A DNA stretch of 64,000 nucleotides from Neomicrococcus lactis (GTDB taxonomy: Bacteria; Actinomycetota; Actinomycetes; Actinomycetales; Micrococcaceae). The notes under the pieces are model-generated. The model saw only the letters and a list, made by a program, of their open reading frames with translations, did no database searches and was not told where the DNA came from. A program made the position numbers and the translations under genes. Numbering within the stretch: position 1 is the stretch's first letter; every line of letters begins with the position of its first letter. The stretch spans positions 1,550,001 through 1,614,000 of the forward strand of contig NZ_JACHBL010000001.1 in the NCBI RefSeq assembly GCF_014200305.1. Reading direction: 5' to 3'. Shown here piece by piece: positions 1 through 64,000 of this stretch.

Positions 1-1116
1 CTCGACGAGCGCTTCGCGCTCTTCAAGTGGTAGGAACGCAGCTTCAGCGGCGTTGAGGGTGAGTTCAAGGAGATCGTCGAGGTCGTAGTCGAATGCCTCC
101 ACCAAGAGCTCGAACTCGTCAGAGATCGTAGTGCCGCTCATCAGACGGTTGTCCGGGGAGATCGTCACGTTGAAGCCCGTTTGGTACAAGAGATCAATCG
201 GATGCGTCTCGATACCGTCACCGAACTGGGCTACAGCACCAGTCTGAAGGTTGGAGGAAGGGCAGATTTCCAGGGCAATGCCGCGATCGCGGACCCACTC
301 GGAAAGCGTTCCCAGAGTCACCAGGCCGGTGTTCTCGTCAGCCACTTCGCCGTCGTCGTCCGTGCCGCCGAACTCCACCGTGATGTCCTCAGCGATGCGC
401 ACGCCGTGGCCCAAGCGCAAAGCGCGGCCCACGAGGAGAGCTTCCTTGATGGATTCCAGTCCTGCAGCCTCACCGGCGTGAACCGTGGTGGGGAAGAAGT
501 TCTCGGCCAACAGGTCAAAAGCTTCTTTGTGACGGGATGGCAAGAAGCCATCTTCGGCGCCAGCAATGTCGAAGCCGCAAACGCCGGCATCGCGGTACTG
601 AAGAGCCAACTTGGCAACCTCAACACCGTTGTCAGCGTGACGCATAGCGGTGATGATCTGACCCACCTGAATACGTGCGCCGGCGTCGAGAACGGAATCT
701 ACGCCTTCGTCGATACCCTGCTGAACAGCCTCGATAGCGTCTGCCATCGTCAAGCCGTTCTTGGTGTGCTGCTCTGGAGCCCAACGCACTTCGCCGTAGA
801 TCACACCATCTTCAGCGAGGTCTTCAACGAATTCGCGAGCAACGCGGACTAGTCCTTCTTTGGTCTGCATGACAGCAATGGTGTGGTCAAAAGTTTCTAG
901 GTAGCGCTCAAGCGAACCGGAATCTGCAGACTCCAGGAACCACTCTTCGAGTTCTTCTGCAGTGTTTGCCGGGAGCTCGTGTCCAATTTCCTTCGCCAGA
1001 TCAATGATGGTCTGCGGGCGCAGTCCACCATCCAAGTGATCGTGGAGGGAAACTTTGGGGAGGTCGCGGAAGTCGAAATCGGGGGAATAGGCCGTGAGAA
1101 TCGTTTCATCAGTCAC
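1..1116 (-). CDS. add: Adenosine deaminase, 3' end cut by window
   Basis: Deaminates adenosine and deoxyadenosine to inosine forms in purine salvage. The frame runs from a GTG at 1116 and is still open at base 1, giving 372 residues, so probably only a short C-terminal tail is missing. Metal ligands appear in LHDHLDGG (His25 and His27), with HAGEAAG near residue 213, EICPSS near 280 and SPDN near 320. These are the usual zinc and catalytic blocks of the ADA family. It is the last visible gene of a minus-strand run that also carries thymidine phosphorylase, cytidine deaminase and a nucleoside ABC importer, which supports nucleoside use. The GTG start is chosen because the family N-terminus begins directly after it; the Shine-Dalgarno is weak. 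Confidence 0.92.
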   Translation of the reverse strand, partial: MTDETILTAYSPDFDFRDLPKVSLHDHLDGGLRPQTIIDLAKEIGHELPANTAEELEEWFLESADSGSLERYLETFDHTIAVMQTKEGLVRVAREFVEDLAEDGVIYGEVRWAPEQHTKNGLTMADAIEAVQQGIDEGVDSVLDAGARIQVGQIITAMRHADNGVEVAKLALQYRDAGVCGFDIAGAEDGFLPSRHKEAFDLLAENFFPTTVHAGEAAGLESIKEALLVGRALRLGHGVRIAEDITVEFGGTDDDGEVADENTGLVTLGTLSEWVRDRGIALEICPSSNLQTGAVAQFGDGIETHPIDLLYQTGFNVTISPDNRLMSGTTISDEFELLVEAFDYDLDDLLELTLNAAEAAFLPLEEREALVE

Positions 1117-1183
1117 GGTTTCAGCCTAGTGCGTTCTCGGCCGACTTGATACCAACCAGCGAAGAAGTGTCAGCGTTTTCTGA

Positions 1184-1888
1184 CTACGTTTCCAGCCGAG
1201 GTCGAGGACCGGAGGTTCCGTCCCCATCAGCTTCCGCAGGTTTTTCATGCCGGAGCACCTCGACGCCGGACACATCCTTCTCAATATTCCGGCCCAAACG
1301 GGTCAAAATGAAGTTCATCACCCGGTCCAGAAGATAGCCCAAAATGATGGCCACCAAGATGGAAATGACGATCCCTAGCAACTTGTTCTGGTGCATCCAA
1401 TGACCGGCAACTGCCCCCACGGCACTCGAATATGTAGCCCAGGTCAGGCATCCAAAAGCGTCCAAGAGGGAAAAACGCTTCAGCGGAAAGTGCGTTGCTC
1501 CCGCCGTAAAGTTCACCGCTACGCGGCCCACCGGAATATAGCGCGCGGTGAAGAGCAATAGCGCCCCACGACGCATGAGCTCATGGTGTGCGAAGTGAAA
1601 CGCTTTTTGGGCGCGAGGAGTGCGCATCCACTTCCAGCGTTCGGTACCCACCGCGCGGCCCATGCGGTACGCCACTTGGTCGCCGCAAAAAGCTCCGGCA
1701 GCTCCCACGAGCACCAACACCACAATGTTCGGCGTTCCCGACGTCACGGCCACCGAGGCCAACGCAACGATCAGGGATTCGCTGGGTACAACGGGAAAGA
1801 AGCCGTCAATGAAGCAAAACACAAAAAGTGCAGGCAACACCCACCAAACGGATGATGCCATGATGATGGCTTCATTGACGGCTTCCAT
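1184..1888 (-). CDS. DedA/SNARE-associated family membrane protein
   Basis: A 234-residue integral membrane protein of the DedA family. These proteins are linked to lipid carrier (undecaprenyl phosphate) recycling and membrane homeostasis. The N-terminal hydrophobic stretch is followed by FFPVVPSE (about residues 30-37), the DedA signature region, then GAAGAFCGDQVAYRMGR and FTARYIPVGRVAVNFTAG, the conserved Arg-containing loop (about 115-132). The C-terminus has another pair of hydrophobic helices and a charged tail. It sits 67 bases upstream of add and 35 bases after deoA in the same orientation, so it may be co-transcribed with the salvage genes, although the family has no known role in nucleoside metabolism. 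Confidence 0.85.
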   Translation of the reverse strand: MEAVNEAIIMASSVWWVLPALFVFCFIDGFFPVVPSESLIVALASVAVTSGTPNIVVLVLVGAAGAFCGDQVAYRMGRAVGTERWKWMRTPRAQKAFHFAHHELMRRGALLLFTARYIPVGRVAVNFTAGATHFPLKRFSLLDAFGCLTWATYSSAVGAVAGHWMHQNKLLGIVISILVAIILGYLLDRVMNFILTRLGRNIEKDVSGVEVLRHEKPAEADGDGTSGPRPRLET

Positions 1889-1923
1889 AAGCCCCTACAA
1901 TCCTGAGATGAGCTAGCTCGAAA

Positions 1924-3237
1924 CTAGCGAGAAATTCTGTCCAAGATTAGTGCGGTTGGCTGATAATTTCCTGATGCCTCGATCGCGAAGCTGCCCTCCA
2001 GCGCTTCCTGCGCGCGAGCAAACTTCTCTGGGGTGTCCGTCAGCAAGGTGTAGATCGGCTCGCCCTTCTTGACCGTGTCGCCTGGCTTGGCGTGCATGCG
2101 AACACCAGCACCGGCCTGAACAATGTCTTCCTTCCGTGCACGACCAGCGCCCAGGCGCCACGCGGCTACACCAACGCTCATGGCGTCCATCTTCGTCACG
2201 ACGCCATCCTGCTGCGCCACGATCACTTCGGACTCCTTGGCCACTGGCAGCACTGCGCGTGGGTCGCCACCCTGAGCCTCGATCATGCGGTTCCAGACAT
2301 CCATTGCCCGGCCGTCCTTGAGTGCTGCGGCAGGATTAGCGTCCGTGACACCAGCTGCTGCAAGCATTTCTTCGGCAAGCTTGACCGTCAGCTCAACGAC
2401 GTCGGCTGGACCGCCACCGGCAAGAACCTCAACGGATTCTTCAACCTCAATGGCGTTGCCTGCCGTGAGACCAAGCGGGGTGTCCATGTCCGTGACAAGG
2501 GCGACTGTGTTGACGCCAGCGTCCGTGCCGAGGTCCACCATGGTGCGGGCGAGCTCGCGAGCGTCCTCGAGATTCTTCATGAACGCTCCGGAGCCCACCT
2601 TGACGTCGAGCACCAGCGCGCCCGTGCCTTCGGCAATCTTCTTGCTCATGATGGAAGACGCGATGAGCGGGATAGCTTCTACTGTCCCCGTGACGTCGCG
2701 CAACGCGTAGAGCTTTTTGTCGGCAGGAGCCAAGCCGGTTCCTGCAGCGCAGACGACCGCTCCCACCTCCTGAAGCTGAGCCAGCATTTCCTCATTGGAC
2801 AGCGCTGCACGCCATCCCGGGATGGACTCGAGCTTGTCCAGGGTGCCGCCAGTGTGGCCAAGACCGCGACCGGAAAGCTGAGGAACAGCCACGCCGAAGA
2901 CGGCGACGAGTGGAGCCAACGGAAGCGTGATCTTATCCCCCACGCCGCCGGTGGAGTGCTTGTCTGCGGTCGCCTTCACGCCACCTGCAGGCGTGCGCAG
3001 CGACGAGAAGTCCATGCGCTCACCCGAAGCAATCATCGCGGCGGTCCAGCGGCTGATCTCTTCGCGGTTCATGCCATTAAGCAAGATCGCCATATTCAGC
3101 GCAGACATCTGCTCGTCGGCAATGATGCCACGCGTGTACGCGTCGATGGTCCAGTCGATCTGCTCGGGAGACAAGATCCCTTTGTCTCGCTTGACGCGAA
3201 TGATGTCTACGGCGTCAAAGTTTTCAGCGGTGCTCAC
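1924..3237 (-). CDS. deoA: Thymidine phosphorylase
   Basis: Cleaves thymidine with phosphate to thymine and deoxyribose-1-phosphate in the cytoplasm. The 437-residue length is normal for the family. The phosphate-binding segment KHSTGGVG lies at 93-100, and the family signature spans 122-141 (SGRGLGHTGG then TLDKLESIPG). The start is a GTG at 3237 preceded by GAGGAG with a six-base spacer. It follows cdd by 73 bases. That gap holds a small GGGGC/GCCCC hairpin with a T-rich tail on the minus strand, a possible weak attenuator. Together with cdd and the ABC importer it forms a pyrimidine nucleoside catabolic unit. Confidence 0.96.
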   Translation of the reverse strand: MSTAENFDAVDIIRVKRDKGILSPEQIDWTIDAYTRGIIADEQMSALNMAILLNGMNREEISRWTAAMIASGERMDFSSLRTPAGGVKATADKHSTGGVGDKITLPLAPLVAVFGVAVPQLSGRGLGHTGGTLDKLESIPGWRAALSNEEMLAQLQEVGAVVCAAGTGLAPADKKLYALRDVTGTVEAIPLIASSIMSKKIAEGTGALVLDVKVGSGAFMKNLEDARELARTMVDLGTDAGVNTVALVTDMDTPLGLTAGNAIEVEESVEVLAGGGPADVVELTVKLAEEMLAAAGVTDANPAAALKDGRAMDVWNRMIEAQGGDPRAVLPVAKESEVIVAQQDGVVTKMDAMSVGVAAWRLGAGRARKEDIVQAGAGVRMHAKPGDTVKKGEPIYTLLTDTPEKFARAQEALEGSFAIEASGNYQPTALILDRISR

Positions 3238-3310
3238 AAGGTCTCCTCAAAAATTGGGGCCGCAACATCTAGTGCTAGTGCCCCTGCACAAGTCTTCATG
3301 CTCAAATTGT

Positions 3311-3721
3311 TTACTTGCCGAGGTTGCGCGGACCAAAAGCGTCCGGCAACAAGTAATCCATGTCCCGCACTCCATGCGGGGTCATGATTTCAAAGTCGTC
3401 TGCAGAGTGCTCAAACAGCAGCTGGCGGCAGCGGCCACACGGCATGATGATGTCCTCGTCGCCATTGACGCAATAGAAAGCGCGAAGCTTTCCACCGCCG
3501 CCCATGTGCAACTCCCCCACCATGGTGCATTCAGCACACAACACCACGCCGTACGCGGCGTTCTCGATGTTGCAGCCAGACACCACACGACCATCGCTTG
3601 TCAGCGCCGCAGCGCCCACGGAATACCCCGAGTACGGGGCATAAGCTTGGGTCATTGCGGCACTAGCCGCCTCTTTAAGGCGCTGCCAATCAGCGTCCGC
3701 AAGCTGCGTCGTCGTCATCAA
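3311..3721 (-). CDS. cdd: Cytidine deaminase
   Basis: Converts cytidine and deoxycytidine to uridine forms. The 136-residue length matches the small homotetrameric type. Zinc-binding residues are visible: Cys62-Ala-Glu64 (catalytic Glu) and Pro-Cys95-Gly-Arg-Cys98. The conserved N-terminal APYSGYSVGAA (28-38) and the GCNIENAAYG substrate segment (49-58) are present. The gene lies only seven bases downstream of the second ABC permease, so it is almost certainly in the same operon, feeding imported nucleosides into salvage. Confidence 0.97.
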   Translation of the reverse strand: MMTTTQLADADWQRLKEAASAAMTQAYAPYSGYSVGAAALTSDGRVVSGCNIENAAYGVVLCAECTMVGELHMGGGGKLRAFYCVNGDEDIIMPCGRCRQLLFEHSADDFEIMTPHGVRDMDYLLPDAFGPRNLGK

Positions 3722-3728
3722 AAAATCC

Positions 3729-5012
3729 CTAGCCCTTCACGTAGGCGATACCGGCGGCCGCTGGGCCGCGCGACTTCCCCACGAGACCCGCAACGGCCAC
3801 GATGGTGACCACGTACGGGAGCATGATGAGGAACTGGCTTGGTACCGGCGTGCCCAGGATGGAGAGCACAAACTGAAGGTTGGTAGCGAAGCCGAACAAG
3901 AGGGCAGCGAAGAACGCGCCGATAGGGTTCCAACGGCCGAAGATGAGAGCCGCAAGAGCGATGAAGCCCTGGCCAGCGGTCATTTCCTTCGAGAAGGAAC
4001 CGGAAGATACAAGCGTGAAGAACGCGCCACCAAGACCGGCAACAGCACCACCGTAGAGGGTGTTGAGGTAGCGGGTGCGGTTCACGTTGATACCCACGGT
4101 GTCAGCGGCGGTTGGGTGCTCGCCAACGGCGCGGACGCGAAGGCCCCACTTGGTCTTGAAGAGTGCATACCAGATGCCGATCACGGCGAGGTACATCAAG
4201 TAGCCAACGATGGTCTGGTTGAACAGGATAGGTCCGAAGATCGGGATATCAGCCAAGACCGGGATGCGGATGGTCTCGAAGTGCACCGGGCTATTGAGCG
4301 TCTCAGCGTTGTCAGCGAGGACCTGCGAGAACAAGAAGCTCGTCAAGCCGGTGACCAGCACGTTGAGCACCACGCCCACGATGATCTGGTTCACCACGTA
4401 CTTGATCGAGAACACGGCCAAGACCAAACCAACCAAAGTACCGGCGGCCATGGCGCAGATGAGGCCCACCCATGGGCTCTGCGTGAGGGTGGCGCCCACC
4501 GCTGCGGCAAAAGCGCCCGCGAGAAGCTGACCCTCGATGGCGATGTTGACGATGCCCGCACGCTCGCAGAGCACGCCGGAGAGGCTACCGAAGATGAGCG
4601 GCGTCGCGAGGGTGAACGAACCAGCGATGAGGCCGGACAAGAACACGTTCGGGGTGTTAGCGGATCCGATGACCCAGACGAGGAACGCGGCCACAAAGAT
4701 CGCAGCGAAGGCCCAGCCCACCCACGAGTAGATGATGCCCTTCTTCGCCGTGGTGTAGAGGGCGTAGGCGGCGAGAGCTACCAGGAGGATCGAGAAGATC
4801 CACCCCCACAGAGCAGTGTTGGCCGAGATCGCTGGGATCTGAATGGAATCGCCCGCATTGGAGATACCGAACTGCGCGGTAGTTCCTGGGTTGCGAAGGG
4901 CGAAGACCACCAGGCCGATGAGCGCCAAGATCGCCATAGCAATGGGGCCACCCCAGTTGCGAATAACAGTTTTATTGGTGGACACAGGGGGTTCAAGAGT
5001 TACTGCGCTCAT
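3729..5012 (-). CDS. Nucleoside ABC transporter permease (NupC/YufQ-like)
   Basis: A 427-residue inner-membrane permease of the branched-chain amino acid/ribose/nucleoside (BPD_transp_2) class. About ten hydrophobic segments are visible. The cytoplasmic coupling loop has the family's GLRVRAVGEHPTAADTVGIN stretch (about residues 294-313), which contacts the ATPase. The N-terminus carries an extra 40-80 residues with additional helices compared with short permeases. Its ATG overlaps the stop of the upstream permease by four bases (ATGA), showing translational coupling. The neighbours (BMP lipoprotein, double-NBD ATPase, cdd, deoA) make nucleosides the likely substrate. Confidence 0.9.
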   Translation of the reverse strand: MSAVTLEPPVSTNKTVIRNWGGPIAMAILALIGLVVFALRNPGTTAQFGISNAGDSIQIPAISANTALWGWIFSILLVALAAYALYTTAKKGIIYSWVGWAFAAIFVAAFLVWVIGSANTPNVFLSGLIAGSFTLATPLIFGSLSGVLCERAGIVNIAIEGQLLAGAFAAAVGATLTQSPWVGLICAMAAGTLVGLVLAVFSIKYVVNQIIVGVVLNVLVTGLTSFLFSQVLADNAETLNSPVHFETIRIPVLADIPIFGPILFNQTIVGYLMYLAVIGIWYALFKTKWGLRVRAVGEHPTAADTVGINVNRTRYLNTLYGGAVAGLGGAFFTLVSSGSFSKEMTAGQGFIALAALIFGRWNPIGAFFAALLFGFATNLQFVLSILGTPVPSQFLIMLPYVVTIVAVAGLVGKSRGPAAAGIAYVKG

Positions 5013-6325
5013 GCTGCACCTCCGGCGGCTGCTTGAGCGGCCCGCTTCTTCGCGCGCTTGGCACCTGCATTGAGGCCAAACATTGCGCGAACCAGTGGAG
5101 GTGCCGCGATGAAGAGAACAATGAAGGACTGGACTACCAGCACGATGTCGATAGGAACACCGGTTTCAGTCTGCATGCCAACGCCACCAGCGCGGAGAGC
5201 GCCGAAGAGCAGACCTGCGAACAAGGTGCCGAGCGGCTTGGAGCGGCCCAAGAGGGCCACCGTGATGGCGTCGAAACCAAAGGTTGCGGCGATGCCGACC
5301 GTCAGTGCGTGCTCAGTTCCGGAGATCTGCGCGACACCTGCGAGGCCCGCGAGAGCACCGGCGACCACCATAGCCACGATGTAGCCCTTGGAAACATTCA
5401 TGCCCGACGTGCGTGCGGCGGCTGGGTTTGCGCCTACAGCTCGCATTTCAAAGCCAACCGTGGAGCGGTTGAGCAGCCACCAGCAGAAGACGACGGCGGC
5501 CAGAGCGATGATAAAGCCAAGGTGCAAGCGGAAGTTATCACCCAAAATGAGCGGCAACTGCGCGGATTCCGGAACGATCGGCGAAATGGGGTTGTTCGAG
5601 CCCGGACGAAGCCAAGACGGCAGGGTTAAGAAGTAGGCAACCAAGTTCAACGCGATGTAGTTGAGCATGATGGTCACGATCACTTCGTGGGCACCCGTGC
5701 GAGCCTTGAGGAAACCGGCGATGCCAGCCCACAAACCGCCGCCGAGGATACCGGCCAGGATCACCACCACGAGGTGAAGACCTACAGGAAGGTTCCACGA
5801 GAAGCCCACGTATGCGGCTAGCGCGGCACCAATGACGATTTGGCCCTGCGCACCGATGTTGAACATGCCGGCACGGAACGCCATCATCACGCCGAGCCCG
5901 GCGAGTATGAGCGGCGTGGCCACCGTCAAGGTTTCCGTGAGCGGGTAGATCATGTCCCCGAAATTGCGGCCCTTGGAGTTGAAGATGGACGACTCAAAGA
6001 GCGCTCCGTAGGCACTCGAAACGGCCTTCCACGCTGCGGTGAGAGTGTCCCCCGGTTGCGCAAAGAAGTACGACGACGCTGCTGCCACATCGGGGTCGGT
6101 CAAAATGATGAGAATCGCACCGAAAATGAGGGACGCGACAATCGCCAGTACGGAGACCAGACCGCCACCGTTCACGATGCGGGAGAAAACCGACTTGTGA
6201 GGTGTCTCTGGGTCAGCGTTTGGATTCGTCGCTGCTGCGGCAGCGGCAATCTGCTCCCCGGCAGCTGGTGCTGGTTGTGCGTTGTCTGGGCCAGTTGCTG
6301 GCGCCGGAAGCGGGGTCTCGCTCAT
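5009..6325 (-). CDS. Nucleoside ABC transporter permease (NupB/YufP-like)
   Basis: A 438-residue permease and partner of the gene that follows. The first 50 residues are a Pro/Ala-rich cytoplasmic tail, followed by multiple membrane helices and the coupling loop FEMRAVGANPAAARTSGMNV. The C-terminus is Lys/Ala-rich and presumably cytoplasmic. It overlaps both neighbours by four bases (ATGA junctions at 6322-6325 and 5009-5012), the usual arrangement for a coupled transporter operon. Assignment to nucleoside rather than sugar transport rests on the BMP-type binding protein and on the salvage enzymes downstream. Confidence 0.9.
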   Translation of the reverse strand: MSETPLPAPATGPDNAQPAPAAGEQIAAAAAATNPNADPETPHKSVFSRIVNGGGLVSVLAIVASLIFGAILIILTDPDVAAASSYFFAQPGDTLTAAWKAVSSAYGALFESSIFNSKGRNFGDMIYPLTETLTVATPLILAGLGVMMAFRAGMFNIGAQGQIVIGAALAAYVGFSWNLPVGLHLVVVILAGILGGGLWAGIAGFLKARTGAHEVIVTIMLNYIALNLVAYFLTLPSWLRPGSNNPISPIVPESAQLPLILGDNFRLHLGFIIALAAVVFCWWLLNRSTVGFEMRAVGANPAAARTSGMNVSKGYIVAMVVAGALAGLAGVAQISGTEHALTVGIAATFGFDAITVALLGRSKPLGTLFAGLLFGALRAGGVGMQTETGVPIDIVLVVQSFIVLFIAAPPLVRAMFGLNAGAKRAKKRAAQAAAGGAA

Positions 6326-7902
6326 CGCGTTTCTCCTGCAGTTGGGGTGTCTTCGTCAGACGTTAAAGTGTTTTGTGTATCAGCTCGAGTGGCGTCAGCG
6401 TCTTCCGCGGACATGCCGGCCATCATGAGGCCCAGCGTGTCACGATCGGTATCGCCAGCGACGATACCCATGAGCTTGCCCTTGTAGAGCACCGCGATGC
6501 GGTCTGCGAGCTCAATGACTTCGTCGAGTTCGGTGGACACGATGATGACCGGAGTACCGGCGTCGCGCGCCTTGACGATGCGTGAGTGCAAGAACTCGAT
6601 CGATCCAACGTCCACGCCGCGCGTGGGCTGGGAAGCAATAAACAGCTCGAGCGGACGGGAAAGCTCGCGAGCCATGGCAACCTTCTGCTGGTTACCGCCC
6701 GAGAGCGTTCCCACGGCGCTTTGTGGCGACTGCGTGCGCACGTCAAACTCTTGAACGAGCTTGAAAGCGTTTTTGTCCACAGCGCTCGGGCGCATGGCCA
6801 AGCCACGAGCGAATGGCTTGCGGTCGTATTGGTTCAACACGAGGTTCTCGGCCACCGTGAATTCACCGATGAGTCCATCCGTGCTGCGGTCTTCCGGAAC
6901 AAAGCCAACGCCTTCGTTGATGATGTCCTTGACCTTTTGGCCCACGAGTTCGCGGCCGTTGAGCTGAATGGAACCGTGAACATGTGGAAGCAGTCCCATG
7001 ATGGCTTCGGTCAGTTCTGTCTGACCGTTGCCTTGAACTCCAGCGACGGCCAGAATTTCGCCGTCGAAGACTGAGAAGGACACGTCATCCACCACACGGG
7101 TGCCGTTGTGGTCCAAGACCGTGAGGTTCTTGACGACAAAACTTTCTTCGCCGAGCTTCGGCGGATTCTTCTCTTGGTGCAGGTCAACGCTGCGACCCAC
7201 CATGAGGGATGCAAGTTCCGTAGCCGGAGCGGATGGATCCGCAGTGCCAACGACCTTGCCGCGACGGATGATGGTGACCTTGTCCGAGATCGCCTTAACT
7301 TCACGCAGCTTGTGGGAAATGAAGACGATGGACTTACCGCTAGTTTTGAGCTGGTAGATGATCTCAAGTAGCTCGTCAGTTTCTTGAGGCGTGAGCACTG
7401 CAGTGGGCTCATCCAGGATCAAGACTTCAGCGTCACGAACCAACGCCTTGATGATTTCTACACGCTGCTGGACTCCCACGGGAAGTTCTTCCACGAGAGC
7501 GTCTGGGTCAACGTCAAAACCGTAACGGTCAGAGATCTCGCGGATCTTCGCGCGAGTCTTTTCGAGGTCAAGCTTTCCAGCAACTCCGGTGTATTCGGAT
7601 CCAAGCGCCACATTCTCGGCCACAGTGAAGACCGGGATTAACATGAAGTGCTGGTGCACCATGCCAATGCCTGCAGCCATCGCTTCACGGGGTCCCGAAA
7701 AGTTGACCTTCTTGTCGTCGAGGAGCACTTCGCCGCTAGTGGCCTCATACAAGCCAAACAACACATTCATCAGTGTTGACTTGCCGGCACCGTTTTCACC
7801 CAACAGGGAATGTACTTGCCCAGCCTCCACCAAGAGATTGATGTTGTCATTAGCGGTGAAGTCACCAAATTTCTTGGTGATTCCCCTCAGTTCCAGCTTC
7901 AT
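6322..7902 (-). CDS. Nucleoside/sugar ABC transporter, double ATPase (NupA/YufO-like)
   Basis: A 526-residue protein with two tandem nucleotide-binding domains that powers the two permeases. The first domain has Walker A GENGAGKS (35-42), and Walker B with LILDEPTAVLTP near residue 165. The second domain has the degenerate P-loop GVQGNGQTE near 290 and the signature LSGGNQQKVAMAREL near 400. The pattern of one normal and one degenerate Walker A is typical of the RbsA/YufO group. The C-terminal 30 residues are acidic and Thr-rich. It follows the binding-protein gene after a 131-base gap that contains a strong hairpin. Confidence 0.94.
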   Translation of the reverse strand: MKLELRGITKKFGDFTANDNINLLVEAGQVHSLLGENGAGKSTLMNVLFGLYEATSGEVLLDDKKVNFSGPREAMAAGIGMVHQHFMLIPVFTVAENVALGSEYTGVAGKLDLEKTRAKIREISDRYGFDVDPDALVEELPVGVQQRVEIIKALVRDAEVLILDEPTAVLTPQETDELLEIIYQLKTSGKSIVFISHKLREVKAISDKVTIIRRGKVVGTADPSAPATELASLMVGRSVDLHQEKNPPKLGEESFVVKNLTVLDHNGTRVVDDVSFSVFDGEILAVAGVQGNGQTELTEAIMGLLPHVHGSIQLNGRELVGQKVKDIINEGVGFVPEDRSTDGLIGEFTVAENLVLNQYDRKPFARGLAMRPSAVDKNAFKLVQEFDVRTQSPQSAVGTLSGGNQQKVAMARELSRPLELFIASQPTRGVDVGSIEFLHSRIVKARDAGTPVIIVSTELDEVIELADRIAVLYKGKLMGIVAGDTDRDTLGLMMAGMSAEDADATRADTQNTLTSDEDTPTAGETR

Positions 7903-7954
7903 GCTTTGCCCTTGCTCTTCCCGTGCTAGGTAGCGAAAACGAACGGCGACACGA

Positions 7955-7998
7955 GTGCGCCGCCCGCCCTGACCAACGGGTCAAAACGGGCGGCGCAC
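7955..7998 (-). terminator. Strong hairpin between binding-protein and ATPase genes
   Basis: A 12-bp perfect stem (GTGCGCCGCCCG at 7955-7966 pairs with 7987-7998) encloses an inner TGACC/GGGTCA stem. There is no long U-run after it, so it is more likely a partial terminator or mRNA 3' stabiliser than a full stop. This position, directly after a lipoprotein gene and before its ABC genes, is a common way to make more binding protein than transporter. Confidence 0.6.
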
Positions 7999-8033
7999 TG
8001 TGCAAACGATTAGCCTGTGCAGGCCGCTTTCAA

Positions 8034-9158
8034 TTACTTGTTAGCGGAAGCAGACTCAACCTTGACCTTGCCGGAAATGATATCCGCCTTCAAGGTTTCA
8101 AGCTCAGTCTTGAGTTCCGCAGGAACCTTCGAGTCGAATTCGTGGAACGGAGCCAAGGACACGCCTTCGTTCTCCAAGTTTCCAACATAAGCTTCGCTCT
8201 TGAAGTTTCCTTCGACGTCAGCCTTGAGAACGTCTTCAACGGACTTGCCCATTTCCTTCACGACGGAAGAAAGGATGAATTCCTTGCCGGAAGACAGGGA
8301 CTCGTAGCCATCGAGGTCAACCCAAATCACCGAGGTGTCCTTGCCGGACTTCTTCAGTTCCTTGACGGCGTCGATGGTGCCAGCGCCAACTGGGCCAGCA
8401 ACTGGCATCACGATGTCAGCGCCTTCGTTGACGAAGTTGATGGTGTTGGTCTTGCCCTTTTCCTTGTTGGAGAAGTCGCCGGTGAAGGTACCGGTCTTCT
8501 TCGCCTTGTCCCAGCCAAGAGCCTTGACAGACTTGCCCTTTTGCTCGTTGTAGTAAGCAACGCCGTCAACGAAACCGTCCATGAAGATGGTGACGGTTGG
8601 GATCTGCATGCCGCCGTAGGTGGCAACCTTGCCGGTCTTCGTCATGCCAGCAGCCAAGTAGCCAGCCAAGAAAGCAGCTTCGTGGGTGTTGTAGACGATT
8701 GGCTTGACGTTGTCCGTGAACTCAGGATCGTTGTAGTCAACGATTGCAAAGTGAGCGTCAGGGTTTGCCTTAGCAGCAGCCTTGGTGGCGTCACCGAGGT
8801 TAAAGCCAACCGTGACAGTCAAGTTGCAGCCACCGCGAACCATGGAGTTGAGGTTCGGTCCGTAATCAGTTGCTGCCTTGGATTCGGCTTGCTTGGTCTC
8901 AATACCGAGATCAGCCTTTGCCTTCTGCAAACCGTCGTAAGACGCCTGGTTGAAGGACTCGTCATCGAAGCCGCCTTCGTCAGAAACGATGCAGCCGGTG
9001 AAGTCCTTTGCGTTTGCATTGGTGCTACCGGATGCGGACGCAGAGCTACTGTTCGAAGCAGTTGGTGCAGCTCCACAACCGGAAAGGGTCATTGCTGCAA
9101 CGCTGAGTGCGGCAGCGGTGAGAGTGATCGAGCGCTTAAGGGGGCTCTTAACGGTCAT
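8034..9158 (-). CDS. BMP-family nucleoside-binding lipoprotein
   Basis: A 374-residue extracytoplasmic substrate-binding protein of the BmpA/Med/PnrA family, which binds purine and pyrimidine nucleosides. The lipoprotein signal has a basic start (KSPLKRS), a hydrophobic core and the lipobox LSGC with lipidated Cys28. A Ser/Ala/Asn-rich linker (29-50) leads to the mature domain, which opens with CIVSDEGGFDDESFNQASYDG, close to the family's conserved nucleoside-contacting segment (DxGGxxDxSFNxxxxxG). The gene starts the operon. AGGAGG lies close upstream of its ATG at 9158. Confidence 0.93.
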   Translation of the reverse strand: MTVKSPLKRSITLTAAALSVAAMTLSGCGAAPTASNSSSASASGSTNANAKDFTGCIVSDEGGFDDESFNQASYDGLQKAKADLGIETKQAESKAATDYGPNLNSMVRGGCNLTVTVGFNLGDATKAAAKANPDAHFAIVDYNDPEFTDNVKPIVYNTHEAAFLAGYLAAGMTKTGKVATYGGMQIPTVTIFMDGFVDGVAYYNEQKGKSVKALGWDKAKKTGTFTGDFSNKEKGKTNTINFVNEGADIVMPVAGPVGAGTIDAVKELKKSGKDTSVIWVDLDGYESLSSGKEFILSSVVKEMGKSVEDVLKADVEGNFKSEAYVGNLENEGVSLAPFHEFDSKVPAELKTELETLKADIISGKVKVESASANK

Positions 9159-9339
9159 CTAGATTCCTCCTGGAACCGGACAAGAATGGAGAGACAGGAT
9201 GTTTCCTGAGAGCCCCATCCGAAACATGTCGCCAAGCTGGCAAGCAGCTGTTAACGGATCGAGCCTGTCAAACAATACCCAATGTCAGCGGTGGAGACTA
9301 GCCTCACAACCGGACTCTGAAGCAATTGAAGCAGAATTG

Positions 9340-9353
9340 TTACCTTACGGTAA
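9340..9353. promoter_or_regulatory. Palindrome upstream of the nucleoside operon
   Basis: TTACC-TTAC-GGTAA is an inverted repeat with 5-bp arms about 180 bases before the binding-protein start, in the 248-base gap before the M20 gene. It could be an operator for the salvage operon. No regulator gene is adjacent, so the partner is unknown. Confidence 0.3.
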
Positions 9354-9370
9354 TCAACAACGGAAGCCGA

Positions 9371-9386
9371 GCGGCGTCGTCGTACT
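9371..9386 (-). repeat. Dispersed motif copy (AGTACGACGACGCCGC)
   Basis: On the minus strand this reads AGTACGACGACGCCGC, a version of a short motif found at several intergenic places in this window (21181, 23965, 31881, 63354). It lies between the M20 amidohydrolase stop and the nucleoside operon promoter region. Function unknown. Confidence 0.5.
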
Positions 9387-9406
9387 CCAATCAATGCCAG
9401 TAATCC

Positions 9407-10645
9407 CTAGTCAGTAGGCTCTGCATCCTGCGGAATGACCTGCAAGGTCTGCCGCGGGAAGGCAATCGCGTGAAGCGCCGCAGAGGCCATTACGCGGACG
9501 CCGGTCGCGATCGCGCGTTCGTCCGGAATGTAATCGCCGCGGTGCAGGTCATACGTCTCCCCACCGGGGGTACGCGTGCCCAGACGTAACATTGCGCCGG
9601 GAATCCGGTGGGTCATCCACGCAAAGTCCTCACCGCCCATGGATTGCGGCGTCAGCACAATCGCGTTGGAGCCGATTTCGTGGCGCGCGGCCTCTTCAAT
9701 CAGGTCCGTTTCCTCTTCCGTGTTCACCACGGGAGGCACGCCACGAGTATGTTCAAGCTTGACCTCAACACCGTAAGGCTGGGCCACCTGATTGACTACT
9801 TCGTCCAACAAGTCAGCGGCGTCTGACCAGGCTTCGCCATCAAGGCAGCGCATAGTGCCGGCCATGTAACCGGTGGCCGGGATGGCGTTCGGTGCGGAGC
9901 CCGCGTGAATCTGACCCCACACCACGGACACGGCCGAGCGCACGTCAATGCGGCGGTTCAGGATGGCGGGAACGTTCACGGCAATCTCTGCCAGCGCGAA
10001 CACCAAATCTTCCGTCAGGTGCGGACGGGACGTATGGCCGCCGCGGCCCAACAGTTCGATCTTGATGGTGTCGCTTGCGGAAGTAATGGCACCAATACGC
10101 GTGCCGATAGTTCCCGCGTCAATGCGCGGTTCGCAGTGCAGCGCCAAGATGCGCGGAATTTCGTCCAGCACGCCTTGCTCAATGACAGCGAGAGCGCCAC
10201 CTGGCATCTTCTCTTCGGCAGGCTGGAAAATGACGCGAATGCGGCCGTTGAGCTGGCCTTCATCGTCAAGCTGTTTGAGGACCTTGGCAACACCAATCAT
10301 CACGGTGGTGTGGATGTCGTGACCGCACGCATGGGCGATCCCCTCACGCTGCGAAGCGTAAGACAAGCCCGTTTCCTCGTGGAGTGGCAAAGCGTCAATG
10401 TCGCAGCGCAGGCCCAAGTGAATCTTGCCGGATCCCACGTCGACGTAGGCTCCCGTGCCCTCGAGCGCTACCGGATCCAGGCCAGCATCCTCAAGGGTTT
10501 TCAGAATGCGCTCGGTGGTCCTGTGCTCCTGGAAGGACAACTCGGGGTGCGAGTGCAGGTCGCGCCGGAATGCAATCAGTTCAGACTCAAGTGCCGCTAC
10601 CCTCTTCGCTAGGTGCGGTATCTCCGTGGTGTTCGCCGTTTTCAT
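9407..10645 (-). CDS. M20-family amidohydrolase/carboxypeptidase
   Basis: A 412-residue zinc hydrolase of the AMA/HIPO/HYDA group (N-acyl amino acid or peptide-like amide hydrolysis). Metal-binding motifs are visible: HACGHD (105-110), QPAEE (141-145) and GGEDFAW near residue 353. A smaller dimerisation domain lies between about 200 and 310. The order and spacing fit indole-3-acetyl-amino-acid, hippurate and N-acetyl-L-amino acid amidohydrolases, so the exact substrate cannot be assigned. It begins six bases after manC in the same direction and is probably co-transcribed with it, without an obvious functional link. Confidence 0.88.
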   Translation of the reverse strand: MKTANTTEIPHLAKRVAALESELIAFRRDLHSHPELSFQEHRTTERILKTLEDAGLDPVALEGTGAYVDVGSGKIHLGLRCDIDALPLHEETGLSYASQREGIAHACGHDIHTTVMIGVAKVLKQLDDEGQLNGRIRVIFQPAEEKMPGGALAVIEQGVLDEIPRILALHCEPRIDAGTIGTRIGAITSASDTIKIELLGRGGHTSRPHLTEDLVFALAEIAVNVPAILNRRIDVRSAVSVVWGQIHAGSAPNAIPATGYMAGTMRCLDGEAWSDAADLLDEVVNQVAQPYGVEVKLEHTRGVPPVVNTEEETDLIEEAARHEIGSNAIVLTPQSMGGEDFAWMTHRIPGAMLRLGTRTPGGETYDLHRGDYIPDERAIATGVRVMASAALHAIAFPRQTLQVIPQDAEPTD

Positions 10646-10651
10646 TGGGAA

Positions 10652-11764
10652 CTAGAGTACGTCAGTATCGCCCTGCGCTTTGAGTGCCTCGACGGCTTTC
10701 TTCACAGATTGCGAATGTTCCTTCGTAGTCACCAAAAGAGCGTCCGGCGTATCAACGATCACGACGTCATCAATACCAATCAGTGCGATCACTCGGTGAG
10801 TGTCGCTGACAACCACGCCGCTGGCTTGATCTGCGTACACACGAGCCTTGTCCCCCAGCACCGTCAGCCCGCCTAATTCGGCGGCTGGATTCAGGCGGCC
10901 AATCGCAGCGAAGTCTCCCACATCATCCCACGTGAAGTGACCCGGTACGACGGCGACGTCCCCGGCTGCCGCTGCAGGCTCGGCTACCGCGTAGTCAATG
11001 GCAATTTTCTTGAGGGTGGGCCAGATACGCGCGGTGGTTTCGTCGCGCTGCGGGGTATCCCAGGCTTCTGCAATTTCGATGAGGCCTGCGTAAAGCTCTG
11101 GCTCGTTTTGCTCGAGGTGCTCCAGCATGAGCTTGGTGGGAGCCACGAACATACCGGCGTTCCACAGGTATTCGCCGCTTTCGACGTACTTCTTCGCCAC
11201 GTCCTCGCTGGGCTTTTCCACGAACTCTGCGACGTTCTTAGCGTGCGGAGCATTCCCGATACCGAGTTCTTCGCCTTGGCGGATGTAACCGAAACCCGTG
11301 GATGGGTAAGTTGGCGTGATGCCAATCGTGACGATCTTTCCTGTGGCTGCCGCGTGAACTGCTTCCTTCACGGTGTCTTGGAAGACCTGCACGGGGCCAA
11401 TGACTTGGTCCGCAGCGAAGGAACCCATGATCGATTCTGGATCGCGGTGGTACAGGATCGCAGCGGCGAGACCGATAGCGGCGCCGGAGTCTTTAGGCTC
11501 GCTTTCGAGAACCAAGCAGTTGTCATCCAACTCAGGAAGTTGTTCCAGTACGGCATCGCGGTGCGCGTTGCCCGTCACCACCATGACGCGGTGGTCAGCC
11601 AGTTCGGCAAGGCGGTCATACGTGGCACGAATCAGTGTGGATCCGGAGCCCGTGAGGTCGTGAAGAAACTTCGGAGCACTCGCTCGGGACAATGGCCACA
11701 AACGGGTACCGGTGCCACCGGCTGGGATCACGCAATAGAAGCGCTGCAAAACCGCATCAGTCAT
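10652..11764 (-). CDS. manC: Mannose-1-phosphate guanylyltransferase
   Basis: Makes GDP-mannose from mannose-1-phosphate and GTP, the donor for mannolipids and cell-envelope glycans. The nucleotide-binding motif GGTGTRLWPLSR is at 16-27 and FVEKPSED lies near residue 183. At 370 residues it is the single-domain type without the C-terminal phosphomannose isomerase cupin. A GDP-mannose-dependent glycosyltransferase gene lies at 45.6 kb and is a plausible user of the product. Confidence 0.92.
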   Translation of the reverse strand: MTDAVLQRFYCVIPAGGTGTRLWPLSRASAPKFLHDLTGSGSTLIRATYDRLAELADHRVMVVTGNAHRDAVLEQLPELDDNCLVLESEPKDSGAAIGLAAAILYHRDPESIMGSFAADQVIGPVQVFQDTVKEAVHAAATGKIVTIGITPTYPSTGFGYIRQGEELGIGNAPHAKNVAEFVEKPSEDVAKKYVESGEYLWNAGMFVAPTKLMLEHLEQNEPELYAGLIEIAEAWDTPQRDETTARIWPTLKKIAIDYAVAEPAAAAGDVAVVPGHFTWDDVGDFAAIGRLNPAAELGGLTVLGDKARVYADQASGVVVSDTHRVIALIGIDDVVIVDTPDALLVTTKEHSQSVKKAVEALKAQGDTDVL

Positions 11765-11865
11765 GAGGAAAAGATTAGCCCAACGTTATGGAATTAATCG
11801 GGAAGTCGCGATGCTTGTGAATAGAAATAGGACATGTCTCACTTGCGTAATTTTCGAAAAACCGT

Positions 11866-11886
11866 GAGTTGTTAAGGGTTAAACTC
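11866..11886. promoter_or_regulatory. Imperfect palindrome in the sdh upstream region
   Basis: The 272-base gap between divergent manC and sdhC holds GAGTTGTTAAGGGTTAAACTC, with GAGTT/AACTC and TTAA/TTAA arms and one bulged base. It is a candidate operator about 150 bases before sdhC. Nothing else in this gap could be identified with confidence. Confidence 0.25.
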
Positions 11887-12036
11887 GAGTGGTTGTGAAC
11901 ATCTTCACACGCACCGCCTACCCTGGGGACTCAGCTGGCGCTCAGGGGTTAGGATCAAACGAGCAAGGCTCACGCACCGGCGCCAAAACTCGTTGGACAA
12001 CCACGAACGCCACTGCGAGGCATGGAGGTTATTTCA

Positions 12037-12414
12037 GTGTCGAAGGCATCTTCGGGCACCCTCTACCGCGGCCGTGAAGGCATGTGGTCCTGGGTCGGAC
12101 ACCGCATTACTGGTGTCGTTATTTTCTTTTTCCTTTTGGTACACGTATTGGACACGTCACTTGTTCGCGTTTCGCCCGGCGCTTACGACGCAGTCATCGC
12201 GACCTACAAAAACCCATTGATGGCGCTTGGAGAGCTCGGCCTCGTTGCCGCGATCATGTTCCACGCATTCAATGGTCTCCGTTTGATCTTGGTGGACTTC
12301 TGGAAACAGGGACCGAAGTACCACAAGCAAATGCTGTGGGGGGTCCTCATTATCTGGGCCGTAGCCTTCATCGGATTTGCGATCCGTCACCTCTCCCTCG
12401 CATTTGGAGGTTAA
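12037..12414 (+). CDS. sdhC: Succinate dehydrogenase cytochrome b subunit
   Basis: One of two small membrane anchors of complex II, carrying haem and the quinone site. I choose the GTG at 12037 because GGAGG at 12024-12028 sits eight bases before it; an ATG at 12022 would overlap that Shine-Dalgarno. The product is 125 residues with three hydrophobic helices. GHRITGVVIFFFLLVHVLD contains the conserved His and Arg of the first helix, and FHAFNGLRLILVDF carries the second haem-region His. It is the first gene of sdhCDAB; sdhD follows six bases later. Confidence 0.93.
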   Translation: MSKASSGTLYRGREGMWSWVGHRITGVVIFFFLLVHVLDTSLVRVSPGAYDAVIATYKNPLMALGELGLVAAIMFHAFNGLRLILVDFWKQGPKYHKQMLWGVLIIWAVAFIGFAIRHLSLAFGG

Positions 12415-12420
12415 TAGGTC

Positions 12421-12870
12421 ATGAGCACCACTGAATTTGTAGCTCCCCGCACGGGACGCATTGACGCCAAGTACAACCGCGCTACCACGGGACGTGGCCG
12501 CTTCGAGATGATTGCATGGCTCTTCATGCGTCTCTCCGGCGTGGTTCTGGTTGTCCTTATCTTTGGACACCTCTTCACGAACCTTCTTGTTGACGAAGGC
12601 GTGCACGGCATTAACTTCGGCTTCGTTGCCGGCAAGTGGGCTGACCCAGTGTGGCAGTTCTGGGATCTCGCTATGTTGTGGCTGGCCATGTTGCACGGCA
12701 CCAACGGCTTGCGCACCATCATCAACGATTACGCCGAAAAGGATGGCACGCGCTTCTGGCTCAAGCTTGTCCTCTACATCGCAACCGCTGTCATCGTGGT
12801 TCTGGGCACGCTAGTGATCTTCACGTTTGATCCATGCATCCCGGGTTCCGCCCTGGAAGTCTGCAAGTAA
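12421..12870 (+). CDS. sdhD: Succinate dehydrogenase membrane anchor subunit
   Basis: Second membrane anchor of complex II, 149 residues. The first 35 residues are cytoplasmic and basic (RTGRIDAKYNRATTGRGRFE). Three membrane helices follow, with LIFGHLFTNLL and AMLHGTNGLRTIINDY carrying conserved His residues. Its Shine-Dalgarno (GGAGG at 12407-12411) lies inside the end of sdhC, so the two genes are translationally linked. A 103-base gap separates it from sdhA. Confidence 0.92.
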   Translation: MSTTEFVAPRTGRIDAKYNRATTGRGRFEMIAWLFMRLSGVVLVVLIFGHLFTNLLVDEGVHGINFGFVAGKWADPVWQFWDLAMLWLAMLHGTNGLRTIINDYAEKDGTRFWLKLVLYIATAVIVVLGTLVIFTFDPCIPGSALEVCK

Positions 12871-12973
12871 ACCGCTAGCTAGATGATTCCGTTGCTCCGC
12901 GTCGCCACTCTTCTTGGCTCGACGCCCAGCAACGCTCGCGGCACAGAATCTGAGACAAGAAAGAGCATCGAGA

Positions 12974-14761
12974 ATGCAGATACATAAGTTTGACGTTGTC
13001 ATCGTCGGCGCCGGTGGCGCTGGCATGCGCGCAGCTATTGAGTCCGGACAGCGCGCAAAGACCGCCGTTCTGACCAAGCTTTACCCCACCCGCTCCCACA
13101 CCGGTGCAGCACAGGGCGGCATGTGTGCAGCCCTCGCCAACGTGGAAGAGGACAACTGGGAATGGCACACCTTTGACACCATCAAGGGTGGCGACTACCT
13201 CGTAGACCAGGATGCAGCAGAAGTTATGGCTAAAGAAGCCATCGATGCTGTGCTTGACCTCGAGAAGATGGGCTTGCCGTTCAACCGTACGCCGGAAGGC
13301 AAGATCGACCAGCGTCGCTTCGGTGGCCACACCCGTGACCACGGCAAGGCACCTGTTCGCCGTGCTTGCTACGCAGCAGACCGTACCGGTCACATGATTC
13401 TTCAGACCTTGTACCAAAACTGCGTCAAGCACAACGTTGAGTTCTACAACGAGTACTACGTACTTGACCTCCTCATCGTTGAAGAAGACGCAACTCGCGA
13501 AGACGGCACGCCGTACAAGCAGAAGCGCGTTGCAGGCGTTGTCTCCTACGACCTCGCTTCCGGCGAACTTCACGTCTTCCAGGCCAAGTCGGTTGTCTTC
13601 GCAACCGGTGGCGCTGGCAAGGTCTTCAAGACCACCTCTAACGCTCACACCTTGACGGGTGACGGTATGGGCATCGCGTTCCGCCGCGGTATCCCACTCG
13701 AGGACATGGAATTCGTGCAGTTCCACCCGACTGGCCTCGCCGGCTTGGGCATCTTGCTTTCCGAAGCAGCTCGTGGCGAAGGTGGCATCCTCCGTAACGC
13801 TGACGGTGAGCGCTTCATGGAGCGTTACGCTCCAACCATCAAGGACTTGGCTCCTCGTGACATCGTTGCCCGCTCTATGGCTAATGAGGTTCGCGAAGGC
13901 CGCGGTGCTGGCCCGAACAAGGACTACGTCCTCTTGGACCTCACCCACCTTGAGCCTGCTCACATCGATGCCAAGCTCCCGGACATCACCGAATTCGCTC
14001 GCACGTACTTGGGCGTTGAGCCTTACACCGAGCCAGTTCCAGTGTTCCCAACGGCGCACTACGTCATGGGCGGTATCCCAACCAACATCAAGGGCGAAGT
14101 TCTCCAGGACAATGACACCGTCATTCCTGGCCTCTACGCCGCTGGTGAGGTTGCTTGTGTGTCCGTTCACGGTTCCAACCGTTTGGGCACCAACTCTCTC
14201 CTCGACATCAACGTGTTTGGCAAGCGCTCCGGCATCTCTGCCGCTGAGTACGCTCGCAACGCCGAGTTCGTTGAGCTACCTGAGAACTCTGAGAACGACA
14301 CCGTCGCTCTTCTTGAGTCCATCCGCACGGGCAACGGCACCGAGAAGATCGCTGTTCTCCGTAAGGAACTTCAGGACAGCATGGACCTCAACATGCAGGT
14401 GTTCCGCACCGGCGAGTCCATTGCTCAGGCCTTGGCTGACATCGAGTCTTTGCGCCAGCGCTACAAGAACATCTCGATTCAGGACAAGGGCAAGCGCTTC
14501 AATCTGGACCTCCTCGAGGCCGTTGAGCTGGGCTTCTTGCTCGACTTGGCTGAAGTCATGACGGTGTCTGCATTGCACCGTGAAGAGTCCCGCGGTGGTC
14601 ACTACCGTGAAGACTTCCCGGACCGCAACGACGAGCGCTTCATGAAGCACACCATGATGTACAAGGACGAGTCTGCAGAGACCGAAGGCGTCAAGGGTAT
14701 GCGCGTTGAAACGAAGCCTGTGGTCTTCACCCGTTACGAGCCGATGGAGCGTAAGTACTAA
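12974..14761 (+). CDS. sdhA: Succinate dehydrogenase flavoprotein subunit
   Basis: Catalytic subunit that oxidises succinate to fumarate, with covalently bound FAD. The frame is open from a TTG at 12914, but the family N-terminus begins at the ATG at 12974 (MQIHKFDVVIVGAGGAG), giving 595 residues. AAAGAG lies eight bases upstream. His42 in SHTGAAQGG is the flavinylation site. GGHTRDHGKAPVRR and the C-terminal RGGHYREDFPDRND supply substrate and proton-transfer residues. The last base of its TAA stop is the first base of the sdhB ATG. Confidence 0.97.
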   Translation: MQIHKFDVVIVGAGGAGMRAAIESGQRAKTAVLTKLYPTRSHTGAAQGGMCAALANVEEDNWEWHTFDTIKGGDYLVDQDAAEVMAKEAIDAVLDLEKMGLPFNRTPEGKIDQRRFGGHTRDHGKAPVRRACYAADRTGHMILQTLYQNCVKHNVEFYNEYYVLDLLIVEEDATREDGTPYKQKRVAGVVSYDLASGELHVFQAKSVVFATGGAGKVFKTTSNAHTLTGDGMGIAFRRGIPLEDMEFVQFHPTGLAGLGILLSEAARGEGGILRNADGERFMERYAPTIKDLAPRDIVARSMANEVREGRGAGPNKDYVLLDLTHLEPAHIDAKLPDITEFARTYLGVEPYTEPVPVFPTAHYVMGGIPTNIKGEVLQDNDTVIPGLYAAGEVACVSVHGSNRLGTNSLLDINVFGKRSGISAAEYARNAEFVELPENSENDTVALLESIRTGNGTEKIAVLRKELQDSMDLNMQVFRTGESIAQALADIESLRQRYKNISIQDKGKRFNLDLLEAVELGFLLDLAEVMTVSALHREESRGGHYREDFPDRNDERFMKHTMMYKDESAETEGVKGMRVETKPVVFTRYEPMERKY

Positions 14762-15534
14762 TGAGCACCGTAGAACCAGCATCCAAGATTGACCTCAAGA
14801 CTGACGGCGGCAGCGGAGAGATCCCATCGTTCGACATCACCTTGAAGGTGCGTCGCTACGATCCAGAGTTCTCCGAAGAAGCAAAGTGGGACGAATACAC
14901 GCTCACGATGTACGGCACGGACCGCGTGCTTGATGCTCTTCACAAGGTGAAGTGGGAGATCGACGGCTCGTTGTCCTTCCGCCGCTCTTGCGCTCACGGT
15001 GTGTGTGGCTCTGACGCCATGCGCATCAACGGCCGCAACCGCCTTGCGTGCAAGACCCTCCTCAAGGACTTGGACACCTCCAAGCCCATCACCGTTGAGC
15101 CCATCAAGGGCCTTCCGGTGGAGAAGGACCTCATCGTGGATATGGAACCTTTCTTCCAGTCCTACCGCGAGATCATGCCGTTCTTGATCACCAAGGGACA
15201 CGAGCCTTCCAAGGAGCGCTACCAGTCCCCTGAGGATCGCGAGCGCTTCGATGACACCACCAAGTGCATCCTCTGCGCTGCGTGCACGTCTTCGTGCCCA
15301 GTGTTCTGGACCGATGGTCAGTACTTCGGCCCGGCAGCGATCGTGAACGCCCACCGCTTCATCTTCGACTCCCGCGACGAAGCCGGCGACATGCGTCTCG
15401 AAATCCTCAACGACAAGGAAGGCGTGTGGCGTTGCCGCACCACCTTTAACTGCTCCGAGGCTTGCCCACGTGGCATCCAGGTCACAAAGGCCATCTCGGA
15501 AGTCAAACAGGCTATCCTGGCTCGCCAGTTCTAG
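14761..15534 (+). CDS. sdhB: Succinate dehydrogenase iron-sulfur subunit
   Basis: Electron-transfer subunit of complex II, 257 residues. The 2Fe-2S cluster ligands are in RSCAHGVCGSDA with a later Cys (about 79-98). The 4Fe-4S ligands are in CILCAACTSSCP (about 170-181), and the third cluster uses CSEACPRG (about 231-238). The start overlaps the sdhA stop by one base (TAATG). A hairpin follows 26 bases after the stop, so the operon appears to end here. Confidence 0.97.
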   Translation: MSTVEPASKIDLKTDGGSGEIPSFDITLKVRRYDPEFSEEAKWDEYTLTMYGTDRVLDALHKVKWEIDGSLSFRRSCAHGVCGSDAMRINGRNRLACKTLLKDLDTSKPITVEPIKGLPVEKDLIVDMEPFFQSYREIMPFLITKGHEPSKERYQSPEDRERFDDTTKCILCAACTSSCPVFWTDGQYFGPAAIVNAHRFIFDSRDEAGDMRLEILNDKEGVWRCRTTFNCSEACPRGIQVTKAISEVKQAILARQF

Positions 15535-15560
15535 CCTCAAAATCACATCGCATCATCAGG

Positions 15561-15593
15561 GCGCGCCATGCCTTCGGGAGTGGCGCGCTTTGC
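15561..15593 (+). terminator. Terminator after sdhCDAB
   Basis: GCGCGCCA (15561-15568) pairs perfectly with TGGCGCGC (15581-15588) across a 12-base loop, followed by TTTGCGTTT. It lies just after the sdhB stop. Confidence 0.7.
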
Positions 15594-15718
15594 GTTTAAG
15601 GGTTCCCTACACAGCCGCCGCTCCCCCACGCAAGCATTGCGACGAAACATCTCCTATTACGTCGTCGGCGTCACAAAAGTAGCAATCCAGATCACATGAC
15701 TGATTTCATAATGGAACA

Positions 15719-15803
15719 CCATCCAGAGCGGCTGAGAGATCTGGCTCGTTGACGCCGCAGCAAATTGACTGCCCGGTCATAGTGCTAACGCCAGAATCGA
15801 TGG
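15719..15803 (+). promoter_or_regulatory. SAM-I (S-box) riboswitch aptamer
   Basis: The 361-base gap between sdhB and the next gene contains a recognisable S-box aptamer. P1 is CCATC (15719-15723) with GATGG (15799-15803). P2 is GCGGC (15728-15732) with GCCGC (15754-15758). P3 is TGAC (15766-15769) with GTCA (15776-15779). Conserved unpaired segments CAGAG, TGAGAGA, GCAGCAA and AGTGCTAACGCCAG match the S-box consensus order. It should sense S-adenosylmethionine and repress when SAM, and so sulfur, is plentiful. The assignment is by eye; a covariance-model search for RF00162 would settle it. Confidence 0.8.
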
Positions 15804-15862
15804 AAACTCGAGCGCTGGCTATGTTTCATGCTTCGGCTGTCTCTACCCGCCGTTCTCGGGGT

Positions 15863-15888
15863 TCCTTCTGTTACTCAACAACGAAGGA
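15863..15888 (+). promoter_or_regulatory. Possible Shine-Dalgarno sequestering hairpin
   Basis: TCCTTC (15863-15868) can pair with GAAGGA (15883-15888), which covers the ribosome binding site of the monooxygenase gene. This is a plausible translation-control expression platform for the riboswitch. No U-rich intrinsic terminator is seen between aptamer and gene, which also favours translational control. Confidence 0.45.
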
Positions 15889-15895
15889 GAAAATC

Positions 15896-17125
15896 ATGTC
15901 AGTCGAAACTCTTCAGACTTCGCCCCGCGTTCCCTACACGGGCAACGCCACCCCAGACGAGCTGTCCTACTGGGAAGCTATCGCACGTAATGTCGCTGAT
16001 CAGCTCCGCGTTGACGCTATTGAGCGAGATCGCGCTAACCAGCAGCCACGCCGCGAAGTCCAGCTCTTGAAGGATTCTGGTCTCCTCAACCTGCTCGCGC
16101 CCACCGAGTTCGGCGGAGGTGGCGGCCACTGGGAAACCGCCTTCCAGGCTATTCGCATCATTTCCAGCGTGGACGGCTCCATCGGCCAGCTTCTCGCCTA
16201 CCACTACATCAATCAGAGTGGAATCGCGTTCTATGCTTTGCCGCCAAGCCAGCCCGCATGGTGGCAGGCCACGGTCAACGGAAATTGGCTCTGGGGCGAT
16301 TCGGTCAACCCTGTAGACCCCACGCTCACCCTCACGGCTGATGGCGACGGTTACCGGCTCAATGGCCTCAAGCACTTCTCCACGGGTTCCGGTGTTGGAG
16401 ATGTCATTGTCTTCAATGCTCTCGTCGTCGATGGCATCAACGAAGGCAAGATCATCGCATTCGTCTTGGAGACCACTCGCGAAGGCGTCGAGCTCCTCGA
16501 TGACTGGGACAACCTGGGTCAGCGCCTCACCGGTTCCGGCAGCGTCAAGAACACCAACGTGCGCGTGAATCCCGTGGACGTTCTGGGTGAAGTGACGGAA
16601 GAGCCGATCTCCACTCTCTTGACCCCGGGCATCCAGTTGGCGTTCTCCAACTTCTACCTCGGATCCGCGGAAGGTGCCCTTGAACGCGGCCGTCAGATCC
16701 TCGTGGAGCGCAAGAATTCATGGTTCCTCTCCGGCGTGGACACCTACGCTGAGGACAAGATCTTCCAGCGCGCTATCGGCGAATTGAAGGCGCGCACTGC
16801 CGCCGTTGCCGCTCTTGCGGAAAAGATTAACCGCAAATTCGACGACGTCGCAGCTCGCCAAGGTGCCCTCACCTCCGAAGAGCGTTGGGCTTACGCGAAC
16901 GAAATCGCCGAGCTCAAGGTGGTCTCGACGGAGATCGGCCTCGAGGTATCTCACCGCATCTACGAAGTGACGGGCGCGAGCTCTACCAAGAGCAGCGTTG
17001 GCCTGGACTTGTTCTGGCGCAACGTCCGCACCCACACGCTCCACGACCCCGTGGACTACAAGAAGATCGAAGTTGGCGCGTACTACCTCAATCGCGACGT
17101 CCCAGCGCTCTCGCTCTACACCTAA
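15896..17125 (+). CDS. DszC/SfnB-like flavin-dependent monooxygenase
   Basis: A 409-residue member of the acyl-CoA dehydrogenase superfamily that aligns by eye with dibenzothiophene/sulfone monooxygenases (DszC, SfnB). Those enzymes use reduced FMN to oxidise organosulfur compounds. Visible features are ERDRANQQPRREVQLLKDSG, LLAPTEFGGGGG, the segment starting ISSVDGSIGQLLAYHY, and the flavin-region GLKHFSTGSG. The frame is open from 15749, but that part covers the riboswitch. The ATG at 15896 has AAGGAG six bases upstream. It is a single-gene unit with its own SAM riboswitch and a terminator after it, so the likely job is sulfur acquisition when SAM is low. The substrate is unknown and no flavin reductase is adjacent. 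Confidence 0.83.
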   Translation: MSVETLQTSPRVPYTGNATPDELSYWEAIARNVADQLRVDAIERDRANQQPRREVQLLKDSGLLNLLAPTEFGGGGGHWETAFQAIRIISSVDGSIGQLLAYHYINQSGIAFYALPPSQPAWWQATVNGNWLWGDSVNPVDPTLTLTADGDGYRLNGLKHFSTGSGVGDVIVFNALVVDGINEGKIIAFVLETTREGVELLDDWDNLGQRLTGSGSVKNTNVRVNPVDVLGEVTEEPISTLLTPGIQLAFSNFYLGSAEGALERGRQILVERKNSWFLSGVDTYAEDKIFQRAIGELKARTAAVAALAEKINRKFDDVAARQGALTSEERWAYANEIAELKVVSTEIGLEVSHRIYEVTGASSTKSSVGLDLFWRNVRTHTLHDPVDYKKIEVGAYYLNRDVPALSLYT

Positions 17126-17154
17126 GCCAGTAGCCACCACAGGCTGAAATCACT

Positions 17155-17213
17155 GAAGGCGCCGGCTCGCAACCACACTAAGTGGTCAAGCGAGTCGGCG
17201 CCTTCGGCTTTAG
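17155..17213 (+). terminator. Terminator after the monooxygenase gene
   Basis: GAAGGCGCCGGCTCGC (17155-17170) pairs with GCGAGTCGGCGCCTTC (17190-17205) with one mismatch, and an inner ACCAC/GTGGT hairpin sits in the loop. It lies between convergent genes (the monooxygenase and trpS) and may serve both. Confidence 0.7.
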
Positions 17214-17252
17214 ACCAGTTCACACGAGAACAAGCTCAGGCTAGATCCAAAA

Positions 17253-19240
<1,988 letters not shown>

Positions 19241-19283
19241 ACTCGCGCCTTTCCTTAGCTGATCAGTTCTAGCTAATGATGTT

Positions 19284-19829
19284 TTAGCTGATGATGTCGC
19301 CCGAGAGCGGCTCAGAGCCGCCTTGGGAATTCTTCGAAGACGTTGAGCCCTTCATCATGTCACGCGCGTTGGACGCGGTGATCTCGATTGTTTCAATGGC
19401 CCTGTCTACCATTTCACGTGCTTCAGGGGTTCCGCCATCCAAGTACTGCTTAATGACGCCGGACTGCACCTGAACAATCTTGAAGGAGTGATCCAGCTTC
19501 AGATCGCGCGTGCGGTCAGCTTCCGAGTAAATCGTGGTCTGGGAAGGGGCCGTTTGGGCGCGAGGCGCCATGTCTGCGGTGGTGCGCTGGATGGTCTCGT
19601 TGACCTTCTTCGCGCCGCGGCGCAACCCGAGCACCAAGAACAGCGACAAAAGGAGCCAGCCCAGGGAAATAATGACGACCAACCAACCGATGACATCATT
19701 CTGGTTGGCGGCGAAAATGACAGCGATCAAAAACACCGTAACCATGACCGCAAGCGAGATAGTGCTGGGGCCAACTACGATCTTTCGCTGACCCGACGCG
19801 TCCGTCGACGAATTTCCCAAGATTTGCAT
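19284..19829 (-). CDS. Two-helix membrane protein of unknown function
   Basis: Not recognised. The ATG at 19829 (MQILGNSS) gives 181 residues; an ATG at 19838 and a GTG at 19856 are also possible. Two adjacent hydrophobic helices (ISLAVMVTVFLIAVIFAA and WLVVIISLGWLLLSLFLVLGL) form a hairpin, followed by a soluble C-terminal half of about 100 residues with a possible helical stretch (PEAREMVDRAIETIEITASNARDMM). It ends 43 bases before the exonuclease start and points the same way. Confidence 0.65.
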   Translation of the reverse strand: MQILGNSSTDASGQRKIVVGPSTISLAVMVTVFLIAVIFAANQNDVIGWLVVIISLGWLLLSLFLVLGLRRGAKKVNETIQRTTADMAPRAQTAPSQTTIYSEADRTRDLKLDHSFKIVQVQSGVIKQYLDGGTPEAREMVDRAIETIEITASNARDMMKGSTSSKNSQGGSEPLSGDIIS

Positions 19830-19941
19830 GCTTTCCATTCTTCCAGAACCACGCAAAACGACGTGCCGCTCTGCGCAACGTTCGCCGCAAGCGCAGGTAG
19901 CTTTTCATCACTAAATCGAGCACGTGGCTTAGGGTGAAATC

Positions 19942-21159
19942 GTGACGAATGACTACCTACATAGGGAACCGCTGTGGACGCGCGACTTCATCCTCGCGTG
20001 CGCCAGCAACGTGTTCGTCTTCTTTGCCGTGCATCTCTTCTTGTCCACCGTGGCCGCTTACTCCATTCAGCGCTTCATGGTGGGTGACGCCGAGGGCGGC
20101 GCCGCCTCTGGCTTGTTCATCATCGGCGCGCTTTTCGCTCGGCTTCTCGCCGGACCGGCGATGCAACGCTTGTCCTTACGCTGGTTGGCCATCGGCATGT
20201 TTATTTCTTTCGCGATCTTCCCACTGCTTTATATAGCGACGGGTCAGTACTGGCTGCTCATCGCCGAGCGCATTGTTCACGGCATGACATTCGGCATCGG
20301 ATCTAGCGTTATCGCCACTCTTGCCATTCAGCACGTTCCTCAGATGCGCATCGCCGAAGGCACCAGTTGGTACGCGAGTTCCACGGTGGTCGGCGTGGCA
20401 ATGGGCCCGCTCGTGGGCCTGTACCTCTTCCGCACCATCGGATTTGAGGCAGTGTCTTGGGCAGCCGTCATCGCCGCGCTCGTAGGCATGGGCATCATTG
20501 CGCTACTGAAAGTCGAGCCTTCCCCTGTTGCCCCAAAGCAGCACGACGACGCTCCCAAGCCTTCGTGGCTCTCCAACTTTCTGGAGCCTGCGTCTCTTCC
20601 CATCGCACTGATTGGCGCTGCCTGGACACTGGGCTATGCGAGCATCGTGACGTTGTTGAACGCCCTTGCCGATGAGCGAAACCTGGGCACCAGTGTTTCG
20701 TGGTTCTTCTTGGTTTATGCCCTGGTCACCATCGCGTCGCGTCAGTTCACCGGAAAGATCATGGATCGCCGCGGCTTCCACGTGGTCATGATTCCTGCGT
20801 TCGTGTCCTTCGCAGCTGGACTCTTCATCCTGTCCATCGCCGAAAACCTCATCACGCTCTTCGTAGCAGCTGCCCTCGTGGGACTAGGCCAAGGCAACCT
20901 GCTTTCCGCCGGCCAGACCATCGCGGTAAAGCAGGCCGAACGCCACCGCATCGGCATGGCAGCCAGTACTTTCTTCCTCGGCATTGACGCAGGAATGGGC
21001 ACCGGCCCCATTATCGCGGGAGCCATCGTAGCCGCCACGTCCCCGTCAGCCACCTACGGAATTATCTCCGTGTTCGTACTGGCCCTGACCTTGGTTTATG
21101 CAGCGATTTACGTGCGGCCAAAGAAAGCCAAACCCACTGCAACCAAGCGCGGAAACTAA
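19942..21159 (+). CDS. MFS transporter
   Basis: A 405-residue major facilitator with about twelve membrane helices, starting at GTG 19942. The conserved loop after helix 2 is degenerate (LFARLLAGPAMQRLSLRWLAIG), and the matching loop in the second half reads SRQFTGKIMDRRGFHVVMIP. It resembles drug or metabolite exporters of the YfcJ/arabinose-efflux type, but the substrate cannot be read from the sequence. It is divergent from the two-helix membrane protein and convergent with the ABC-2 exporter operon, with only 42 bases between the stops. Confidence 0.82.
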   Translation: MTNDYLHREPLWTRDFILACASNVFVFFAVHLFLSTVAAYSIQRFMVGDAEGGAASGLFIIGALFARLLAGPAMQRLSLRWLAIGMFISFAIFPLLYIATGQYWLLIAERIVHGMTFGIGSSVIATLAIQHVPQMRIAEGTSWYASSTVVGVAMGPLVGLYLFRTIGFEAVSWAAVIAALVGMGIIALLKVEPSPVAPKQHDDAPKPSWLSNFLEPASLPIALIGAAWTLGYASIVTLLNALADERNLGTSVSWFFLVYALVTIASRQFTGKIMDRRGFHVVMIPAFVSFAAGLFILSIAENLITLFVAAALVGLGQGNLLSAGQTIAVKQAERHRIGMAASTFFLGIDAGMGTGPIIAGAIVAATSPSATYGIISVFVLALTLVYAAIYVRPKKAKPTATKRGN

Positions 21160-21180
21160 GCCCGGGCACTTGGCCGAGCG

Positions 21181-21193
21181 GCGGCGTCGTACT
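21181..21193 (-). repeat. Dispersed motif copy (AGTACGACGCCGC)
   Basis: GCGGCGTCGTACT on the plus strand, in the 42-base gap between two convergent genes. The same 13 bases recur at 23965-23977, so the ABC-2 exporter operon is bracketed by two copies in the same orientation. Confidence 0.5.
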
Positions 21194-21201
21194 CCAAGTA
21201 A

Positions 21202-22044
21202 TTAGCGCAAGAACAACGCACGCAAACGGCGCGTGGTCAGCGTGACACCCACGACGATCATCAGCACGAAGTACCCCACATGCACCAGCATGCCGGGGGT
21301 GAAATAGCCGATCGAGAGTTGACGCAAGAGCTCCACACCGTGCCACAACGGCATGGCCTGGATGAACCACTGAATGGCCTGCGGGTACACGGACAGCGGG
21401 TAGAACGTCGCTGAAAAGAGGAACATTGGCAGCATCACGAAAGTGATCCAGTCCAGCTGCTGGAACGTCTTCAGGTAGCTCGTGATACCCATGCCGATAG
21501 ACGCGAAGCCAAAAGCGATGAGCACGGCCGCCGGAACCATGAGCAGACCCGCCGGATGCGTGATGAGTCCCATGAACCACATGATGATGGTGAATCCCGT
21601 GGCGTACATGAATCCGCGCAAGAGCGCCAAGAAGATCTCACCAATCGCCACGTCGAGTGGACCCAGCGACGTGTAGAGCATGTTCTGGTACAACTTCGCA
21701 TAATTCATCTTGAAGAAGACGTTCATGGTGGAGTCGTAAATGGCGCCATTCATGGCGGAGACTGCCAAAAGCGCGGGTGCGATGTACGCCGCGTAGCTCA
21801 TGGTGTGACCGCCGGGGCCAGTCACGTCGCCCACGATCGAGCCAAGGCCAATGCCCATCGAGAGCAGATACAGCACCGGCTCCACGAAGCCAGAAATCAT
21901 GATGGACGCGTTGCTGGTCTTGGTGGCGAGCAGACCGCGCTGAATGACGGACTTGGCGTTGCGGCCGTACAGGGCAGCGAAAGGACGATTGCTGCCGCTG
22001 AGCATCAGGTCCTTGTGATCCACCGTGGGAATTGACGTGCTCAT
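21202..22044 (-). CDS. ABC-2 type exporter permease (second)
   Basis: A 280-residue membrane protein of the ABC-2 (NodJ/DrrB-like) class with six hydrophobic segments. Characteristic stretches are FVEPVLYLLSMGIGLGSIV near the N-terminus and MLPMFLFSATFYPLSVYP in the C-terminal half. Its ATG overlaps the stop of the first permease by four bases. With the ATPase two genes upstream it should form a heteromeric exporter of a lipid, polysaccharide or drug; the substrate is unknown. Confidence 0.88.
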   Translation of the reverse strand: MSTSIPTVDHKDLMLSGSNRPFAALYGRNAKSVIQRGLLATKTSNASIMISGFVEPVLYLLSMGIGLGSIVGDVTGPGGHTMSYAAYIAPALLAVSAMNGAIYDSTMNVFFKMNYAKLYQNMLYTSLGPLDVAIGEIFLALLRGFMYATGFTIIMWFMGLITHPAGLLMVPAAVLIAFGFASIGMGITSYLKTFQQLDWITFVMLPMFLFSATFYPLSVYPQAIQWFIQAMPLWHGVELLRQLSIGYFTPGMLVHVGYFVLMIVVGVTLTTRRLRALFLR

Positions 22045-22937
22045 CCCTCAAGCCTCCGTGCGAAGATGCGGCGGGAGAAATGCCAGCCGATGAAAGTTAG
22101 TGCCACCAGATAGAGAACGTGGACAATCGAGAGCCACAGCGGCTCTTGATAGCCGTAGCTGAAGACGCGCGACAGCTCCGTGCCGTGCCAGATGGGCGAA
22201 ATCCAGCCGATCCACTGCAAGAACCACGGCAGCGTGGTCAGCGGGAAGAAGGTACCGGAGAAGAGGAACAACGGCATCACAATAAAGCGGTTGACCAGTT
22301 GGAACTGCCCGCGTTCTTCTTCGAGGCTCGCGGCATAGGCCATGAGCGGGAAGCCAAACGCTGTGCCGGCGAGCGTGGCAATGAGCACGGATACCCAAGC
22401 CCACGCACTGCCCGTAGCACCGAACAGCACCACGATCAGCAAGTACACGATGGACTGCGCAAAGATACGTGTAGTCACCGCGAGCTGCAGACCCTGACTA
22501 ATTTGGTACGGAGTGATGGCCGTGGACAGCGGACCATAGAAGGTCCGGTTCCACTTGAAGCCACTCATGATCACGTAGGTGAACTCCCCTGCAGCCGTCA
22601 TGACGGCGGCGGAAACCAAGAGCGCCGGCGCAATGAAGGTGACGTAGGAGACGCCGAAAGCGTTCGCGCTATTCGCATCCACGAGGCTCGCTAGGCCAAC
22701 GCCCATCGCGAACAAGTACATGAGCGGGTTGCCCACGGAGTACGCAATGATGATGTCGATGTAGCGGCGCATCGCGAGGAGATGCCCCTCCGCGATGTAC
22801 AGGGTGCCAAATTTTCTGGCTCGCTTTGCAGACTCCGCAGGCGCGTGAGCCTTGAGGCTCGAATTGAACAGCCGCACCGCGGCGTCCGTGCCACTGCGGT
22901 CAATCCGCTGAGTGGCTGGTGCTTGTGGATCAGTCAA
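22041..22937 (-). CDS. ABC-2 type exporter permease (first)
   Basis: A 298-residue ABC-2 permease and paralogue of the following gene, with the same FVEP/YLFAMGVGLASLV-like opening and VMPLFLFSGTFFPLTTLP near the C-terminal helices. About 50 polar residues precede the first helix. It overlaps the ATPase gene by eight bases at its start and the second permease by four at its end. Two non-identical permeases plus one ATPase is the usual composition of this exporter type. Confidence 0.88.
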   Translation of the reverse strand: MTDPQAPATQRIDRSGTDAAVRLFNSSLKAHAPAESAKRARKFGTLYIAEGHLLAMRRYIDIIIAYSVGNPLMYLFAMGVGLASLVDANSANAFGVSYVTFIAPALLVSAAVMTAAGEFTYVIMSGFKWNRTFYGPLSTAITPYQISQGLQLAVTTRIFAQSIVYLLIVVLFGATGSAWAWVSVLIATLAGTAFGFPLMAYAASLEEERGQFQLVNRFIVMPLFLFSGTFFPLTTLPWFLQWIGWISPIWHGTELSRVFSYGYQEPLWLSIVHVLYLVALTFIGWHFSRRIFARRLEG

Positions 22938-23922
22938 TGAGGGACCGTCCTGTCAATCGCAAGAAGACATCTTCCAAGGAAGAACGACGGACCAGCGAAG
23001 TGATGGGGTTCAGACCCCGGCTGGTCACTTGTTCTAGAGCCGCTTCGCCGTTGTCCGCATAGATGAGCACACGGTCCGGCAGCGTTTCAACGCGCTCGCC
23101 GATGCCCTGAAGTTCGCTCTCCACCGTGGTGTTGCGCTCGGTGCCGAAGCGCAGCTCGAGCACTTCGCGGGTCGAGTAGTCGCGGATGAGCTTGGCAGGC
23201 GAGCCTTCGGCCATAATCTGGCCCTTGTCCACCACAATCAGGCGATCGCAGAGCTGCTCCGCTTCGTCCATGTAGTGCGTGGTGAGAATCAGCGTGACGC
23301 CTCGTTCTTTGAGTCGGAAGAGTCGGTCCCAAAGAATGTGGCGTGCTTGCGGATCGAGGCCGGTAGTGGGCTCGTCGAGGAGCAGAATCTTGGGATCGTT
23401 GACGAGCGATCGAGCAATCGTCAGTCGTCGCTTCATGCCGCCTGAGAGCGCGGAAACGCGGTTATTCGCCTTGTCCGTGAGCTGCGCGAATTCCAGAAGC
23501 TCGTCGGACTTGGGCTTCAAGTAGCTGCGCGAGAGACCGAAGTACCGGCCGTACATGATCAGGTTGTCGCGAACCGTGATTTCTTCGTCCAGGTTGTCCT
23601 GCTGTGGCACCACGCCCAAGTGTGCGCGCACCTCGGGACCATGCTCCTCGGGGTCCAACCCCATGATGGTCAGCTGTCCGCCGCTGCGCTGCGAGACACC
23701 ACCGATCATGCGCATGGTGGTGGATTTTCCGGCGCCGTTGGGGCCAAGGAGTCCAAAGGATTCACCGGCGGGAACTTCGAACGAGAGGTCGTTGACGGCG
23801 GTGAAGTCACCGTACCGCTTCTGCAGGTGGGAAGCGGAGATAACTGTGGGGCGAGGTGTGATGGTTGGCACAAAGTCGAGACTAGAACAATTAACCGATT
23901 GGCACAAATCAATCAATTTCAT
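22930..23922 (-). CDS. ABC-2 exporter ATPase (DrrA-like)
   Basis: A 330-residue ATPase that energises the two ABC-2 permeases. Walker A is GPNGAGKST, the signature LSGGMKRRLTIARS, and Walker B LLLDEPTTGLDPQ. The C-terminal 100 residues are the accessory domain typical of daunorubicin-resistance ATPases. The ATG at 23922 has GGAG about eight bases upstream; an internal start near the RPTVISASHLQKRYG segment would also fit. Family homology suggests drug or lipid export, but the substrate is not predictable. Confidence 0.9.
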   Translation of the reverse strand: MKLIDLCQSVNCSSLDFVPTITPRPTVISASHLQKRYGDFTAVNDLSFEVPAGESFGLLGPNGAGKSTTMRMIGGVSQRSGGQLTIMGLDPEEHGPEVRAHLGVVPQQDNLDEEITVRDNLIMYGRYFGLSRSYLKPKSDELLEFAQLTDKANNRVSALSGGMKRRLTIARSLVNDPKILLLDEPTTGLDPQARHILWDRLFRLKERGVTLILTTHYMDEAEQLCDRLIVVDKGQIMAEGSPAKLIRDYSTREVLELRFGTERNTTVESELQGIGERVETLPDRVLIYADNGEAALEQVTSRGLNPITSLVRRSSLEDVFLRLTGRSLID

Positions 23923-23964
23923 TCGGAGGCTCCAAGATACTCAACGTGCCTACTGTGACGAGCT

Positions 23965-23977
23965 GCGGCGTCGTACT
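23965..23977 (-). repeat. Dispersed motif copy (AGTACGACGCCGC)
   Basis: GCGGCGTCGTACT on the plus strand, between the divergent ABC ATPase and MFS genes and ahead of the chosen MFS start. It is an exact 13-base match to the copy at 21181. Confidence 0.5.
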
Positions 23978-24032
23978 GGAAAATGCCGCTAAAGTGGACT
24001 CAAATGCCGCCCGCACTTGGTCAGGAGCGCCC

Positions 24033-25313
24033 GTGTCAGAAGCCCCCGCCACACGGAATACGTCAGGTCGTGGATGGCTCTATTTGCTGATCGCGTCCGC
24101 CGTTTTGACGCAGGGCGGCCTCAATCTCATTCGCCCCGTCACCACCTACAAACTCGTGGGCCTCGGGGCAGACTCCTTCCTTGTTGGCGTGGTGACGGCG
24201 TTTTACGCGCTCGTCCCGCTCTTTGCAGCGATTTGGCTGGGCCGGATGTCCGACCGCCTCAACAATCTGCGCCCCATGGTGGCCCTGGGCGCGGTGGTGC
24301 TGGCGATTGGCGCGGCCGGAATTGCGCTGGGCAATAGCTTCATTCTGATCGCGATCTTCTCCGCCGTCCTTGGCCTGGGTCACTTGCTCTTCACGATCGG
24401 CGGACAGGCCGCAATTGCACGGCGATCCTCGCCCGCCGAAATGGACCGCGGATTCGGCTGGTTTACGGCGGCATTTTCCGTGGGCCAGATGATCGGCCCA
24501 CTACTGGCTGGCATCATTCTCGGCTCAGAGCTCGTTTCGGATGCGGCAGACCGCCTGGATAGCGTCAATATTGCGCTCTGGGTTGGCTGCGGGCTGACGC
24601 TCGCCGCCGCGCCGCTCTTCCTGTCGCCGAAAACACTTTCCGGTACGACGCCGCGCCGCACCTCCCCGAAAACCGGCGGCTCGAGCGATACCCGCGAAAT
24701 GACGACGACGAAGCCAACCATGTGCAACATCCTCAAGCGTCCCGGCGTCATGTCCCACATGTTTGCGTCGTTGGCGCTCTTGGGCATGCTGGACATCCTG
24801 ACGGCGTTCTTGCCACTGCTTGCTGAGGAGGTAGGCGTGAGCCCGGCAGCCGTGGGCCTCTTGCTGGCATTGCGCGGAGCCGCGTCCATTGTGTCCCGTG
24901 TGCTATTGCCGTGGTTGTCCTCCCGCTTGTCTCACACTTCGCTGTTGCTGTGGTCCTTGTATGGTGCGGGCTTAGCTCTGGTGATCCCGCCGCTGCTCAT
25001 GGCGATGTTCCCGCCAGCCGACGGTGGCGAGCTGACGCTTTTGCTCTGCGGACTCTGCATGCTGTTTGGTGGCATCTTCCTCGGTCTCGGTCAGCCACTG
25101 ACCATGACCGAAGTGTCCACGTCTGTGCCACCCGCGTGGCGCGGATCGGCACTTGCCGTTCGCCTCATGGGCAACCGGCTTGGCCAGGTTGCTTTGCCGC
25201 TTTTGGCCGGTGTGTTTGCAGCACCCTTGGGTCCTGGCGCAGCAATTGTCATGGCCTCAGGATTCTTGTTGATCAGCGGTGCTGAGAAGTCAATTCGCAA
25301 GAGGCGAAAGTAA
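24033..25313 (+). CDS. MFS transporter
   Basis: A major facilitator with about twelve helices. The frame is open from 23946, but the GTG at 24033 has AGGAG (24023-24027) five bases upstream and puts the first helix (LYLLIASAVLTQGGLNLIR) close to the N-terminus, giving 426 residues. The loop after helix 2 is AAIWLGRMSDRLNNLRPMV, a clear MFS signature. A Thr/Arg-rich central loop (about residues 205-230) separates the halves. Substrate unknown. It is divergent from the ABC-2 exporter operon. Confidence 0.82.
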   Translation: MSEAPATRNTSGRGWLYLLIASAVLTQGGLNLIRPVTTYKLVGLGADSFLVGVVTAFYALVPLFAAIWLGRMSDRLNNLRPMVALGAVVLAIGAAGIALGNSFILIAIFSAVLGLGHLLFTIGGQAAIARRSSPAEMDRGFGWFTAAFSVGQMIGPLLAGIILGSELVSDAADRLDSVNIALWVGCGLTLAAAPLFLSPKTLSGTTPRRTSPKTGGSSDTREMTTTKPTMCNILKRPGVMSHMFASLALLGMLDILTAFLPLLAEEVGVSPAAVGLLLALRGAASIVSRVLLPWLSSRLSHTSLLLWSLYGAGLALVIPPLLMAMFPPADGGELTLLLCGLCMLFGGIFLGLGQPLTMTEVSTSVPPAWRGSALAVRLMGNRLGQVALPLLAGVFAAPLGPGAAIVMASGFLLISGAEKSIRKRRK

Positions 25314-25406
25314 GCCCCACCCACCCGCGCTCTGGTTCCGAACTTCTGAAGCTCGTCATTCAGGTGGACGTTTGACGGGGATCTCCTTCACGTTCTCGGC
25401 AGCACT

Positions 25407-25425
25407 ATCCTGAATCATTCAGAAT
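25407..25425. promoter_or_regulatory. Candidate Fur/PerR-type operator
   Basis: ATCCTGAATCATTCAGAAT is a near-perfect palindrome whose core CTGAA-TCA-TTCAG lies at 25410-25422, about 20 bases before the regulator ATG. Position and AT-rich symmetry fit autoregulation of a peroxide-sensing Fur-family gene and its catalase. The site is inferred from symmetry and context. Confidence 0.55.
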
Positions 25426-25441
25426 ATGGCAGTATGGGGAT

Positions 25442-25966
25442 ATGACCTACGTCAACAAATCTGCTCAGGCTTTACCCCCAGTGGGTGAGTCTGCGGAGCA
25501 CGTGGATTGGGCTCAACCCCTACGCCACGTGGGTCGACGCGTCACAAAGCAGCGGTTATGCGTGCTGGAGGCTGCCCGTCGGCATCCTCACGCCACCGCG
25601 GAAGAAATTCACCGCGAAACCCTGACCGAGCTTCCCCAGTTTTCGTTGCAATCCGCTTACGTGGTGCTCAACGATCTCGTGGATTCCGGTCTTTTGCGGC
25701 GGATAGATCTTCCCGGGCATCCCGCTCGCTTTGAAACCGAAATAGCCGACAATCACCATCACGCCGTCTGCATTTCGTGTGGACGCGTCGAGGACGTCGC
25801 GTGCGCCGTTGGCCACGCTCCATGCCTCACTCCGCCGGACGGTCTCAAGATGAACATCTTGGTGGCCGACGTCTTGTTCCGAGGCATTTGCGCTGAATGT
25901 GCGGCTCGGGGCAACAACACCCACTCAGAAAAACCCCAACATGAAGGAGACAGTGATGACTACTGA
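25442..25966 (+). CDS. Fur-family regulator (PerR/CatR-like)
   Basis: A 174-residue metal-dependent repressor. The winged helix covers about residues 25-95 ([22 protein letters not shown], then [20 protein letters not shown]). The dimerisation and metal region has HHH at 105-107, CISC at 110-113 and CAEC at 150-153, the structural zinc site. Its end overlaps the catalase start by 11 bases, so the two are one operon. That context makes a peroxide-responsive role (as in Streptomyces CatR/FurA) more likely than iron control. Confidence 0.88.
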
Positions 25967-27497
25967 GAACACTGCCGGACATGCCACGGGCTCAACGACT
26001 CAGGCTGGAATCCCAGCCGTCAGCGACCGCAACTCGCTGACCGTCGGAGCTAACGGACCAATCGTCTTGCACGACCACCACTTGGTGGAGACTCTTGCAC
26101 ACTTCAACCGCATGAACGTTCCAGAGCGTCGTCCGCACGCAAAGGGATCCGGTGCATTCGGTGTCTTCGAAACCACCGAAGACGTTTCGAAGTACACCAA
26201 GGCTGCTCTTTTCCAGCCAGGCGTATCCACCCGCACGCTACTTCGTTTCTCCACCGTTGCTGGCGAGCTTGGCTCCCCTGACACGTGGCGCGACGTTCGC
26301 GGCTTCGCCTTGAAGTTCTACACCACCGAAGGCAACTTCGACCTCGTGGGCAACAACACCCCGGTGTTCTTCGTCCGCGACCCTATGAAGTTCCCACACT
26401 TCATCCGCTCCCAGAAGCGTTTGCCAGATTCCGGCTTGCGCGACAACACGATGCAGTGGGACTTCTGGACGCAGAACCCTGAGTCGGCACACCAGGTCAC
26501 TTACCTCATGGGTAACCGCGGTTTGCCAAAGACCTGGCGTGAAATGAACGGCTACGGCTCGCACACCTACATGTGGGTCAACGAAGCTGGCGAGAAGTTC
26601 TGGGTGAAGTACCACTTCATTTCCCAGCAGGGTCAGGCAGACCTCACCAACGAAGAGGCCGAGAAGTTCGCCGGCGCTGACGCCGAGCACCACCGCCGCG
26701 ACCTCTTCAACGCCATCAAGAACGGTGACTTCCCCAAGTGGGATCTCCACGTTCAGATCATGCCGTACGAGGATGCCAAGACCTACCGCTTCAACCCGTT
26801 CGACTTGACCAAGATCTGGTCCAAGAAGGACTACCCACGTATCAAGGTTGGAACGCTCACCCTGAACGAGAACCCGCAGAACTTCTTCGCTCAGATTGAG
26901 CAGGCTGCATTCTCACCAGCGAACATGGTTCCAGGCATGGGCAACTCCCCAGACAAGATGCTCTTGGGCCGTAACTTCGCTTACGCCGACGCTCAGCGTT
27001 ACCGCATTGGCACCAACTTCCAGCAGTTGCCCGTGAACCGCCCAATCAACGAAGTTCACACCTACAACTTCGAAGGCAACATGTGGTACGAGCACACGGG
27101 TGACCGCCGGGTCTACGCACCGAACTCCTTCGGTGACTCGTGGAGCGACGAGACCGGCCCAGTAGACAACGGCTGGGAGAACGACGGCGAGCTCGTCCGT
27201 TCCTCCTACGAGTTGCACGCTGAGGACGACGACTTCGGCCAGGCAGGCACGTTGGTTCGGGAAGTGTGGACCGACGAGATCCGTGCCGGCGTTGTTGAGA
27301 CCGTCGGTGGCGCTCTCTCCAGCGTTGAAGAGCCTGTTCAGTCCAAGGCTTTCGAGTACTGGAAGAACATCGACGCCGACCTCGGCGCTCGCATCCAGGC
27401 CGAAGCACTTACCAAGGGCGGCGACTCGGTTGTTGGCGGAGATCCAGACAACCCAAAGGCTGAAGGCAACGCAACCGTTGACGGTGCAGGCGCCTAG
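25956..27497 (+). CDS. katA: Haem catalase
   Basis: Disproportionates hydrogen peroxide. The ATG at 25956 follows AAGGAGA and lies inside the end of the regulator gene, giving 513 residues, the small-subunit monofunctional type. Catalytic His61 lies in [12 protein letters not shown], and the distal Asn is in [12 protein letters not shown] near residue 134. The haem-ligand Tyr is in [16 protein letters not shown] near 343. Co-translation with a Fur-type repressor suggests peroxide induction. Confidence 0.97.
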
Positions 27498-27529
27498 TCT
27501 GAAGGTCTAGTTCTCTAGATCAAAGAGAA

Positions 27530-27566
27530 GGTCCCGTTCCCACATCTGTGGGAACGGGACCCTTTT
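27530..27566 (+). terminator. Terminator after katA
   Basis: GGTCCCGTTCCCAC (27530-27543) pairs perfectly with GTGGGAACGGGACC (27548-27561) over a four-base loop and is followed by CTTTT. It lies between katA and the convergent low-complexity gene. Confidence 0.85.
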
Positions 27567-27620
27567 CGTTAGGGCTTGGAGGCTTCTTGCCGAAACGTTG
27601 CCGAGCCTTTAGTTAGCTGG

Positions 27621-29417
27621 CTAGCTGGTGCGGCCTTCTTCGTCACGACGAAGCTGCTCGCGAGCATTGTCAGCATCAGGATCAATGCCGTGCTCTTCCA
27701 GCACCGTGCGCTCTTCTTCGGCTTCGGCGACGAGCTGTTCGCCCAGCGTGCGTGGCTGGTCAGGGTTTTCGCCAGCGGCATCGTCCCACTCATCATCGAT
27801 GCCATTGCCGTCAGCGTCATCAAACTTGTAACGTCCGATCACACGGTCTTCTTCAATGTCTGCAGCAATCTCTTGGCGCTCTCCGTCGGAGAGGACTTCG
27901 CTGTTTTCTCCGTAGGAGTCCACGCGTTCGCCGTGAAGATCTTCCTGGCTGAAGTTGACGCGAGGATCACCCTGATTGGTCTCCAACGAAGACTCAGAAG
28001 CGGAAGCGACGTTCTGCTCATCCTCTTCGCGGAAAGCATCAGCAGCGTAGTTGTTGCGCTCGACGTCGCGTGACCACTCGTCTTCATCATCAACGCCACG
28101 CACCTGACCCTGCGACTGTGGCTCGTCACTGAAAGAGGCACGATCAAAATCTTCGTCCCTACGTGAATCAAAGTCCGCGAATGGGTCCTTAGTCGAAGGA
28201 TCGTTCTGATCGTTCTGATCGTTCTGATCGTTCTGATCGACATTGGTTACAGGAATGGCCGTCGTAGCAGCTACCGGCGCGGTGGTTTCTTGCTCTACCT
28301 CAGCGGCATGCTTTCCACTGAAGGTCTCATCCTCAGATGAATAATCAATGTCCTGTTCAACAGTCTGTTCGCTGGTCTGCTGGTAAGCAGCAACTGGAGA
28401 CTCAGATGGATCGGTGTAGCTCTTGGAGTAGGGATCGGACCCAACATCCGAGTTCAGGTCACCTTCGGAAGTTGCGTCGTAACGGTTGGAGTCGTAATTG
28501 GAGTCGTAGGTGGAGTCGTCACGATTCGAGTCATAGTTCGTCGAATCAGCGAGCTCGTTATCGTTATCGGCACGGTCAGATGCTGCGGCAACGCCGGCTA
28601 CACCAGCTACGCCTGCCGAACCGGCTGCAACTCCCGCTGCAAGACCTGAATCGCGACGTTCTTCGCGCTGCTCGCGGTATTCCTCCACCTCAGGCTCTGA
28701 AGGGCGCTGGTACTTCGTGGAGCTCTCAGTGCTCGTGGTGTCCACGCGGTTTACATCATCAACGTGGTTGGTGTCGTACACAGGGTTCACATCGTTCGCG
28801 CGGTAGCGATCTGGATCGCTCTGCGCATCGTCGCGGAAGGTTTCGTCACGTGCTGCGTCAACGCGAGCAACGTCGTCGTTATTGATGTCCGCTTCGTCCG
28901 CGCGTACGGAATCGTCGCGGTTGGACGCGGCATAAGCGCCTGCGCCGGCGGCGGCACCCAAGCCAGCACCAGCTGCAAGTCCGGCACCTGGACGTGAAGA
29001 CGTCGTCGTAGGCTCTTCGGCGCGAGCCTGCTCAGCGGCGGCGCGTGCCTCACGAACTTCACGGCGGGAAGCAGGAGTGTCCGTGTCAGGGTCCAGGGCG
29101 TCTGCTTTCTGGCGGATGTCTTCAAGGTCGGCGCGGTTGGCCTCAGCATCGTTGTTCAACGCTTCGGCATCCTTGCGGCGCTTCGCGGCGGCTACCTCTG
29201 CCTCATCGGCTTCGAGCTGAGCGCGTCGTGCGGCGTTTTCCTTTTCTTTGAGTTCAAGTTCGCGAGCTTGAGCTTCCTCGCGAAGGCGAGCGGCCTCAAT
29301 GCGATCCTGCTCAGCCTGCGCCCGCTTCTTCCTGCTGACGGCTGATGAAATCAGCCAGATCAAGAGCAGGACTACAACAATTCCAATGACTAGCCACATG
29401 ATTTGTTCTTGCGTCAT
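27621..29417 (-). CDS. Membrane-anchored, acidic low-complexity protein
   Basis: Not recognised. The ATG at 29417 follows AGGAGG with a five-base spacer and gives 598 residues. A single N-terminal helix (MWLVIGIVVVLLLIWLISSA) is followed by a long charged Ala/Glu/Arg stretch (about 28-115) likely to form a coiled coil. The rest is Asp/Ser/Glu-rich and probably disordered. It carries two Gly/Ala-rich blocks (GLAAGAGLGAAAGAGAYAAS and GLAAGVAAGSAGVAGVAGVA), NYDSN-like repeats and a QND repeat run. Near the end, DADGNGIDDEWDD (534-546) resembles an Asp-rich calcium-binding loop. It could be an envelope or cytoplasm-facing scaffold; the topology is undetermined. Confidence 0.7.
   Translation of the reverse strand: MTQEQIMWLVIGIVVVLLLIWLISSAVSRKKRAQAEQDRIEAARLREEAQARELELKEKENAARRAQLEADEAEVAAAKRRKDAEALNNDAEANRADLEDIRQKADALDPDTDTPASRREVREARAAAEQARAEEPTTTSSRPGAGLAAGAGLGAAAGAGAYAASNRDDSVRADEADINNDDVARVDAARDETFRDDAQSDPDRYRANDVNPVYDTNHVDDVNRVDTTSTESSTKYQRPSEPEVEEYREQREERRDSGLAAGVAAGSAGVAGVAGVAAASDRADNDNELADSTNYDSNRDDSTYDSNYDSNRYDATSEGDLNSDVGSDPYSKSYTDPSESPVAAYQQTSEQTVEQDIDYSSEDETFSGKHAAEVEQETTAPVAATTAIPVTNVDQNDQNDQNDQNDPSTKDPFADFDSRRDEDFDRASFSDEPQSQGQVRGVDDEDEWSRDVERNNYAADAFREEDEQNVASASESSLETNQGDPRVNFSQEDLHGERVDSYGENSEVLSDGERQEIAADIEEDRVIGRYKFDDADGNGIDDEWDDAAGENPDQPRTLGEQLVAEAEEERTVLEEHGIDPDADNAREQLRRDEEGRTS
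28201..28236 (-). repeat. 9-bp tandem repeat inside the low-complexity gene
   Basis: Four exact copies of TCGTTCTGA encode the in-frame Asp-Gln-Asn run QNDQNDQNDQND. Copy number could change without a frameshift, so this is a possible length-variable site. Confidence 0.85.
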
Positions 29418-29549
29418 GACGCCTCCTAGAGCGGTACTGCCGTGCAAATCAAAACTGCTATAGATAACTGTTTACCATTTATCCCTTGGGAGTTACACAG
29501 TAAACATAGGGTTCGAAGTGGACAGGTACAAGTGTTTTGGCAACAAAAA

Positions 29550-29587
29550 TGCCCTTTCCATGAGTCTTGCGATTCGTGGAAAGGGCA
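29550..29587 (-). terminator. Terminator after folD
   Basis: TGCCCTTTCCATGAGTC (29550-29566) pairs with GATTCGTGGAAAGGGCA (29571-29587) with two G-T type mismatches and a four-base loop. On the minus strand it is followed by TTTTTG, an intrinsic terminator for glyA-folD. Confidence 0.85.
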
Positions 29588-29602
29588 CTTTTGCACCGAT
29601 TG

Positions 29603-30493
29603 TTAGGCCTCGAGGGACCGTTCGGCGGCTTCTACAACGTTTGCTAAGAGCATAGCTCGGGTCATCGGACCAACTCCCCCGGGGTTCGGGGAAATCCAGG
29701 ATGCGACATCGTAGGCGTCAGGCTCAACGTCGCCGGTCACAACGGCCTTTCCGTTGCCATCGTCAACGCGGCTCACACCCACGTCGAGCACAATGGCGCC
29801 CGGCTTGAGTTCTTCAGCCTTGATCATGTGCGGGCTACCAGCGGCCGCAATCACCACGTCAGCGCGGGACAAGTGATCTGCAAGATCCGTGGTTCCTGTG
29901 TGAGCAAGGGTGACGGTTGCGTTCACGCTGCGGCGCGTCAGCAAGAGGCCGATGGGGCGGCCAATGGTGACGCCACGTCCCACTACTAACACGTTCTTGC
30001 CGTTCAGATCAATGTCATTGCGGGCAAGAAGCTCCACGCAGCCCTTCGGCGTGCATGGAAGCGGGGAGGTCATGGGGTTGTTGACGTTCGCCACCAAGCG
30101 TCCCAAGTTCATGGGATGCAGGCCATCGGCGTCCTTGTCAGGATCAATCGCCTCAAGAATGACGTCCTGATCAACGTGCTTTGGCAACGGCAACTGCACA
30201 ATGTAACCAGTGCAGTTGGGGTCCTCGTTGAGTTCCTTGATCTTGGCAAGAATCTCATCCTGAGTAGTCTCTTCCGGCAGATCTACGCGGATGGACGCAA
30301 TGCCCACCTCGGCGCAGTCTTTGTGCTTACCGCCGACGTACCATTTAGAACCTGGATCTTCGCCCACCAGGATGGTGCCGAGTCCCGGAGTGACGCCCTT
30401 TTCTTTGAGCGCGGCAACGCGTTTGCGAAGCTCTTCCTTGATCTCAGCGGCAGCCTTCTTGCCGTCAAGAATGCGCGCGGTGGTTTCTACCAT
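29603..30493 (-). CDS. folD: Methylenetetrahydrofolate dehydrogenase/cyclohydrolase
   Basis: Bifunctional enzyme interconverting 5,10-methylene- and 10-formyl-tetrahydrofolate with NADP. It has 296 residues. Catalytic Tyr52 and Lys56 lie in [10 protein letters not shown], and the NADP-binding segment has [13 protein letters not shown]. The C-terminal motif [15 protein letters not shown] is present. It overlaps the end of glyA by seven bases, coupling serine-derived one-carbon units to formyl-folate needed by purN and purH elsewhere in this window. Confidence 0.96.
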
Positions 30494-31773
30494 TCTTCGA
30501 GTCCTTCGTAGAGCGGGAATTCCTGAGCAAGCTTCACAACGCGAGCCTTGAGGGCTTCGAGGTCAGCGTTCTGACCGTCGCGCAGCGCCGTTGCAATGAT
30601 TTCTGCGACTTCGGTGAATTCTGCATCGCCGAAACCGCGGGTCGCGAGAGCCGGGGTACCAATGCGCAAGCCGGAGGTGACCATCGGCGGGCGTGGGTCG
30701 AACGGAACAGCGTTGCGGTTGACCGTGATGCCCACCTCGTGGAGCAAGTCTTCGGCCTGCTTGCCGTCCAGTTCAGAGTGGCGCAAGTCCACCAGCACTA
30801 AGTGAACGTCGGTGCCGCCGGTGAGGACAGAGACGCCTGCTTCGGTAACATCGCTCCCGGTGAGGCGCTCGGCCAGGATCTTGGCACCGCGCAAGGTGCG
30901 CTCTTGGCGTTCCTTGAACTCTGGGGAGCCAGCAATCTTGAATGCAACAGCCTTGCCCGCGATCGCGTGCATGAGCGGTCCACCCTGCTGACCTGGGAAG
31001 ACGTTGGAGTTGATCTTCTTGGCGATGGCCTCGTCGTTGGACAAGATCACACCGGAACGTGGACCAGCCAAGGTCTTGTGAACCGTGGAGGTAACCACGT
31101 CAGAAAACGGAACTGGGTTCGGGTGAAGACCCGCTGCAACCAGACCGGCGAAGTGAGCCATGTCCGTCCACAAGAGTGCGCCGACTTCGTCAGCGATGGA
31201 GCGGAAAGCCTCGAAATCGAGCTGACGTGGGTAAGCGGACCAGCCGGCAACGATGACCTGTGGCTTTTCGCGCTTGGCCTGCTCGCGCAGCTTGTCCATG
31301 TCAACGGTGAAGGTCTCTGGCTCAACCTCGTACGCGGCAACTTCGTAGAGCTTGCCGGAGAAGTTCAACTTCATGCCGTGGGTCAAGTGACCGCCGTGTG
31401 CCAAGGAAAGGCCCAACATCTTGTCGCCTGGCTTGATCATGGCGGACAGTGCGGCAGCATTGGCGGAAGCACCCGAGTGAGGCTGAACGTTGGCGAACTT
31501 GGCGCCGAAAACGGACTTCACACGCTCAATGGCAAGATTCTCGGCGACGTCCACGTATTCGCAACCACCGTAGTAGCGCTTTCCCGGGTAACCTTCGGCG
31601 TACTTGTTCGTCAGAACGGAGCCCTGAGCTTCCAAAACGGCACGTGGCGCGAAGTTTTCCGAGGCGATCATTTCCAACGTATCGCGTTGGCGGCCGAGCT
31701 CATCCTTGAGCACTGCTGCGATTTCCGGATCAACCTCTGCAAGCGACCGGTTCGTCACAGACTGAGTGGACAT
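30487..31773 (-). CDS. glyA: Serine hydroxymethyltransferase
   Basis: PLP enzyme that makes glycine and methylene-THF from serine. It has 428 residues. The PLP lysine is in [13 protein letters not shown] near residue 235, with [15 protein letters not shown] (58-72) and [13 protein letters not shown] also conserved. The ATG at 31773 has AGGAG six bases upstream. I looked for a glycine riboswitch in the 171-base divergent upstream region and saw none. Confidence 0.97.
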
Positions 31774-31880
31774 GAAAACTCCTGTAGTTGAGTTAGGTGT
31801 GGCTATGTTCAGCCTACATTCTGAGATGCCTCAGTTCAGTTTCTATGTCACAGCTAGTGATACCTTCGCAATATTTTTTG

Positions 31881-31896
31881 AGTACGACGACGCCGC
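31881..31896 (+). repeat. Dispersed motif copy (AGTACGACGACGCCGC)
   Basis: Plus-strand AGTACGACGACGCCGC between the divergent glyA and carbonic-anhydrase-like genes, preceded by a T-run (ATTTTTTG). It matches the 16-base version at 9371-9386 on the opposite strand. Confidence 0.5.
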
Positions 31897-31944
31897 TCCC
31901 CTCCCATTATTTTCTTTGCGACGGCGGCTACTACAGTGGGAGCT

Positions 31945-32466
31945 ATGGCTCACATCATCACCATTGACGGCGTCACTCCAACCGTCGCTGAATCAGCTTT
32001 TATTGCGCCCACTGCCGTCCTGTCCGGAGACGTAGAGATCGGCGAAAATTCGGGAGCGTTTTATGGAGTTTCCATGCGCGGAGATTCCGCTCCTATCCGC
32101 GTGGGTGCCGGTAGCAACTTGCAGGACAACGTCGTGCTGCATGCTGACACCGACTTCCCGTGCACTGTGGGTGACAACGTGTCCGTCGGTCACTCGGCCG
32201 TCATCCACGGTTGCACCATCGAAGACAATTGTCTCATTGGCATGAGCGCAACAGTCATGAACGGCGCCGTCGTAGGATCTGAATCCCTCGTGGCCGCAGG
32301 CGCGCTGGTTCTCGAAGGAACCGTCATCCCGCCGCACTCACTCGTGGCTGGCGTCCCTGCCAAGGTGCGCCGCGAGCTTTCGGATGAGGAAGTCGCCGGA
32401 CTCAAGCACAACGCCGACGTGTACTTGCAGCTCATCGCGAAGCACCGCATCGCCAACGAGGACTAA
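31945..32466 (+). CDS. Gamma-carbonic-anhydrase-like hexapeptide protein
   Basis: A 173-residue left-handed beta-helix protein of the YrdA/PaaY/CaiE group. Hexapeptide repeats run from about residue 18 to 140. His residues in LQDNVVLHADTDFP, VGHSAVIHGCTIED and the GHS turn match the zinc-ligand layout of gamma-class carbonic anhydrases. A GTG at 31936 is an alternative start three codons earlier. Many family members have no proven carbonic anhydrase activity, so the reaction is uncertain. It stands 45 bases before a GCS-family gene on the same strand. Confidence 0.83.
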   Translation: MAHIITIDGVTPTVAESAFIAPTAVLSGDVEIGENSGAFYGVSMRGDSAPIRVGAGSNLQDNVVLHADTDFPCTVGDNVSVGHSAVIHGCTIEDNCLIGMSATVMNGAVVGSESLVAAGALVLEGTVIPPHSLVAGVPAKVRRELSDEEVAGLKHNADVYLQLIAKHRIANED

Positions 32467-32511
32467 TTCCGCATTCTTTGCCAATGAGACGTAGACCACT
32501 ACGCTCTACTC

Positions 32512-33981
32512 ATGGGCGCTGAAGTCAACGCAAAAAGCTTCACTCGTGAGCAACGTACTCGCTATCGCGAGCGGCTCATGGTCAATTTGGAGACCTTCGC
32601 ACGGTACCTCGGTTCCGGTGCTTTCGATCCCGTACGCCGCATTGGCCTCGAGATTGAATTGAACCTTGCCAACCCGGACTTCACGCCGGCGTTGCGGAAC
32701 ACCGAAGTTCTTGAGGCGATCGCCGATCCCGCGTTTCAAACCGAGATCGGCGCCTTCAATATTGAGTTCAACCATGACGCCGTCCAGATCGAAGGCCGAG
32801 GCCTTCTGAATCTGGAGGAGTCACTACGTCACGAGCTCGATCATGCGGTCGCCGCGGCGAAGGACGTTGACGTCAACATCTTGTTGGTCGGAATCCTGCC
32901 GACCTTGGATCAGGACTTCATCCACTCCAAGAACTGGATTAGTCCGGGCAAGCGCTACGCAGCGTTGAACACCTCGGTGTTGCAGGCTCGAGGCGAAGAT
33001 GTCTTGATCGACATCGTGGGGCAAGAGCGCCTCAGCTTCTACGTCGCAAACATCGCTCCGGAGGCCGCCTGCACGTCGGTGCAATTGCACTTGCAGGTGT
33101 CCCCCGAAGAGTTCGCGCCCGTCTGGAATTCGGCTCAAGTCATTGCCGGAGCCCAAGTGGCGTTGGCGGCCAACTCCCCCATGTTCATGGAACGCGTGTT
33201 GTGGCACGAGAGCCGCATCGAAGTGTTCAAGCAGTCCATTGACACGCGGCCACCCGAGATGCGTAATCAAGGCGTTCGTCCGCGCGTGTGGTTCGGCGAA
33301 CGATGGATCACCAGCATCTTGGACCTCTTTGAAGAGAACGTCCGGTACTTCCCCGCACTCTTGCCAGAGCTGTCCCGCAAGCGCTCTGAAACCACCGCTT
33401 CCGGCGCGCCACAGCTCCACGAGCTGCGCCTCCACAACGGAACGGTCTACCGCTGGAACCGTCCTATCTACGATCCAGGCGGAGATTTCCCCAACCTGCG
33501 ACTTGAGAACCGTCTCCTTCCCGCTGGCCCCACTGTTGTGGACACCGTGGCGAACGCTGCGTTCTTCTTCGGACTCATGCGCGCGCTCCGCACCGCGGAC
33601 CGGCCACTATGGTCCCGCATGTCATTCCAGACGGCCACAGACAATTTCTTAGACTGCGCGCGCTATGGCTTGGAAGCCAACGTGTACTGGCCAGGACTCG
33701 GCGAGATCCCAGTGACTGAGCTGATCATCCGCCACCTCTTGCCGCTTGCCGCCGAAGGCCTGGAGGATCTCGGCGTGGACAAGGCAGTAGCCGATCGCTA
33801 CCTGAAGATCTTGTACGAACGCGCCCACACCGAGCAGAACGGTGCCGCTTGGCAGATCGAGACGCTTCGCGTCTTGGAAGAGCGCGGGCTGGATCGCAAG
33901 GTCGCCATCGCCGAGATGACGCGCCTCTACAACGAGAACATGCTTAGTTCTCAGCCGGTGCACACATGGAAGATCGGCTAG
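32512..33981 (+). CDS. Glutamate-cysteine ligase family (GCS2-like) protein
   Basis: A 489-residue ATP-dependent carboxylate-amine ligase-like protein. The N-terminal RRIGLEIELNLANPDF (42-57) is the family's substrate/metal segment. NIEFNHDAVQIEG, LQLHLQV and SPMFMERVLWHESRIEVFKQ continue the fold. Mycothiol-producing actinobacteria generally lack glutathione, so the product may not be gamma-glutamylcysteine; ergothioneine-type or unknown ligations are possible. No clear Shine-Dalgarno precedes the ATG. No pathway genes sit next to it. Confidence 0.78.
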   Translation: MGAEVNAKSFTREQRTRYRERLMVNLETFARYLGSGAFDPVRRIGLEIELNLANPDFTPALRNTEVLEAIADPAFQTEIGAFNIEFNHDAVQIEGRGLLNLEESLRHELDHAVAAAKDVDVNILLVGILPTLDQDFIHSKNWISPGKRYAALNTSVLQARGEDVLIDIVGQERLSFYVANIAPEAACTSVQLHLQVSPEEFAPVWNSAQVIAGAQVALAANSPMFMERVLWHESRIEVFKQSIDTRPPEMRNQGVRPRVWFGERWITSILDLFEENVRYFPALLPELSRKRSETTASGAPQLHELRLHNGTVYRWNRPIYDPGGDFPNLRLENRLLPAGPTVVDTVANAAFFFGLMRALRTADRPLWSRMSFQTATDNFLDCARYGLEANVYWPGLGEIPVTELIIRHLLPLAAEGLEDLGVDKAVADRYLKILYERAHTEQNGAAWQIETLRVLEERGLDRKVAIAEMTRLYNENMLSSQPVHTWKIG

Positions 33982-33993
33982 GTCCACCCGCTG

Positions 33994-34017
33994 TCGCGGA
34001 TCCCCGGGACCCCGCGA
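33994..34017 (+). terminator. Hairpin after the GCS-like gene
   Basis: TCGCGG (33994-33999) pairs with CCGCGA (34012-34017) around a CCCCGGG-containing loop, 12 bases after the stop. No U-run follows, so termination is uncertain. Confidence 0.35.
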
Positions 34018-34024
34018 TGCCCAC

Positions 34025-34091
34025 CCCCATGTGAGATCACTTCACGACAAGGATTCGCGATACTTCTGTCGTAAAGCGTTCTCACATGGGG
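34025..34091. repeat. Long imperfect inverted repeat (25-base arms)
   Basis: The arm at 34025-34049 (CCCCATGTGAGA then CACTT, CACGACA) matches the reverse complement of 34067-34091 at about 21 of 25 positions, with a 17-base centre. A third partial copy, CTCACATGG, follows at 34111-34119. It lies in a 402-base interval without a gene. It could be a stable stem-loop or a small miniature-element remnant. No target-site duplication is evident. Confidence 0.75.
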
Positions 34092-34147
34092 CTGGTCGTC
34101 GAGTATTGGCCTCACATGGTGAAAGTAAACGCCGCTACATAAGCCAG

Positions 34148-34273
34148 GGCTGCAGTTACAAAACACTAGGCTGCAGTTACAAAACACTAGGCTGCAGTTA
34201 CAAAACACTAGGCTGCAGTTACAAAACACTAGGCTGCAGTTACGAAACACTAGGCTGCAGTTACAAGAAATCC
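34148..34273. repeat. Six 21-bp tandem repeats
   Basis: The unit GGCTGCAGTTACAAAACACTA is repeated exactly four times (34148-34231), then once with one change (34232-34252), then a diverged sixth copy (34253-34273). The interval is between the GCS-like gene and the icd terminator. Each unit holds a CTGCAG palindrome, and 21 bp is two helical turns, so repeats face the same side of the DNA. Short frames over it on both strands are repeat translations without gene support. It is a possible variable-number locus or protein-binding array. Confidence 0.95.
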
Positions 34274-34286
34274 TCAGACACAAGAG

Positions 34287-34325
34287 AAGGGTGCTTGCCT
34301 CACATTCCGTGAGGCAAGCGCCCTT
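34287..34325 (-). terminator. Terminator after icd
   Basis: AAGGGTGCTTGCCTCAC (34287-34303) pairs with GTGAGGCAAGCGCCCTT (34309-34325) with one mismatch across a five-base loop. On the minus strand it is followed by a T/C-rich stretch. It lies 58 bases after the icd stop. Confidence 0.8.
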
Positions 34326-34383
34326 CGAGCTTTAGTTCTCGAACCAGCCGAGCTGGCCCGAGAACTCATTACTCACGCATGAA

Positions 34384-36606
34384 TTACTTGCGAAGTGCGT
34401 CGATCGTGGCGTTGAGGGTCGCGGATGGGCGCATGGCCTTCGTGACCTTCTCTTCGTTTGGACGGTAGTAGCCGCCCAAGTCCACTGGCTGACCCTGAAC
34501 TTCAAGAAGTTCCTGGTTGATCTTGTCTTCGTTTGCGATCAAAGCTTCAGCAACTGGTGCGAAGATCTCGGCGACCTTCGGGTCCGTGGTCTGAGCTGCC
34601 AATTCCTTGGCCCAGTACTGTGCCAAGTAGAAGTGGCTGCCGCGGTTGTCGATCTCGCCAACTTTGCGGGATGGGGACTTGTTCTCGAGCAAGAACGTGC
34701 CGGTTGCTGCATCAAGAGCGTCGGCCAGAACCTGTGCGCTCTTGTTGTCAGAGGTGTTGGCGAGGTGCTCAAGCGAAGCGGCAAGTGCCATGAATTCGCC
34801 GAGGCTGTCCCAACGCAAGTGGTTTTCCTTGACGAGCTGCTGGACGTGCTTTGGAGCAGATCCACCAGCACCAGTCTCGAAGAGTCCGCCACCGTTGAGC
34901 AATGGAACGATCGAGAGCATCTTGGCGGAGGTACCAAGCTCGAGGATCGGGAAGAGGTCCGTGAGGTAGTCACGAAGCACGTTGCCCGAAACGGAGATGG
35001 TGTCCTCACCCTTGCGGATGCGGTCGATGGTGTACTTGGTAGCTTCCATCGGAGACATGATCTCGATGGTCAAGCCTTCGGTGTCGTGCTCCTTGAGGTA
35101 CTCGGTCACCTTGGCGATGAGCTGAGCGTCGTGTGCACGGTTCTTGTCCAACCAGAACACTGCTGGAGTCTGGGAAGCGCGAGCGCGCGTCACAGCAAGC
35201 TTTACCCAGTCGCGAACTGCGATGTCCTTGGTCTGGCATGCGCGCCAGATGTCACCAGCGAAGACCTGGTGCTCAAGCAACACAGCGCCGGAGCTGTCAA
35301 CGACCTGAACGTAGCCGTCACCCTCGATTTCGAAGGTCTTGTTGTGAGATCCATACTCTTCAGCTGCCTGAGCCATAAGGCCAACGTTAGGAACGGTTCC
35401 CATGGTTACAGGATCGAAAGCACCGTTTTCACGGCAGTCATCGATAACAACCTGGTAGATGCCGGCGTAGGAAGAATCTGGAAGCACAGCAAGCGTGTCA
35501 TCCTCTTCACCCTTCGGGCCCCACATGTGTCCACCCTGGCGGATCATTGCTGGCATGGAAGCGTCGACAATGACGTCGGAAGGAACGTGGAGGTTGGTGA
35601 TGCCCTTGTCTGAGTCAACCATTGCCAAGCGTGGGCCTTCTTCAAGACCCTTCTTGACGAGAGCCTGAACGCCTTCGCTGACGTCCTCTGGCAACTCATC
35701 GAGTCCACCCAAGATGGCGGCAAGGCCATCGTTGGCAGAAAGACCGGCAGCATCAAGTTGTGGTCCGTAGGTCTCGAAAAGCTCGGAGAAGTAAGCCTTC
35801 ACGACGTGGCCGAAGATGATCGGGTCAGAAACCTTCATCATGGTGGCCTTGAGGTGCGTGGAGAAGAGGACGTCTTCTTCCTTGGCGCGCTTGACCTGTG
35901 CAGCCAAGAACTCGTCCAATTCAGCAACGTGCAGAACGGTGCCGTCAATCACTTCGCCCGGAATGACCTTGAGGTCGTTCTTGAGGACCTTGACGGTTCC
36001 GTCAGCGCGCACCTGGCGAATGGTCAAGGTGTCTTCGGCAGGAATGACAACAGACTTCTCATTCGAGCGGAAGTCGTCAGCATCCATGGTTGCCACGTTG
36101 GTCTTGGACTCCTTGGTCCAAGCAACCATCTTGTGTGGGTTCTTGCGTGCGTAGTTCTTCACAGACAAAGGCGCGCGGCGGTCAGAGTTACCTTCACGCA
36201 GCACTGGGTTTACGGCAGAACCCTTGATCTTGTCGTAGCGAGCGCGAACTTCGGTCTCTTCGTCGCTGGATGGCTCATCCGGGTAATCCGGAACGTCGAA
36301 GCCCTGGGACTGCAGCTCTGCAATCGCAGCCTTCAGCTGGGGGATGGAAGCAGAAATGTTTGGAAGCTTGATGATGTTAGCTTCAGGAGCCTTGGCCAGC
36401 ACGCCAAGTTCGGACAGCGCGTCCGCACCCTGCTGCTCTGGCTTGAGGTAGTCACCGAAGACGGCGATGATACGGCCGGCCAGCGAGATGTCGCGGGTCT
36501 CAACTTCCACACCTGCTGCGGATGCGAAGGCTTCAACGATTGGCAAGAAAGAGTAAGTTGCCAGCATTGGGGCTTCGTCGGTGTGGGTGTAAATGATTTT
36601 CGCCAT
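34384..36606 (-). CDS. icd: Isocitrate dehydrogenase (NADP), monomeric type
   Basis: Oxidises isocitrate to 2-oxoglutarate with NADP in the TCA cycle. The 740-residue length is that of the monomeric (IDH-II) class, common in actinobacteria. The N-terminus [20 protein letters not shown] and internal [20 protein letters not shown] and [19 protein letters not shown] segments are characteristic. It follows purH by 134 bases in the same direction, with a palindrome in the gap. Its Shine-Dalgarno GGGAGG lies about 11 bases before the ATG. Confidence 0.97.
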
Positions 36607-36633
36607 GGGTTGGCGCCTCCCTGATGGACGGTA

Positions 36634-36660
36634 TGTCCGTGTTGGACACGTGTTCGGACA
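36634..36660. promoter_or_regulatory. Palindrome upstream of icd
   Basis: TGTCCG (36634-36639) and CGGACA (36655-36660) form outer arms around ACACGTGT (36646-36653), itself a palindrome. Only about 30 bases before the icd ATG, it could be an operator near the transcription start. Confidence 0.4.
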
Positions 36661-36740
36661 GTGGTAGATCCAAGCGGGGCAAGTCTACCGAGCCGCCCCG
36701 CTCCAATCAGAATTCGTGAAAAAACTTCTGCGGACAGAAT

Positions 36741-38369
36741 TTAGTGGAAGAAATGACGCGTGCCGGTGAAGTACATGGTGATACCAGCTGCCTTAGCCGC
36801 AGCCACCACTTCTTCATCGCGCACGGAACCGCCCGGCTGAACTACAGCCTTGACGCCAGCGTCAAGCAAAATCTGTAAACCGTCTGCAAACGGGAAGAAC
36901 GCGTCTGAAGCGGCAACGGAACCGCGAGCGCGCTCAGCACCGTCGACACCCAAGGCGTTTGCACGCTCCACGGCCAGCTTGCAGGAGTCAACCCGGTTCA
37001 CTTGGCCCATGCCAACGCCCACGGCTGCGCCGCCCGATGCCAACAAGATGGCGTTGGACTTAGCAGCACGCACTGCGCGCCAGGCGAACTCGAGGTCGCG
37101 CAAGGTGGCTTCGTCAGCAGCTTCGCCAGCGGCCAACGTCCACGTGGAAGCTGAGTCTCCCGGCGCATCAACGGCGTCAGAAACCTGCAACAACATGCCA
37201 CCGGATACCTGACGGTATTCAACGGAGTCGCGGCGGAAGCCTTCTGGAAGCGTCAGCAAACGGATGTTCTTCTTCGCGGAGAGAATCTCCACGGCTTCAG
37301 GCTCAAAGCCCGGAGCCACTAAGACCTCGGTGAAAATGTCCTTGACGTTCTGAGCCATCTCAGCCGTCACGGTGCGGTTGGCGGCAATGACGCCACCGAA
37401 AGCGGACACGGGATCCGTCGCGTGCGCCTTGAGGTGAGCGTCCGCGATCGGGTCAGCGGCATCGCTAGCACCCAGCGCCACACCACAAGGGTTGGCGTGC
37501 TTGATGATGGCCACTGCTGGCTCAGCGAAGTCATAAGCGGCGCGAACGGCGGCGTCGGCGTCAACAAAGTTGTTGTAGCTCATCGCCTTGCCGTGAAGTT
37601 GCTCGGCCTGAGCAATGCCCGGCGTCGCACCATCTTCTATGTACAAAGCGGCTGACTGGTGTGGGTTCTCGCCGTAGCGCAGCACTTCGGAGCGCTCCAA
37701 AGAAAGCCCCGCAAACGGAGGGAAGGCTGGGATGGACGCTGCGTCGTCGTTCTCAACGGAATCGCCGAACTGAGCCGCGGTCCACTTCGCAACCGCGGTG
37801 TCATACGCTGCGGTGTGCGCGAAAGCGAGGCTCGCGAGGCGCTGGCGGGTCTTCAAATCGAAGCCGCCTTCCTTCGCGGCAGAAACGACCTGGCCGTAAG
37901 AGGCTGGGTCAACGATGATCGCGCAGGAAGGGTGGTTCTTCGCGGCGGCGCGCACCATGGATGGGCCGCCAATATCGATCTGCTCCACCACGGCGTCCAT
38001 GTCAGCGCCGGAGTTCACGGTGTCCACGAATGGGTACAAGTTCACGATGACCAGGTCAAAAGGCTCAATTTCCATGTCGGAAAGCTGCTGAACGTGGTCC
38101 TCGCGGCGGCGGTCCGCCAAAATTCCTGCGTGAACGCGCGGGTGCAAGGTCTTAACGCGGCCGTCGAGGCATTCCTGGAAACCGGTAATGTCCGCAACCT
38201 CAGTCACAGGGACGCCCGCGCCAGCGATGCGCTGCGCCGTGGAACCGGTGGAAACAATGCTCACGCCCGCTTCATGCAGTCCGACCGCCAGCTCCTCGAG
38301 GCCGGTCTTGTCATAAACAGAAATGAGAGCTCGGCGAATGGGCACACGATCTTGAACTACTGAGGACAC
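36741..38369 (-). CDS. purH: AICAR transformylase/IMP cyclohydrolase
   Basis: Catalyses the last two steps of purine synthesis to IMP. At 542 residues it has the N-terminal MGS-like cyclohydrolase domain (about 10-200; [45 protein letters not shown]) and the C-terminal transformylase domain ([46 protein letters not shown]). The GTG start at 38369 follows AAGGAG with a six-base spacer. Unlike in many actinobacteria, purN is not adjacent but 4 kb away. Confidence 0.97.
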
Positions 38370-38447
38370 AAAAGCTCCTTGCGAAAAGCGGGTGGTTTCC
38401 CTAGCTTATCGCTTTTGCCGCGTGATCCTTGGGTCGAGTGCGTGCGG

Positions 38448-39068
38448 TTACGTTCCTTTTGAGGACGACGCCGCTGCCTCTGCAGTCCCAGAAACAAGCT
38501 CCGGGAAGTGCCGCTCAAGTTGTTCGTCACTCAAGCACCGCCTGAGCAGGGTTTCCGCGTGATCATCATCTGCCACGAAGCCAATGAGGTGTTCGTTCCT
38601 GCCCGTGGCAAGCTCCGGGACCACGTCCTTGATGACGCTCACCATGACGGCGTAGTAGGTGCGGATGGTGGCTTCCCAGCCGTCCTTCTTGATCATTTCG
38701 CTCAAGCCACGTTGCCAAATGGCCGCAGCTTCCTCGCCGGCGAGCTCCATGGCGCACCAATGCCACTGGCTACAGTCCCAACGATCCGAGTAATAGCCGC
38801 CGTTGTCCTCGATCTCGGTGTCCAGGTCATCGATCTTGGGATCTTCTAAAGCGGCTATGGCTTCTTCTTCGCGATGATCTCGGCCGTAAGCCTCTTCGGA
38901 ATTCATCGCGAGAACCGGCATCTCAATAGTGTCTGCAGGTTCCGTGGGGACGCCGTGGAGCGCCATCGCGTAGAACGTGTGCTCCGGATGATCTTCGATG
39001 ATTTCACGAGCGTGCCGGAGCACTGAAGTACGCATTGCGTTTTCGAGAGCTTTCCAATCGAGTCCCAT
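38448..39068 (-). CDS. DUF4303-like hypothetical protein
   Basis: A 206-residue soluble, acidic protein of unknown function. The central YYSDRWDCSQWHWCAMEL and the N-terminal HTFYAMALHGVP resemble DUF4303 proteins, a family without an assigned reaction, often seen near immunity or toxin genes in other bacteria. No toxin-like gene is next to it here. No signal or membrane segment. The Ser/Ala-rich end runs to within 78 bases of purH. Confidence 0.65.
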   Translation of the reverse strand: MGLDWKALENAMRTSVLRHAREIIEDHPEHTFYAMALHGVPTEPADTIEMPVLAMNSEEAYGRDHREEEAIAALEDPKIDDLDTEIEDNGGYYSDRWDCSQWHWCAMELAGEEAAAIWQRGLSEMIKKDGWEATIRTYYAVMVSVIKDVVPELATGRNEHLIGFVADDDHAETLLRRCLSDEQLERHFPELVSGTAEAAASSSKGT

Positions 39069-39167
39069 AACGAAACACTACCCCGCTGATGTGGTTCCGA
39101 CTAGTGATCATTCAGGGTGTCTGCTGTGAAGGTTTTTCCGTCGAAAACGGCTCGGCAAAAACAAGAA

Positions 39168-39205
39168 GCGCGGCGCTCCCCACGAGTGTGTGGGAGGCGC
39201 CGCGC
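39168..39205 (-). terminator. Terminator after the Nramp-family gene
   Basis: GCGCGGCGCTCCCCAC (39168-39183) pairs with GTGGGAGGCGCCGCGC (39190-39205) with one mismatch. On the minus strand it is followed by TTCTTGTTTTT, a strong intrinsic terminator 19 bases after the stop. Confidence 0.9.
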
Positions 39206-39224
39206 CTCGGTAGCCGATGAAGTA

Positions 39225-40547
39225 TTACTTCAGGACGGACTGGATGGAGTTGATCAACTGGTAGCCGCCCAACCAAATGAAGAGCACTGCCGTGATGACC
39301 AACGCGAGGTTGGTGTACCACTTGTTGCGCCATTCGGCAGGAACGCCGTACTTCTTCATGTTCAGCAATGGCAGCAAGGTGATGGCAAGGAACGGCATGA
39401 ACAATGCGCCGAGTACGCCGTAAGCCAAGACCAATCCGATTGGCTGATCAAGCATCAGCAAGAGCATTGGTGGGAAGGTCAGCCAGATCATGTAGAAGCG
39501 GAAGTACTTGCCGTGAGCCTGGGAATCCGGGTGGTCCGAACCCTTGCCGCGGATGTTGCCCCAGAAGTCAGCGAACATGAGGGACACACCGTTCCACACG
39601 CCGAGGACGGAGGAGAACGCTGCGGCGAAGAAGCCCACCAAGAACGCCTTACCAATGAAGGTTCCGTACTTCGCTTCGAGCACGGTGTTCAGGTCCAAGA
39701 GGCCCTTGTCACCGGCGGAGATCTTCACGCCAGCGGCAGAGACTACTTCAGCGCCCACAATGAGCATCGAGAGCACGAAGATACCGGTCATGACATAAGC
39801 CATGGTGTTGTCGATGCGCATGACACGCATGAAGCGAGGCGTTGCCCAGCCCTTTTCACGCAGCCAGTAGCCGTAAGCCGCCAAGGTGATGGTGCCACCG
39901 ACACCGCCCGCGAGCGCAAGCGTGTAGAGCAAGCCGCCTTCAGGAAGGCGCGGGATGAGACCGGCGAGCATGTCCGGGATATTCGGAGCGGCGATGATCG
40001 CGAGGCCCACAATGGTGATGAACATGAGAAGGACCAAGAAGGCCGTGATCTTCTCAAAAATCGCGTAGCGGTTGAACCACACCAAAATGAAGCCGGCGAT
40101 GCCGGTGCCGATCGCGAAGATCCACAAAGGAACGCCCGGGAAGAGCGAGGCCAACGGGAGCGCGGTGGATGACATGGCGGAGGCACCGTATACGAAGCCC
40201 CAGATCATGATGTACGGACCGAAGTACCAAACGGTCCACTTTCCAAGGGAACGCCAGCCTTCAAAGATGGTGCGTCCGGTGGCGAGACTATAGCGTCCGG
40301 CGCCTTCGACGAGCACAATCTTCAGGATCACGCCGAGGACCACTGCCCAGAGGAGCATGTAGCCGTAGCGGGAACCGGCGGCAAGGGTTGCCACCATATC
40401 TGCGGCGCCCACACCGGTGGCTGCAACCACCAAGCCGGGGCCAATAATCTTCCACTTCTGCGGCGGGAGGTGACCCTCCGCATCTGGTTCTACTGGATCG
40501 AATCCGGCGTGATGGTCACCTGCCGGATGCTTAGGGATATCTGTCAT
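39225..40547 (-). CDS. Nramp-superfamily transporter lacking the DPGN motif
   Basis: A 440-residue membrane protein with about eleven helices and Nramp-like layout. In canonical manganese/iron Nramp proteins helix 1 has DPGN and helix 6 has MPH. Here helix 1 reads GPGLVVAATGVGAADMVATL, and the helix-6 region reads YWLREKGWATPRFMRVMRID, so both metal-ligand motifs are absent. This matches a divergent Nramp clade, some of whose members are reported as magnesium or other-ion transporters. The substrate is therefore open. GAGGA lies five bases before the ATG. It is divergent from an MFS gene across a 172-base region with two palindromes. Confidence 0.85.
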   Translation of the reverse strand: MTDIPKHPAGDHHAGFDPVEPDAEGHLPPQKWKIIGPGLVVAATGVGAADMVATLAAGSRYGYMLLWAVVLGVILKIVLVEGAGRYSLATGRTIFEGWRSLGKWTVWYFGPYIMIWGFVYGASAMSSTALPLASLFPGVPLWIFAIGTGIAGFILVWFNRYAIFEKITAFLVLLMFITIVGLAIIAAPNIPDMLAGLIPRLPEGGLLYTLALAGGVGGTITLAAYGYWLREKGWATPRFMRVMRIDNTMAYVMTGIFVLSMLIVGAEVVSAAGVKISAGDKGLLDLNTVLEAKYGTFIGKAFLVGFFAAAFSSVLGVWNGVSLMFADFWGNIRGKGSDHPDSQAHGKYFRFYMIWLTFPPMLLLMLDQPIGLVLAYGVLGALFMPFLAITLLPLLNMKKYGVPAEWRNKWYTNLALVITAVLFIWLGGYQLINSIQSVLK

Positions 40548-40651
40548 GGAGTCCTCATTATTCGTGCGAGTTACGGAAAACCAACTGGTTTGACGAGAGA
40601 TGGTCTCACTAGCAAATCACATAGATTCCACAACGTATACGCTGTTGATCG

Positions 40652-40664
40652 TTACTCGAAGTAA
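40652..40664. promoter_or_regulatory. Palindrome 1 between Nramp and MFS genes
   Basis: TTACT-CGA-AGTAA, an inverted repeat with 5-bp arms. Its centre lies about 30 bp (near three helical turns) from a second site with the same arms at 40681-40696. Confidence 0.45.
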
Positions 40665-40680
40665 TCTTGATTAAGCTCTT

Positions 40681-40696
40681 TTACTGAAATCAGTAA
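40681..40696. promoter_or_regulatory. Palindrome 2 between Nramp and MFS genes
   Basis: TTACTGAAATCAGTAA, a perfect inverted repeat with six-base arms and a four-base centre, ending 23 bases before the MFS ATG. It shares TTACT/AGTAA arms with palindrome 1, suggesting one dimeric regulator binding twice. Confidence 0.5.
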
Positions 40697-40719
40697 CCAA
40701 TTCAAGGGATTCACAGACC

Positions 40720-42069
40720 ATGAGTGTTACCGCTAATTCCCTGCCCACCGGCGTTCAAGTGGTGCAAAATCTGCCGTGGCGCTGGGGCGTCCAGGGCAAG
40801 ATTTTCATCATCGGCGGCCTCGGCTTCATGTTCGATGCGTGGGACGTGACACTTAACGGCGCGCTGATCCCGCTCATCATGAAGGAATGGGGTCTTGACC
40901 GCTCCACTGCCGCACTGATGGGCACCTCCAACCTCATTGGTATGGCGCTCGGCGCGTTCGTCTGGGGAACGGTGGCGGACCGCATTGGCCGCAAGAAAGC
41001 GTTCACGTGGACGCTCTTGATCTTCTCCCTCTTTACGGTGGCCGGCTCCCTGGCCCCGAACTTTGAGCTCTTTGCCCTCTTCCGCTTTATTGCGGGCTTT
41101 GGCCTCGGCGGATGTATCCCCGTGGATTACGCGCTGGTGGGTGAGTTCACGCCCACCAAGCAACGCGGCAAAGTCATGACCGCAATGGATGGCTGGTGGC
41201 CCGTAGGCGCCGCGCTGTCCTTCTTCGTTTCCGCGATGGTCATGACGGTCTTTGGCAACTGGCGCCTCATCCTCTTGTCCATGGTGCTGCCAGCGATCTT
41301 GGTGTTCTTCGTGCGTCTGCACGTCCCGGAGTCCCCGCTCTTCTTGATTCGCAAGGGCCAAGATGAAGAAGCCCGAAAAGTCATCGACGACTTAGTCCTC
41401 CGCACGGGCACCCCGAAAGTTGAATACACGTTGCCATCCTCCAACGAGGTTCCTCGCCTGTCCGCAGGTTCCATTGGCGAACAGCTCGCGGGCATCTGGA
41501 AGTTCAGCTGGAAGATCACGGCGGTGTCGTGGGCGCTCTTCTTCACAATCCTGTTGGTCTACTACCTAGCACTCACCTGGATGCCGTCCATCCTGCAGCA
41601 GGCTGGCATGGCCGCAAACACGTCCCTCTTCATGACGGCAATCATGGCCGCCGTGGGCTTGGTTGGCGTCATCGCGGCTGTGGCTATCGAGCGCGTTGGC
41701 CGCAAATGGATCCTCGGCGTGACGGGCCCACTGTCTGGCTTCATCCTGGTGCTCGTCGCGTGGTCCTTGGGCACGCCATCCACGGCCATCGTGTGGCTCT
41801 TGGTCTTCGGTTTTGTAGTGCAGATCTGCATTCCGGTGCTCTACGCCTACGTGTCCGAGCTCTACCCCACCGAGCTTCGCGGCTCGGGATTTGGCTGGGC
41901 ATCGACCATCAGCCGCGTCGGCGCTGGCTTCGGCCCAGTGCTGTTCGCCCTGTACTGGCCGGTGATTGGATTGGCCAACCTGTTCCTGATCGCTACCGGG
42001 CTGGTGCTGCTAGCCGTGATTTTCATGGCGATTGCAGCTCCAGAGACGGCGCACCAAGAGCTCGAGTAA
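40720..42069 (+). CDS. MFS transporter, organic acid/sugar type
   Basis: A 449-residue major facilitator with twelve helices, similar to the aromatic-acid/niacin (SP/AAHS-like) subgroup. FMFDAWDVTLNGALIP in helix 1 has the Asp pair seen in that subgroup. WGTVADRIGRKKAFT is the helix 2-3 signature, and HVPESPLFLIRKGQDEEARKV is the PESP-like central loop. The exact substrate is unknown. Its stop is ten bases from the convergent purN stop. Confidence 0.85.
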   Translation: MSVTANSLPTGVQVVQNLPWRWGVQGKIFIIGGLGFMFDAWDVTLNGALIPLIMKEWGLDRSTAALMGTSNLIGMALGAFVWGTVADRIGRKKAFTWTLLIFSLFTVAGSLAPNFELFALFRFIAGFGLGGCIPVDYALVGEFTPTKQRGKVMTAMDGWWPVGAALSFFVSAMVMTVFGNWRLILLSMVLPAILVFFVRLHVPESPLFLIRKGQDEEARKVIDDLVLRTGTPKVEYTLPSSNEVPRLSAGSIGEQLAGIWKFSWKITAVSWALFFTILLVYYLALTWMPSILQQAGMAANTSLFMTAIMAAVGLVGVIAAVAIERVGRKWILGVTGPLSGFILVLVAWSLGTPSTAIVWLLVFGFVVQICIPVLYAYVSELYPTELRGSGFGWASTISRVGAGFGPVLFALYWPVIGLANLFLIATGLVLLAVIFMAIAAPETAHQELE

Positions 42070-42077
42070 GGGCGTTA

Positions 42078-42090
42078 ATTACGACGCCGC
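42078..42090 (+). repeat. Variant of the dispersed motif (ATTACGACGCCGC)
   Basis: Overlaps the last codons of purN in the convergent MFS/purN junction. It differs from the AGTACGACGCCGC form at two bases. Confidence 0.35.
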
Positions 42091-42660
42091 AGCGCGGCTT
42101 TCGCTCAAATCCTTCAGTACCTTGATGAGCAATTTTCGCTCTTCAATCTTGATGCGCTCGTGGAGGGTTTCCTCGGTGTCGTCGTCGAGGATCGCGACGG
42201 CCTGCTGCGCGATGATGGGGCCGGTATCGACGCCTGCATCTGCGTAGTGCACGGTGCAGCCGGTGACTTTGACGCCGTATTTCATGGCATCGCGGACGCC
42301 GTGGGCGCCCGGGAATGCTGGCAGCAAAGCTGGGTGGGTGTTGATGTAGCGGCGCTCGAAGGTGTTGATGAACTCTTCGTTGACAATGCGCATGAAACCG
42401 GAGGACACCACGAAGTCCGGGTTGTAGCTCAGGCACTTCTGCACGAGTTCATGGTTCCACTCGGCGCGGTCGTCGAAGTCTTTGAAGTTGACCACGAAGG
42501 TCTCGTATCCGGCTTCGGCAGCGCGAGCTACTCCCCCGGTGTCGTGCTTGTCGGCTCCGACCGCCGCAACCTCGAGCTGGGGCAATTGCCCCTCAGCTAC
42601 CGCGTCGAGAACGGCTTGAAGATTTGAACCGGAACCAGAGACCAGAAATACAGCGCGCAT
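42079..42660 (-). CDS. purN: Phosphoribosylglycinamide formyltransferase
   Basis: Transfers formyl from 10-formyl-THF to GAR in purine synthesis. It has 193 residues. GSGSNLQAVLDA (9-20) binds phosphate. The catalytic region HPALLPAFPGAHGVRDAMKY and TVHYADAGVDTGPIIAQ has the family's Asn-His-Asp layout. The C-terminus ends RAAAS. It follows the perM-like gene on the minus strand, with a small plus-strand membrane gene between. Confidence 0.95.
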   Translation of the reverse strand: MRAVFLVSGSGSNLQAVLDAVAEGQLPQLEVAAVGADKHDTGGVARAAEAGYETFVVNFKDFDDRAEWNHELVQKCLSYNPDFVVSSGFMRIVNEEFINTFERRYINTHPALLPAFPGAHGVRDAMKYGVKVTGCTVHYADAGVDTGPIIAQQAVAILDDDTEETLHERIKIEERKLLIKVLKDLSESRAAAS

Positions 42661-42721
42661 TCCACAGATCTTATGCGTTATTGGTGACGAACTCTCAATA
42701 ACGGCGAACTACTGTAAAGGT

Positions 42722-43141
42722 ATGCCTGCAACACTTCCACCGAATTCCAAACGACCAGCCAGCACCGAAGAATTGCTCGCGAATGCCGCGCGGATGCGCA
42801 ACACCATCATGTTGGTCTTGGCGGCATCGCTTCTGACGATGCTGCCCTTGCCGTGGAAGTTCTTGACGATTCCAGTGGGCATTGCCGCGATCATCGCGGG
42901 CATTGTGGCGCTCAAGAAGAGTCTCCGCATCCCGGGAATGGGATTCGTGAACTTCACGATCATCCTGGCTCTTGTGGGTTGCTTGCTCTTTACCGCATCC
43001 GTGACGCTTCAAGGCATTTTCTTCCAGCCCACCATGGACTATCAACGTTGCATCGAGGAGTCCCTGACTAGCCGCTCGCTCGAGCAGTGTTCCCGAGACT
43101 TCAACACTTCCCTCGTGGACCAGGTGTTGGGACGGAACTAG
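42722..43141 (+). CDS. Small membrane protein of unknown function
   Basis: A 139-residue protein. A Ser/Pro-rich N-terminus of about 25 residues precedes three hydrophobic helices (IMLVLAASLLTMLPL, FLTIPVGIAAIIAGIVAL and FTIILALVGCLLFTASV), then a 40-residue hydrophilic tail with two Cys (YQRCIEES and LEQCSRDF). The tail could carry a disulfide if external. Its TAG stop and that of the convergent perM-like gene share the same CTAG. Family not recognised. Confidence 0.7.
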   Translation: MPATLPPNSKRPASTEELLANAARMRNTIMLVLAASLLTMLPLPWKFLTIPVGIAAIIAGIVALKKSLRIPGMGFVNFTIILALVGCLLFTASVTLQGIFFQPTMDYQRCIEESLTSRSLEQCSRDFNTSLVDQVLGRN

Positions 43142-44514
43142 TTTTCGAGGACCGGATCTGGCTCGAGGTACGGCGAGACCAAGTAGCCGATGATGACTCC
43201 AACGCCCACTTCGAGGGCGATCCACGCTCCGGTCAGCCACATGTGCGGACCGATTTCCACGAGGCGTCCAATGCCAATCGAGCCACCGGAAATGAAGGAC
43301 ACCAGCGCGGTCAACAGCCCGGCGCCCAGTCCAATCACGAGGCCCAAGAACAGCGTGGACAGTGATGCGGAGAGCCAACGCATAGGGATCTTTCGATCCA
43401 GCCAGTCGTCAAAGTGGTTCTCGCCTTCACGCATGAACCACCAGCCGGCAGCGACACCGGCCACCACTGGTAACAGCATGAAGAGCCATGCACCGTTGAG
43501 AGAACCCGTGGGAAGCGCAGCGAGGAATGGGACAGCGGGAAGCGGGCCCACGGTAGTTTCGAGGGGGGTCAGCTGGGAGCCGATGCCAATCGAGAATCCT
43601 GCGCCGCTCAGCCAGGACAACGTCCAGATCACCAGGTTAGGGATCATCGCGAGCTGCGCTAGCGTGAGAACAATGCCTCCTATCAGTCCTGGCCGCAGCT
43701 GCTGATAGACATTTGAGCCATCCGCCCAGTGCATGAAAAGCGTGATGGCCAAGACAACGCCAGCCAGCGCAATAGCGCTCAAGAAGGCGACGAGCGATGC
43801 CTTCGCCACTGCGGCCACGTAGGAACCAGCCCACCGCGAGGCTTGGCTCGCTTGAGACAGCCACTCGACAGACTCCACGCCGATCAGTCGAGACCAAGAA
43901 CCTGCTTCGCGGCGCGTTCCGATCACTACGCCCAGACCCAGAACAAGAACCGGCATGAGGATAGAGGCCCATGTTTCCGGGCGTACGTCTGAGGTGCGCA
44001 CGGCAAAACCGGTGATGAACCCAAACAACCCGTATGCCACCAGCGCGCCTGCGATGCCTTGCCACAACTGATCGGCGTAGGACGCGCGTGCGATGCGTCG
44101 GCCAGCACGCCACGCGAGCAAGAATGGAATGACAGGAAACAGCAAAGGAGTCAGCGTCACGAGACCGCTGACTTCGGTCACGCCGTCCGAGGCCAGAGAA
44201 CTAATTCCTAAGGGCGCGCCGTGGGCTTTGAGCCACAACTGGCCGCTGAGCTGGAGCGAGCTTTCAAGGGAACCATTAGCCAAGCCGCCGCCCAGCCAGA
44301 TTCCGAAAACGGGGAGCACGAAAAGCAACGCCAGCATGAGTGCGACTTGCAGAGCTTCAAGCGCACCCTGCACTACGAGTGGAAGCGGAATTCCGTCGCG
44401 GAAGACTCGAATCAGCTGGCGAGGTTTGTTGAAGACTGCTGCTTTCGAGTTCTTTTTCATCACCGTCCATGGTGCCATTTCTACGCGCGGCTTTCGCTCA
44501 ACGGCGCGGCTCAT
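43138..44514 (-). CDS. DUF6350/PerM-like integral membrane protein
   Basis: A 458-residue membrane protein with about ten hydrophobic helices and no catalytic motif. Size, topology and the position next to purN match the PerM-like family of actinobacteria (in mycobacteria perM neighbours purN and purH), where it supports cell division and envelope homeostasis. The identification relies on synteny and general character. The start is uncertain: the ATG at 44514 leaves only 14 bases to the divergent AEC gene, and ATG 44478 or 44460 are alternatives. Confidence 0.7.
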   Translation of the reverse strand: MSRAVERKPRVEMAPWTVMKKNSKAAVFNKPRQLIRVFRDGIPLPLVVQGALEALQVALMLALLFVLPVFGIWLGGGLANGSLESSLQLSGQLWLKAHGAPLGISSLASDGVTEVSGLVTLTPLLFPVIPFLLAWRAGRRIARASYADQLWQGIAGALVAYGLFGFITGFAVRTSDVRPETWASILMPVLVLGLGVVIGTRREAGSWSRLIGVESVEWLSQASQASRWAGSYVAAVAKASLVAFLSAIALAGVVLAITLFMHWADGSNVYQQLRPGLIGGIVLTLAQLAMIPNLVIWTLSWLSGAGFSIGIGSQLTPLETTVGPLPAVPFLAALPTGSLNGAWLFMLLPVVAGVAAGWWFMREGENHFDDWLDRKIPMRWLSASLSTLFLGLVIGLGAGLLTALVSFISGGSIGIGRLVEIGPHMWLTGAWIALEVGVGVIIGYLVSPYLEPDPVLEN

Positions 44515-44528
44515 GATATGACCGATGG

Positions 44529-45503
44529 GTGGATATTTCGCTCATACTGCGCGCGCTAGTTCCAACCGCCGCGCTGTTGGGGCTGGGTTGGGCACTGCGC
44601 AAACACCTGAATTTTAAAGATGCGTTCTGGGTGGAACTCGAGCGGCTCACGTATTACTTCCTCCTACCTGCTCTGTTCATCAGCAGTCTGGCCACAGCAA
44701 ATCTGACGAAGTTGCCCGCCTTCAGCATGGTGGGCGTCATCATCGTTTCCTCCGTAGTGGGCGGGCTTTTGCTCTTGCCCTTCCGCAAGCTTGCCGCGGG
44801 CAGCAACGGCCCAGCTTTTACGTCCGTGTATCAAGGCGCCGTCCGATTCAACAACTACATCGGCCTCGTCCTCGCCACCACGCTTTTCGGGGCTGACGGC
44901 CTCGCTCTCGCCGCCTTGGCCAACGCCGCGCTCGTGCCCACGGTCAACATCACTTCGACCTTGGTCTTTGCGCAATACGGCAGCGCGAAAGTGCAAGGTT
45001 GGGCAATCGTGCGGGCGATCTACACCAATCCCTTGGTAGTTGCGTGCTTGATGGGGCTTGCCCTGAACTTGAGCGGCTTGTGGTTCAGCAGTGTCAATTA
45101 CGACGCCGCCGCGGCCATTTCCGCACTCGCCGCACCATTGGTGGAGATCCTGAAAATTCTGGGCCAAGCCGCGCTGCCGATCGGCCTGTTGTGCGTGGGT
45201 GCCGGTCTGCGGGCCACTTCCCTGCGCGGATTCGTCCGCCCGATGCTCTGGGCGAGCTCTTTCCGCTTCGTTATCATTCCAACCCTCGCCCTGATCCTGT
45301 GCTTGTGGGCTGGACTGACCGGCCCAGCCGCCGCGGTCATCATCTTGTTCCAATCCATCCCCACGGCATCAAGCGCGTACGTGCTGTCTCGCCGTCTGGG
45401 AGGCGATTCCCCGCTCATGGCCGCCATCATCGCAACCCAAACTGCGTCGTCGTTCTTAACGATTCCCGCATGGATTGCGCTCACCGCACTTTTCGTCCGC
45501 TAG
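44529..45503 (+). CDS. AEC-family transporter
   Basis: A 324-residue auxin-efflux-carrier type permease with about ten helices, starting at GTG. Conserved segments are LTYYFLLPALFISSLA, GAVRFNNYIGLVLATTLFG, PLVEILKILGQAALPIGLLCVGAGL and the end LSRRLGGDSPLMAAIIATQT. Bacterial AEC members export malate, malonate and other organic acids; the substrate here is unknown. It lies between a divergent PerM-like gene and a same-strand glycosyltransferase gene. Confidence 0.87.
   Translation: MDISLILRALVPTAALLGLGWALRKHLNFKDAFWVELERLTYYFLLPALFISSLATANLTKLPAFSMVGVIIVSSVVGGLLLLPFRKLAAGSNGPAFTSVYQGAVRFNNYIGLVLATTLFGADGLALAALANAALVPTVNITSTLVFAQYGSAKVQGWAIVRAIYTNPLVVACLMGLALNLSGLWFSSVNYDAAAAISALAAPLVEILKILGQAALPIGLLCVGAGLRATSLRGFVRPMLWASSFRFVIIPTLALILCLWAGLTGPAAAVIILFQSIPTASSAYVLSRRLGGDSPLMAAIIATQTASSFLTIPAWIALTALFVR
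45097..45109 (+). repeat. Variant of the dispersed motif inside the AEC gene
   Basis: ATTACGACGCCGC, identical to the copy at 42078-42090, but inside coding sequence where it may be due to codon use (Asn-Tyr-Asp-Ala-Ala). Confidence 0.25.
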
Positions 45504-45625
45504 CCGGTACTCAGGTCAGCTCGCTCAGCGGCTCAGGAAACGATTTCACGAAAGTTCACCAAGGGGCAGTGTGGAGTTCACTTTGAGGCCATAGTGCGGC
45601 CACTCCCGGCGCTCATGGTTGAAGA

Positions 45626-46804
45626 GTGAGAATTGCCGTAGTAGCTGAATCCTTCTTGCCGCACATGAATGGCGTGACCAACTCCGTCATTCGAGTTCTT
45701 CGCCATTTGCGAAGCCAAGGACACGACGTACTGGTGATTGCACCGGCACAATCGTGGTCCGGCCCCCTCTGGGACGCAGAATCCACCCCGGAGGAAGTTG
45801 AAGGCTTCCCCGTAGTGAAGCTCCCCGCACTCCCCCTCAATGGTTACCCCAACGTGCGCGTCGCCGCCGGCACCGTCTCCCGCGTCCGCCGCATCCTCGC
45901 TGGCTTCAGCCCCGACGTGGTGCACGTCGCCAGCCCCTTCGTACTGGGATGGCGCGCGATTCAAGCAGCGCAGCAACTGGGGCTTCCCACCATTTCGATC
46001 TATCAGACGGAAATCCCGGCTTATGCGGGGCGCTACGGATTGCCGTGGTTGGAGGACGTGCTCTGGAGCCATGTGAAGCTCATGCACGATTCTTCAACGG
46101 TCAATCTGGTGCCGTCTTCCTACTCCATGCGCCAACTGCGTGACCTCGGCATTCGCCGCGTGCACTATTGGCGTCGCGGCGTGGATCAAGAGCAGTTCAA
46201 CCCTTCCCGCCGCTCTGAAGAGTTCCGCGCGAAAGCTGCTCCGAACGGCGAAAAGCTCATTGGTTTTGTGGGCCGCCTTGCGGCTGAAAAGCAAGTGGCG
46301 GACCTCGCGGTACTGGACGATCTTCCGGGCACGCGCTTGGTGATTGTGGGTTCCGGGCCGCTCAAGGATGAATTGCGTGCGAAGCTGCCCAACGCTTACT
46401 TCGCCGGGTTCCTCGGCGGAAATGACCTCGGCGAGGTTGTGGCGTCGTTCGATCTCTTCGTGCACCCTGGCGAGTCGGAGACGTTCTGTCAGACCATTCA
46501 AGAAGCCATGTCCGCACGCGTTCCGGTTGTTGCTGTGGGCCGCGGTGGTCCGCTGGACCTCGTGGATTCGTCCCGTACGGGTTGGCTCTATCAGCCCGGG
46601 GATCTCGAAGACTTGCGGTCGCGCGTGCAGGATTTGATTTACGACGACGTCAAGCGCGAAGCGTTCGCCGTGGCCGCTCACGAAAGCATCGCGGGACGCA
46701 CCTGGGAAGCCATTTGCGATCAGCTCATTGCTCACTACGAGCGAGCGATCCAAGTGAAGTCACGACACTTGCACACTGAAGCACTGTCCTGGATGAGGCG
46801 CTAG
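45626..46804 (+). CDS. GT4 mannosyltransferase (MgtA/PimB-like)
   Basis: A 392-residue GT-B glycosyltransferase of family 4, probably using GDP-mannose to mannosylate a glycolipid at the inner membrane face. N-terminal features are VAESFLPHMNGVTNSVIRVL (acceptor domain) and VHVASPFVLGWRA. The donor site has GVDQEQFNP, FVGRLAAEKQVADL and HPGESETFCQTIQEAM with the E-x7-E type motif, then the GGPLDLV loop. It looks like mycobacterial MgtA and PimB homologues. The start is GTG at 45626. Confidence 0.88.
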   Translation: MRIAVVAESFLPHMNGVTNSVIRVLRHLRSQGHDVLVIAPAQSWSGPLWDAESTPEEVEGFPVVKLPALPLNGYPNVRVAAGTVSRVRRILAGFSPDVVHVASPFVLGWRAIQAAQQLGLPTISIYQTEIPAYAGRYGLPWLEDVLWSHVKLMHDSSTVNLVPSSYSMRQLRDLGIRRVHYWRRGVDQEQFNPSRRSEEFRAKAAPNGEKLIGFVGRLAAEKQVADLAVLDDLPGTRLVIVGSGPLKDELRAKLPNAYFAGFLGGNDLGEVVASFDLFVHPGESETFCQTIQEAMSARVPVVAVGRGGPLDLVDSSRTGWLYQPGDLEDLRSRVQDLIYDDVKREAFAVAAHESIAGRTWEAICDQLIAHYERAIQVKSRHLHTEALSWMRR

Positions 46805-46869
46805 AACGCATTTGCCCTCTGACAGTTCTTTGAGGGTCCCTTCAGGGAAAACTCAGATTAGATGCATAC

Positions 46870-46881
46870 GTTGTAAACAAC
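46870..46881. promoter_or_regulatory. Palindrome upstream of csbD-like gene
   Basis: GTTGT-AA-ACAAC, a 12-base inverted repeat 45 bases before the CsbD ATG. No clear stress-sigma consensus was found around it, so its role is uncertain. Confidence 0.3.
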
Positions 46882-46925
46882 CCGCTTAGCCGGGGAACAC
46901 TATCCGCTAACAAAAGGAGTGAACC

Positions 46926-47120
46926 ATGGGACTGGGTGACAAGATTTCTAACAAGGTTGAAGAGCTGTCCGGCAAGGCCAAGGAAACATTCGGCGACGCA
47001 ACTGACAACGAGCGCCTCGAAGCTGAAGGTCAAGCACAGCAGGCCGAAGCAGGCGTGAAACAGGCTGCGGAAAACGTCAAGAATGCCGCCAAGGACGTCA
47101 AGGACGGCTTCAGCAACTAA
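46926..47120 (+). CDS. CsbD-family stress protein
   Basis: A 64-residue hydrophilic, mostly helical protein. KVEELSGKAKETFGDATDNE is the classic CsbD motif, followed by a second amphipathic segment with Gln, Ala and Lys. The family is commonly induced by general stress (sigma-B type) but its molecular function is unknown. AAAGGAGTGAACC precedes the ATG. A very strong bidirectional hairpin follows. Confidence 0.9.
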   Translation: MGLGDKISNKVEELSGKAKETFGDATDNERLEAEGQAQQAEAGVKQAAENVKNAAKDVKDGFSN

Positions 47121-47163
47121 TATTCGGTGTAGCACTCCCCTAGTGGAAGTGCCGGACTAACTA

Positions 47164-47205
47164 CGAAGAGACCCGGTGAACCCTGATGTTCACCGGGTCT
47201 CTTCG
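47164..47205. terminator. Bidirectional terminator, 18-bp perfect stem
   Basis: CGAAGAGACCCGGTGAAC (47164-47181) pairs perfectly with GTTCACCGGGTCTCTTCG (47188-47205) over a six-base loop. It sits in the 94-base gap between the convergent csbD-like and FMN reductase genes and likely ends both transcripts. Confidence 0.85.
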
Positions 47206-47214
47206 TGCCTTGCC

Positions 47215-47826
47215 CTACTTTGAGAGGTTTGCCAGGAGCTGCTCGAAAGGAAGCGAGGTCATGGAGTTGTCCACTGGACGAGTCCGGGCCGCACCACTCA
47301 TGGCAGTTGCCAGTTCCTTGCCGGCGCGAGCGACGCGCCCCATGAGCGGACCTTCAGACTGATCCGCTCCCCAGTCTTCGGGGGCCGCGAAGACGCTCGT
47401 AGGCACAATGTTGGCTCGCATGTAGGCGAACATCGGGCGCATAACGTAGTCGATCATGAGGCTATGGCGCGCAGAACCACCCGTGGCGGCGAGGAGCAGC
47501 GGAACACTATCAAGGGACTTCGGGTCGAGAGTATCAATGAAGGACTTGAAGAGTCCGCTAACAGATGCCGTGTAGGTGGGGCTCACTAGCACCAAGCCGT
47601 CAGCGTTCACCACCAGGTCTTTGACCTCCTGCAGTTCAGGAGAGGGGAAACCGGAGACGAGGTTGTTAGCGATCGCGACGGCGTAGTCGCGCAGCGAGAC
47701 AACACTGACCTCCGCTTGCTGACCTTGCTCCAGGAGCGCCTGCTGAGCAGCGTTCCCTAGGTGCTCGCCAAGCATCGTTGCCGTTGACGGAACGCCTATG
47801 CCACCTGACACCACGACGATCTTCAT
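47215..47826 (-). CDS. NAD(P)H-dependent FMN reductase
   Basis: A 203-residue flavodoxin-fold reductase (CE1759/SsuE-like). The N-terminal KIVVVSGGIGVPSTATML is the FMN phosphate loop, and VLVSPTYTASVSGLFKSFID contacts the isoalloxazine. The ATG at 47826 with GAGGA upstream is preferred over the ATGs at 47838 and 47832. It could supply reduced flavin to monooxygenases such as the DszC-like enzyme at 15.9 kb, although they are not linked. Confidence 0.88.
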   Translation of the reverse strand: MKIVVVSGGIGVPSTATMLGEHLGNAAQQALLEQGQQAEVSVVSLRDYAVAIANNLVSGFPSPELQEVKDLVVNADGLVLVSPTYTASVSGLFKSFIDTLDPKSLDSVPLLLAATGGSARHSLMIDYVMRPMFAYMRANIVPTSVFAAPEDWGADQSEGPLMGRVARAGKELATAMSGAARTRPVDNSMTSLPFEQLLANLSK

Positions 47827-47949
47827 GTTCATCCTCAAATCTCATGCAACTTGTATGCGTTTGCATAGAATAACGAACTTCCGGCAGGAATCATTCCCGC
47901 GTCACGTGATACTCATGCCACAGACCGCCCATTCGTTCGCAGAACTGAC

Positions 47950-47982
47950 AAAAGCGCCCCCGTATGAAACGGGGGCGCTTTT
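47950..47982 (-). terminator. Terminator after rpf
   Basis: AAAAGCGCCCCCGT (47950-47963) pairs with ACGGGGGCGCTTTT (47969-47982) over a five-base loop, with T-runs built into the stem on both strands. It is 48 bases after the rpf stop. Confidence 0.9.
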
Positions 47983-48030
47983 GCGACGTTAGCCTAATTG
48001 CCTTGCCTCAAGGAGGCAGTAGTAGTCAGA

Positions 48031-48822
48031 TTAGGCAGGAACGTTCAAGGTCTGACCTGGGAAGATCAAGTTCGGGTTGGAAACCGTACCCTTATTCAAA
48101 AGGTACAGGTCCTGCCAGGACTTGAGTCCAAGCTTGTTAGCGATCTTGGACAAGCTATCACCGGAACGAACGGTGTAGTTCTCGCCGGAATCAGCAACGT
48201 GCTTTGCAGTGTAGGCCTTAGCCGGAACGGACTTCTTGGCAACTGGAGCAGACTTCTGCGAAAGAACGGCAGACTTCTTAGCAGCTGGAGTCTTAGCAAC
48301 TGCCTTCTTAGCGGTCTCGGAAGCCTTAGGTGCAACCACCGTCTTCTTAGCAACCGTTGCCTTTGGTGCAGCCACGGTCTTCTTGGCAACAGGTGCCTTG
48401 ACCGTCTTTGGAGCCACAGAGGTGGAGGTCTTGCTGGTGGTTGCCTTGGTGGAGCCCGCGATGGAGCCAGACTTACCGTAGAGACCCAACTTGGCAGAGC
48501 ATGCTGGCCATGCGCCCCAACCCTGGGTTGCAAGAACCTTTTCAGCGATGCGAATCTGCTCAGCCTTGGAAGCCTGGTGAGGCATTCCCGAGCCGCCGAA
48601 GCCGCGCCACGTGGAAAGGCTGAACTGAACGCCACCGTAGTAACCGTTGCCAGTGTTGATGGACCAGTTACCGGTAGACTCGCACTGTGCAAGTGCGTCC
48701 CACGTCGCCGTGGAGGCAGCATTGGCTGGAACTGCACCTGCGGCAGCAGCACCACCAACGAGAGCCAAGGATGCAAGGCCGAGTCCGACCTTAGATGCGG
48801 CGTATTGACGCTTCTGAGACAT
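48031..48822 (-). CDS. rpf: Resuscitation-promoting factor with LysM domain
   Basis: Secreted peptidoglycan-cleaving (lytic transglycosylase-like) protein that stimulates regrowth of dormant actinobacteria. The ATG at 48822 has AGGAG five bases upstream; the frame is open further but covers the leader. Of 263 residues, 1-35 are a signal peptide (cleavage near ANA-A). The Rpf domain covers about 36-115 with catalytic Glu48 in LAQCESTGNW and a Cys47/Cys108 pair. An Ala/Lys/Val-rich linker follows (about 118-205), then one LysM domain (NYTVRSGDSLSKIANKLGL, about 213-263). Confidence 0.95.
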   Translation of the reverse strand: MSQKRQYAASKVGLGLASLALVGGAAAAGAVPANAASTATWDALAQCESTGNWSINTGNGYYGGVQFSLSTWRGFGGSGMPHQASKAEQIRIAEKVLATQGWGAWPACSAKLGLYGKSGSIAGSTKATTSKTSTSVAPKTVKAPVAKKTVAAPKATVAKKTVVAPKASETAKKAVAKTPAAKKSAVLSQKSAPVAKKSVPAKAYTAKHVADSGENYTVRSGDSLSKIANKLGLKSWQDLYLLNKGTVSNPNLIFPGQTLNVPA

Positions 48823-48843
48823 TATTCTCCTAAGGCCATCCAC

Positions 48844-48972
48844 GCACACTACAACCCCGGCGGGGTGAAATGGCGTCGCTGCCCGGCCGTCACTTAAGGG
48901 GTTTCGGTGACTTAAGGAGTTCCGTGGGCAACGTGGATCCGGAACTCGGCGCACGTCTGGATGGAGGTGTGC
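48844..48972 (-). promoter_or_regulatory. Structured 5' leader of rpf (possible riboswitch)
   Basis: On the minus strand, GCACAC (48967-48972) and GTGTGC (48844-48849) could close a domain. It contains GAGTTCCG/CGGAACTC (48917-48924 with 48940-48947), CCCCGGCGGGG (48855-48865) and two ACTTAAGG repeats (48892, 48910). Rpf genes in several actinobacteria carry c-di-AMP (ydaO) riboswitches in this place. The conserved ydaO bases are not clearly seen here, so this is only a structured leader of unproven type. Confidence 0.4.
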
Positions 48973-49393
48973 TCGTTATCCAAACGTAATAATTCGAGTC
49001 TACGGGACAACACGCTGGGTTTGTCAAAGCGCAGGCCGATACTCACAGGTAAAACACAAGCTTATTTCAGGTGTTTTATGCCTAGAATGCGCACTCGGAT
49101 TTCTCGCGCGATGCACGCGCCTCCAGATCATCCCAAGTCAACGGCACTTCGTGTGTTAAAAAGCTAGGCGACAGACCCCCTCGCCTCCGAAGATCCGCCG
49201 CCCAACTAGTAACAGTGTAACTCAATTAGCTTACAACGTATATTCTCAACAGGACGTCGATCTTGTGAGCTGCACCACATGAATTAGGTCTCGTTTTGGA
49301 CTCGTTGTGGTCGGCTTGAGGCATGGAAGTAACCCCGAAAGAGATCATTCCGTGATCAAATTCCACTACTCCCACCGCCGCCGGATGGCGTGC
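48973..49393. other. Gene-free interval upstream of rpf and after the TetR gene
   Basis: About 420 bases without a supportable gene. It probably carries the rpf promoter. A short 68-codon frame (48961-49167, plus) has no ribosome site or recognisable product. GTAACAGTGTAAC at 49209-49221 and AT-rich stretches such as ACAACGTATATTC follow, but no clear operator or hairpin. Confidence 0.5.
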
Positions 49394-50179
49394 CTATGCA
49401 TCTTGAAGACGCGCCATCCACGAGATGGTCTCTTCTAAGCCACGTTCAAATTCTTGCCTCGAGTGGTTTTCCTTCAGGAGTGATTCGAGTTCGGAAACGG
49501 ACGGGAATTCGCTAAGATCTGCCTTTTCGCGAAGAGTGGCATGATCCGTGGCGCGTTCCGTCTTTCCAGCGTCCGGAACAATGTCTGAAATGTCGACGTC
49601 GTCTCCAGCGAGTTCAAGTAGCAAGTGGCCCAAGAGGAAACTCGAGTACGCACGGTAAGCGCGAACTGTGGCCTCGGCAGAGAATCCACTCTCCCGCAAG
49701 GCGCCCAAGAATCGGTCGATCCACGTCAAGGAACGCATTGGTGGCCGAATCCATGGCGCTTGAGCTGGCCTAGTGGCGACGACGGGAAACACTTGCGGAT
49801 GATCGTGGGCCACTTTGCGGAACCCATAAGAGAGTCTGCGAACAAACTCTTCCCAGCCATCAACCGGCTCTTTATGAACGTCGGGATTAGCGTCAAGATC
49901 CTGCAGGACCAGATCAACGATGCCGTCGATCAAGACATCACGAGACGGCACGTAGCGGTACAAAGACATCGCTTGTACGCCGAGTCGACTTGCAAGATTG
50001 CGCATCGACAAATGATGTATCGATTCATCCTCAATGAGGTCTGCGCCGGCCTTCAAAATAAGGCTCAGGTCTAGCCGACCCCGGCCTGATCTACGACCAT
50101 TCCCAGGAGTGGTGGTTTCATTGCGCTGCCCTTCCGTTGCGGTTGATGGTGCTACGGACGGGGGCTCATTCATCCCCAT
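49394..50179 (-). CDS. TetR-family transcriptional regulator
   Basis: A 261-residue repressor. The N-terminal 35 residues are Thr/Arg/Gly-rich. The helix-turn-helix follows (about 38-85), with HLSMRNLASRLGVQAMSLYRYVPSRD containing the recognition helix typical of TetR. The C-terminal ligand domain is larger than average. GAGAGG lies six bases before the ATG. Divergent from the hydroxyacid dehydrogenase gene across 144 bases, so that gene is a candidate target. Confidence 0.88.
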   Translation of the reverse strand: MGMNEPPSVAPSTATEGQRNETTTPGNGRRSGRGRLDLSLILKAGADLIEDESIHHLSMRNLASRLGVQAMSLYRYVPSRDVLIDGIVDLVLQDLDANPDVHKEPVDGWEEFVRRLSYGFRKVAHDHPQVFPVVATRPAQAPWIRPPMRSLTWIDRFLGALRESGFSAEATVRAYRAYSSFLLGHLLLELAGDDVDISDIVPDAGKTERATDHATLREKADLSEFPSVSELESLLKENHSRQEFERGLEETISWMARLQDA

Positions 50180-50323
50180 ATACCCCTCTCTTTCCTCCCC
50201 ACAATGAAGGTTACCAAGCGAACACCGTCAAAGATTGAACTAGGCTCGCTTTAAGACAAGTGAACATTTCCTCAAACTTCCCACGTCAAGTTCTGAATGC
50301 CCTGTGCAGAAGAGGTTCGCGCC

Positions 50324-51301
50324 ATGACCAACATGACACTCCAGCCCGCTATCACTATGCTTCCATCCCCGGAACATAGCGATTGGACGACGCAGGCTCT
50401 GGCTCGAGCGATCGAAGACGCCGGCGCAAGCCACGTCGCCCCTGATGCTCAGCCGCACGGAATGATTGTTGGTTGGGGCGCTGACACCGAGGAACTACTT
50501 CGCGTTCTCAATGAGACCCCGAGCATACAGTGGGTGCAGCTCCCCTTTGCTGGAATTGAGAGTTACAAAGCATCCCTCACCGCTCACCCCGACCTCACAT
50601 GGACCAGCGCTAAAGGCATCTACGGCCCGCCGGTCGGCGAACACGCCCTCGCTTTGACGCTGGCTCTCTTGCGAGATCTTCCCGAGCGTGTCCGCGCCAC
50701 CTCGTGGGGCGCCTCAAGTGGCATCACCCTCAATGGAGCGCGCGCCGTTGTCGTAGGTGCTGGAGGTGTGGCTCAAGAGAGCATCCGCCTGCTCAAGGCT
50801 TTCGATACCCATGTCACCGCAGTTCGCCGCTCGACGCAACCCGTCCCCGGCGCGGATCTCACCGTCACCACGCCGCAATTGCGGGAGGCACTTCCGGAAG
50901 CAGACGTCGTCGTACTGGCTGCAGCCCTGACCGAAGAAACGCGCAACCTTATTGGCGAAGCCGAGCTGGCACTCATGAAAGAGACCGCGGTTTTGGTCAA
51001 CGTGGGCCGCGGTGGTTTGGTGAATACGGACGCGCTGACGACGGCGCTGGCGAGCGGAGCCATCAAGGGTGCCGGTCTCGATGTGACCGAGCCAGAGCCG
51101 TTGCCAGATTCGCATCCGCTCTGGTCAGAGCGACGTTGCATTATCACCCCGCACACCGCGGACACCTTAGAAATCTGCGTGCCGTTGTACGTCGCGCGTA
51201 TCAGAAAGAATATCGCCGCGCTCACGGAACGGCTCAACGGTGCGGGTTCCGAAGAGGGCGCGGAGCTTGAAGGCCTTGTCGACGCGCGTGCCGGATACTA
51301 G
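50324..51301 (+). CDS. D-2-hydroxyacid dehydrogenase family protein
   Basis: A 325-residue NAD(P)-dependent dehydrogenase. The ATG at 50324 has AAGAGG eight bases upstream; the frame is open three codons or more earlier. GARAVVVGAGGVAQESIRLL binds the cofactor. The catalytic Arg is in LVNVGRGGLV, the Glu in LDVTEPEPLPDSHPLW and the His in IITPHTADT. Substrate unknown (glycerate, glyoxylate or similar). It is divergent from a TetR gene and 61 bases before a YihY-like gene. Confidence 0.88.
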   Translation: MTNMTLQPAITMLPSPEHSDWTTQALARAIEDAGASHVAPDAQPHGMIVGWGADTEELLRVLNETPSIQWVQLPFAGIESYKASLTAHPDLTWTSAKGIYGPPVGEHALALTLALLRDLPERVRATSWGASSGITLNGARAVVVGAGGVAQESIRLLKAFDTHVTAVRRSTQPVPGADLTVTTPQLREALPEADVVVLAAALTEETRNLIGEAELALMKETAVLVNVGRGGLVNTDALTTALASGAIKGAGLDVTEPEPLPDSHPLWSERRCIITPHTADTLEICVPLYVARIRKNIAALTERLNGAGSEEGAELEGLVDARAGY

Positions 51302-51362
51302 CCACCGACATAGACTTACACCTGAAACCTGCAGTGAAAGTTTCTTTCTGAGGGAGGCAATC

Positions 51363-52574
51363 ATGACCGTGACGCCCAACAGCGGCACCCGATCTGCTCT
51401 TGACACCATCGAATCAAGCGAACCTGATTACGTTGAGGTCATCGAGAACCCGCCGCGACTCCACGGTAACGTCTTGAAGTATTCGATGGGCCGGGCGCTA
51501 CGTGAATTCACGCGGGATGGCTGCATGGATATGGCCGCCGGCCTCACGTACCGCGCCGTGTTTGCCATCTTCCCCGGACTGCTGGCCCTCGTCTCCCTTT
51601 TGGGCGTCGTGGGTCAGGCTGAAAAGACCACCCAGTTCATGATGGACCTGATCCGGCAAATGGGTTCGGCCGATATGGCGCAGACGCTCGAACAGCCCAT
51701 CATGCAGCTAGCCTCTTCAAGCGGTGCCGGCCTCGGTTTGATCGTCGGTATCCTCGGCGGCATCTGGACGGCATCGAACTACGTGGTGGCGTTCAGCAAA
51801 TCCCTCAACACCATCTTTGAAGTGGACGAAGGCCGTCCGATTTTCTCCTTGCGCGCCGTGACCTACACAGTGACGCTGGTGATTGTGTTGCTCGCTACGC
51901 TCGCGATCGCGATTCTGATCATGTCCGGACCAGTTGCCACCGGCATTGGCGCCGTCATTGGACTGGGCCCTGAGGCCCTCATGGTTTGGAACATCGCCAA
52001 GTGGCCGCTGTTGGTCATCATCGCGGTCATCATGATTTCGATCCTCTATTACTGGACTCCCAACGCTCGCCAGTCCAAGTTCCGTTTCTTGTCCGTTGGC
52101 GCGCTCGTCGCGTTGCTGGTTATTGCCATCGCCACGGTTGGCTTCTCCATCTACGTCGCCAACTTCGGTAGCTACAACGCCACGTATGGCTCTATTGGTG
52201 GCGTGATCGTGTTCCTGTTGTGGCTCTGGATCATGAACGCCGTGCTGTTGTTTGGTGCCGAAGTGGATGCTGAGTTGGAGCGCGGCCGCCAGTTGCAGTC
52301 CGGAATCGTTGCTGAAGACACCCTGCGCCTTCCAGTTCGCGGCTACAAGGCCACACTCAAGAAGGAAGAAAAGTACATCAAGGATGTGCAGCAGGCTAAG
52401 GAGCTTCGCCAGCAGTACAACCCGGACCAGCACATCGACGAGGAGGCGTTGCAGGAGAAGCGCTTCTGGACGGCCCTCGGCGGCGGTCTGGCAGTCTTGC
52501 TCGGCGTAGGTCTGGTGCGCAAGATCCGTGGCGAAGGCCCGATCTTTAAGGATCTAGACGGCGAAGACGCCTAA
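51363..52574 (+). CDS. YihY/BrkB-family membrane protein
   Basis: A 403-residue protein starting at ATG 51363 with GGGAGG five bases upstream. About 60 cytoplasmic residues are followed by six hydrophobic helices. Conserved stretches are [61 protein letters not shown] and [20 protein letters not shown]. Formerly called ribonuclease BN, now regarded as a membrane protein of unknown function. The C-terminal 90 residues are charged, ending in a hydrophobic stretch ([15 protein letters not shown]). Confidence 0.9.
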
Positions 52575-52603
52575 CAAAGTCAGATTTTGATACGGTTCAC
52601 CCC

Positions 52604-53047
52604 ATGAGCTGCATCATGATCATCAATGGCCCTAACCTGAATCTTCTCGGCAAGCGGGAACCGGAAATATACGGAACCACCACGCTCGCCGAGATTCAGG
52701 ACTCTTGCCAGAAACTAGCTGACGAACGCGGAGTGGAGCTGGAGTTCCTCCAGTCCAACCACGAAGGTGCCATCATCGACTGGATCCATGAGGCCCGCGA
52801 GCGCTGCGACGCCATCCTGATCAACCCAGGTGCCTTCACGCACACGTCGGTTGCCATCCGCGATGCACTCTCCGCGTTCAACGGCCCCAAGGTGGAATGC
52901 CACCTCTCCAACGTGCACACGCGCGAGGAGTTCCGCCACCACTCTTACATCTCCCCCGTGGTCAACTCGATCATCATTGGAGCGGGATGGCGCGGGTACC
53001 CGATGGGTTTGAATTACTTGATCGATTCTCTGGCCGATAAGAAGTAA
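52604..53047 (+). CDS. aroQ: 3-dehydroquinate dehydratase, type II
   Basis: Dehydrates 3-dehydroquinate in the shikimate pathway (or in quinate catabolism). The 147-residue length is that of the small dodecameric class. Catalytic Tyr23 is in REPEIYG, Asn75 in [10 protein letters not shown] with His80, and His100 in [14 protein letters not shown]. Not beside other aro genes. A terminator follows 27 bases after the stop. Confidence 0.96.
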
Positions 53048-53073
53048 TTCGCTCTTTCGCTAGATCTCAACGC

Positions 53074-53114
53074 AAAAAGTGGCACCTCGAGTGTGAAACT
53101 CGGGTGCCGCTTTT
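53074..53114. terminator. Terminator between aroQ and the siderophore-interacting gene
   Basis: AAAAGTGGCACCTCGAGT (about 53075-53092) pairs with ACTCGGGTGCCGCTTTT (53098-53114) with small mismatches and a five-base loop. T/A-runs lie at both ends, fitting termination of both convergent transcripts. Confidence 0.85.
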
Positions 53115-53131
53115 CTACGTAACTGGAATGT

Positions 53132-53980
53132 CTAGGCGTCCGGGAAGATCTTGCCGATCGGTTCCTTCTTCTCCGCTTGGAAAGTGTCCTCCGCGCGGCC
53201 GTAGGCCCAGTACGCGGACAAGGACATCATGCGCCGATCAATCCCGCGATCATCCGCGAGGTAACGGCGCAAGGACTTAATGACTTCACGCTCGCCATGG
53301 GCAAACACCTGCACCAGGCCAGATCGCCACGGGTACTTCATGACCTCGGCGGCGAGCTTGGTGGAGGTAGGTGTGAACTCCGAACCACGGTGAATCCAAC
53401 GAAGCTCCACGCCCTGTGGCTTCACGAGATCGATTTCATCCGCCGCGTCCTGGACTTCAATGAACGCGACGCCTTCGGCGTTGGAAGACATCGCTTCGAG
53501 GGCGGTGGCGATGGCGGGCAGTGCAGCTTCGTCGCCGGCCAGCAGGTGCCAGTCAATGCTCTCTTCGGGCTTGTAGTTACCGCCGGGGCCGTTGAAGCAT
53601 ACGACGTCGCCGCGTTGCGCCGTGTTGGCCCATGGACCAGCGATACCGTCCTCACCATGGACGACGAAATCAACGTCGATGGTGCGCGCCTCATGGTTCA
53701 CTTTGCGCACGGTGTAGGTGCGGCGTACTGGAATCGCTTCCGGACCCAAGTCTCGACGAATCGCGTCCAGATCGTAGGGCGGGGTCAGTCCCATAGACGG
53801 ATCTGCGAAGAGAAACTTGATGTACTTGTCCGTGACCGGGCGGTCAGCGAAGTTTTCAAAGCCTTCGCCGCCTAAGGTCAGACGCACCATGTGTGGGTTG
53901 ATCTGTTGGCGATCAACAACTTCCATGATGATTTGAGGACGTGGTGCGCGCGGGGCGCTCTCGGCTGTGGGTTCGGTCAT
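53132..53980 (-). CDS. Siderophore-interacting FAD reductase (SIP family)
   Basis: A 282-residue flavoprotein that reduces ferric siderophores to release iron (ViuB/YqjH group). The FAD segment contains RRTYTVRKVNHEARTIDVDF and FVVHGEDGIAGPWANTAQRGD. The C-terminal NAD(P)-like half has VFAHGEREVIKSLRRYL and LSAYWAYGRAED, typical of SIP. Its ATG overlaps the stop of the thioesterase gene by four bases. No siderophore transporter or Fur site was identified nearby. Confidence 0.92.
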   Translation of the reverse strand: MTEPTAESAPRAPRPQIIMEVVDRQQINPHMVRLTLGGEGFENFADRPVTDKYIKFLFADPSMGLTPPYDLDAIRRDLGPEAIPVRRTYTVRKVNHEARTIDVDFVVHGEDGIAGPWANTAQRGDVVCFNGPGGNYKPEESIDWHLLAGDEAALPAIATALEAMSSNAEGVAFIEVQDAADEIDLVKPQGVELRWIHRGSEFTPTSTKLAAEVMKYPWRSGLVQVFAHGEREVIKSLRRYLADDRGIDRRMMSLSAYWAYGRAEDTFQAEKKEPIGKIFPDA

Positions 53981-54450
53981 GAGGACTTCCTTTCACCGAA
54001 GATCGGAGGGCCGGAGAATCTCTCCAGCCTCCGCTTCTCATCAGGTGTAATCCGCAACAGACGTTGGGTGTCCGTTGCGAAGAACGCGAGAGTGGAATTG
54101 GCCTTAATGCATAAGGTGTTCTCCACTGGGTCAAAAAATTCGTAGCAAACGTCAAAGCTCGCGCCCTTGATATTGGCGAGCCACACTTCGACGCGCACCG
54201 GGACGTTGCGGTATTCCAACGGTGCCAAATACTTCACACGATGATCAACCACCAGCACTTGCGTGCCTGCAGGGACATCATTCAAGAATGATGCTTGCGC
54301 CGGGACGCCATCGCGCCCCGTACCGCCTGGCACACCAAAAGCGTGAACGCGAGCTTCTTCCATGAGGCGCACGCTATTGACGTTATTGATATGCCCGTAC
54401 GCATCCATGTCACCCCAACGCATGGGGACGTCCACAATAATTCGATTCAC
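53977..54450 (-). CDS. Hotdog-fold acyl-CoA thioesterase
   Basis: A 157-residue 4HBT-type thioesterase. I choose GTG 54450 because GGAGG lies four to five bases before it; the frame is open to 54471. VPMRWGDMDAYGHINNVN has the catalytic Asp and conserved His-Ile-Asn-Asn of the YbgC/4HBT group. Coupled by ATGA overlap to the SIP gene, although a functional link is not obvious. Confidence 0.87.
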   Translation of the reverse strand: MNRIIVDVPMRWGDMDAYGHINNVNSVRLMEEARVHAFGVPGGTGRDGVPAQASFLNDVPAGTQVLVVDHRVKYLAPLEYRNVPVRVEVWLANIKGASFDVCYEFFDPVENTLCIKANSTLAFFATDTQRLLRITPDEKRRLERFSGPPIFGERKSS

Positions 54451-54491
54451 TAATCCTCCTCCATCACCCACAGATCGGGTGAGCTGACTGC

Positions 54492-55589
54492 TTAGAGCGA
54501 GCTAGCGTCGTCGTTCGCGCCCATTTGCGCATCCGCACGAGCAGCGGGAAGCAAGCCCAGCTTCTCCAATTTCGTCGCGATTTTGGCGCCGTCTGGCTCA
54601 TAAATCCACGGCGTCCCCGGAGTGGAGCCCATCATTTCTTCAGAACGACCACCGGCGAGCACCGCTTCAGACGGGGTGAGCTGGCGAATGACAATGGCCT
54701 CAACATGATCCGGATAGCGACGCGCAAACTCCGCATAAATCTCCGGGTCATGCTGACCGTCATCACCAATGAGTAGCCATTTGATGTTCGGGAACTCGTC
54801 CGCCAAACGCCGCAACTGGTTCACCTTGTGCTGCATGCCGGAACGGAACCAGCGGCCCTCAGTAGGTCCCCAATCCGTGAGCAACAGCGGACCCTTCGGG
54901 TACAGATTGCGTCTGAGGAAGCGCTGCAGCGTCTGCGCGACGTTCCAAGCGCCCGTAGAGAGGTAAATGACCGGCGCATGCACGTGATGCTGGGCGAGTC
55001 GCTCCATCATCACAGCCATGCCGGGAGTGGGGTTACGCGCGTGCTCATCCAGCACAAACGAGTTCCATGCTGCGAGCAACGGACGCGGAAGAGCCGTCAC
55101 CACCACGGTGTCATCAATATCAGAAATGATGCCCATGGTCTGATCTTGATCAATGACGTACACGTGGGCGTGGGAATGCTCGCCGCCATTCGCGGTCAGT
55201 TCAATGGTGTGCCAGCCGACAGGCAACTCTGCCCGAATGCGGGTGTCCACCACGCCACCACGGTCCGCGTCCACCGTAAATTCTTTGTCGCCAATCTTGA
55301 TGGTGACCTCTGCGTAAGGGACCGGAGGCGAAGTGAAGTTGCGCCAGCCGCGCACGCCATCCGTCACCACATTCGGCAACGGCAGACCGTGCTCAAAGGC
55401 TTCCTCACGAGCCATCACCACGCGTGCCATGACACGGATCCACGCATTCGAAAGACCGTAGCCTCTGAAGGCGAAGACAGTCTGCACCCAATCGCGTTCT
55501 TCAGCGCGACGCAATCGGAAAGCATTCCAGCCGTCCTCGAGCTTGACTGCGGGGTCATCCCAGAAATCTGAGTTCCTCAAAAGAGCCAT
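54492..55589 (-). CDS. APP1-type phosphatidate phosphatase domain protein
   Basis: A 365-residue protein of the App1/DUF2183 family. The HAD-like catalytic site is DIDDT (157-161) in GIISDIDDTVVVT. YLSTGAWNVAQTLQRFLRRN, GPLLLTDWGPTEG and KWLLIGDDGQHDPEIYAEFA follow in the family order. Yeast App1 dephosphorylates phosphatidate; bacterial substrates are mostly untested. A GTG at 55595 would add two residues. It ends 41 bases before the thioesterase start. Confidence 0.86.
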   Translation of the reverse strand: MALLRNSDFWDDPAVKLEDGWNAFRLRRAEERDWVQTVFAFRGYGLSNAWIRVMARVVMAREEAFEHGLPLPNVVTDGVRGWRNFTSPPVPYAEVTIKIGDKEFTVDADRGGVVDTRIRAELPVGWHTIELTANGGEHSHAHVYVIDQDQTMGIISDIDDTVVVTALPRPLLAAWNSFVLDEHARNPTPGMAVMMERLAQHHVHAPVIYLSTGAWNVAQTLQRFLRRNLYPKGPLLLTDWGPTEGRWFRSGMQHKVNQLRRLADEFPNIKWLLIGDDGQHDPEIYAEFARRYPDHVEAIVIRQLTPSEAVLAGGRSEEMMGSTPGTPWIYEPDGAKIATKLEKLGLLPAARADAQMGANDDASSL

Positions 55590-55720
55590 AATCACAGTGT
55601 TTCACGGCGGACATTACTTTTCTGATTTTCGCACCCTCGGGGCGTTGAGGATGAAGTTACTAAAGCCCGTTTGTGGCGCGAGGACTTTACCTCTTCTACA
55701 GGAAGTACAACAATGAAGTC

Positions 55721-56161
55721 ATGATGTTCGAACACGCAGATGACGCCCCCGTCCTTCACCTCACCGAAGACCAGTCATGGCAGTTGCTGGATAACACGAA
55801 GCACGGCCGCATCGCGGTCTACGCGGGTGTTGAGGTAGACATTTTCCCGGTCAACTACTCCACGACGGACCGCGTGGTTTATGTACGCACGGCCCCTGGA
55901 TCAAAGCTCACCGAACTCACCATCAACCCCAAGGTTGCTTTTGAAGCTGACGGCATCCTGAGCGATGAAGCTTGGTCCGTCATCGTGCACGGCGAAGCTA
56001 AGGTGCTCGAGACCGAGGCCGAGATTGAAATCGCTCGAAACTCCGGCGTGACCCCGTGGGTTCCCACCAGCAAGGAGTTCTGGGTCAGCATCACCCCGAC
56101 CTCCGTCACGGGACGTCACTTCGTCTTCGGCAAGCAGCCGGAAATGGATGACGAGATCTAA
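55721..56161 (+). CDS. PNPOx-like flavin/F420-binding protein
   Basis: A 146-residue split-barrel protein of the pyridoxamine-phosphate-oxidase-like superfamily. LLDNTKHGRIAVYAGVEVDI opens the barrel, with VAFEADGI and WSVIVHGEAKVLE typical of the small nitroreductase or F420-binding subgroup. The frame is open from 55673; ATG 55721 or 55724 starts at the family N-terminus. The Shine-Dalgarno is poor, so the start is uncertain. Convergent with the DHA2 exporter gene. Confidence 0.78.
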   Translation: MMFEHADDAPVLHLTEDQSWQLLDNTKHGRIAVYAGVEVDIFPVNYSTTDRVVYVRTAPGSKLTELTINPKVAFEADGILSDEAWSVIVHGEAKVLETEAEIEIARNSGVTPWVPTSKEFWVSITPTSVTGRHFVFGKQPEMDDEI

Positions 56162-56173
56162 CTCGGCAACACT

Positions 56174-57724
56174 TTAGAGGTGCTTGCGCAGCGGCACTTC
56201 CTTGATGGCCAACACGCAGATCAGTGCCATGAGGGCTGCCGCTGCGGCGATAACAAACACCACGCTGGTGGCGTCGCCGAAGGCTTGCTCCACAATCACC
56301 TTGACCGGTTCGGGCAGCCCACGCAGGTCCAAGCTGGCGCCGGAAACGGGTGAGCCGCCGCCGTCCGGTGAGATGATGCCGGCGCTGCGAAGTCCGTCGT
56401 AAATATAGGTTTGCACTTGGCTCGAGAGGGCGGAGCCCAAGACGGCAACACCGGCCGCGCCGCCGACCGTGCGGAAGAACGCTACGGACGAGCTCGCGGT
56501 GCCAATTTCGGTGACTTTGACGCCGTTCTGCACGGCCAATACCAAGTTCTGCAACATCATGCCCATGCCGATACCGTTTACGAACATGCCGACGGCCAGG
56601 ATCCAATACGGAGTATTCGCGTTCATGGTGCCTAGCAATGAGAGTGCCAGGACGTTCATGATGGAGCCAGCCACAAGGTACGGCTTCCAGCGTCCGTATC
56701 GTGAAATCAATTGGCCTGAGACCACGGAACCTAAGAGGTTTCCCGCAATCATGGGCAAGGTCAGAATGCCCGCCATCGTCGGCGTCGCCTGCTGTGCCAC
56801 CTGAAAATACTGGCCCAAGAAGGCTCCGGAGCCGAACATTCCAATACCGATGCCTATCGACGCCAAAATTGCGAGAGCCGGAGTGCGCTGCGTGATGATG
56901 CGCAATGGAATGACAGGATCCGCGGCGCGCTTTTCCACCCGGATCAACACGAAGATCAAGATGATGGATCCACCCACCATCCATAACGTCTCAACCGAGA
57001 CCCAGTTGAAGTACCCAGCTTTGCCCACATAAGAAGCCCAGATCAGTAGCAGGCTCACAATGACCGTGACGAGCGAGGCCCCAATCCAGTCGATGGTCAC
57101 CGGGCGCCGTACATGTTTCAAATGCAGGGTCCGCTGGATCAAGAACATGGCGATGAGGCAGACCGGTACGCCGGCCCAGAAGGACGCGCGCCACCCCAAC
57201 GGGGAATCCACCAGCAAGCCGCCTAAGAGCGGTCCGCCCGCGTTGGACACTGCCATAACTCCGCCAAAGTAACCGGAATATTTTCCGCGGTCTCGGGGCG
57301 GAATCATGGTACCGATCACGGCCATGCCCAGCGCCATCAGACCGCCGATGCCCAGTCCTTGGATCACACGAGCGCCGAGCAGCAAAGGAATAGAAGAGGC
57401 CAGACCCGCCAGGACGGAGCCCACCACGAAGATCACAATGCTGACCTGCAGCAGCATTTTCTTGTTGAAGAGGTCAGCGAGCTTTCCCCAAATAGGTGTG
57501 GACGCGGCGTTCGCGAGGAGGGTCGCAGTGATCATCCAGGCGAACGCGGTCTGGTCTCCGCCGAGCTCCTCCATGATGCGCGGGAGCGCGATGGAAATGA
57601 TGGTGATGGACACCATGGCTGCGAAGAAGGAGGCCAGCACGCCAGTGAGTGCTTTAAGAATTTGCCTCTGGCTCATAGGCTCCTCGGCTTCATGCGCCGA
57701 ATTCACCGGTGGATCCTGGCTCAC
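56174..57724 (-). CDS. DHA2-family MFS multidrug exporter (EmrB/QacA-like)
   Basis: A 516-residue transporter with about fourteen helices, starting at GTG 57724, which has AAAGGA five bases upstream; an ATG at 57676 is an alternative. Motif A-like ANAASTPIWGKLADLFNKKM and motif C-like GLGIGGLMALGMAVIGTMIP mark proton-driven drug export. The C-terminal helix pair ends in IKEVPLRKHL. A 25-base region 20-45 bases upstream has CTTAT/ATAAG arms. No regulator is adjacent. Confidence 0.9.
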   Translation of the reverse strand: MSQDPPVNSAHEAEEPMSQRQILKALTGVLASFFAAMVSITIISIALPRIMEELGGDQTAFAWMITATLLANAASTPIWGKLADLFNKKMLLQVSIVIFVVGSVLAGLASSIPLLLGARVIQGLGIGGLMALGMAVIGTMIPPRDRGKYSGYFGGVMAVSNAGGPLLGGLLVDSPLGWRASFWAGVPVCLIAMFLIQRTLHLKHVRRPVTIDWIGASLVTVIVSLLLIWASYVGKAGYFNWVSVETLWMVGGSIILIFVLIRVEKRAADPVIPLRIITQRTPALAILASIGIGIGMFGSGAFLGQYFQVAQQATPTMAGILTLPMIAGNLLGSVVSGQLISRYGRWKPYLVAGSIMNVLALSLLGTMNANTPYWILAVGMFVNGIGMGMMLQNLVLAVQNGVKVTEIGTASSSVAFFRTVGGAAGVAVLGSALSSQVQTYIYDGLRSAGIISPDGGGSPVSGASLDLRGLPEPVKVIVEQAFGDATSVVFVIAAAAALMALICVLAIKEVPLRKHL

Positions 57725-57743
57725 TACTGTCCTTTCGAGAATG

Positions 57744-57768
57744 CTTATTGCACTATATGCCCGATAAG
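57744..57768. promoter_or_regulatory. Weak palindrome upstream of the DHA2 exporter
   Basis: CTTAT and ATAAG arms with 15 bases between, in the 89-base divergent gap. It might be an operator, but only five base pairs per arm match. Confidence 0.2.
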
Positions 57769-57813
57769 TAACTTCCTCGTGAACCTCGAAAGCGTGAGGA
57801 CTACGCTGGGAGT

Positions 57814-58728
57814 ATGACTCAGGATTCCAGCTCCGCCGTCTCCCCCAACGCTCTCGACTCTGCCTCGCTCCGGGCGGTCGCCATCGCTGCGGCTCAGGCC
57901 ACCGGGCCCGGCTTGCGCGCGGCATTTCGCGGCGGCGTGACGTCCCGCGAAAAGACCAATGCTCATGACCTCGTGACGGACTTCGATGAGGACACAGAAC
58001 GGATCCTGGCGGACTATTTGCTCAACGCTTATCCCGAGTCAACGTTCTGGGGCGAAGAGGACACGCAGTCTGATTCAGCAGGCGGAGCCGAGCTCGAATG
58101 GATTGTGGACCCCATTGACGGCACCTCAAACTTCGTTCACGGCATTGCACTGTTTTCCGTTTCCATTGCCGCCACTATCAATCAAGAACTCGTGGCGGCG
58201 GTGGTCTATGACCCGATCGCGGAGATCGTGTTCTCTGCGGATGAGTTCGGGGCCTACATCAATGACACCAAGATTTCGCGCGAAGACGACGCTAGCCAGC
58301 CACTGCGCAGCGACGAACGTTCGCTGAGTTTGCTCACGGATTACCCGTCCGCCGAGGCGATTGCCGAGGATGGGCCGCTCGCCCTCGAGGCGTTCGGCGA
58401 TCTGGTCACGACGTTCGCAACCGTCCGCCGACCCGTGAGTTCGGCCCAATCGCTGGCGCACGTTGCCGCCGGTTGGTCCGATGTCTGGTTCGGCTTCGGG
58501 TTGAAGGCGTGGGACATTGCCGCAGGCGCCTTCATTGTCCAGCAGGCGGGCGGCCATTTCGAGGCGATCGGTGACGCCACCGCGGACACCCTGGCACAGC
58601 GAATCTCGGAGGACGACGACGTTCACCCACTCACAGCCCCGGCCTACTTCGCGCTGGGCCCCGGTGTGGAATCAGAGACGACTTACGGGTGGATTACGCG
58701 GATTCTGGAGCATCGTCAGCGCGGGTAG
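57814..58728 (+). CDS. Inositol monophosphatase family protein
   Basis: A 304-residue Mg-dependent phosphatase. Metal-binding motifs are GEED (80-83), DPIDGTSN (99-106) and WDIAAGAFIVQQAGG near residue 230, the full IMPase set. Substrates in the family include inositol-1-phosphate, histidinol phosphate, fructose-1,6-bisphosphate and PAP, and cannot be told apart here. Its 3' end overlaps the convergent FAD dehydrogenase gene by 35 bases. Confidence 0.9.
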   Translation: MTQDSSSAVSPNALDSASLRAVAIAAAQATGPGLRAAFRGGVTSREKTNAHDLVTDFDEDTERILADYLLNAYPESTFWGEEDTQSDSAGGAELEWIVDPIDGTSNFVHGIALFSVSIAATINQELVAAVVYDPIAEIVFSADEFGAYINDTKISREDDASQPLRSDERSLSLLTDYPSAEAIAEDGPLALEAFGDLVTTFATVRRPVSSAQSLAHVAAGWSDVWFGFGLKAWDIAAGAFIVQQAGGHFEAIGDATADTLAQRISEDDDVHPLTAPAYFALGPGVESETTYGWITRILEHRQRG

Positions 58729-60385
58729 CCGAACGTCCAGCCTTCCTCCCACTAAACAGGCAGCCGCCCAAGAACGTCCCCTCGAGAGAGCGATATCCGT
58801 GGACGCCGCCTCCGCCGAAGCCAGAAGCCTCGCCGGCCGCGAAGAGTCCTGGGACCGGGTCTCCTCCGTCGCGCAGCACGCGGCCGTTCAGATCCGTCTC
58901 CAGTCCGCCGAGCGTCTTGCGCGTCAGCACGTGAAGGCGCACGGCAATCAGTGGTCCGGAGGCAGGATCAACGAGCTTGTTGGGGGCGACCGTTCGGATG
59001 AGCCGGTCCCCCGAGTAAGCACGCGCTTCTCGCACGGCGTCCGCTTGGGCATCAACACCCGCTGACGAAGCTCCGGCATCACGCTCAGCGACGATCGCCT
59101 CCAGCTGTTCGACGTCAATGAGTCCCTCGCCAGTGAGCTGGTTCATTTCATCGGCCAGGTCTCGCACCGAATCAGCCATAACGAAGTCGGCGCCCTGATA
59201 CACAAACGCACGCACCGGATCAGGCATATCCGTTCGTGCCCGCCGCAGGACGTCCCGCACCGACTTGTCCGTCAGGTCAGGATTCTGTTCGGACCCGGAG
59301 AGCGCGAACTCCTTGCCGATGATGTCCCGGTTGAGGATAAACCACGAATAGTCGTGGCCCGTGTGCCGCAAATGCGTGAGCGTGCCCAAGGTATCGAAGC
59401 CTGGCCACAAGCGGTCCGGGAGACGGTTACCTTCGGCATCGAGCCATAAGGAGCTGGGCCCGGGGAGAATTCGGATTCCGTGGTTGGGCCATACGGGACC
59501 CCAGTTCTCCACGCCCTCGGTGTAGTGCCACATGCGGTCGCGGTTGATGACGCGTCCGCCGGAACGCTCCACGGCTTCAATTCCGGAGCCGTCAACGTAG
59601 GCCGGCACTCCCGTGAGGAAGTGCTCCGGCGCCGAGCCCAATCGCTCCGGCCATGCTTCCCGCACCTTGTCCGGGTTTCCGCCGATGCCACCCGTCGCGA
59701 TGATGACGCGAGGGCACGAAAGATTGAATGAACCCACCACCTCGCGGGACGTCGCCTCGCCGCGCTCGGCATTGTCCGGAGCCAAGATCTCGCCCGAAAC
59801 GCCAGTCACAGCACCGGTCTCTGAGTCGAGGTGCAGTTGGTGAAAACGGTGCCGCCACCCGAACCGCACTTGGCCCGTGGACGCAGCCCGCAGAATCCGC
59901 TCGATAAACGGTTTGAGCAGTCCCGGACCGGTGCCCCACGTGATGTGAAAGCGCGGCACCGTGTTGCCGATTCCGCCGCGCTCGCCGCGTTCCGCCCATC
60001 CCACCACGGGGAAGAAGGAGACGCCGCGTTCGCGCAGCCACGCGCGTTTTTCGCCAGCGGCCCACTCCACGTACTTTTGCGCCCAGAGCCGTGGCCAGTA
60101 GTCCTCCGGCCGGTCGAAACCGGCGGTCAGCTCCCAGTCTCGGCGGGCTAACTCGAGCGAATCTTTGACGCCCAAGCGGCGCTGTTCTGGCGAGTCCACG
60201 AGGAACAATCCGCCGAAGCTCCACCAAGCTTGACCGCCCAGATTATTGGGGCCTTCTTGGTCCAGAATCAGGACCGTCTGGCCGGCATCAACTACCTCAC
60301 ATGCGGCAACGAGACCCGCAAGTCCTGCGCCAATGACAATGACGTCGGCGCTGGTATGCGGGTCTCGCTGTGTGCTAGCTCTCAT
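58694..60385 (-). CDS. FAD-binding dehydrogenase (COG3573-like)
   Basis: A 563-residue flavoprotein related to fumarate reductase flavoprotein and ketosteroid dehydrogenases. DVIVIGAGLAGLVAACEV (GAGLAG at 19-24) binds FAD, and the C-terminal LFAAGEASGFGGGGVHGYRS closes the site. GGQAWWSFGGLFLVDSPEQRRLG is distinctive for this predicted oxidoreductase group. It begins nine bases after the ThDP enzyme and so is part of the agmatinase cluster. The reaction is unknown. Confidence 0.83.
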   Translation of the reverse strand: MRASTQRDPHTSADVIVIGAGLAGLVAACEVVDAGQTVLILDQEGPNNLGGQAWWSFGGLFLVDSPEQRRLGVKDSLELARRDWELTAGFDRPEDYWPRLWAQKYVEWAAGEKRAWLRERGVSFFPVVGWAERGERGGIGNTVPRFHITWGTGPGLLKPFIERILRAASTGQVRFGWRHRFHQLHLDSETGAVTGVSGEILAPDNAERGEATSREVVGSFNLSCPRVIIATGGIGGNPDKVREAWPERLGSAPEHFLTGVPAYVDGSGIEAVERSGGRVINRDRMWHYTEGVENWGPVWPNHGIRILPGPSSLWLDAEGNRLPDRLWPGFDTLGTLTHLRHTGHDYSWFILNRDIIGKEFALSGSEQNPDLTDKSVRDVLRRARTDMPDPVRAFVYQGADFVMADSVRDLADEMNQLTGEGLIDVEQLEAIVAERDAGASSAGVDAQADAVREARAYSGDRLIRTVAPNKLVDPASGPLIAVRLHVLTRKTLGGLETDLNGRVLRDGGDPVPGLFAAGEASGFGGGGVHGYRSLEGTFLGGCLFSGRKAGRSATRADDAPESA

Positions 60386-60394
60386 GCCTCCAGA

Positions 60395-62194
60395 CTATGC
60401 GGAGTCGGCTTGCGTGTCCTCTACTTCGTCCAGATGAGTTGGCGCGAACATTTTCAGTAGCGTTTCCACTACGACGACGTTGGGGCCTTCCCCTGCGAAC
60501 GCTTCCGTGAGCGCTTGGCCCACGTTCTCGACGGCCACGCGCTGAGCGGGCACGCCGAAGGATTCTGCGAGCGCTACGAAGTCTGGGCGGGTGAGTTCGG
60601 TGGCGGTTGCCTTACCGAACGTGCCCTCCATGTATTCGCGGAGGATGCCATAGCCGCCATCATCCACAATGAGCCAGGTGACCGGCACGTTGTGTTGCTT
60701 GGCGGTGGCAAGTTCGGCGATGGAGTACATCGAGGAACCGTCACCAGCTACCGCGAGAACTCGTGATGGGGTTTCGTCCCCCTCAGCATCCCGGTTACCG
60801 TGGACAGCCAAGCCCATGGCTCCACCGATAGCGCTCGGGAAACCAAAGCCCAATCCGCCGGCGCCTTGAGCCGAGTGGAACTCGCCAGAACGTGCGTCCC
60901 AGCAGCTCCAGCCCCAGTACGCAGCAATCGTCATATCCCAGAACGTGTGCATGCCATCTGGCACCGCGGCACGGATGTCCGCCATGAACTTGCGTTCCTT
61001 GATCAGGTCCTGAGAGTCTAGGCGCTCTTGCACCTGCTGAAGGACTCGCGAAACGGCCTCAGCTGGCGACACGGACGTTGCTGAAGCCGAAGAGTCCGCG
61101 GAGTCATTCGTCTCGAAAAGCGGAGCCCAGTTGCGGGTGATGGTTCCCGTGCCTGCCGTTGCATCCTGACCGGCGTTGGTCAGCGCATCAGACAAGTACT
61201 CGAGAGCCACTTTAGCGTCGGCACGAATACCGAGGGCCGGCACGTTGGACTCGAGCACGCGAGGCTCGGCGTCAATCTGAATCAGGCGACCGCGCGGGGT
61301 CAGCGTGAAGTAGTTGGAGGAGACTTCGCCGAGCGAAGAGCCCACCACCAACAAGACGTCTGCTTCTTCGAGTAGTTCCGTGGTGTAGCGGTCCTCAATC
61401 CAGGACTGCAAGGACAGTGGGTGCGTCCAAGGGAACGCGCCGTTGCCGCCAGGCGTGCAGATCACGGGAGCGTCCATCTTCTCCGCCACGGCCAGCAACG
61501 CGTCCATACCACCAGAGCGGCGCACGCCGCCGCCGGCCACAATGGCTGGGCGTTCGGCTTCTGAGAGCCAGCGAACGGCTTCATCCACGAGCTCAAGGCG
61601 AGGAGGATGCTCGTACGCTTCGGCCAAAGCATCATCCACGGGAGGAACAAAGACCTCAGCGAGAAGTACGTCCTGCGGAACCTCAATCCACACGGGACCT
61701 TGCGGCACCGTGATGGCGTCAGCCCAAGCGTCTTGAATCGCGGAAGGAATGCCGGATGCGTGGTGCACCGTGCGCTGCGATTTCGTGACGTTGGCAGCCG
61801 AGGCCTTCTGGTCATCGAGCTGATGCAACATGCCCTTACGGCGAGCGCCCAAGCCAGACAGTGGAATCTGGGATGCCACTACCACCATGGGAACGGACGT
61901 GGCATATGCTTCCTGCAAACCAGCCAAGGAGGTCAGTGCGCCAGGGCCGGTAGACAGGAACAGCACGCCCACTTCGCCCGTGGCGCGCGAGTAGCCATCG
62001 GCAGCGAAGGCGGCGTTGTTTTCCACGCGGGAGGACACGAACTGCAGGTTGGAGCGCGAAAGTGCATCGAACAAGCCGAGCGCGTGCTGGCCTGGAATAC
62101 CGAAGACCGTCTTGGCGCCAAGTGCCTCGAGGGTCTCAACTACAAGGTCTCCACCGTTGCGCTGAGCAACCACAGTGTCATTAGCGTTTGTCAT
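60395..62194 (-). CDS. Thiamine-diphosphate enzyme (acetolactate synthase-like)
   Basis: A 599-residue ThDP enzyme with the three-domain layout of acetolactate synthase/benzoylformate decarboxylase. The catalytic Glu58 lies in SSRVENNAAFAADG. The ThDP motif begins GDG (484-486) and ends with DD (511-512) where most members have NN. The frame is open to 62272; the ATG at 62194 matches the family N-terminus and clears the agmatinase stop by 25 bases. Placement after a ureohydrolase hints at a role in arginine or polyamine-derived 2-oxo acids or aldehydes, but the substrate is unknown. Confidence 0.85.
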   Translation of the reverse strand: MTNANDTVVAQRNGGDLVVETLEALGAKTVFGIPGQHALGLFDALSRSNLQFVSSRVENNAAFAADGYSRATGEVGVLFLSTGPGALTSLAGLQEAYATSVPMVVVASQIPLSGLGARRKGMLHQLDDQKASAANVTKSQRTVHHASGIPSAIQDAWADAITVPQGPVWIEVPQDVLLAEVFVPPVDDALAEAYEHPPRLELVDEAVRWLSEAERPAIVAGGGVRRSGGMDALLAVAEKMDAPVICTPGGNGAFPWTHPLSLQSWIEDRYTTELLEEADVLLVVGSSLGEVSSNYFTLTPRGRLIQIDAEPRVLESNVPALGIRADAKVALEYLSDALTNAGQDATAGTGTITRNWAPLFETNDSADSSASATSVSPAEAVSRVLQQVQERLDSQDLIKERKFMADIRAAVPDGMHTFWDMTIAAYWGWSCWDARSGEFHSAQGAGGLGFGFPSAIGGAMGLAVHGNRDAEGDETPSRVLAVAGDGSSMYSIAELATAKQHNVPVTWLIVDDGGYGILREYMEGTFGKATATELTRPDFVALAESFGVPAQRVAVENVGQALTEAFAGEGPNVVVVETLLKMFAPTHLDEVEDTQADSA

Positions 62195-62219
62195 TTTAAA
62201 GTGAGCTCCGTCGTCGTTC

Positions 62220-63221
62220 TCAAGCGCCGGAACCGGCAGCGGTTTCATTCGCAAGCCGCGCCTGATCCGCAAAAAGTGAGATCAAGTCATACGCTACGTG
62301 CGATCCTGCCACACCGGTGATTTCGGCGTGGTCATAGGCGGGAGCGACCTCCACGATGTCAGCGCCCACGAGGTTCATGCCGCGTAGGCCGCGCAAAATC
62401 TCGAGGAGCTCGCGCGAAGTGATGCCGCCGGCTTCAGGCGTACCGGTGCCCGGCGCGTGCGCTGGATCCAGGACGTCGATGTCAATAGAAACGTAGAGCG
62501 GACGGTTGCCGATGCGCTGGCGCAGCTTGTCCACAACCTCGGTCACGCCCTGGTAGTACACGTCAGAGCTCGTGACGATGCCGAAGCCGAAGCGACGGTC
62601 ATCCTCGAGGTCCTTCTTGCCGTAGAGCGGGCCGCGCGTACCGACGTGCGAGATCGCCTCGGTGTCCAAGATGCCCTCTTCAACAGCGCGACGGAACGGG
62701 GTGCCGTGCGTGTATTCGGCGCCGAAGTAGGTGTCCCACGTGTCGAGGTGAGCGTCGAAGTGCAGTAATGCCACAGGCTCGCCTGCTCGCTCGCTAGCTG
62801 CGCGCAAGAGTGGCAGCGCAATGGTGTGGTCGCCACCTAAGGTCAGCAGCTTGGAGCCGTCGGCGGTGAGGTCCAAGGCGTTCTGCTGAACGGTTTCAAT
62901 AGCTTCGTTGATATTGAATGGGTTGACGGCCATGTCTCCCGCGTCCGCCACCTGAATGTGCTCGAACGGGCTCAAGTCCACGGCTGGGTTGTACGGGCGG
63001 ATGAGTCGCGAGGATTCGCGGATGTGGTTGGCGCCGAAACGCGCGCCGGGACGGTAGGAGACGCCGGAGTCGAAAGGGACGCCGACGATTTTCAGGTCTG
63101 CTTGCTGCACTTGATCAAGACGTGGCAGGCGCGCATAGGTTGCCGCTCCCGCGTAGCGCGGGATCTCCGCCGCGTTGATGGGTCCCAATTTGCCGTTCGC
63201 TTCGATGCGAATTTCCTTCAT
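62220..63221 (-). CDS. Agmatinase-family ureohydrolase
   Basis: A 333-residue binuclear manganese ureohydrolase. The ATG at 63221 has AGGAG six bases upstream. Metal ligands are GGDH (129-132), DAHLD (156-160) and SIDIDVLDP (245-253). The family removes urea from agmatine, guanidinobutyrate, guanidinopropionate or related guanidino compounds. The C-terminal [14 protein letters not shown] is typical of agmatinase. It has its own promoter and two palindromes upstream, and heads the ThDP/FAD cluster. Agmatinase is the simplest reading; guanidinobutyrase is a real alternative. Confidence 0.88.
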
Positions 63222-63236
63222 CGCTTCTCTCCTGGG

Positions 63237-63273
63237 TTGCAGAAAAAGTTGTCTGCAATGAAACAACAGTTTC
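63237..63273. promoter_or_regulatory. Two palindromes in the agmatinase leader
   Basis: TTGCAGA (63237-63243) with TCTGCAA (63252-63258), and GAAAC (63260-63264) with GTTTC (63269-63273), lie 15-52 bases before the agmatinase ATG and around the expected transcription start. They are candidate operators for the XRE-cupin regulator encoded next to them. Confidence 0.55.
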
Positions 63274-63278
63274 TGATA

Positions 63279-63308
63279 ATGCTATTTTCTCGATGTGACG
63301 TAGGTCAA
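63279..63308 (-). promoter_or_regulatory. Sigma-70-type promoter of the agmatinase cluster
   Basis: Minus-strand TTGACC (63303-63308) and TAGCAT (63279-63284) are separated by 18 bases. Transcription would start near 63272, inside the second palindrome. Confidence 0.55.
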
Positions 63309-63351
63309 GTCTGATGTTGCTTGCGGGGTGCCGATCGCACTTTCTGAGCCC

Positions 63352-63951
63352 TTAGTACGACGCCGCAGCTCGCCCTGAGTGCGCAGCCGCTGGCACGAGA
63401 GTCCACAGGACAACGGATTTCGATTCGGTGGGGTTGAGCCACGAGTGCGGTTCGCGCCCGGGGTAAGTCACGGTGTCACCCGCGTAGAGATGGATGGTGT
63501 CCTTCGAGAAACGCACCACAAATTCGCCTTCCACCACGTGAAGCACTTCAAGCTCACAGTCCACACTGTAGAGCTCGGATTCACCTTGGCCAAGGGGTTC
63601 AATATCTGCGCGAATGACTTGGACGCGGCGCTCGCCGTGACCAGTGAGCAATCGCTCGTCGATGCCATGGCCGCCAAGGTTTATTTTGCGGGCTTCATTG
63701 CGCCGCACCACCTTGAGCGGCGGCTCTTCGAAAAGTGATCCAACATCGATGGATAGCGCTTGGCACAAGCTCACGAGAGTGGCCACCGAAGGGGATGTGA
63801 GGTCTCGTTCAACCCTGGACAAGAATCCTTTGGTCAGTCCGGTCGATGCGGCGAGTTGATCCATAGTGAGGCGCTTTTGTTGGCGCGCGGCACGCAATCG
63901 CGCGCCAATCGCTAGTGCTTCCGCGCCTGATTCCAAAGGAATGGCCTTCAT
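63352..63951 (-). CDS. XRE-cupin transcriptional regulator
   Basis: A 199-residue regulator with an N-terminal helix-turn-helix (about 14-70; RLRAARQQKRLTMDQLAAST, then GLTKGFLSRVERDLTSPSVA) and a C-terminal cupin (about 115-185; ELEVLHVVEGEFVVRF, then PGREPHSWLNPTE). This architecture (PuuR-like) often governs polyamine or amino-acid catabolism. It precedes agmatinase in the same direction with 130 bases between, so self and cluster control are both plausible. GGAGC lies five bases before the ATG. The last 49 bases of the window are its upstream region. Confidence 0.9.
   Translation of the reverse strand: MKAIPLESGAEALAIGARLRAARQQKRLTMDQLAASTGLTKGFLSRVERDLTSPSVATLVSLCQALSIDVGSLFEEPPLKVVRRNEARKINLGGHGIDERLLTGHGERRVQVIRADIEPLGQGESELYSVDCELEVLHVVEGEFVVRFSKDTIHLYAGDTVTYPGREPHSWLNPTESKSVVLWTLVPAAAHSGRAAASY
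63354..63366 (+). repeat. Dispersed motif copy over the regulator stop codon
   Basis: AGTACGACGCCGC on the plus strand covers the last codons of the XRE-cupin gene; the remaining stop base lies just outside it. It matches the intergenic copies at 21181 and 23965 exactly. Confidence 0.45.
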
Positions 63952-64000
63952 TTACGCTCCCCACAATTTCTTTAAAACCCACGTCATATGAGCTATTCCT

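Follow-up and report, generated by a model that had tools for sequence, protein, structure and literature searches.

A variant SAM-I riboswitch candidate upstream of a DszC/SfnB-like monooxygenase gene in Neomicrococcus lactis and related Micrococcaceae

The locus and the encoded enzyme

We analysed a window of 64,000 nucleotides from the genome of Neomicrococcus lactis, in which a riboswitch leader stands before a gene for a predicted flavin monooxygenase. The gene lies between sdhB and a convergent trpS (names read from the translations).

15716 to 15806, plus strand: SAM-I (S-box) aptamer with two variant P3 positions (RF00162, full length, 51.6 bits)
15896 to 17125, plus strand: predicted DszC/SfnB/MsuC-like flavin monooxygenase, 409 aa, single-gene unit (Pfam, NCBIfam and PDB matches; alignment of 12 homologues)
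17155 to 17205, no strand assigned: 16-bp inverted repeat in the interval between the monooxygenase gene and trpS (arms 17155-17170 and 17190-17205)

The 409-aa reading frame, with DszC, SfnB and MsuC as its relatives by sequence, agrees with the original prediction of a single DszC/SfnB-like gene behind the riboswitch. The inverted repeat is a possible two-way terminator that escaped the terminator scan because its loop is too long. An in-frame ORF that starts with TTG (15749-17125, 458 aa) overlaps the aptamer, and gene callers may extend the protein wrongly.

The protein scores over the Pfam cut-offs of PF02771 and PF08028 and reaches 30.8 with PF02770, under that family's own cut-off of 33.3. 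These domains, combined with a histidine at the position of DszC residue 391, point to a flavin monooxygenase of the acyl-CoA-dehydrogenase fold. The histidine, H383, is invariant in all 12 aligned homologues, and its match to DszC chain position 391 follows from the alignment ranges. The available part of PMC11134501 describes His391 of DszC as catalytic, with a role in flavin hydroperoxide formation. The best NCBIfam matches were the DszC equivalog NF043015 (271.5 bits, cut-off 850) and the SfnB equivalog TIGR04022 (249.4 bits, cut-off 430.9); both scores are far under the cut-offs. Among PDB entries, 8CDA ('Probable monooxygenase') matched best, with 275.7 bits over residues 5-403, and the methanesulfinate monooxygenase MsuC (6U76) second best, with 251 bits; the DszC structures 3X0X and 4JEK are homologous over query residues 28-403. 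The enzyme probably oxidises an organosulfur compound, making its sulfur usable.

A SAM-I aptamer with an altered P3

The leader matches RF00162 over all 108 model positions (1-108) at 15716-15806 on the plus strand, with an E-value of 5.8e-09 and a score of 51.6 bits, over the gathering score of 44.4. It is the sole match to any Rfam family above its own cut-off within the 64-kb window. The covariance model thus supports the SAM-I assignment of the original prediction, and the S-box segments were found as claimed: CAGAG at 15724-15728, TGAGAGA at 15733-15739, GCAGCAA at 15757-15763 and GTGCTAA at 15782-15788. The aptamer comprises the following parts.

15719 to 15723, plus strand: P1 5' strand CCATC, pairing with 15799-15803 (RF00162 alignment, pair counts)
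15728 to 15758, plus strand: P2 arm, with P2a (15728-15732/15754-15758) and P2b (15736-15738/15745-15747) (RF00162 alignment)
15741 to 15744, plus strand: pseudoknot strand CTGG, pairing with CCAG at 15791-15794 (4/4 pairs standard in 13/13 distinct leaders)
15759 to 15786, plus strand: P3, with an outer part (15759-15762/15783-15786) and an inner part (TGAC 15766-15769/GTCA 15776-15779) (pair analysis)
15764, plus strand: A replacing SAM-I C47, which together with A at 15781 (position 55, G in most family leaders) marks the variant subclass (alignment; numbering of PMC3764141)
15799 to 15803, plus strand: P1 3' strand GATGG, common to P1 and a proposed ON helix (pairing analysis)

Conservation of the stems was assessed in an alignment of 15 SAM-I leaders (13 distinct rows), 14 of them from DszC-like genes and the other from a sister-genome importer gene. 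Standard pairs occupied 99.3% of the cells in P1, P2a, P2b, outer P3 and the pseudoknot, and sliding the partners by one to three columns lowered this to 22-47%. Two P2a pairs were changed on both sides, in one distinct row each, a result reached by 2 of 500 shuffles. The proposed P1, P2 and P3 pairing therefore holds across the homologous leaders. In the inner P3 hairpin the sequence varies while complementarity is kept in 14 of the 15 leaders; it is lost in L109, where a SAM-I leader without inner P3 hairpin occupies 4366-4443. Sequence and covariation establish the predicted aptamer fold. Another relative (L100:4438-4507) keeps only the first half of a SAM-I aptamer, followed immediately by the Shine-Dalgarno sequence; the switch has apparently been lost there through a natural deletion.

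The assumption that the aptamer is an ordinary one did not survive inspection of P3. The portion of PMC3764141 at hand lists G43, C44, A45, C47, G56, U57, G58 and C59 as highly conserved P3 bases and describes C47-G56 as a stacked pair thought to aid ligand stacking, and that of PMC9580860 places A46-C47 and G56-G58 around the ligand pocket. In the window, C47 is replaced by A while the other seven bases are present, and the C47-G56 pair beside the ligand is absent. Because this list of bases is no part of Rfam's formal threshold, the element is filed as a SAM-I variant. What is new here, as read from the alignment, is a leader without this highly conserved pair beside the SAM pocket.

The expression platform

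Downstream of the aptamer, the segments below could form two alternative helices.

15799 to 15812, plus strand: 5' arm of a proposed anti-sequester helix, GATGGAAACTCGAG (12 pairs kept in 3/3 genus leaders)
15855 to 15868, plus strand: 3' arm of the proposed anti-sequester helix, CTCGGGGTTCCTTC, whose last seven bases are the anti-Shine-Dalgarno (duplex and pair analysis)
15883 to 15889, plus strand: Shine-Dalgarno GAAGGAG, masked by TTCCTTC at 15862-15868 (7/7 pairs in 3/3 genus leaders, none varying; hairpin -8.2, p 0.017)

The hairpin TCCTTC (15863-15868)/GAAGGA (15883-15888) was found as originally described, ahead of the ATG at 15896; its energy of -8.2 kcal/mol was reached by 1.7% of 300 shuffles. 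The prediction stood as far as the mask is concerned; it named no partner that frees the Shine-Dalgarno, though the anti-Shine-Dalgarno has a possible partner in the P1 3' strand. The 14-base duplex GATGGAAACTCGAG/CTCGGGGTTCCTTC has an energy of -15.2 kcal/mol (p 0.007 in the window, at one of four widths tried). Against shuffled platforms, this duplex gave p < 0.05 in 6 of 12 leaders (0/300 in L022b; 0.10 in L022) and the Shine-Dalgarno hairpin in 7 of 12. Both 12-pair helix arms and TTCCTTC/GAAGGAG are kept in the window, in the orthologue leader and in the sister genome's second leader, with a diverged segment in between. In these three genus leaders two of the 12 helix pairs change on one side with pairing kept, and all cells (100%) are paired, compared with 33-78% for slid versions; with three sequences only, the shuffle control for the helix and the mask is without power (500/500). 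A similar layout, TTCGATGGA/TCCTTCGGA, is seen in Glutamicibacter leaders.

A two-helix switch, with the anti-sequester helix competing against the mask, is likely. The competing helix of P1 3' strand and anti-Shine-Dalgarno would complete a translational OFF switch, for which the computational support is mixed. Plain folding of the window leader gave no switching: the Shine-Dalgarno was open at about 6% both when P1 was forced and when its 5' strand was blocked, and at about 10% in the absence of constraints. The free ensemble (-64.0) lay far below the intended OFF (-55.8) and ON (-54.8) states, other structures being preferred. With forced folds, accessibility was unchanged in the window and L022 and increased in L022b (from 0.09 to 0.32), L089, L099 and L103.

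Two further versions of the platform were rejected. Local pairing of a 7-10 base segment between P1 and the anti-Shine-Dalgarno was no better than shuffles in the window, and extension of the window platform to 60 family leaders was unsupported, with mean z of 0.03 for P1 pairing and -0.18 for the mask in the 33 analysed; a script found no separate Shine-Dalgarno in 27 of the 60. In six of these 27 leaders (L171, L180, L187, L202, L209 and L224) the Shine-Dalgarno sits inside or beside the P1 3' strand, e.g., GATGGAGG and GATGGAAGGAG, so P1 itself may mask it there. A promoter scan returned no hits.

SAM-I elements in the genome and the family

The genome contains eight SAM-I elements, seven of them over the cut-off. 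Those outside the window precede the following genes.

SAM-I leader before an NtaA/DmoA-like LLM monooxygenase gene
SAM-I leader before SfnG
SAM-I leader before an SfnB-like gene
SAM-I leader before an ABC operon, followed by SfnB-like and LLM genes
SAM-I leader before Ssu transport genes, SsuB-SsuA-SsuC
SAM-I leader before an acetyl-CoA-synthetase-like gene
SAM-I leader before MetY (44.3, just under the cut-off)

Five of these seven elements precede organosulfur units, so the pairing with a DszC-like gene is no oddity. The remark in the original prediction that methionine, cysteine or SAM genes are the usual targets of SAM-I does not fit this genome. Its proposal that organosulfur scavenging is tied to a SAM switch gains support as a gene association. 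Elsewhere in the genome the LLM_B and SfnB_C genes adjoin, and the SAM-I element between them faces the LLM gene.

SAM-I matches were present in 98 of 120 family genomes. We inspected the 60 best-scoring of the listed matches outside the genus, a sample that favours high scores, in which the first gene was named mostly by similarity to proteins of this genome, with HMM checks on some. Organosulfur monooxygenase or uptake units stood behind 38 of these 60 best-scoring matches: 10 LLM, 10 SfnB-like, 3 SfnG, 8 Ssu, 6 OppA-type (counted as organosulfur on the strength of their companions in this genome) and one transporter followed by an SfnB-like gene. Methionine or cysteine units followed 17 of the 60 (9 ABC ATPase units, 4 MetY-like, 3 MetE-like and 1 MetQ-like), and an acetyl-CoA-synthetase-like gene followed five. 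The label OppDF at some of these loci means only ABC ATPase. HMMs supported a methionine type in 6 of the 9 ABC ATPase units (L172 and L179, MetN-like, below cut-off; L171, L175, L177 and L185, NlpA/MetQ lipoprotein), a typing that left out L170, L180 and L204. An LLM gene follows the ABC ATPase unit in L170 and L179. The acetyl-CoA-synthetase-like gene behind SAM-I (L010:6749-8728 and the five family loci) adjoins MetY in L153 and L163, and the enzyme could recycle acetate released by MetY.

Homologues of the monooxygenase and their leaders

A homologue at E <= 1e-60 was found in 30 of the 120 family genomes. Among 29 homologue loci, Rfam (E <= 0.01) placed SAM-I directly upstream in eight, including L042 at 43.0 bits, under the cut-off, and SAM-IV in two; in L054 and L055, SAM-I and SAM-IV matches lie farther upstream. 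The L045 leader was missed by Rfam, and its copy L113 scored 56 bits with a custom model. Individual loci were taken from the best 80 of 310. Among these 80, SAM-I stood directly upstream in 12, with one truncated remnant (L100), and headed an SfnB-DszC unit in four loci of Nesterenkonia or Garicola; SAM-IV stood directly upstream in six Arthrobacter loci. The custom SAM-I model R1 was built without DszC leaders but with the related importer leader L018. Model R2 was built from three SAM-IV sequences, of which L052 and L053 apparently duplicate the contigs of L123 and L142; two of the six SAM-IV matches therefore hold by construction. An R1 match of 23.5 bits in L124 was taken as chance because its sequence reads like coding sequence of the upstream luciferase-like gene.

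In the protein tree, direct SAM-I leaders occur in three lineages (the window genus, Glutamicibacter and Galactobacter) of one supported clade of 28 rows, 14 of which carry no direct SAM-I label. SAM-IV rows group elsewhere, and 58 of all 82 rows have no SAM leader label. Some homologues keep SAM-I, some have SAM-IV and many have neither. Four close homologues without a SAM riboswitch match (L038, L039, L043 and L046) have in common an upstream motif resembling GTTCCTAGAGTC..TCATTGATTCGA, which may be a promoter or a site for a regulator.

LLM, DszC-like and SfnB-like genes recur together at the homologue loci. Genuine CUT2 pieces were located upstream on the same strand in eight of the best 80 of 310 loci (L090, L094, L097, L098, L107, L110, L122 and L154) and divergently in L148 and L162; an earlier count of 30 of 80 reflected only weak ATPase similarity and was discarded.

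The C47-lacking leaders

The base after GCAA is C in all 74 leaders of other genes (14 genus, 60 family), a set without the importer leader of the sister genome, itself a variant. Among 14 DszC leaders only three have this C; those of Galactobacter are canonical. Because the 60 best-scoring matches favour canonical cores, we also used a score-free core pattern, which does not detect leaders altered elsewhere in the core (L109, L113 and L154 among the known ones). Across 395 Micrococcaceae genomes, this pattern matched cores with C47 in 248 (27 genera) and cores without it at 21 sites, spread over 17 genomes from four genera; these 17 also contain 64 C47 cores (summed rows). At the 21 sites, position 47 is G in 13, A in 7 and T in 1, and position 48 is T in 13 and C in 8, while all 21 have A at 55 followed by GTGC (56-59). 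An order-wide search with the pattern (396 genomes, 35 of them of the family, run without C47 control) returned a non-C47 match in the window genome only.

Of the genes behind the 21 sites, eleven are DszC-like and nine encode a ribose-type (CUT2) binding protein or ABC operon, i.e., 20 of 21 belong to these two kinds; the window site has the complete combination of a base other than C at 47, A at 55, GTGC at 56-59 and a DszC-like or CUT2 gene behind. The remaining site (L229 / L253, genome G017) has a very short P3 and precedes an OsmC-like gene. In five CUT2 loci that were read through (L251, L252 and L254-L256), LLM and DszC-like genes follow, and in L252 and L256 the DszC-like gene has its own leader and is followed by an SfnB-like gene. 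By comparison, a search reaching up to 2.6 kb behind the 60 best-scoring family leaders found CUT2 genes at none and a DszC-like gene at one (L207, after an SfnB-like gene). In the sister genome a CUT2 binding-protein gene with its own variant leader comes after the DszC-like gene; the window genome gave no CUT2 binding-protein match. We read the C47-lacking leaders as a variant SAM-I subclass that appears tied to one organosulfur system.

Interpretation

Our preferred reading, with a probability of roughly 0.77, is that a variant SAM-I riboswitch shuts off translation of the DszC/SfnB-like monooxygenase when SAM is plentiful, as one unit of an organosulfur regulon. With ligand bound, P1 (15719-15723/15799-15803) would close and leave TTCCTTC free to pair with the Shine-Dalgarno, the OFF state. 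In the ligand-free RNA, pairing of the P1 3' strand and the adjoining CTCGAG with CTCGGGGTTCCTTC would expose the Shine-Dalgarno, the ON state. We infer SAM as the ligand, the OFF direction, the switch helices and the release of sulfur. The monooxygenase would be one member of a regulon under SAM riboswitches that serves organosulfur uptake and oxidation. Within it, the C47-lacking subclass would accompany a single system made up of a ribose-type ABC importer, an NtaA/DmoA-like LLM monooxygenase, a DszC-like enzyme and often an SfnB-like one.

The altered pocket could bind SAM weakly or not at all. Most probably SAM remains the ligand of the variant, possibly bound with altered affinity, since SAM-IV or canonical SAM-I precedes related genes elsewhere and the leader is laid out as an OFF switch. 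A broader proposal, tentative and rather unlikely in our view, is that the leaders lacking C47-G56 form a distinct riboswitch class serving a single uncharacterised CUT2-LLM-DszC/SfnB system, with a pocket re-tuned in affinity or re-aimed at another ligand. Since the importer of that system is ribose-type, the organosulfur compound imported and desulfurised would be sugar- or nucleoside-like. Distinctly unlikely is a full change of ligand, from SAM to a metabolite of the CUT2-LLM-DszC pathway or to another compound of S-adenosyl or nucleoside type. It would fit the position of the highly conserved C47 and G56 at the pocket (PMC3764141 and PMC9580860, in their available parts), the uniform set of a non-C at 47, A at 55 and GTGC in 21/21 variant sites, and the marking of one system by 20/21 of them in genomes that also hold 64 C47 cores. 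However, the related genes under SAM-IV in other Arthrobacter and under canonical SAM-I in Galactobacter point to SAM, the bases for methionine and sulfonium recognition (G11, C44, G58 and U7, following the accessible text of PMC3764141) are kept in the window, and an OFF switch would suit an end product better than a substrate.

We consider it very improbable that the element is a decaying SAM-I riboswitch, losing ligand binding while the gene becomes constitutive. Signs of decay occur in relatives with a truncated aptamer (L100), without inner P3 (L109) or with changed core motifs (L113), and the variant leaders have low Rfam scores (43-53 bits), but the remaining core is intact in the window and in G001, the same variant is kept in three genera before DszC-like or CUT2 units, and both proposed switch arms persist in 3/3 genus leaders despite the diverged middle. 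Many classical S-boxes of Firmicutes act by transcription termination. To such a mode in place of Shine-Dalgarno masking we give almost no weight here: the terminator scan found no plus-strand terminator-like site in 15500-17300, and the 7-bp mask is conserved in 3/3 genus leaders.

These findings point to a bacterial family with SAM riboswitches, best known from methionine genes, before much of its organosulfur-scavenging machinery, and in which related genes have SAM-I or SAM-IV upstream. A variant pocket restricted to one system would offer a clean test of affinity or ligand change in a riboswitch, and the system itself points to an organosulfur nutrient with a ribose-type importer.

Comparison with known systems

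Searches of the open-licence literature for SAM riboswitch with dibenzothiophene and for riboswitch with SfnB found nothing, which does not imply absence from print; 8CDA was not found named together with 'monooxygenase' there either. The matches for SAM riboswitch with Arthrobacter, with sulfonate or with sulfone, monooxygenase and actinobacteria were, in their available parts, not on this pairing. The portion seen of a 2013 regulon survey has a table naming only Corynebacteriaceae and Mycobacteriaceae among Actinobacteria (PMC3766115), and the accessible parts of PMC2864571, PMC12452182, PMC5481743 and PMC3868597 held nothing decisive.

The window element resembles the SAM-I riboswitch (RF00162) in its full-length match over the cut-off, P1-P3, pseudoknot and most core bases, but differs in that C47 and G55 are replaced, the C47-G56 pair is lost and a DszC/SfnB-like oxidase follows. 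The SAM-IV riboswitch (RF00634) also lies immediately upstream of related DszC-like genes in other Arthrobacter (L052 and L053), although with another aptamer architecture. The enzyme shares with dibenzothiophene monooxygenase DszC (3X0X, 4JEK) homology over residues 28-403 and the histidine H383 at position 391, whereas its 271.5 bits fall far short of the equivalog cut-off of 850. With the SfnB family and MsuC it shares the superfamily, 6U76 being the second-best PDB match, but again scores well below the SfnB cut-off (249.4 against 430.9 bits). Its closest match in the PDB is 8CDA, annotated as a probable monooxygenase.
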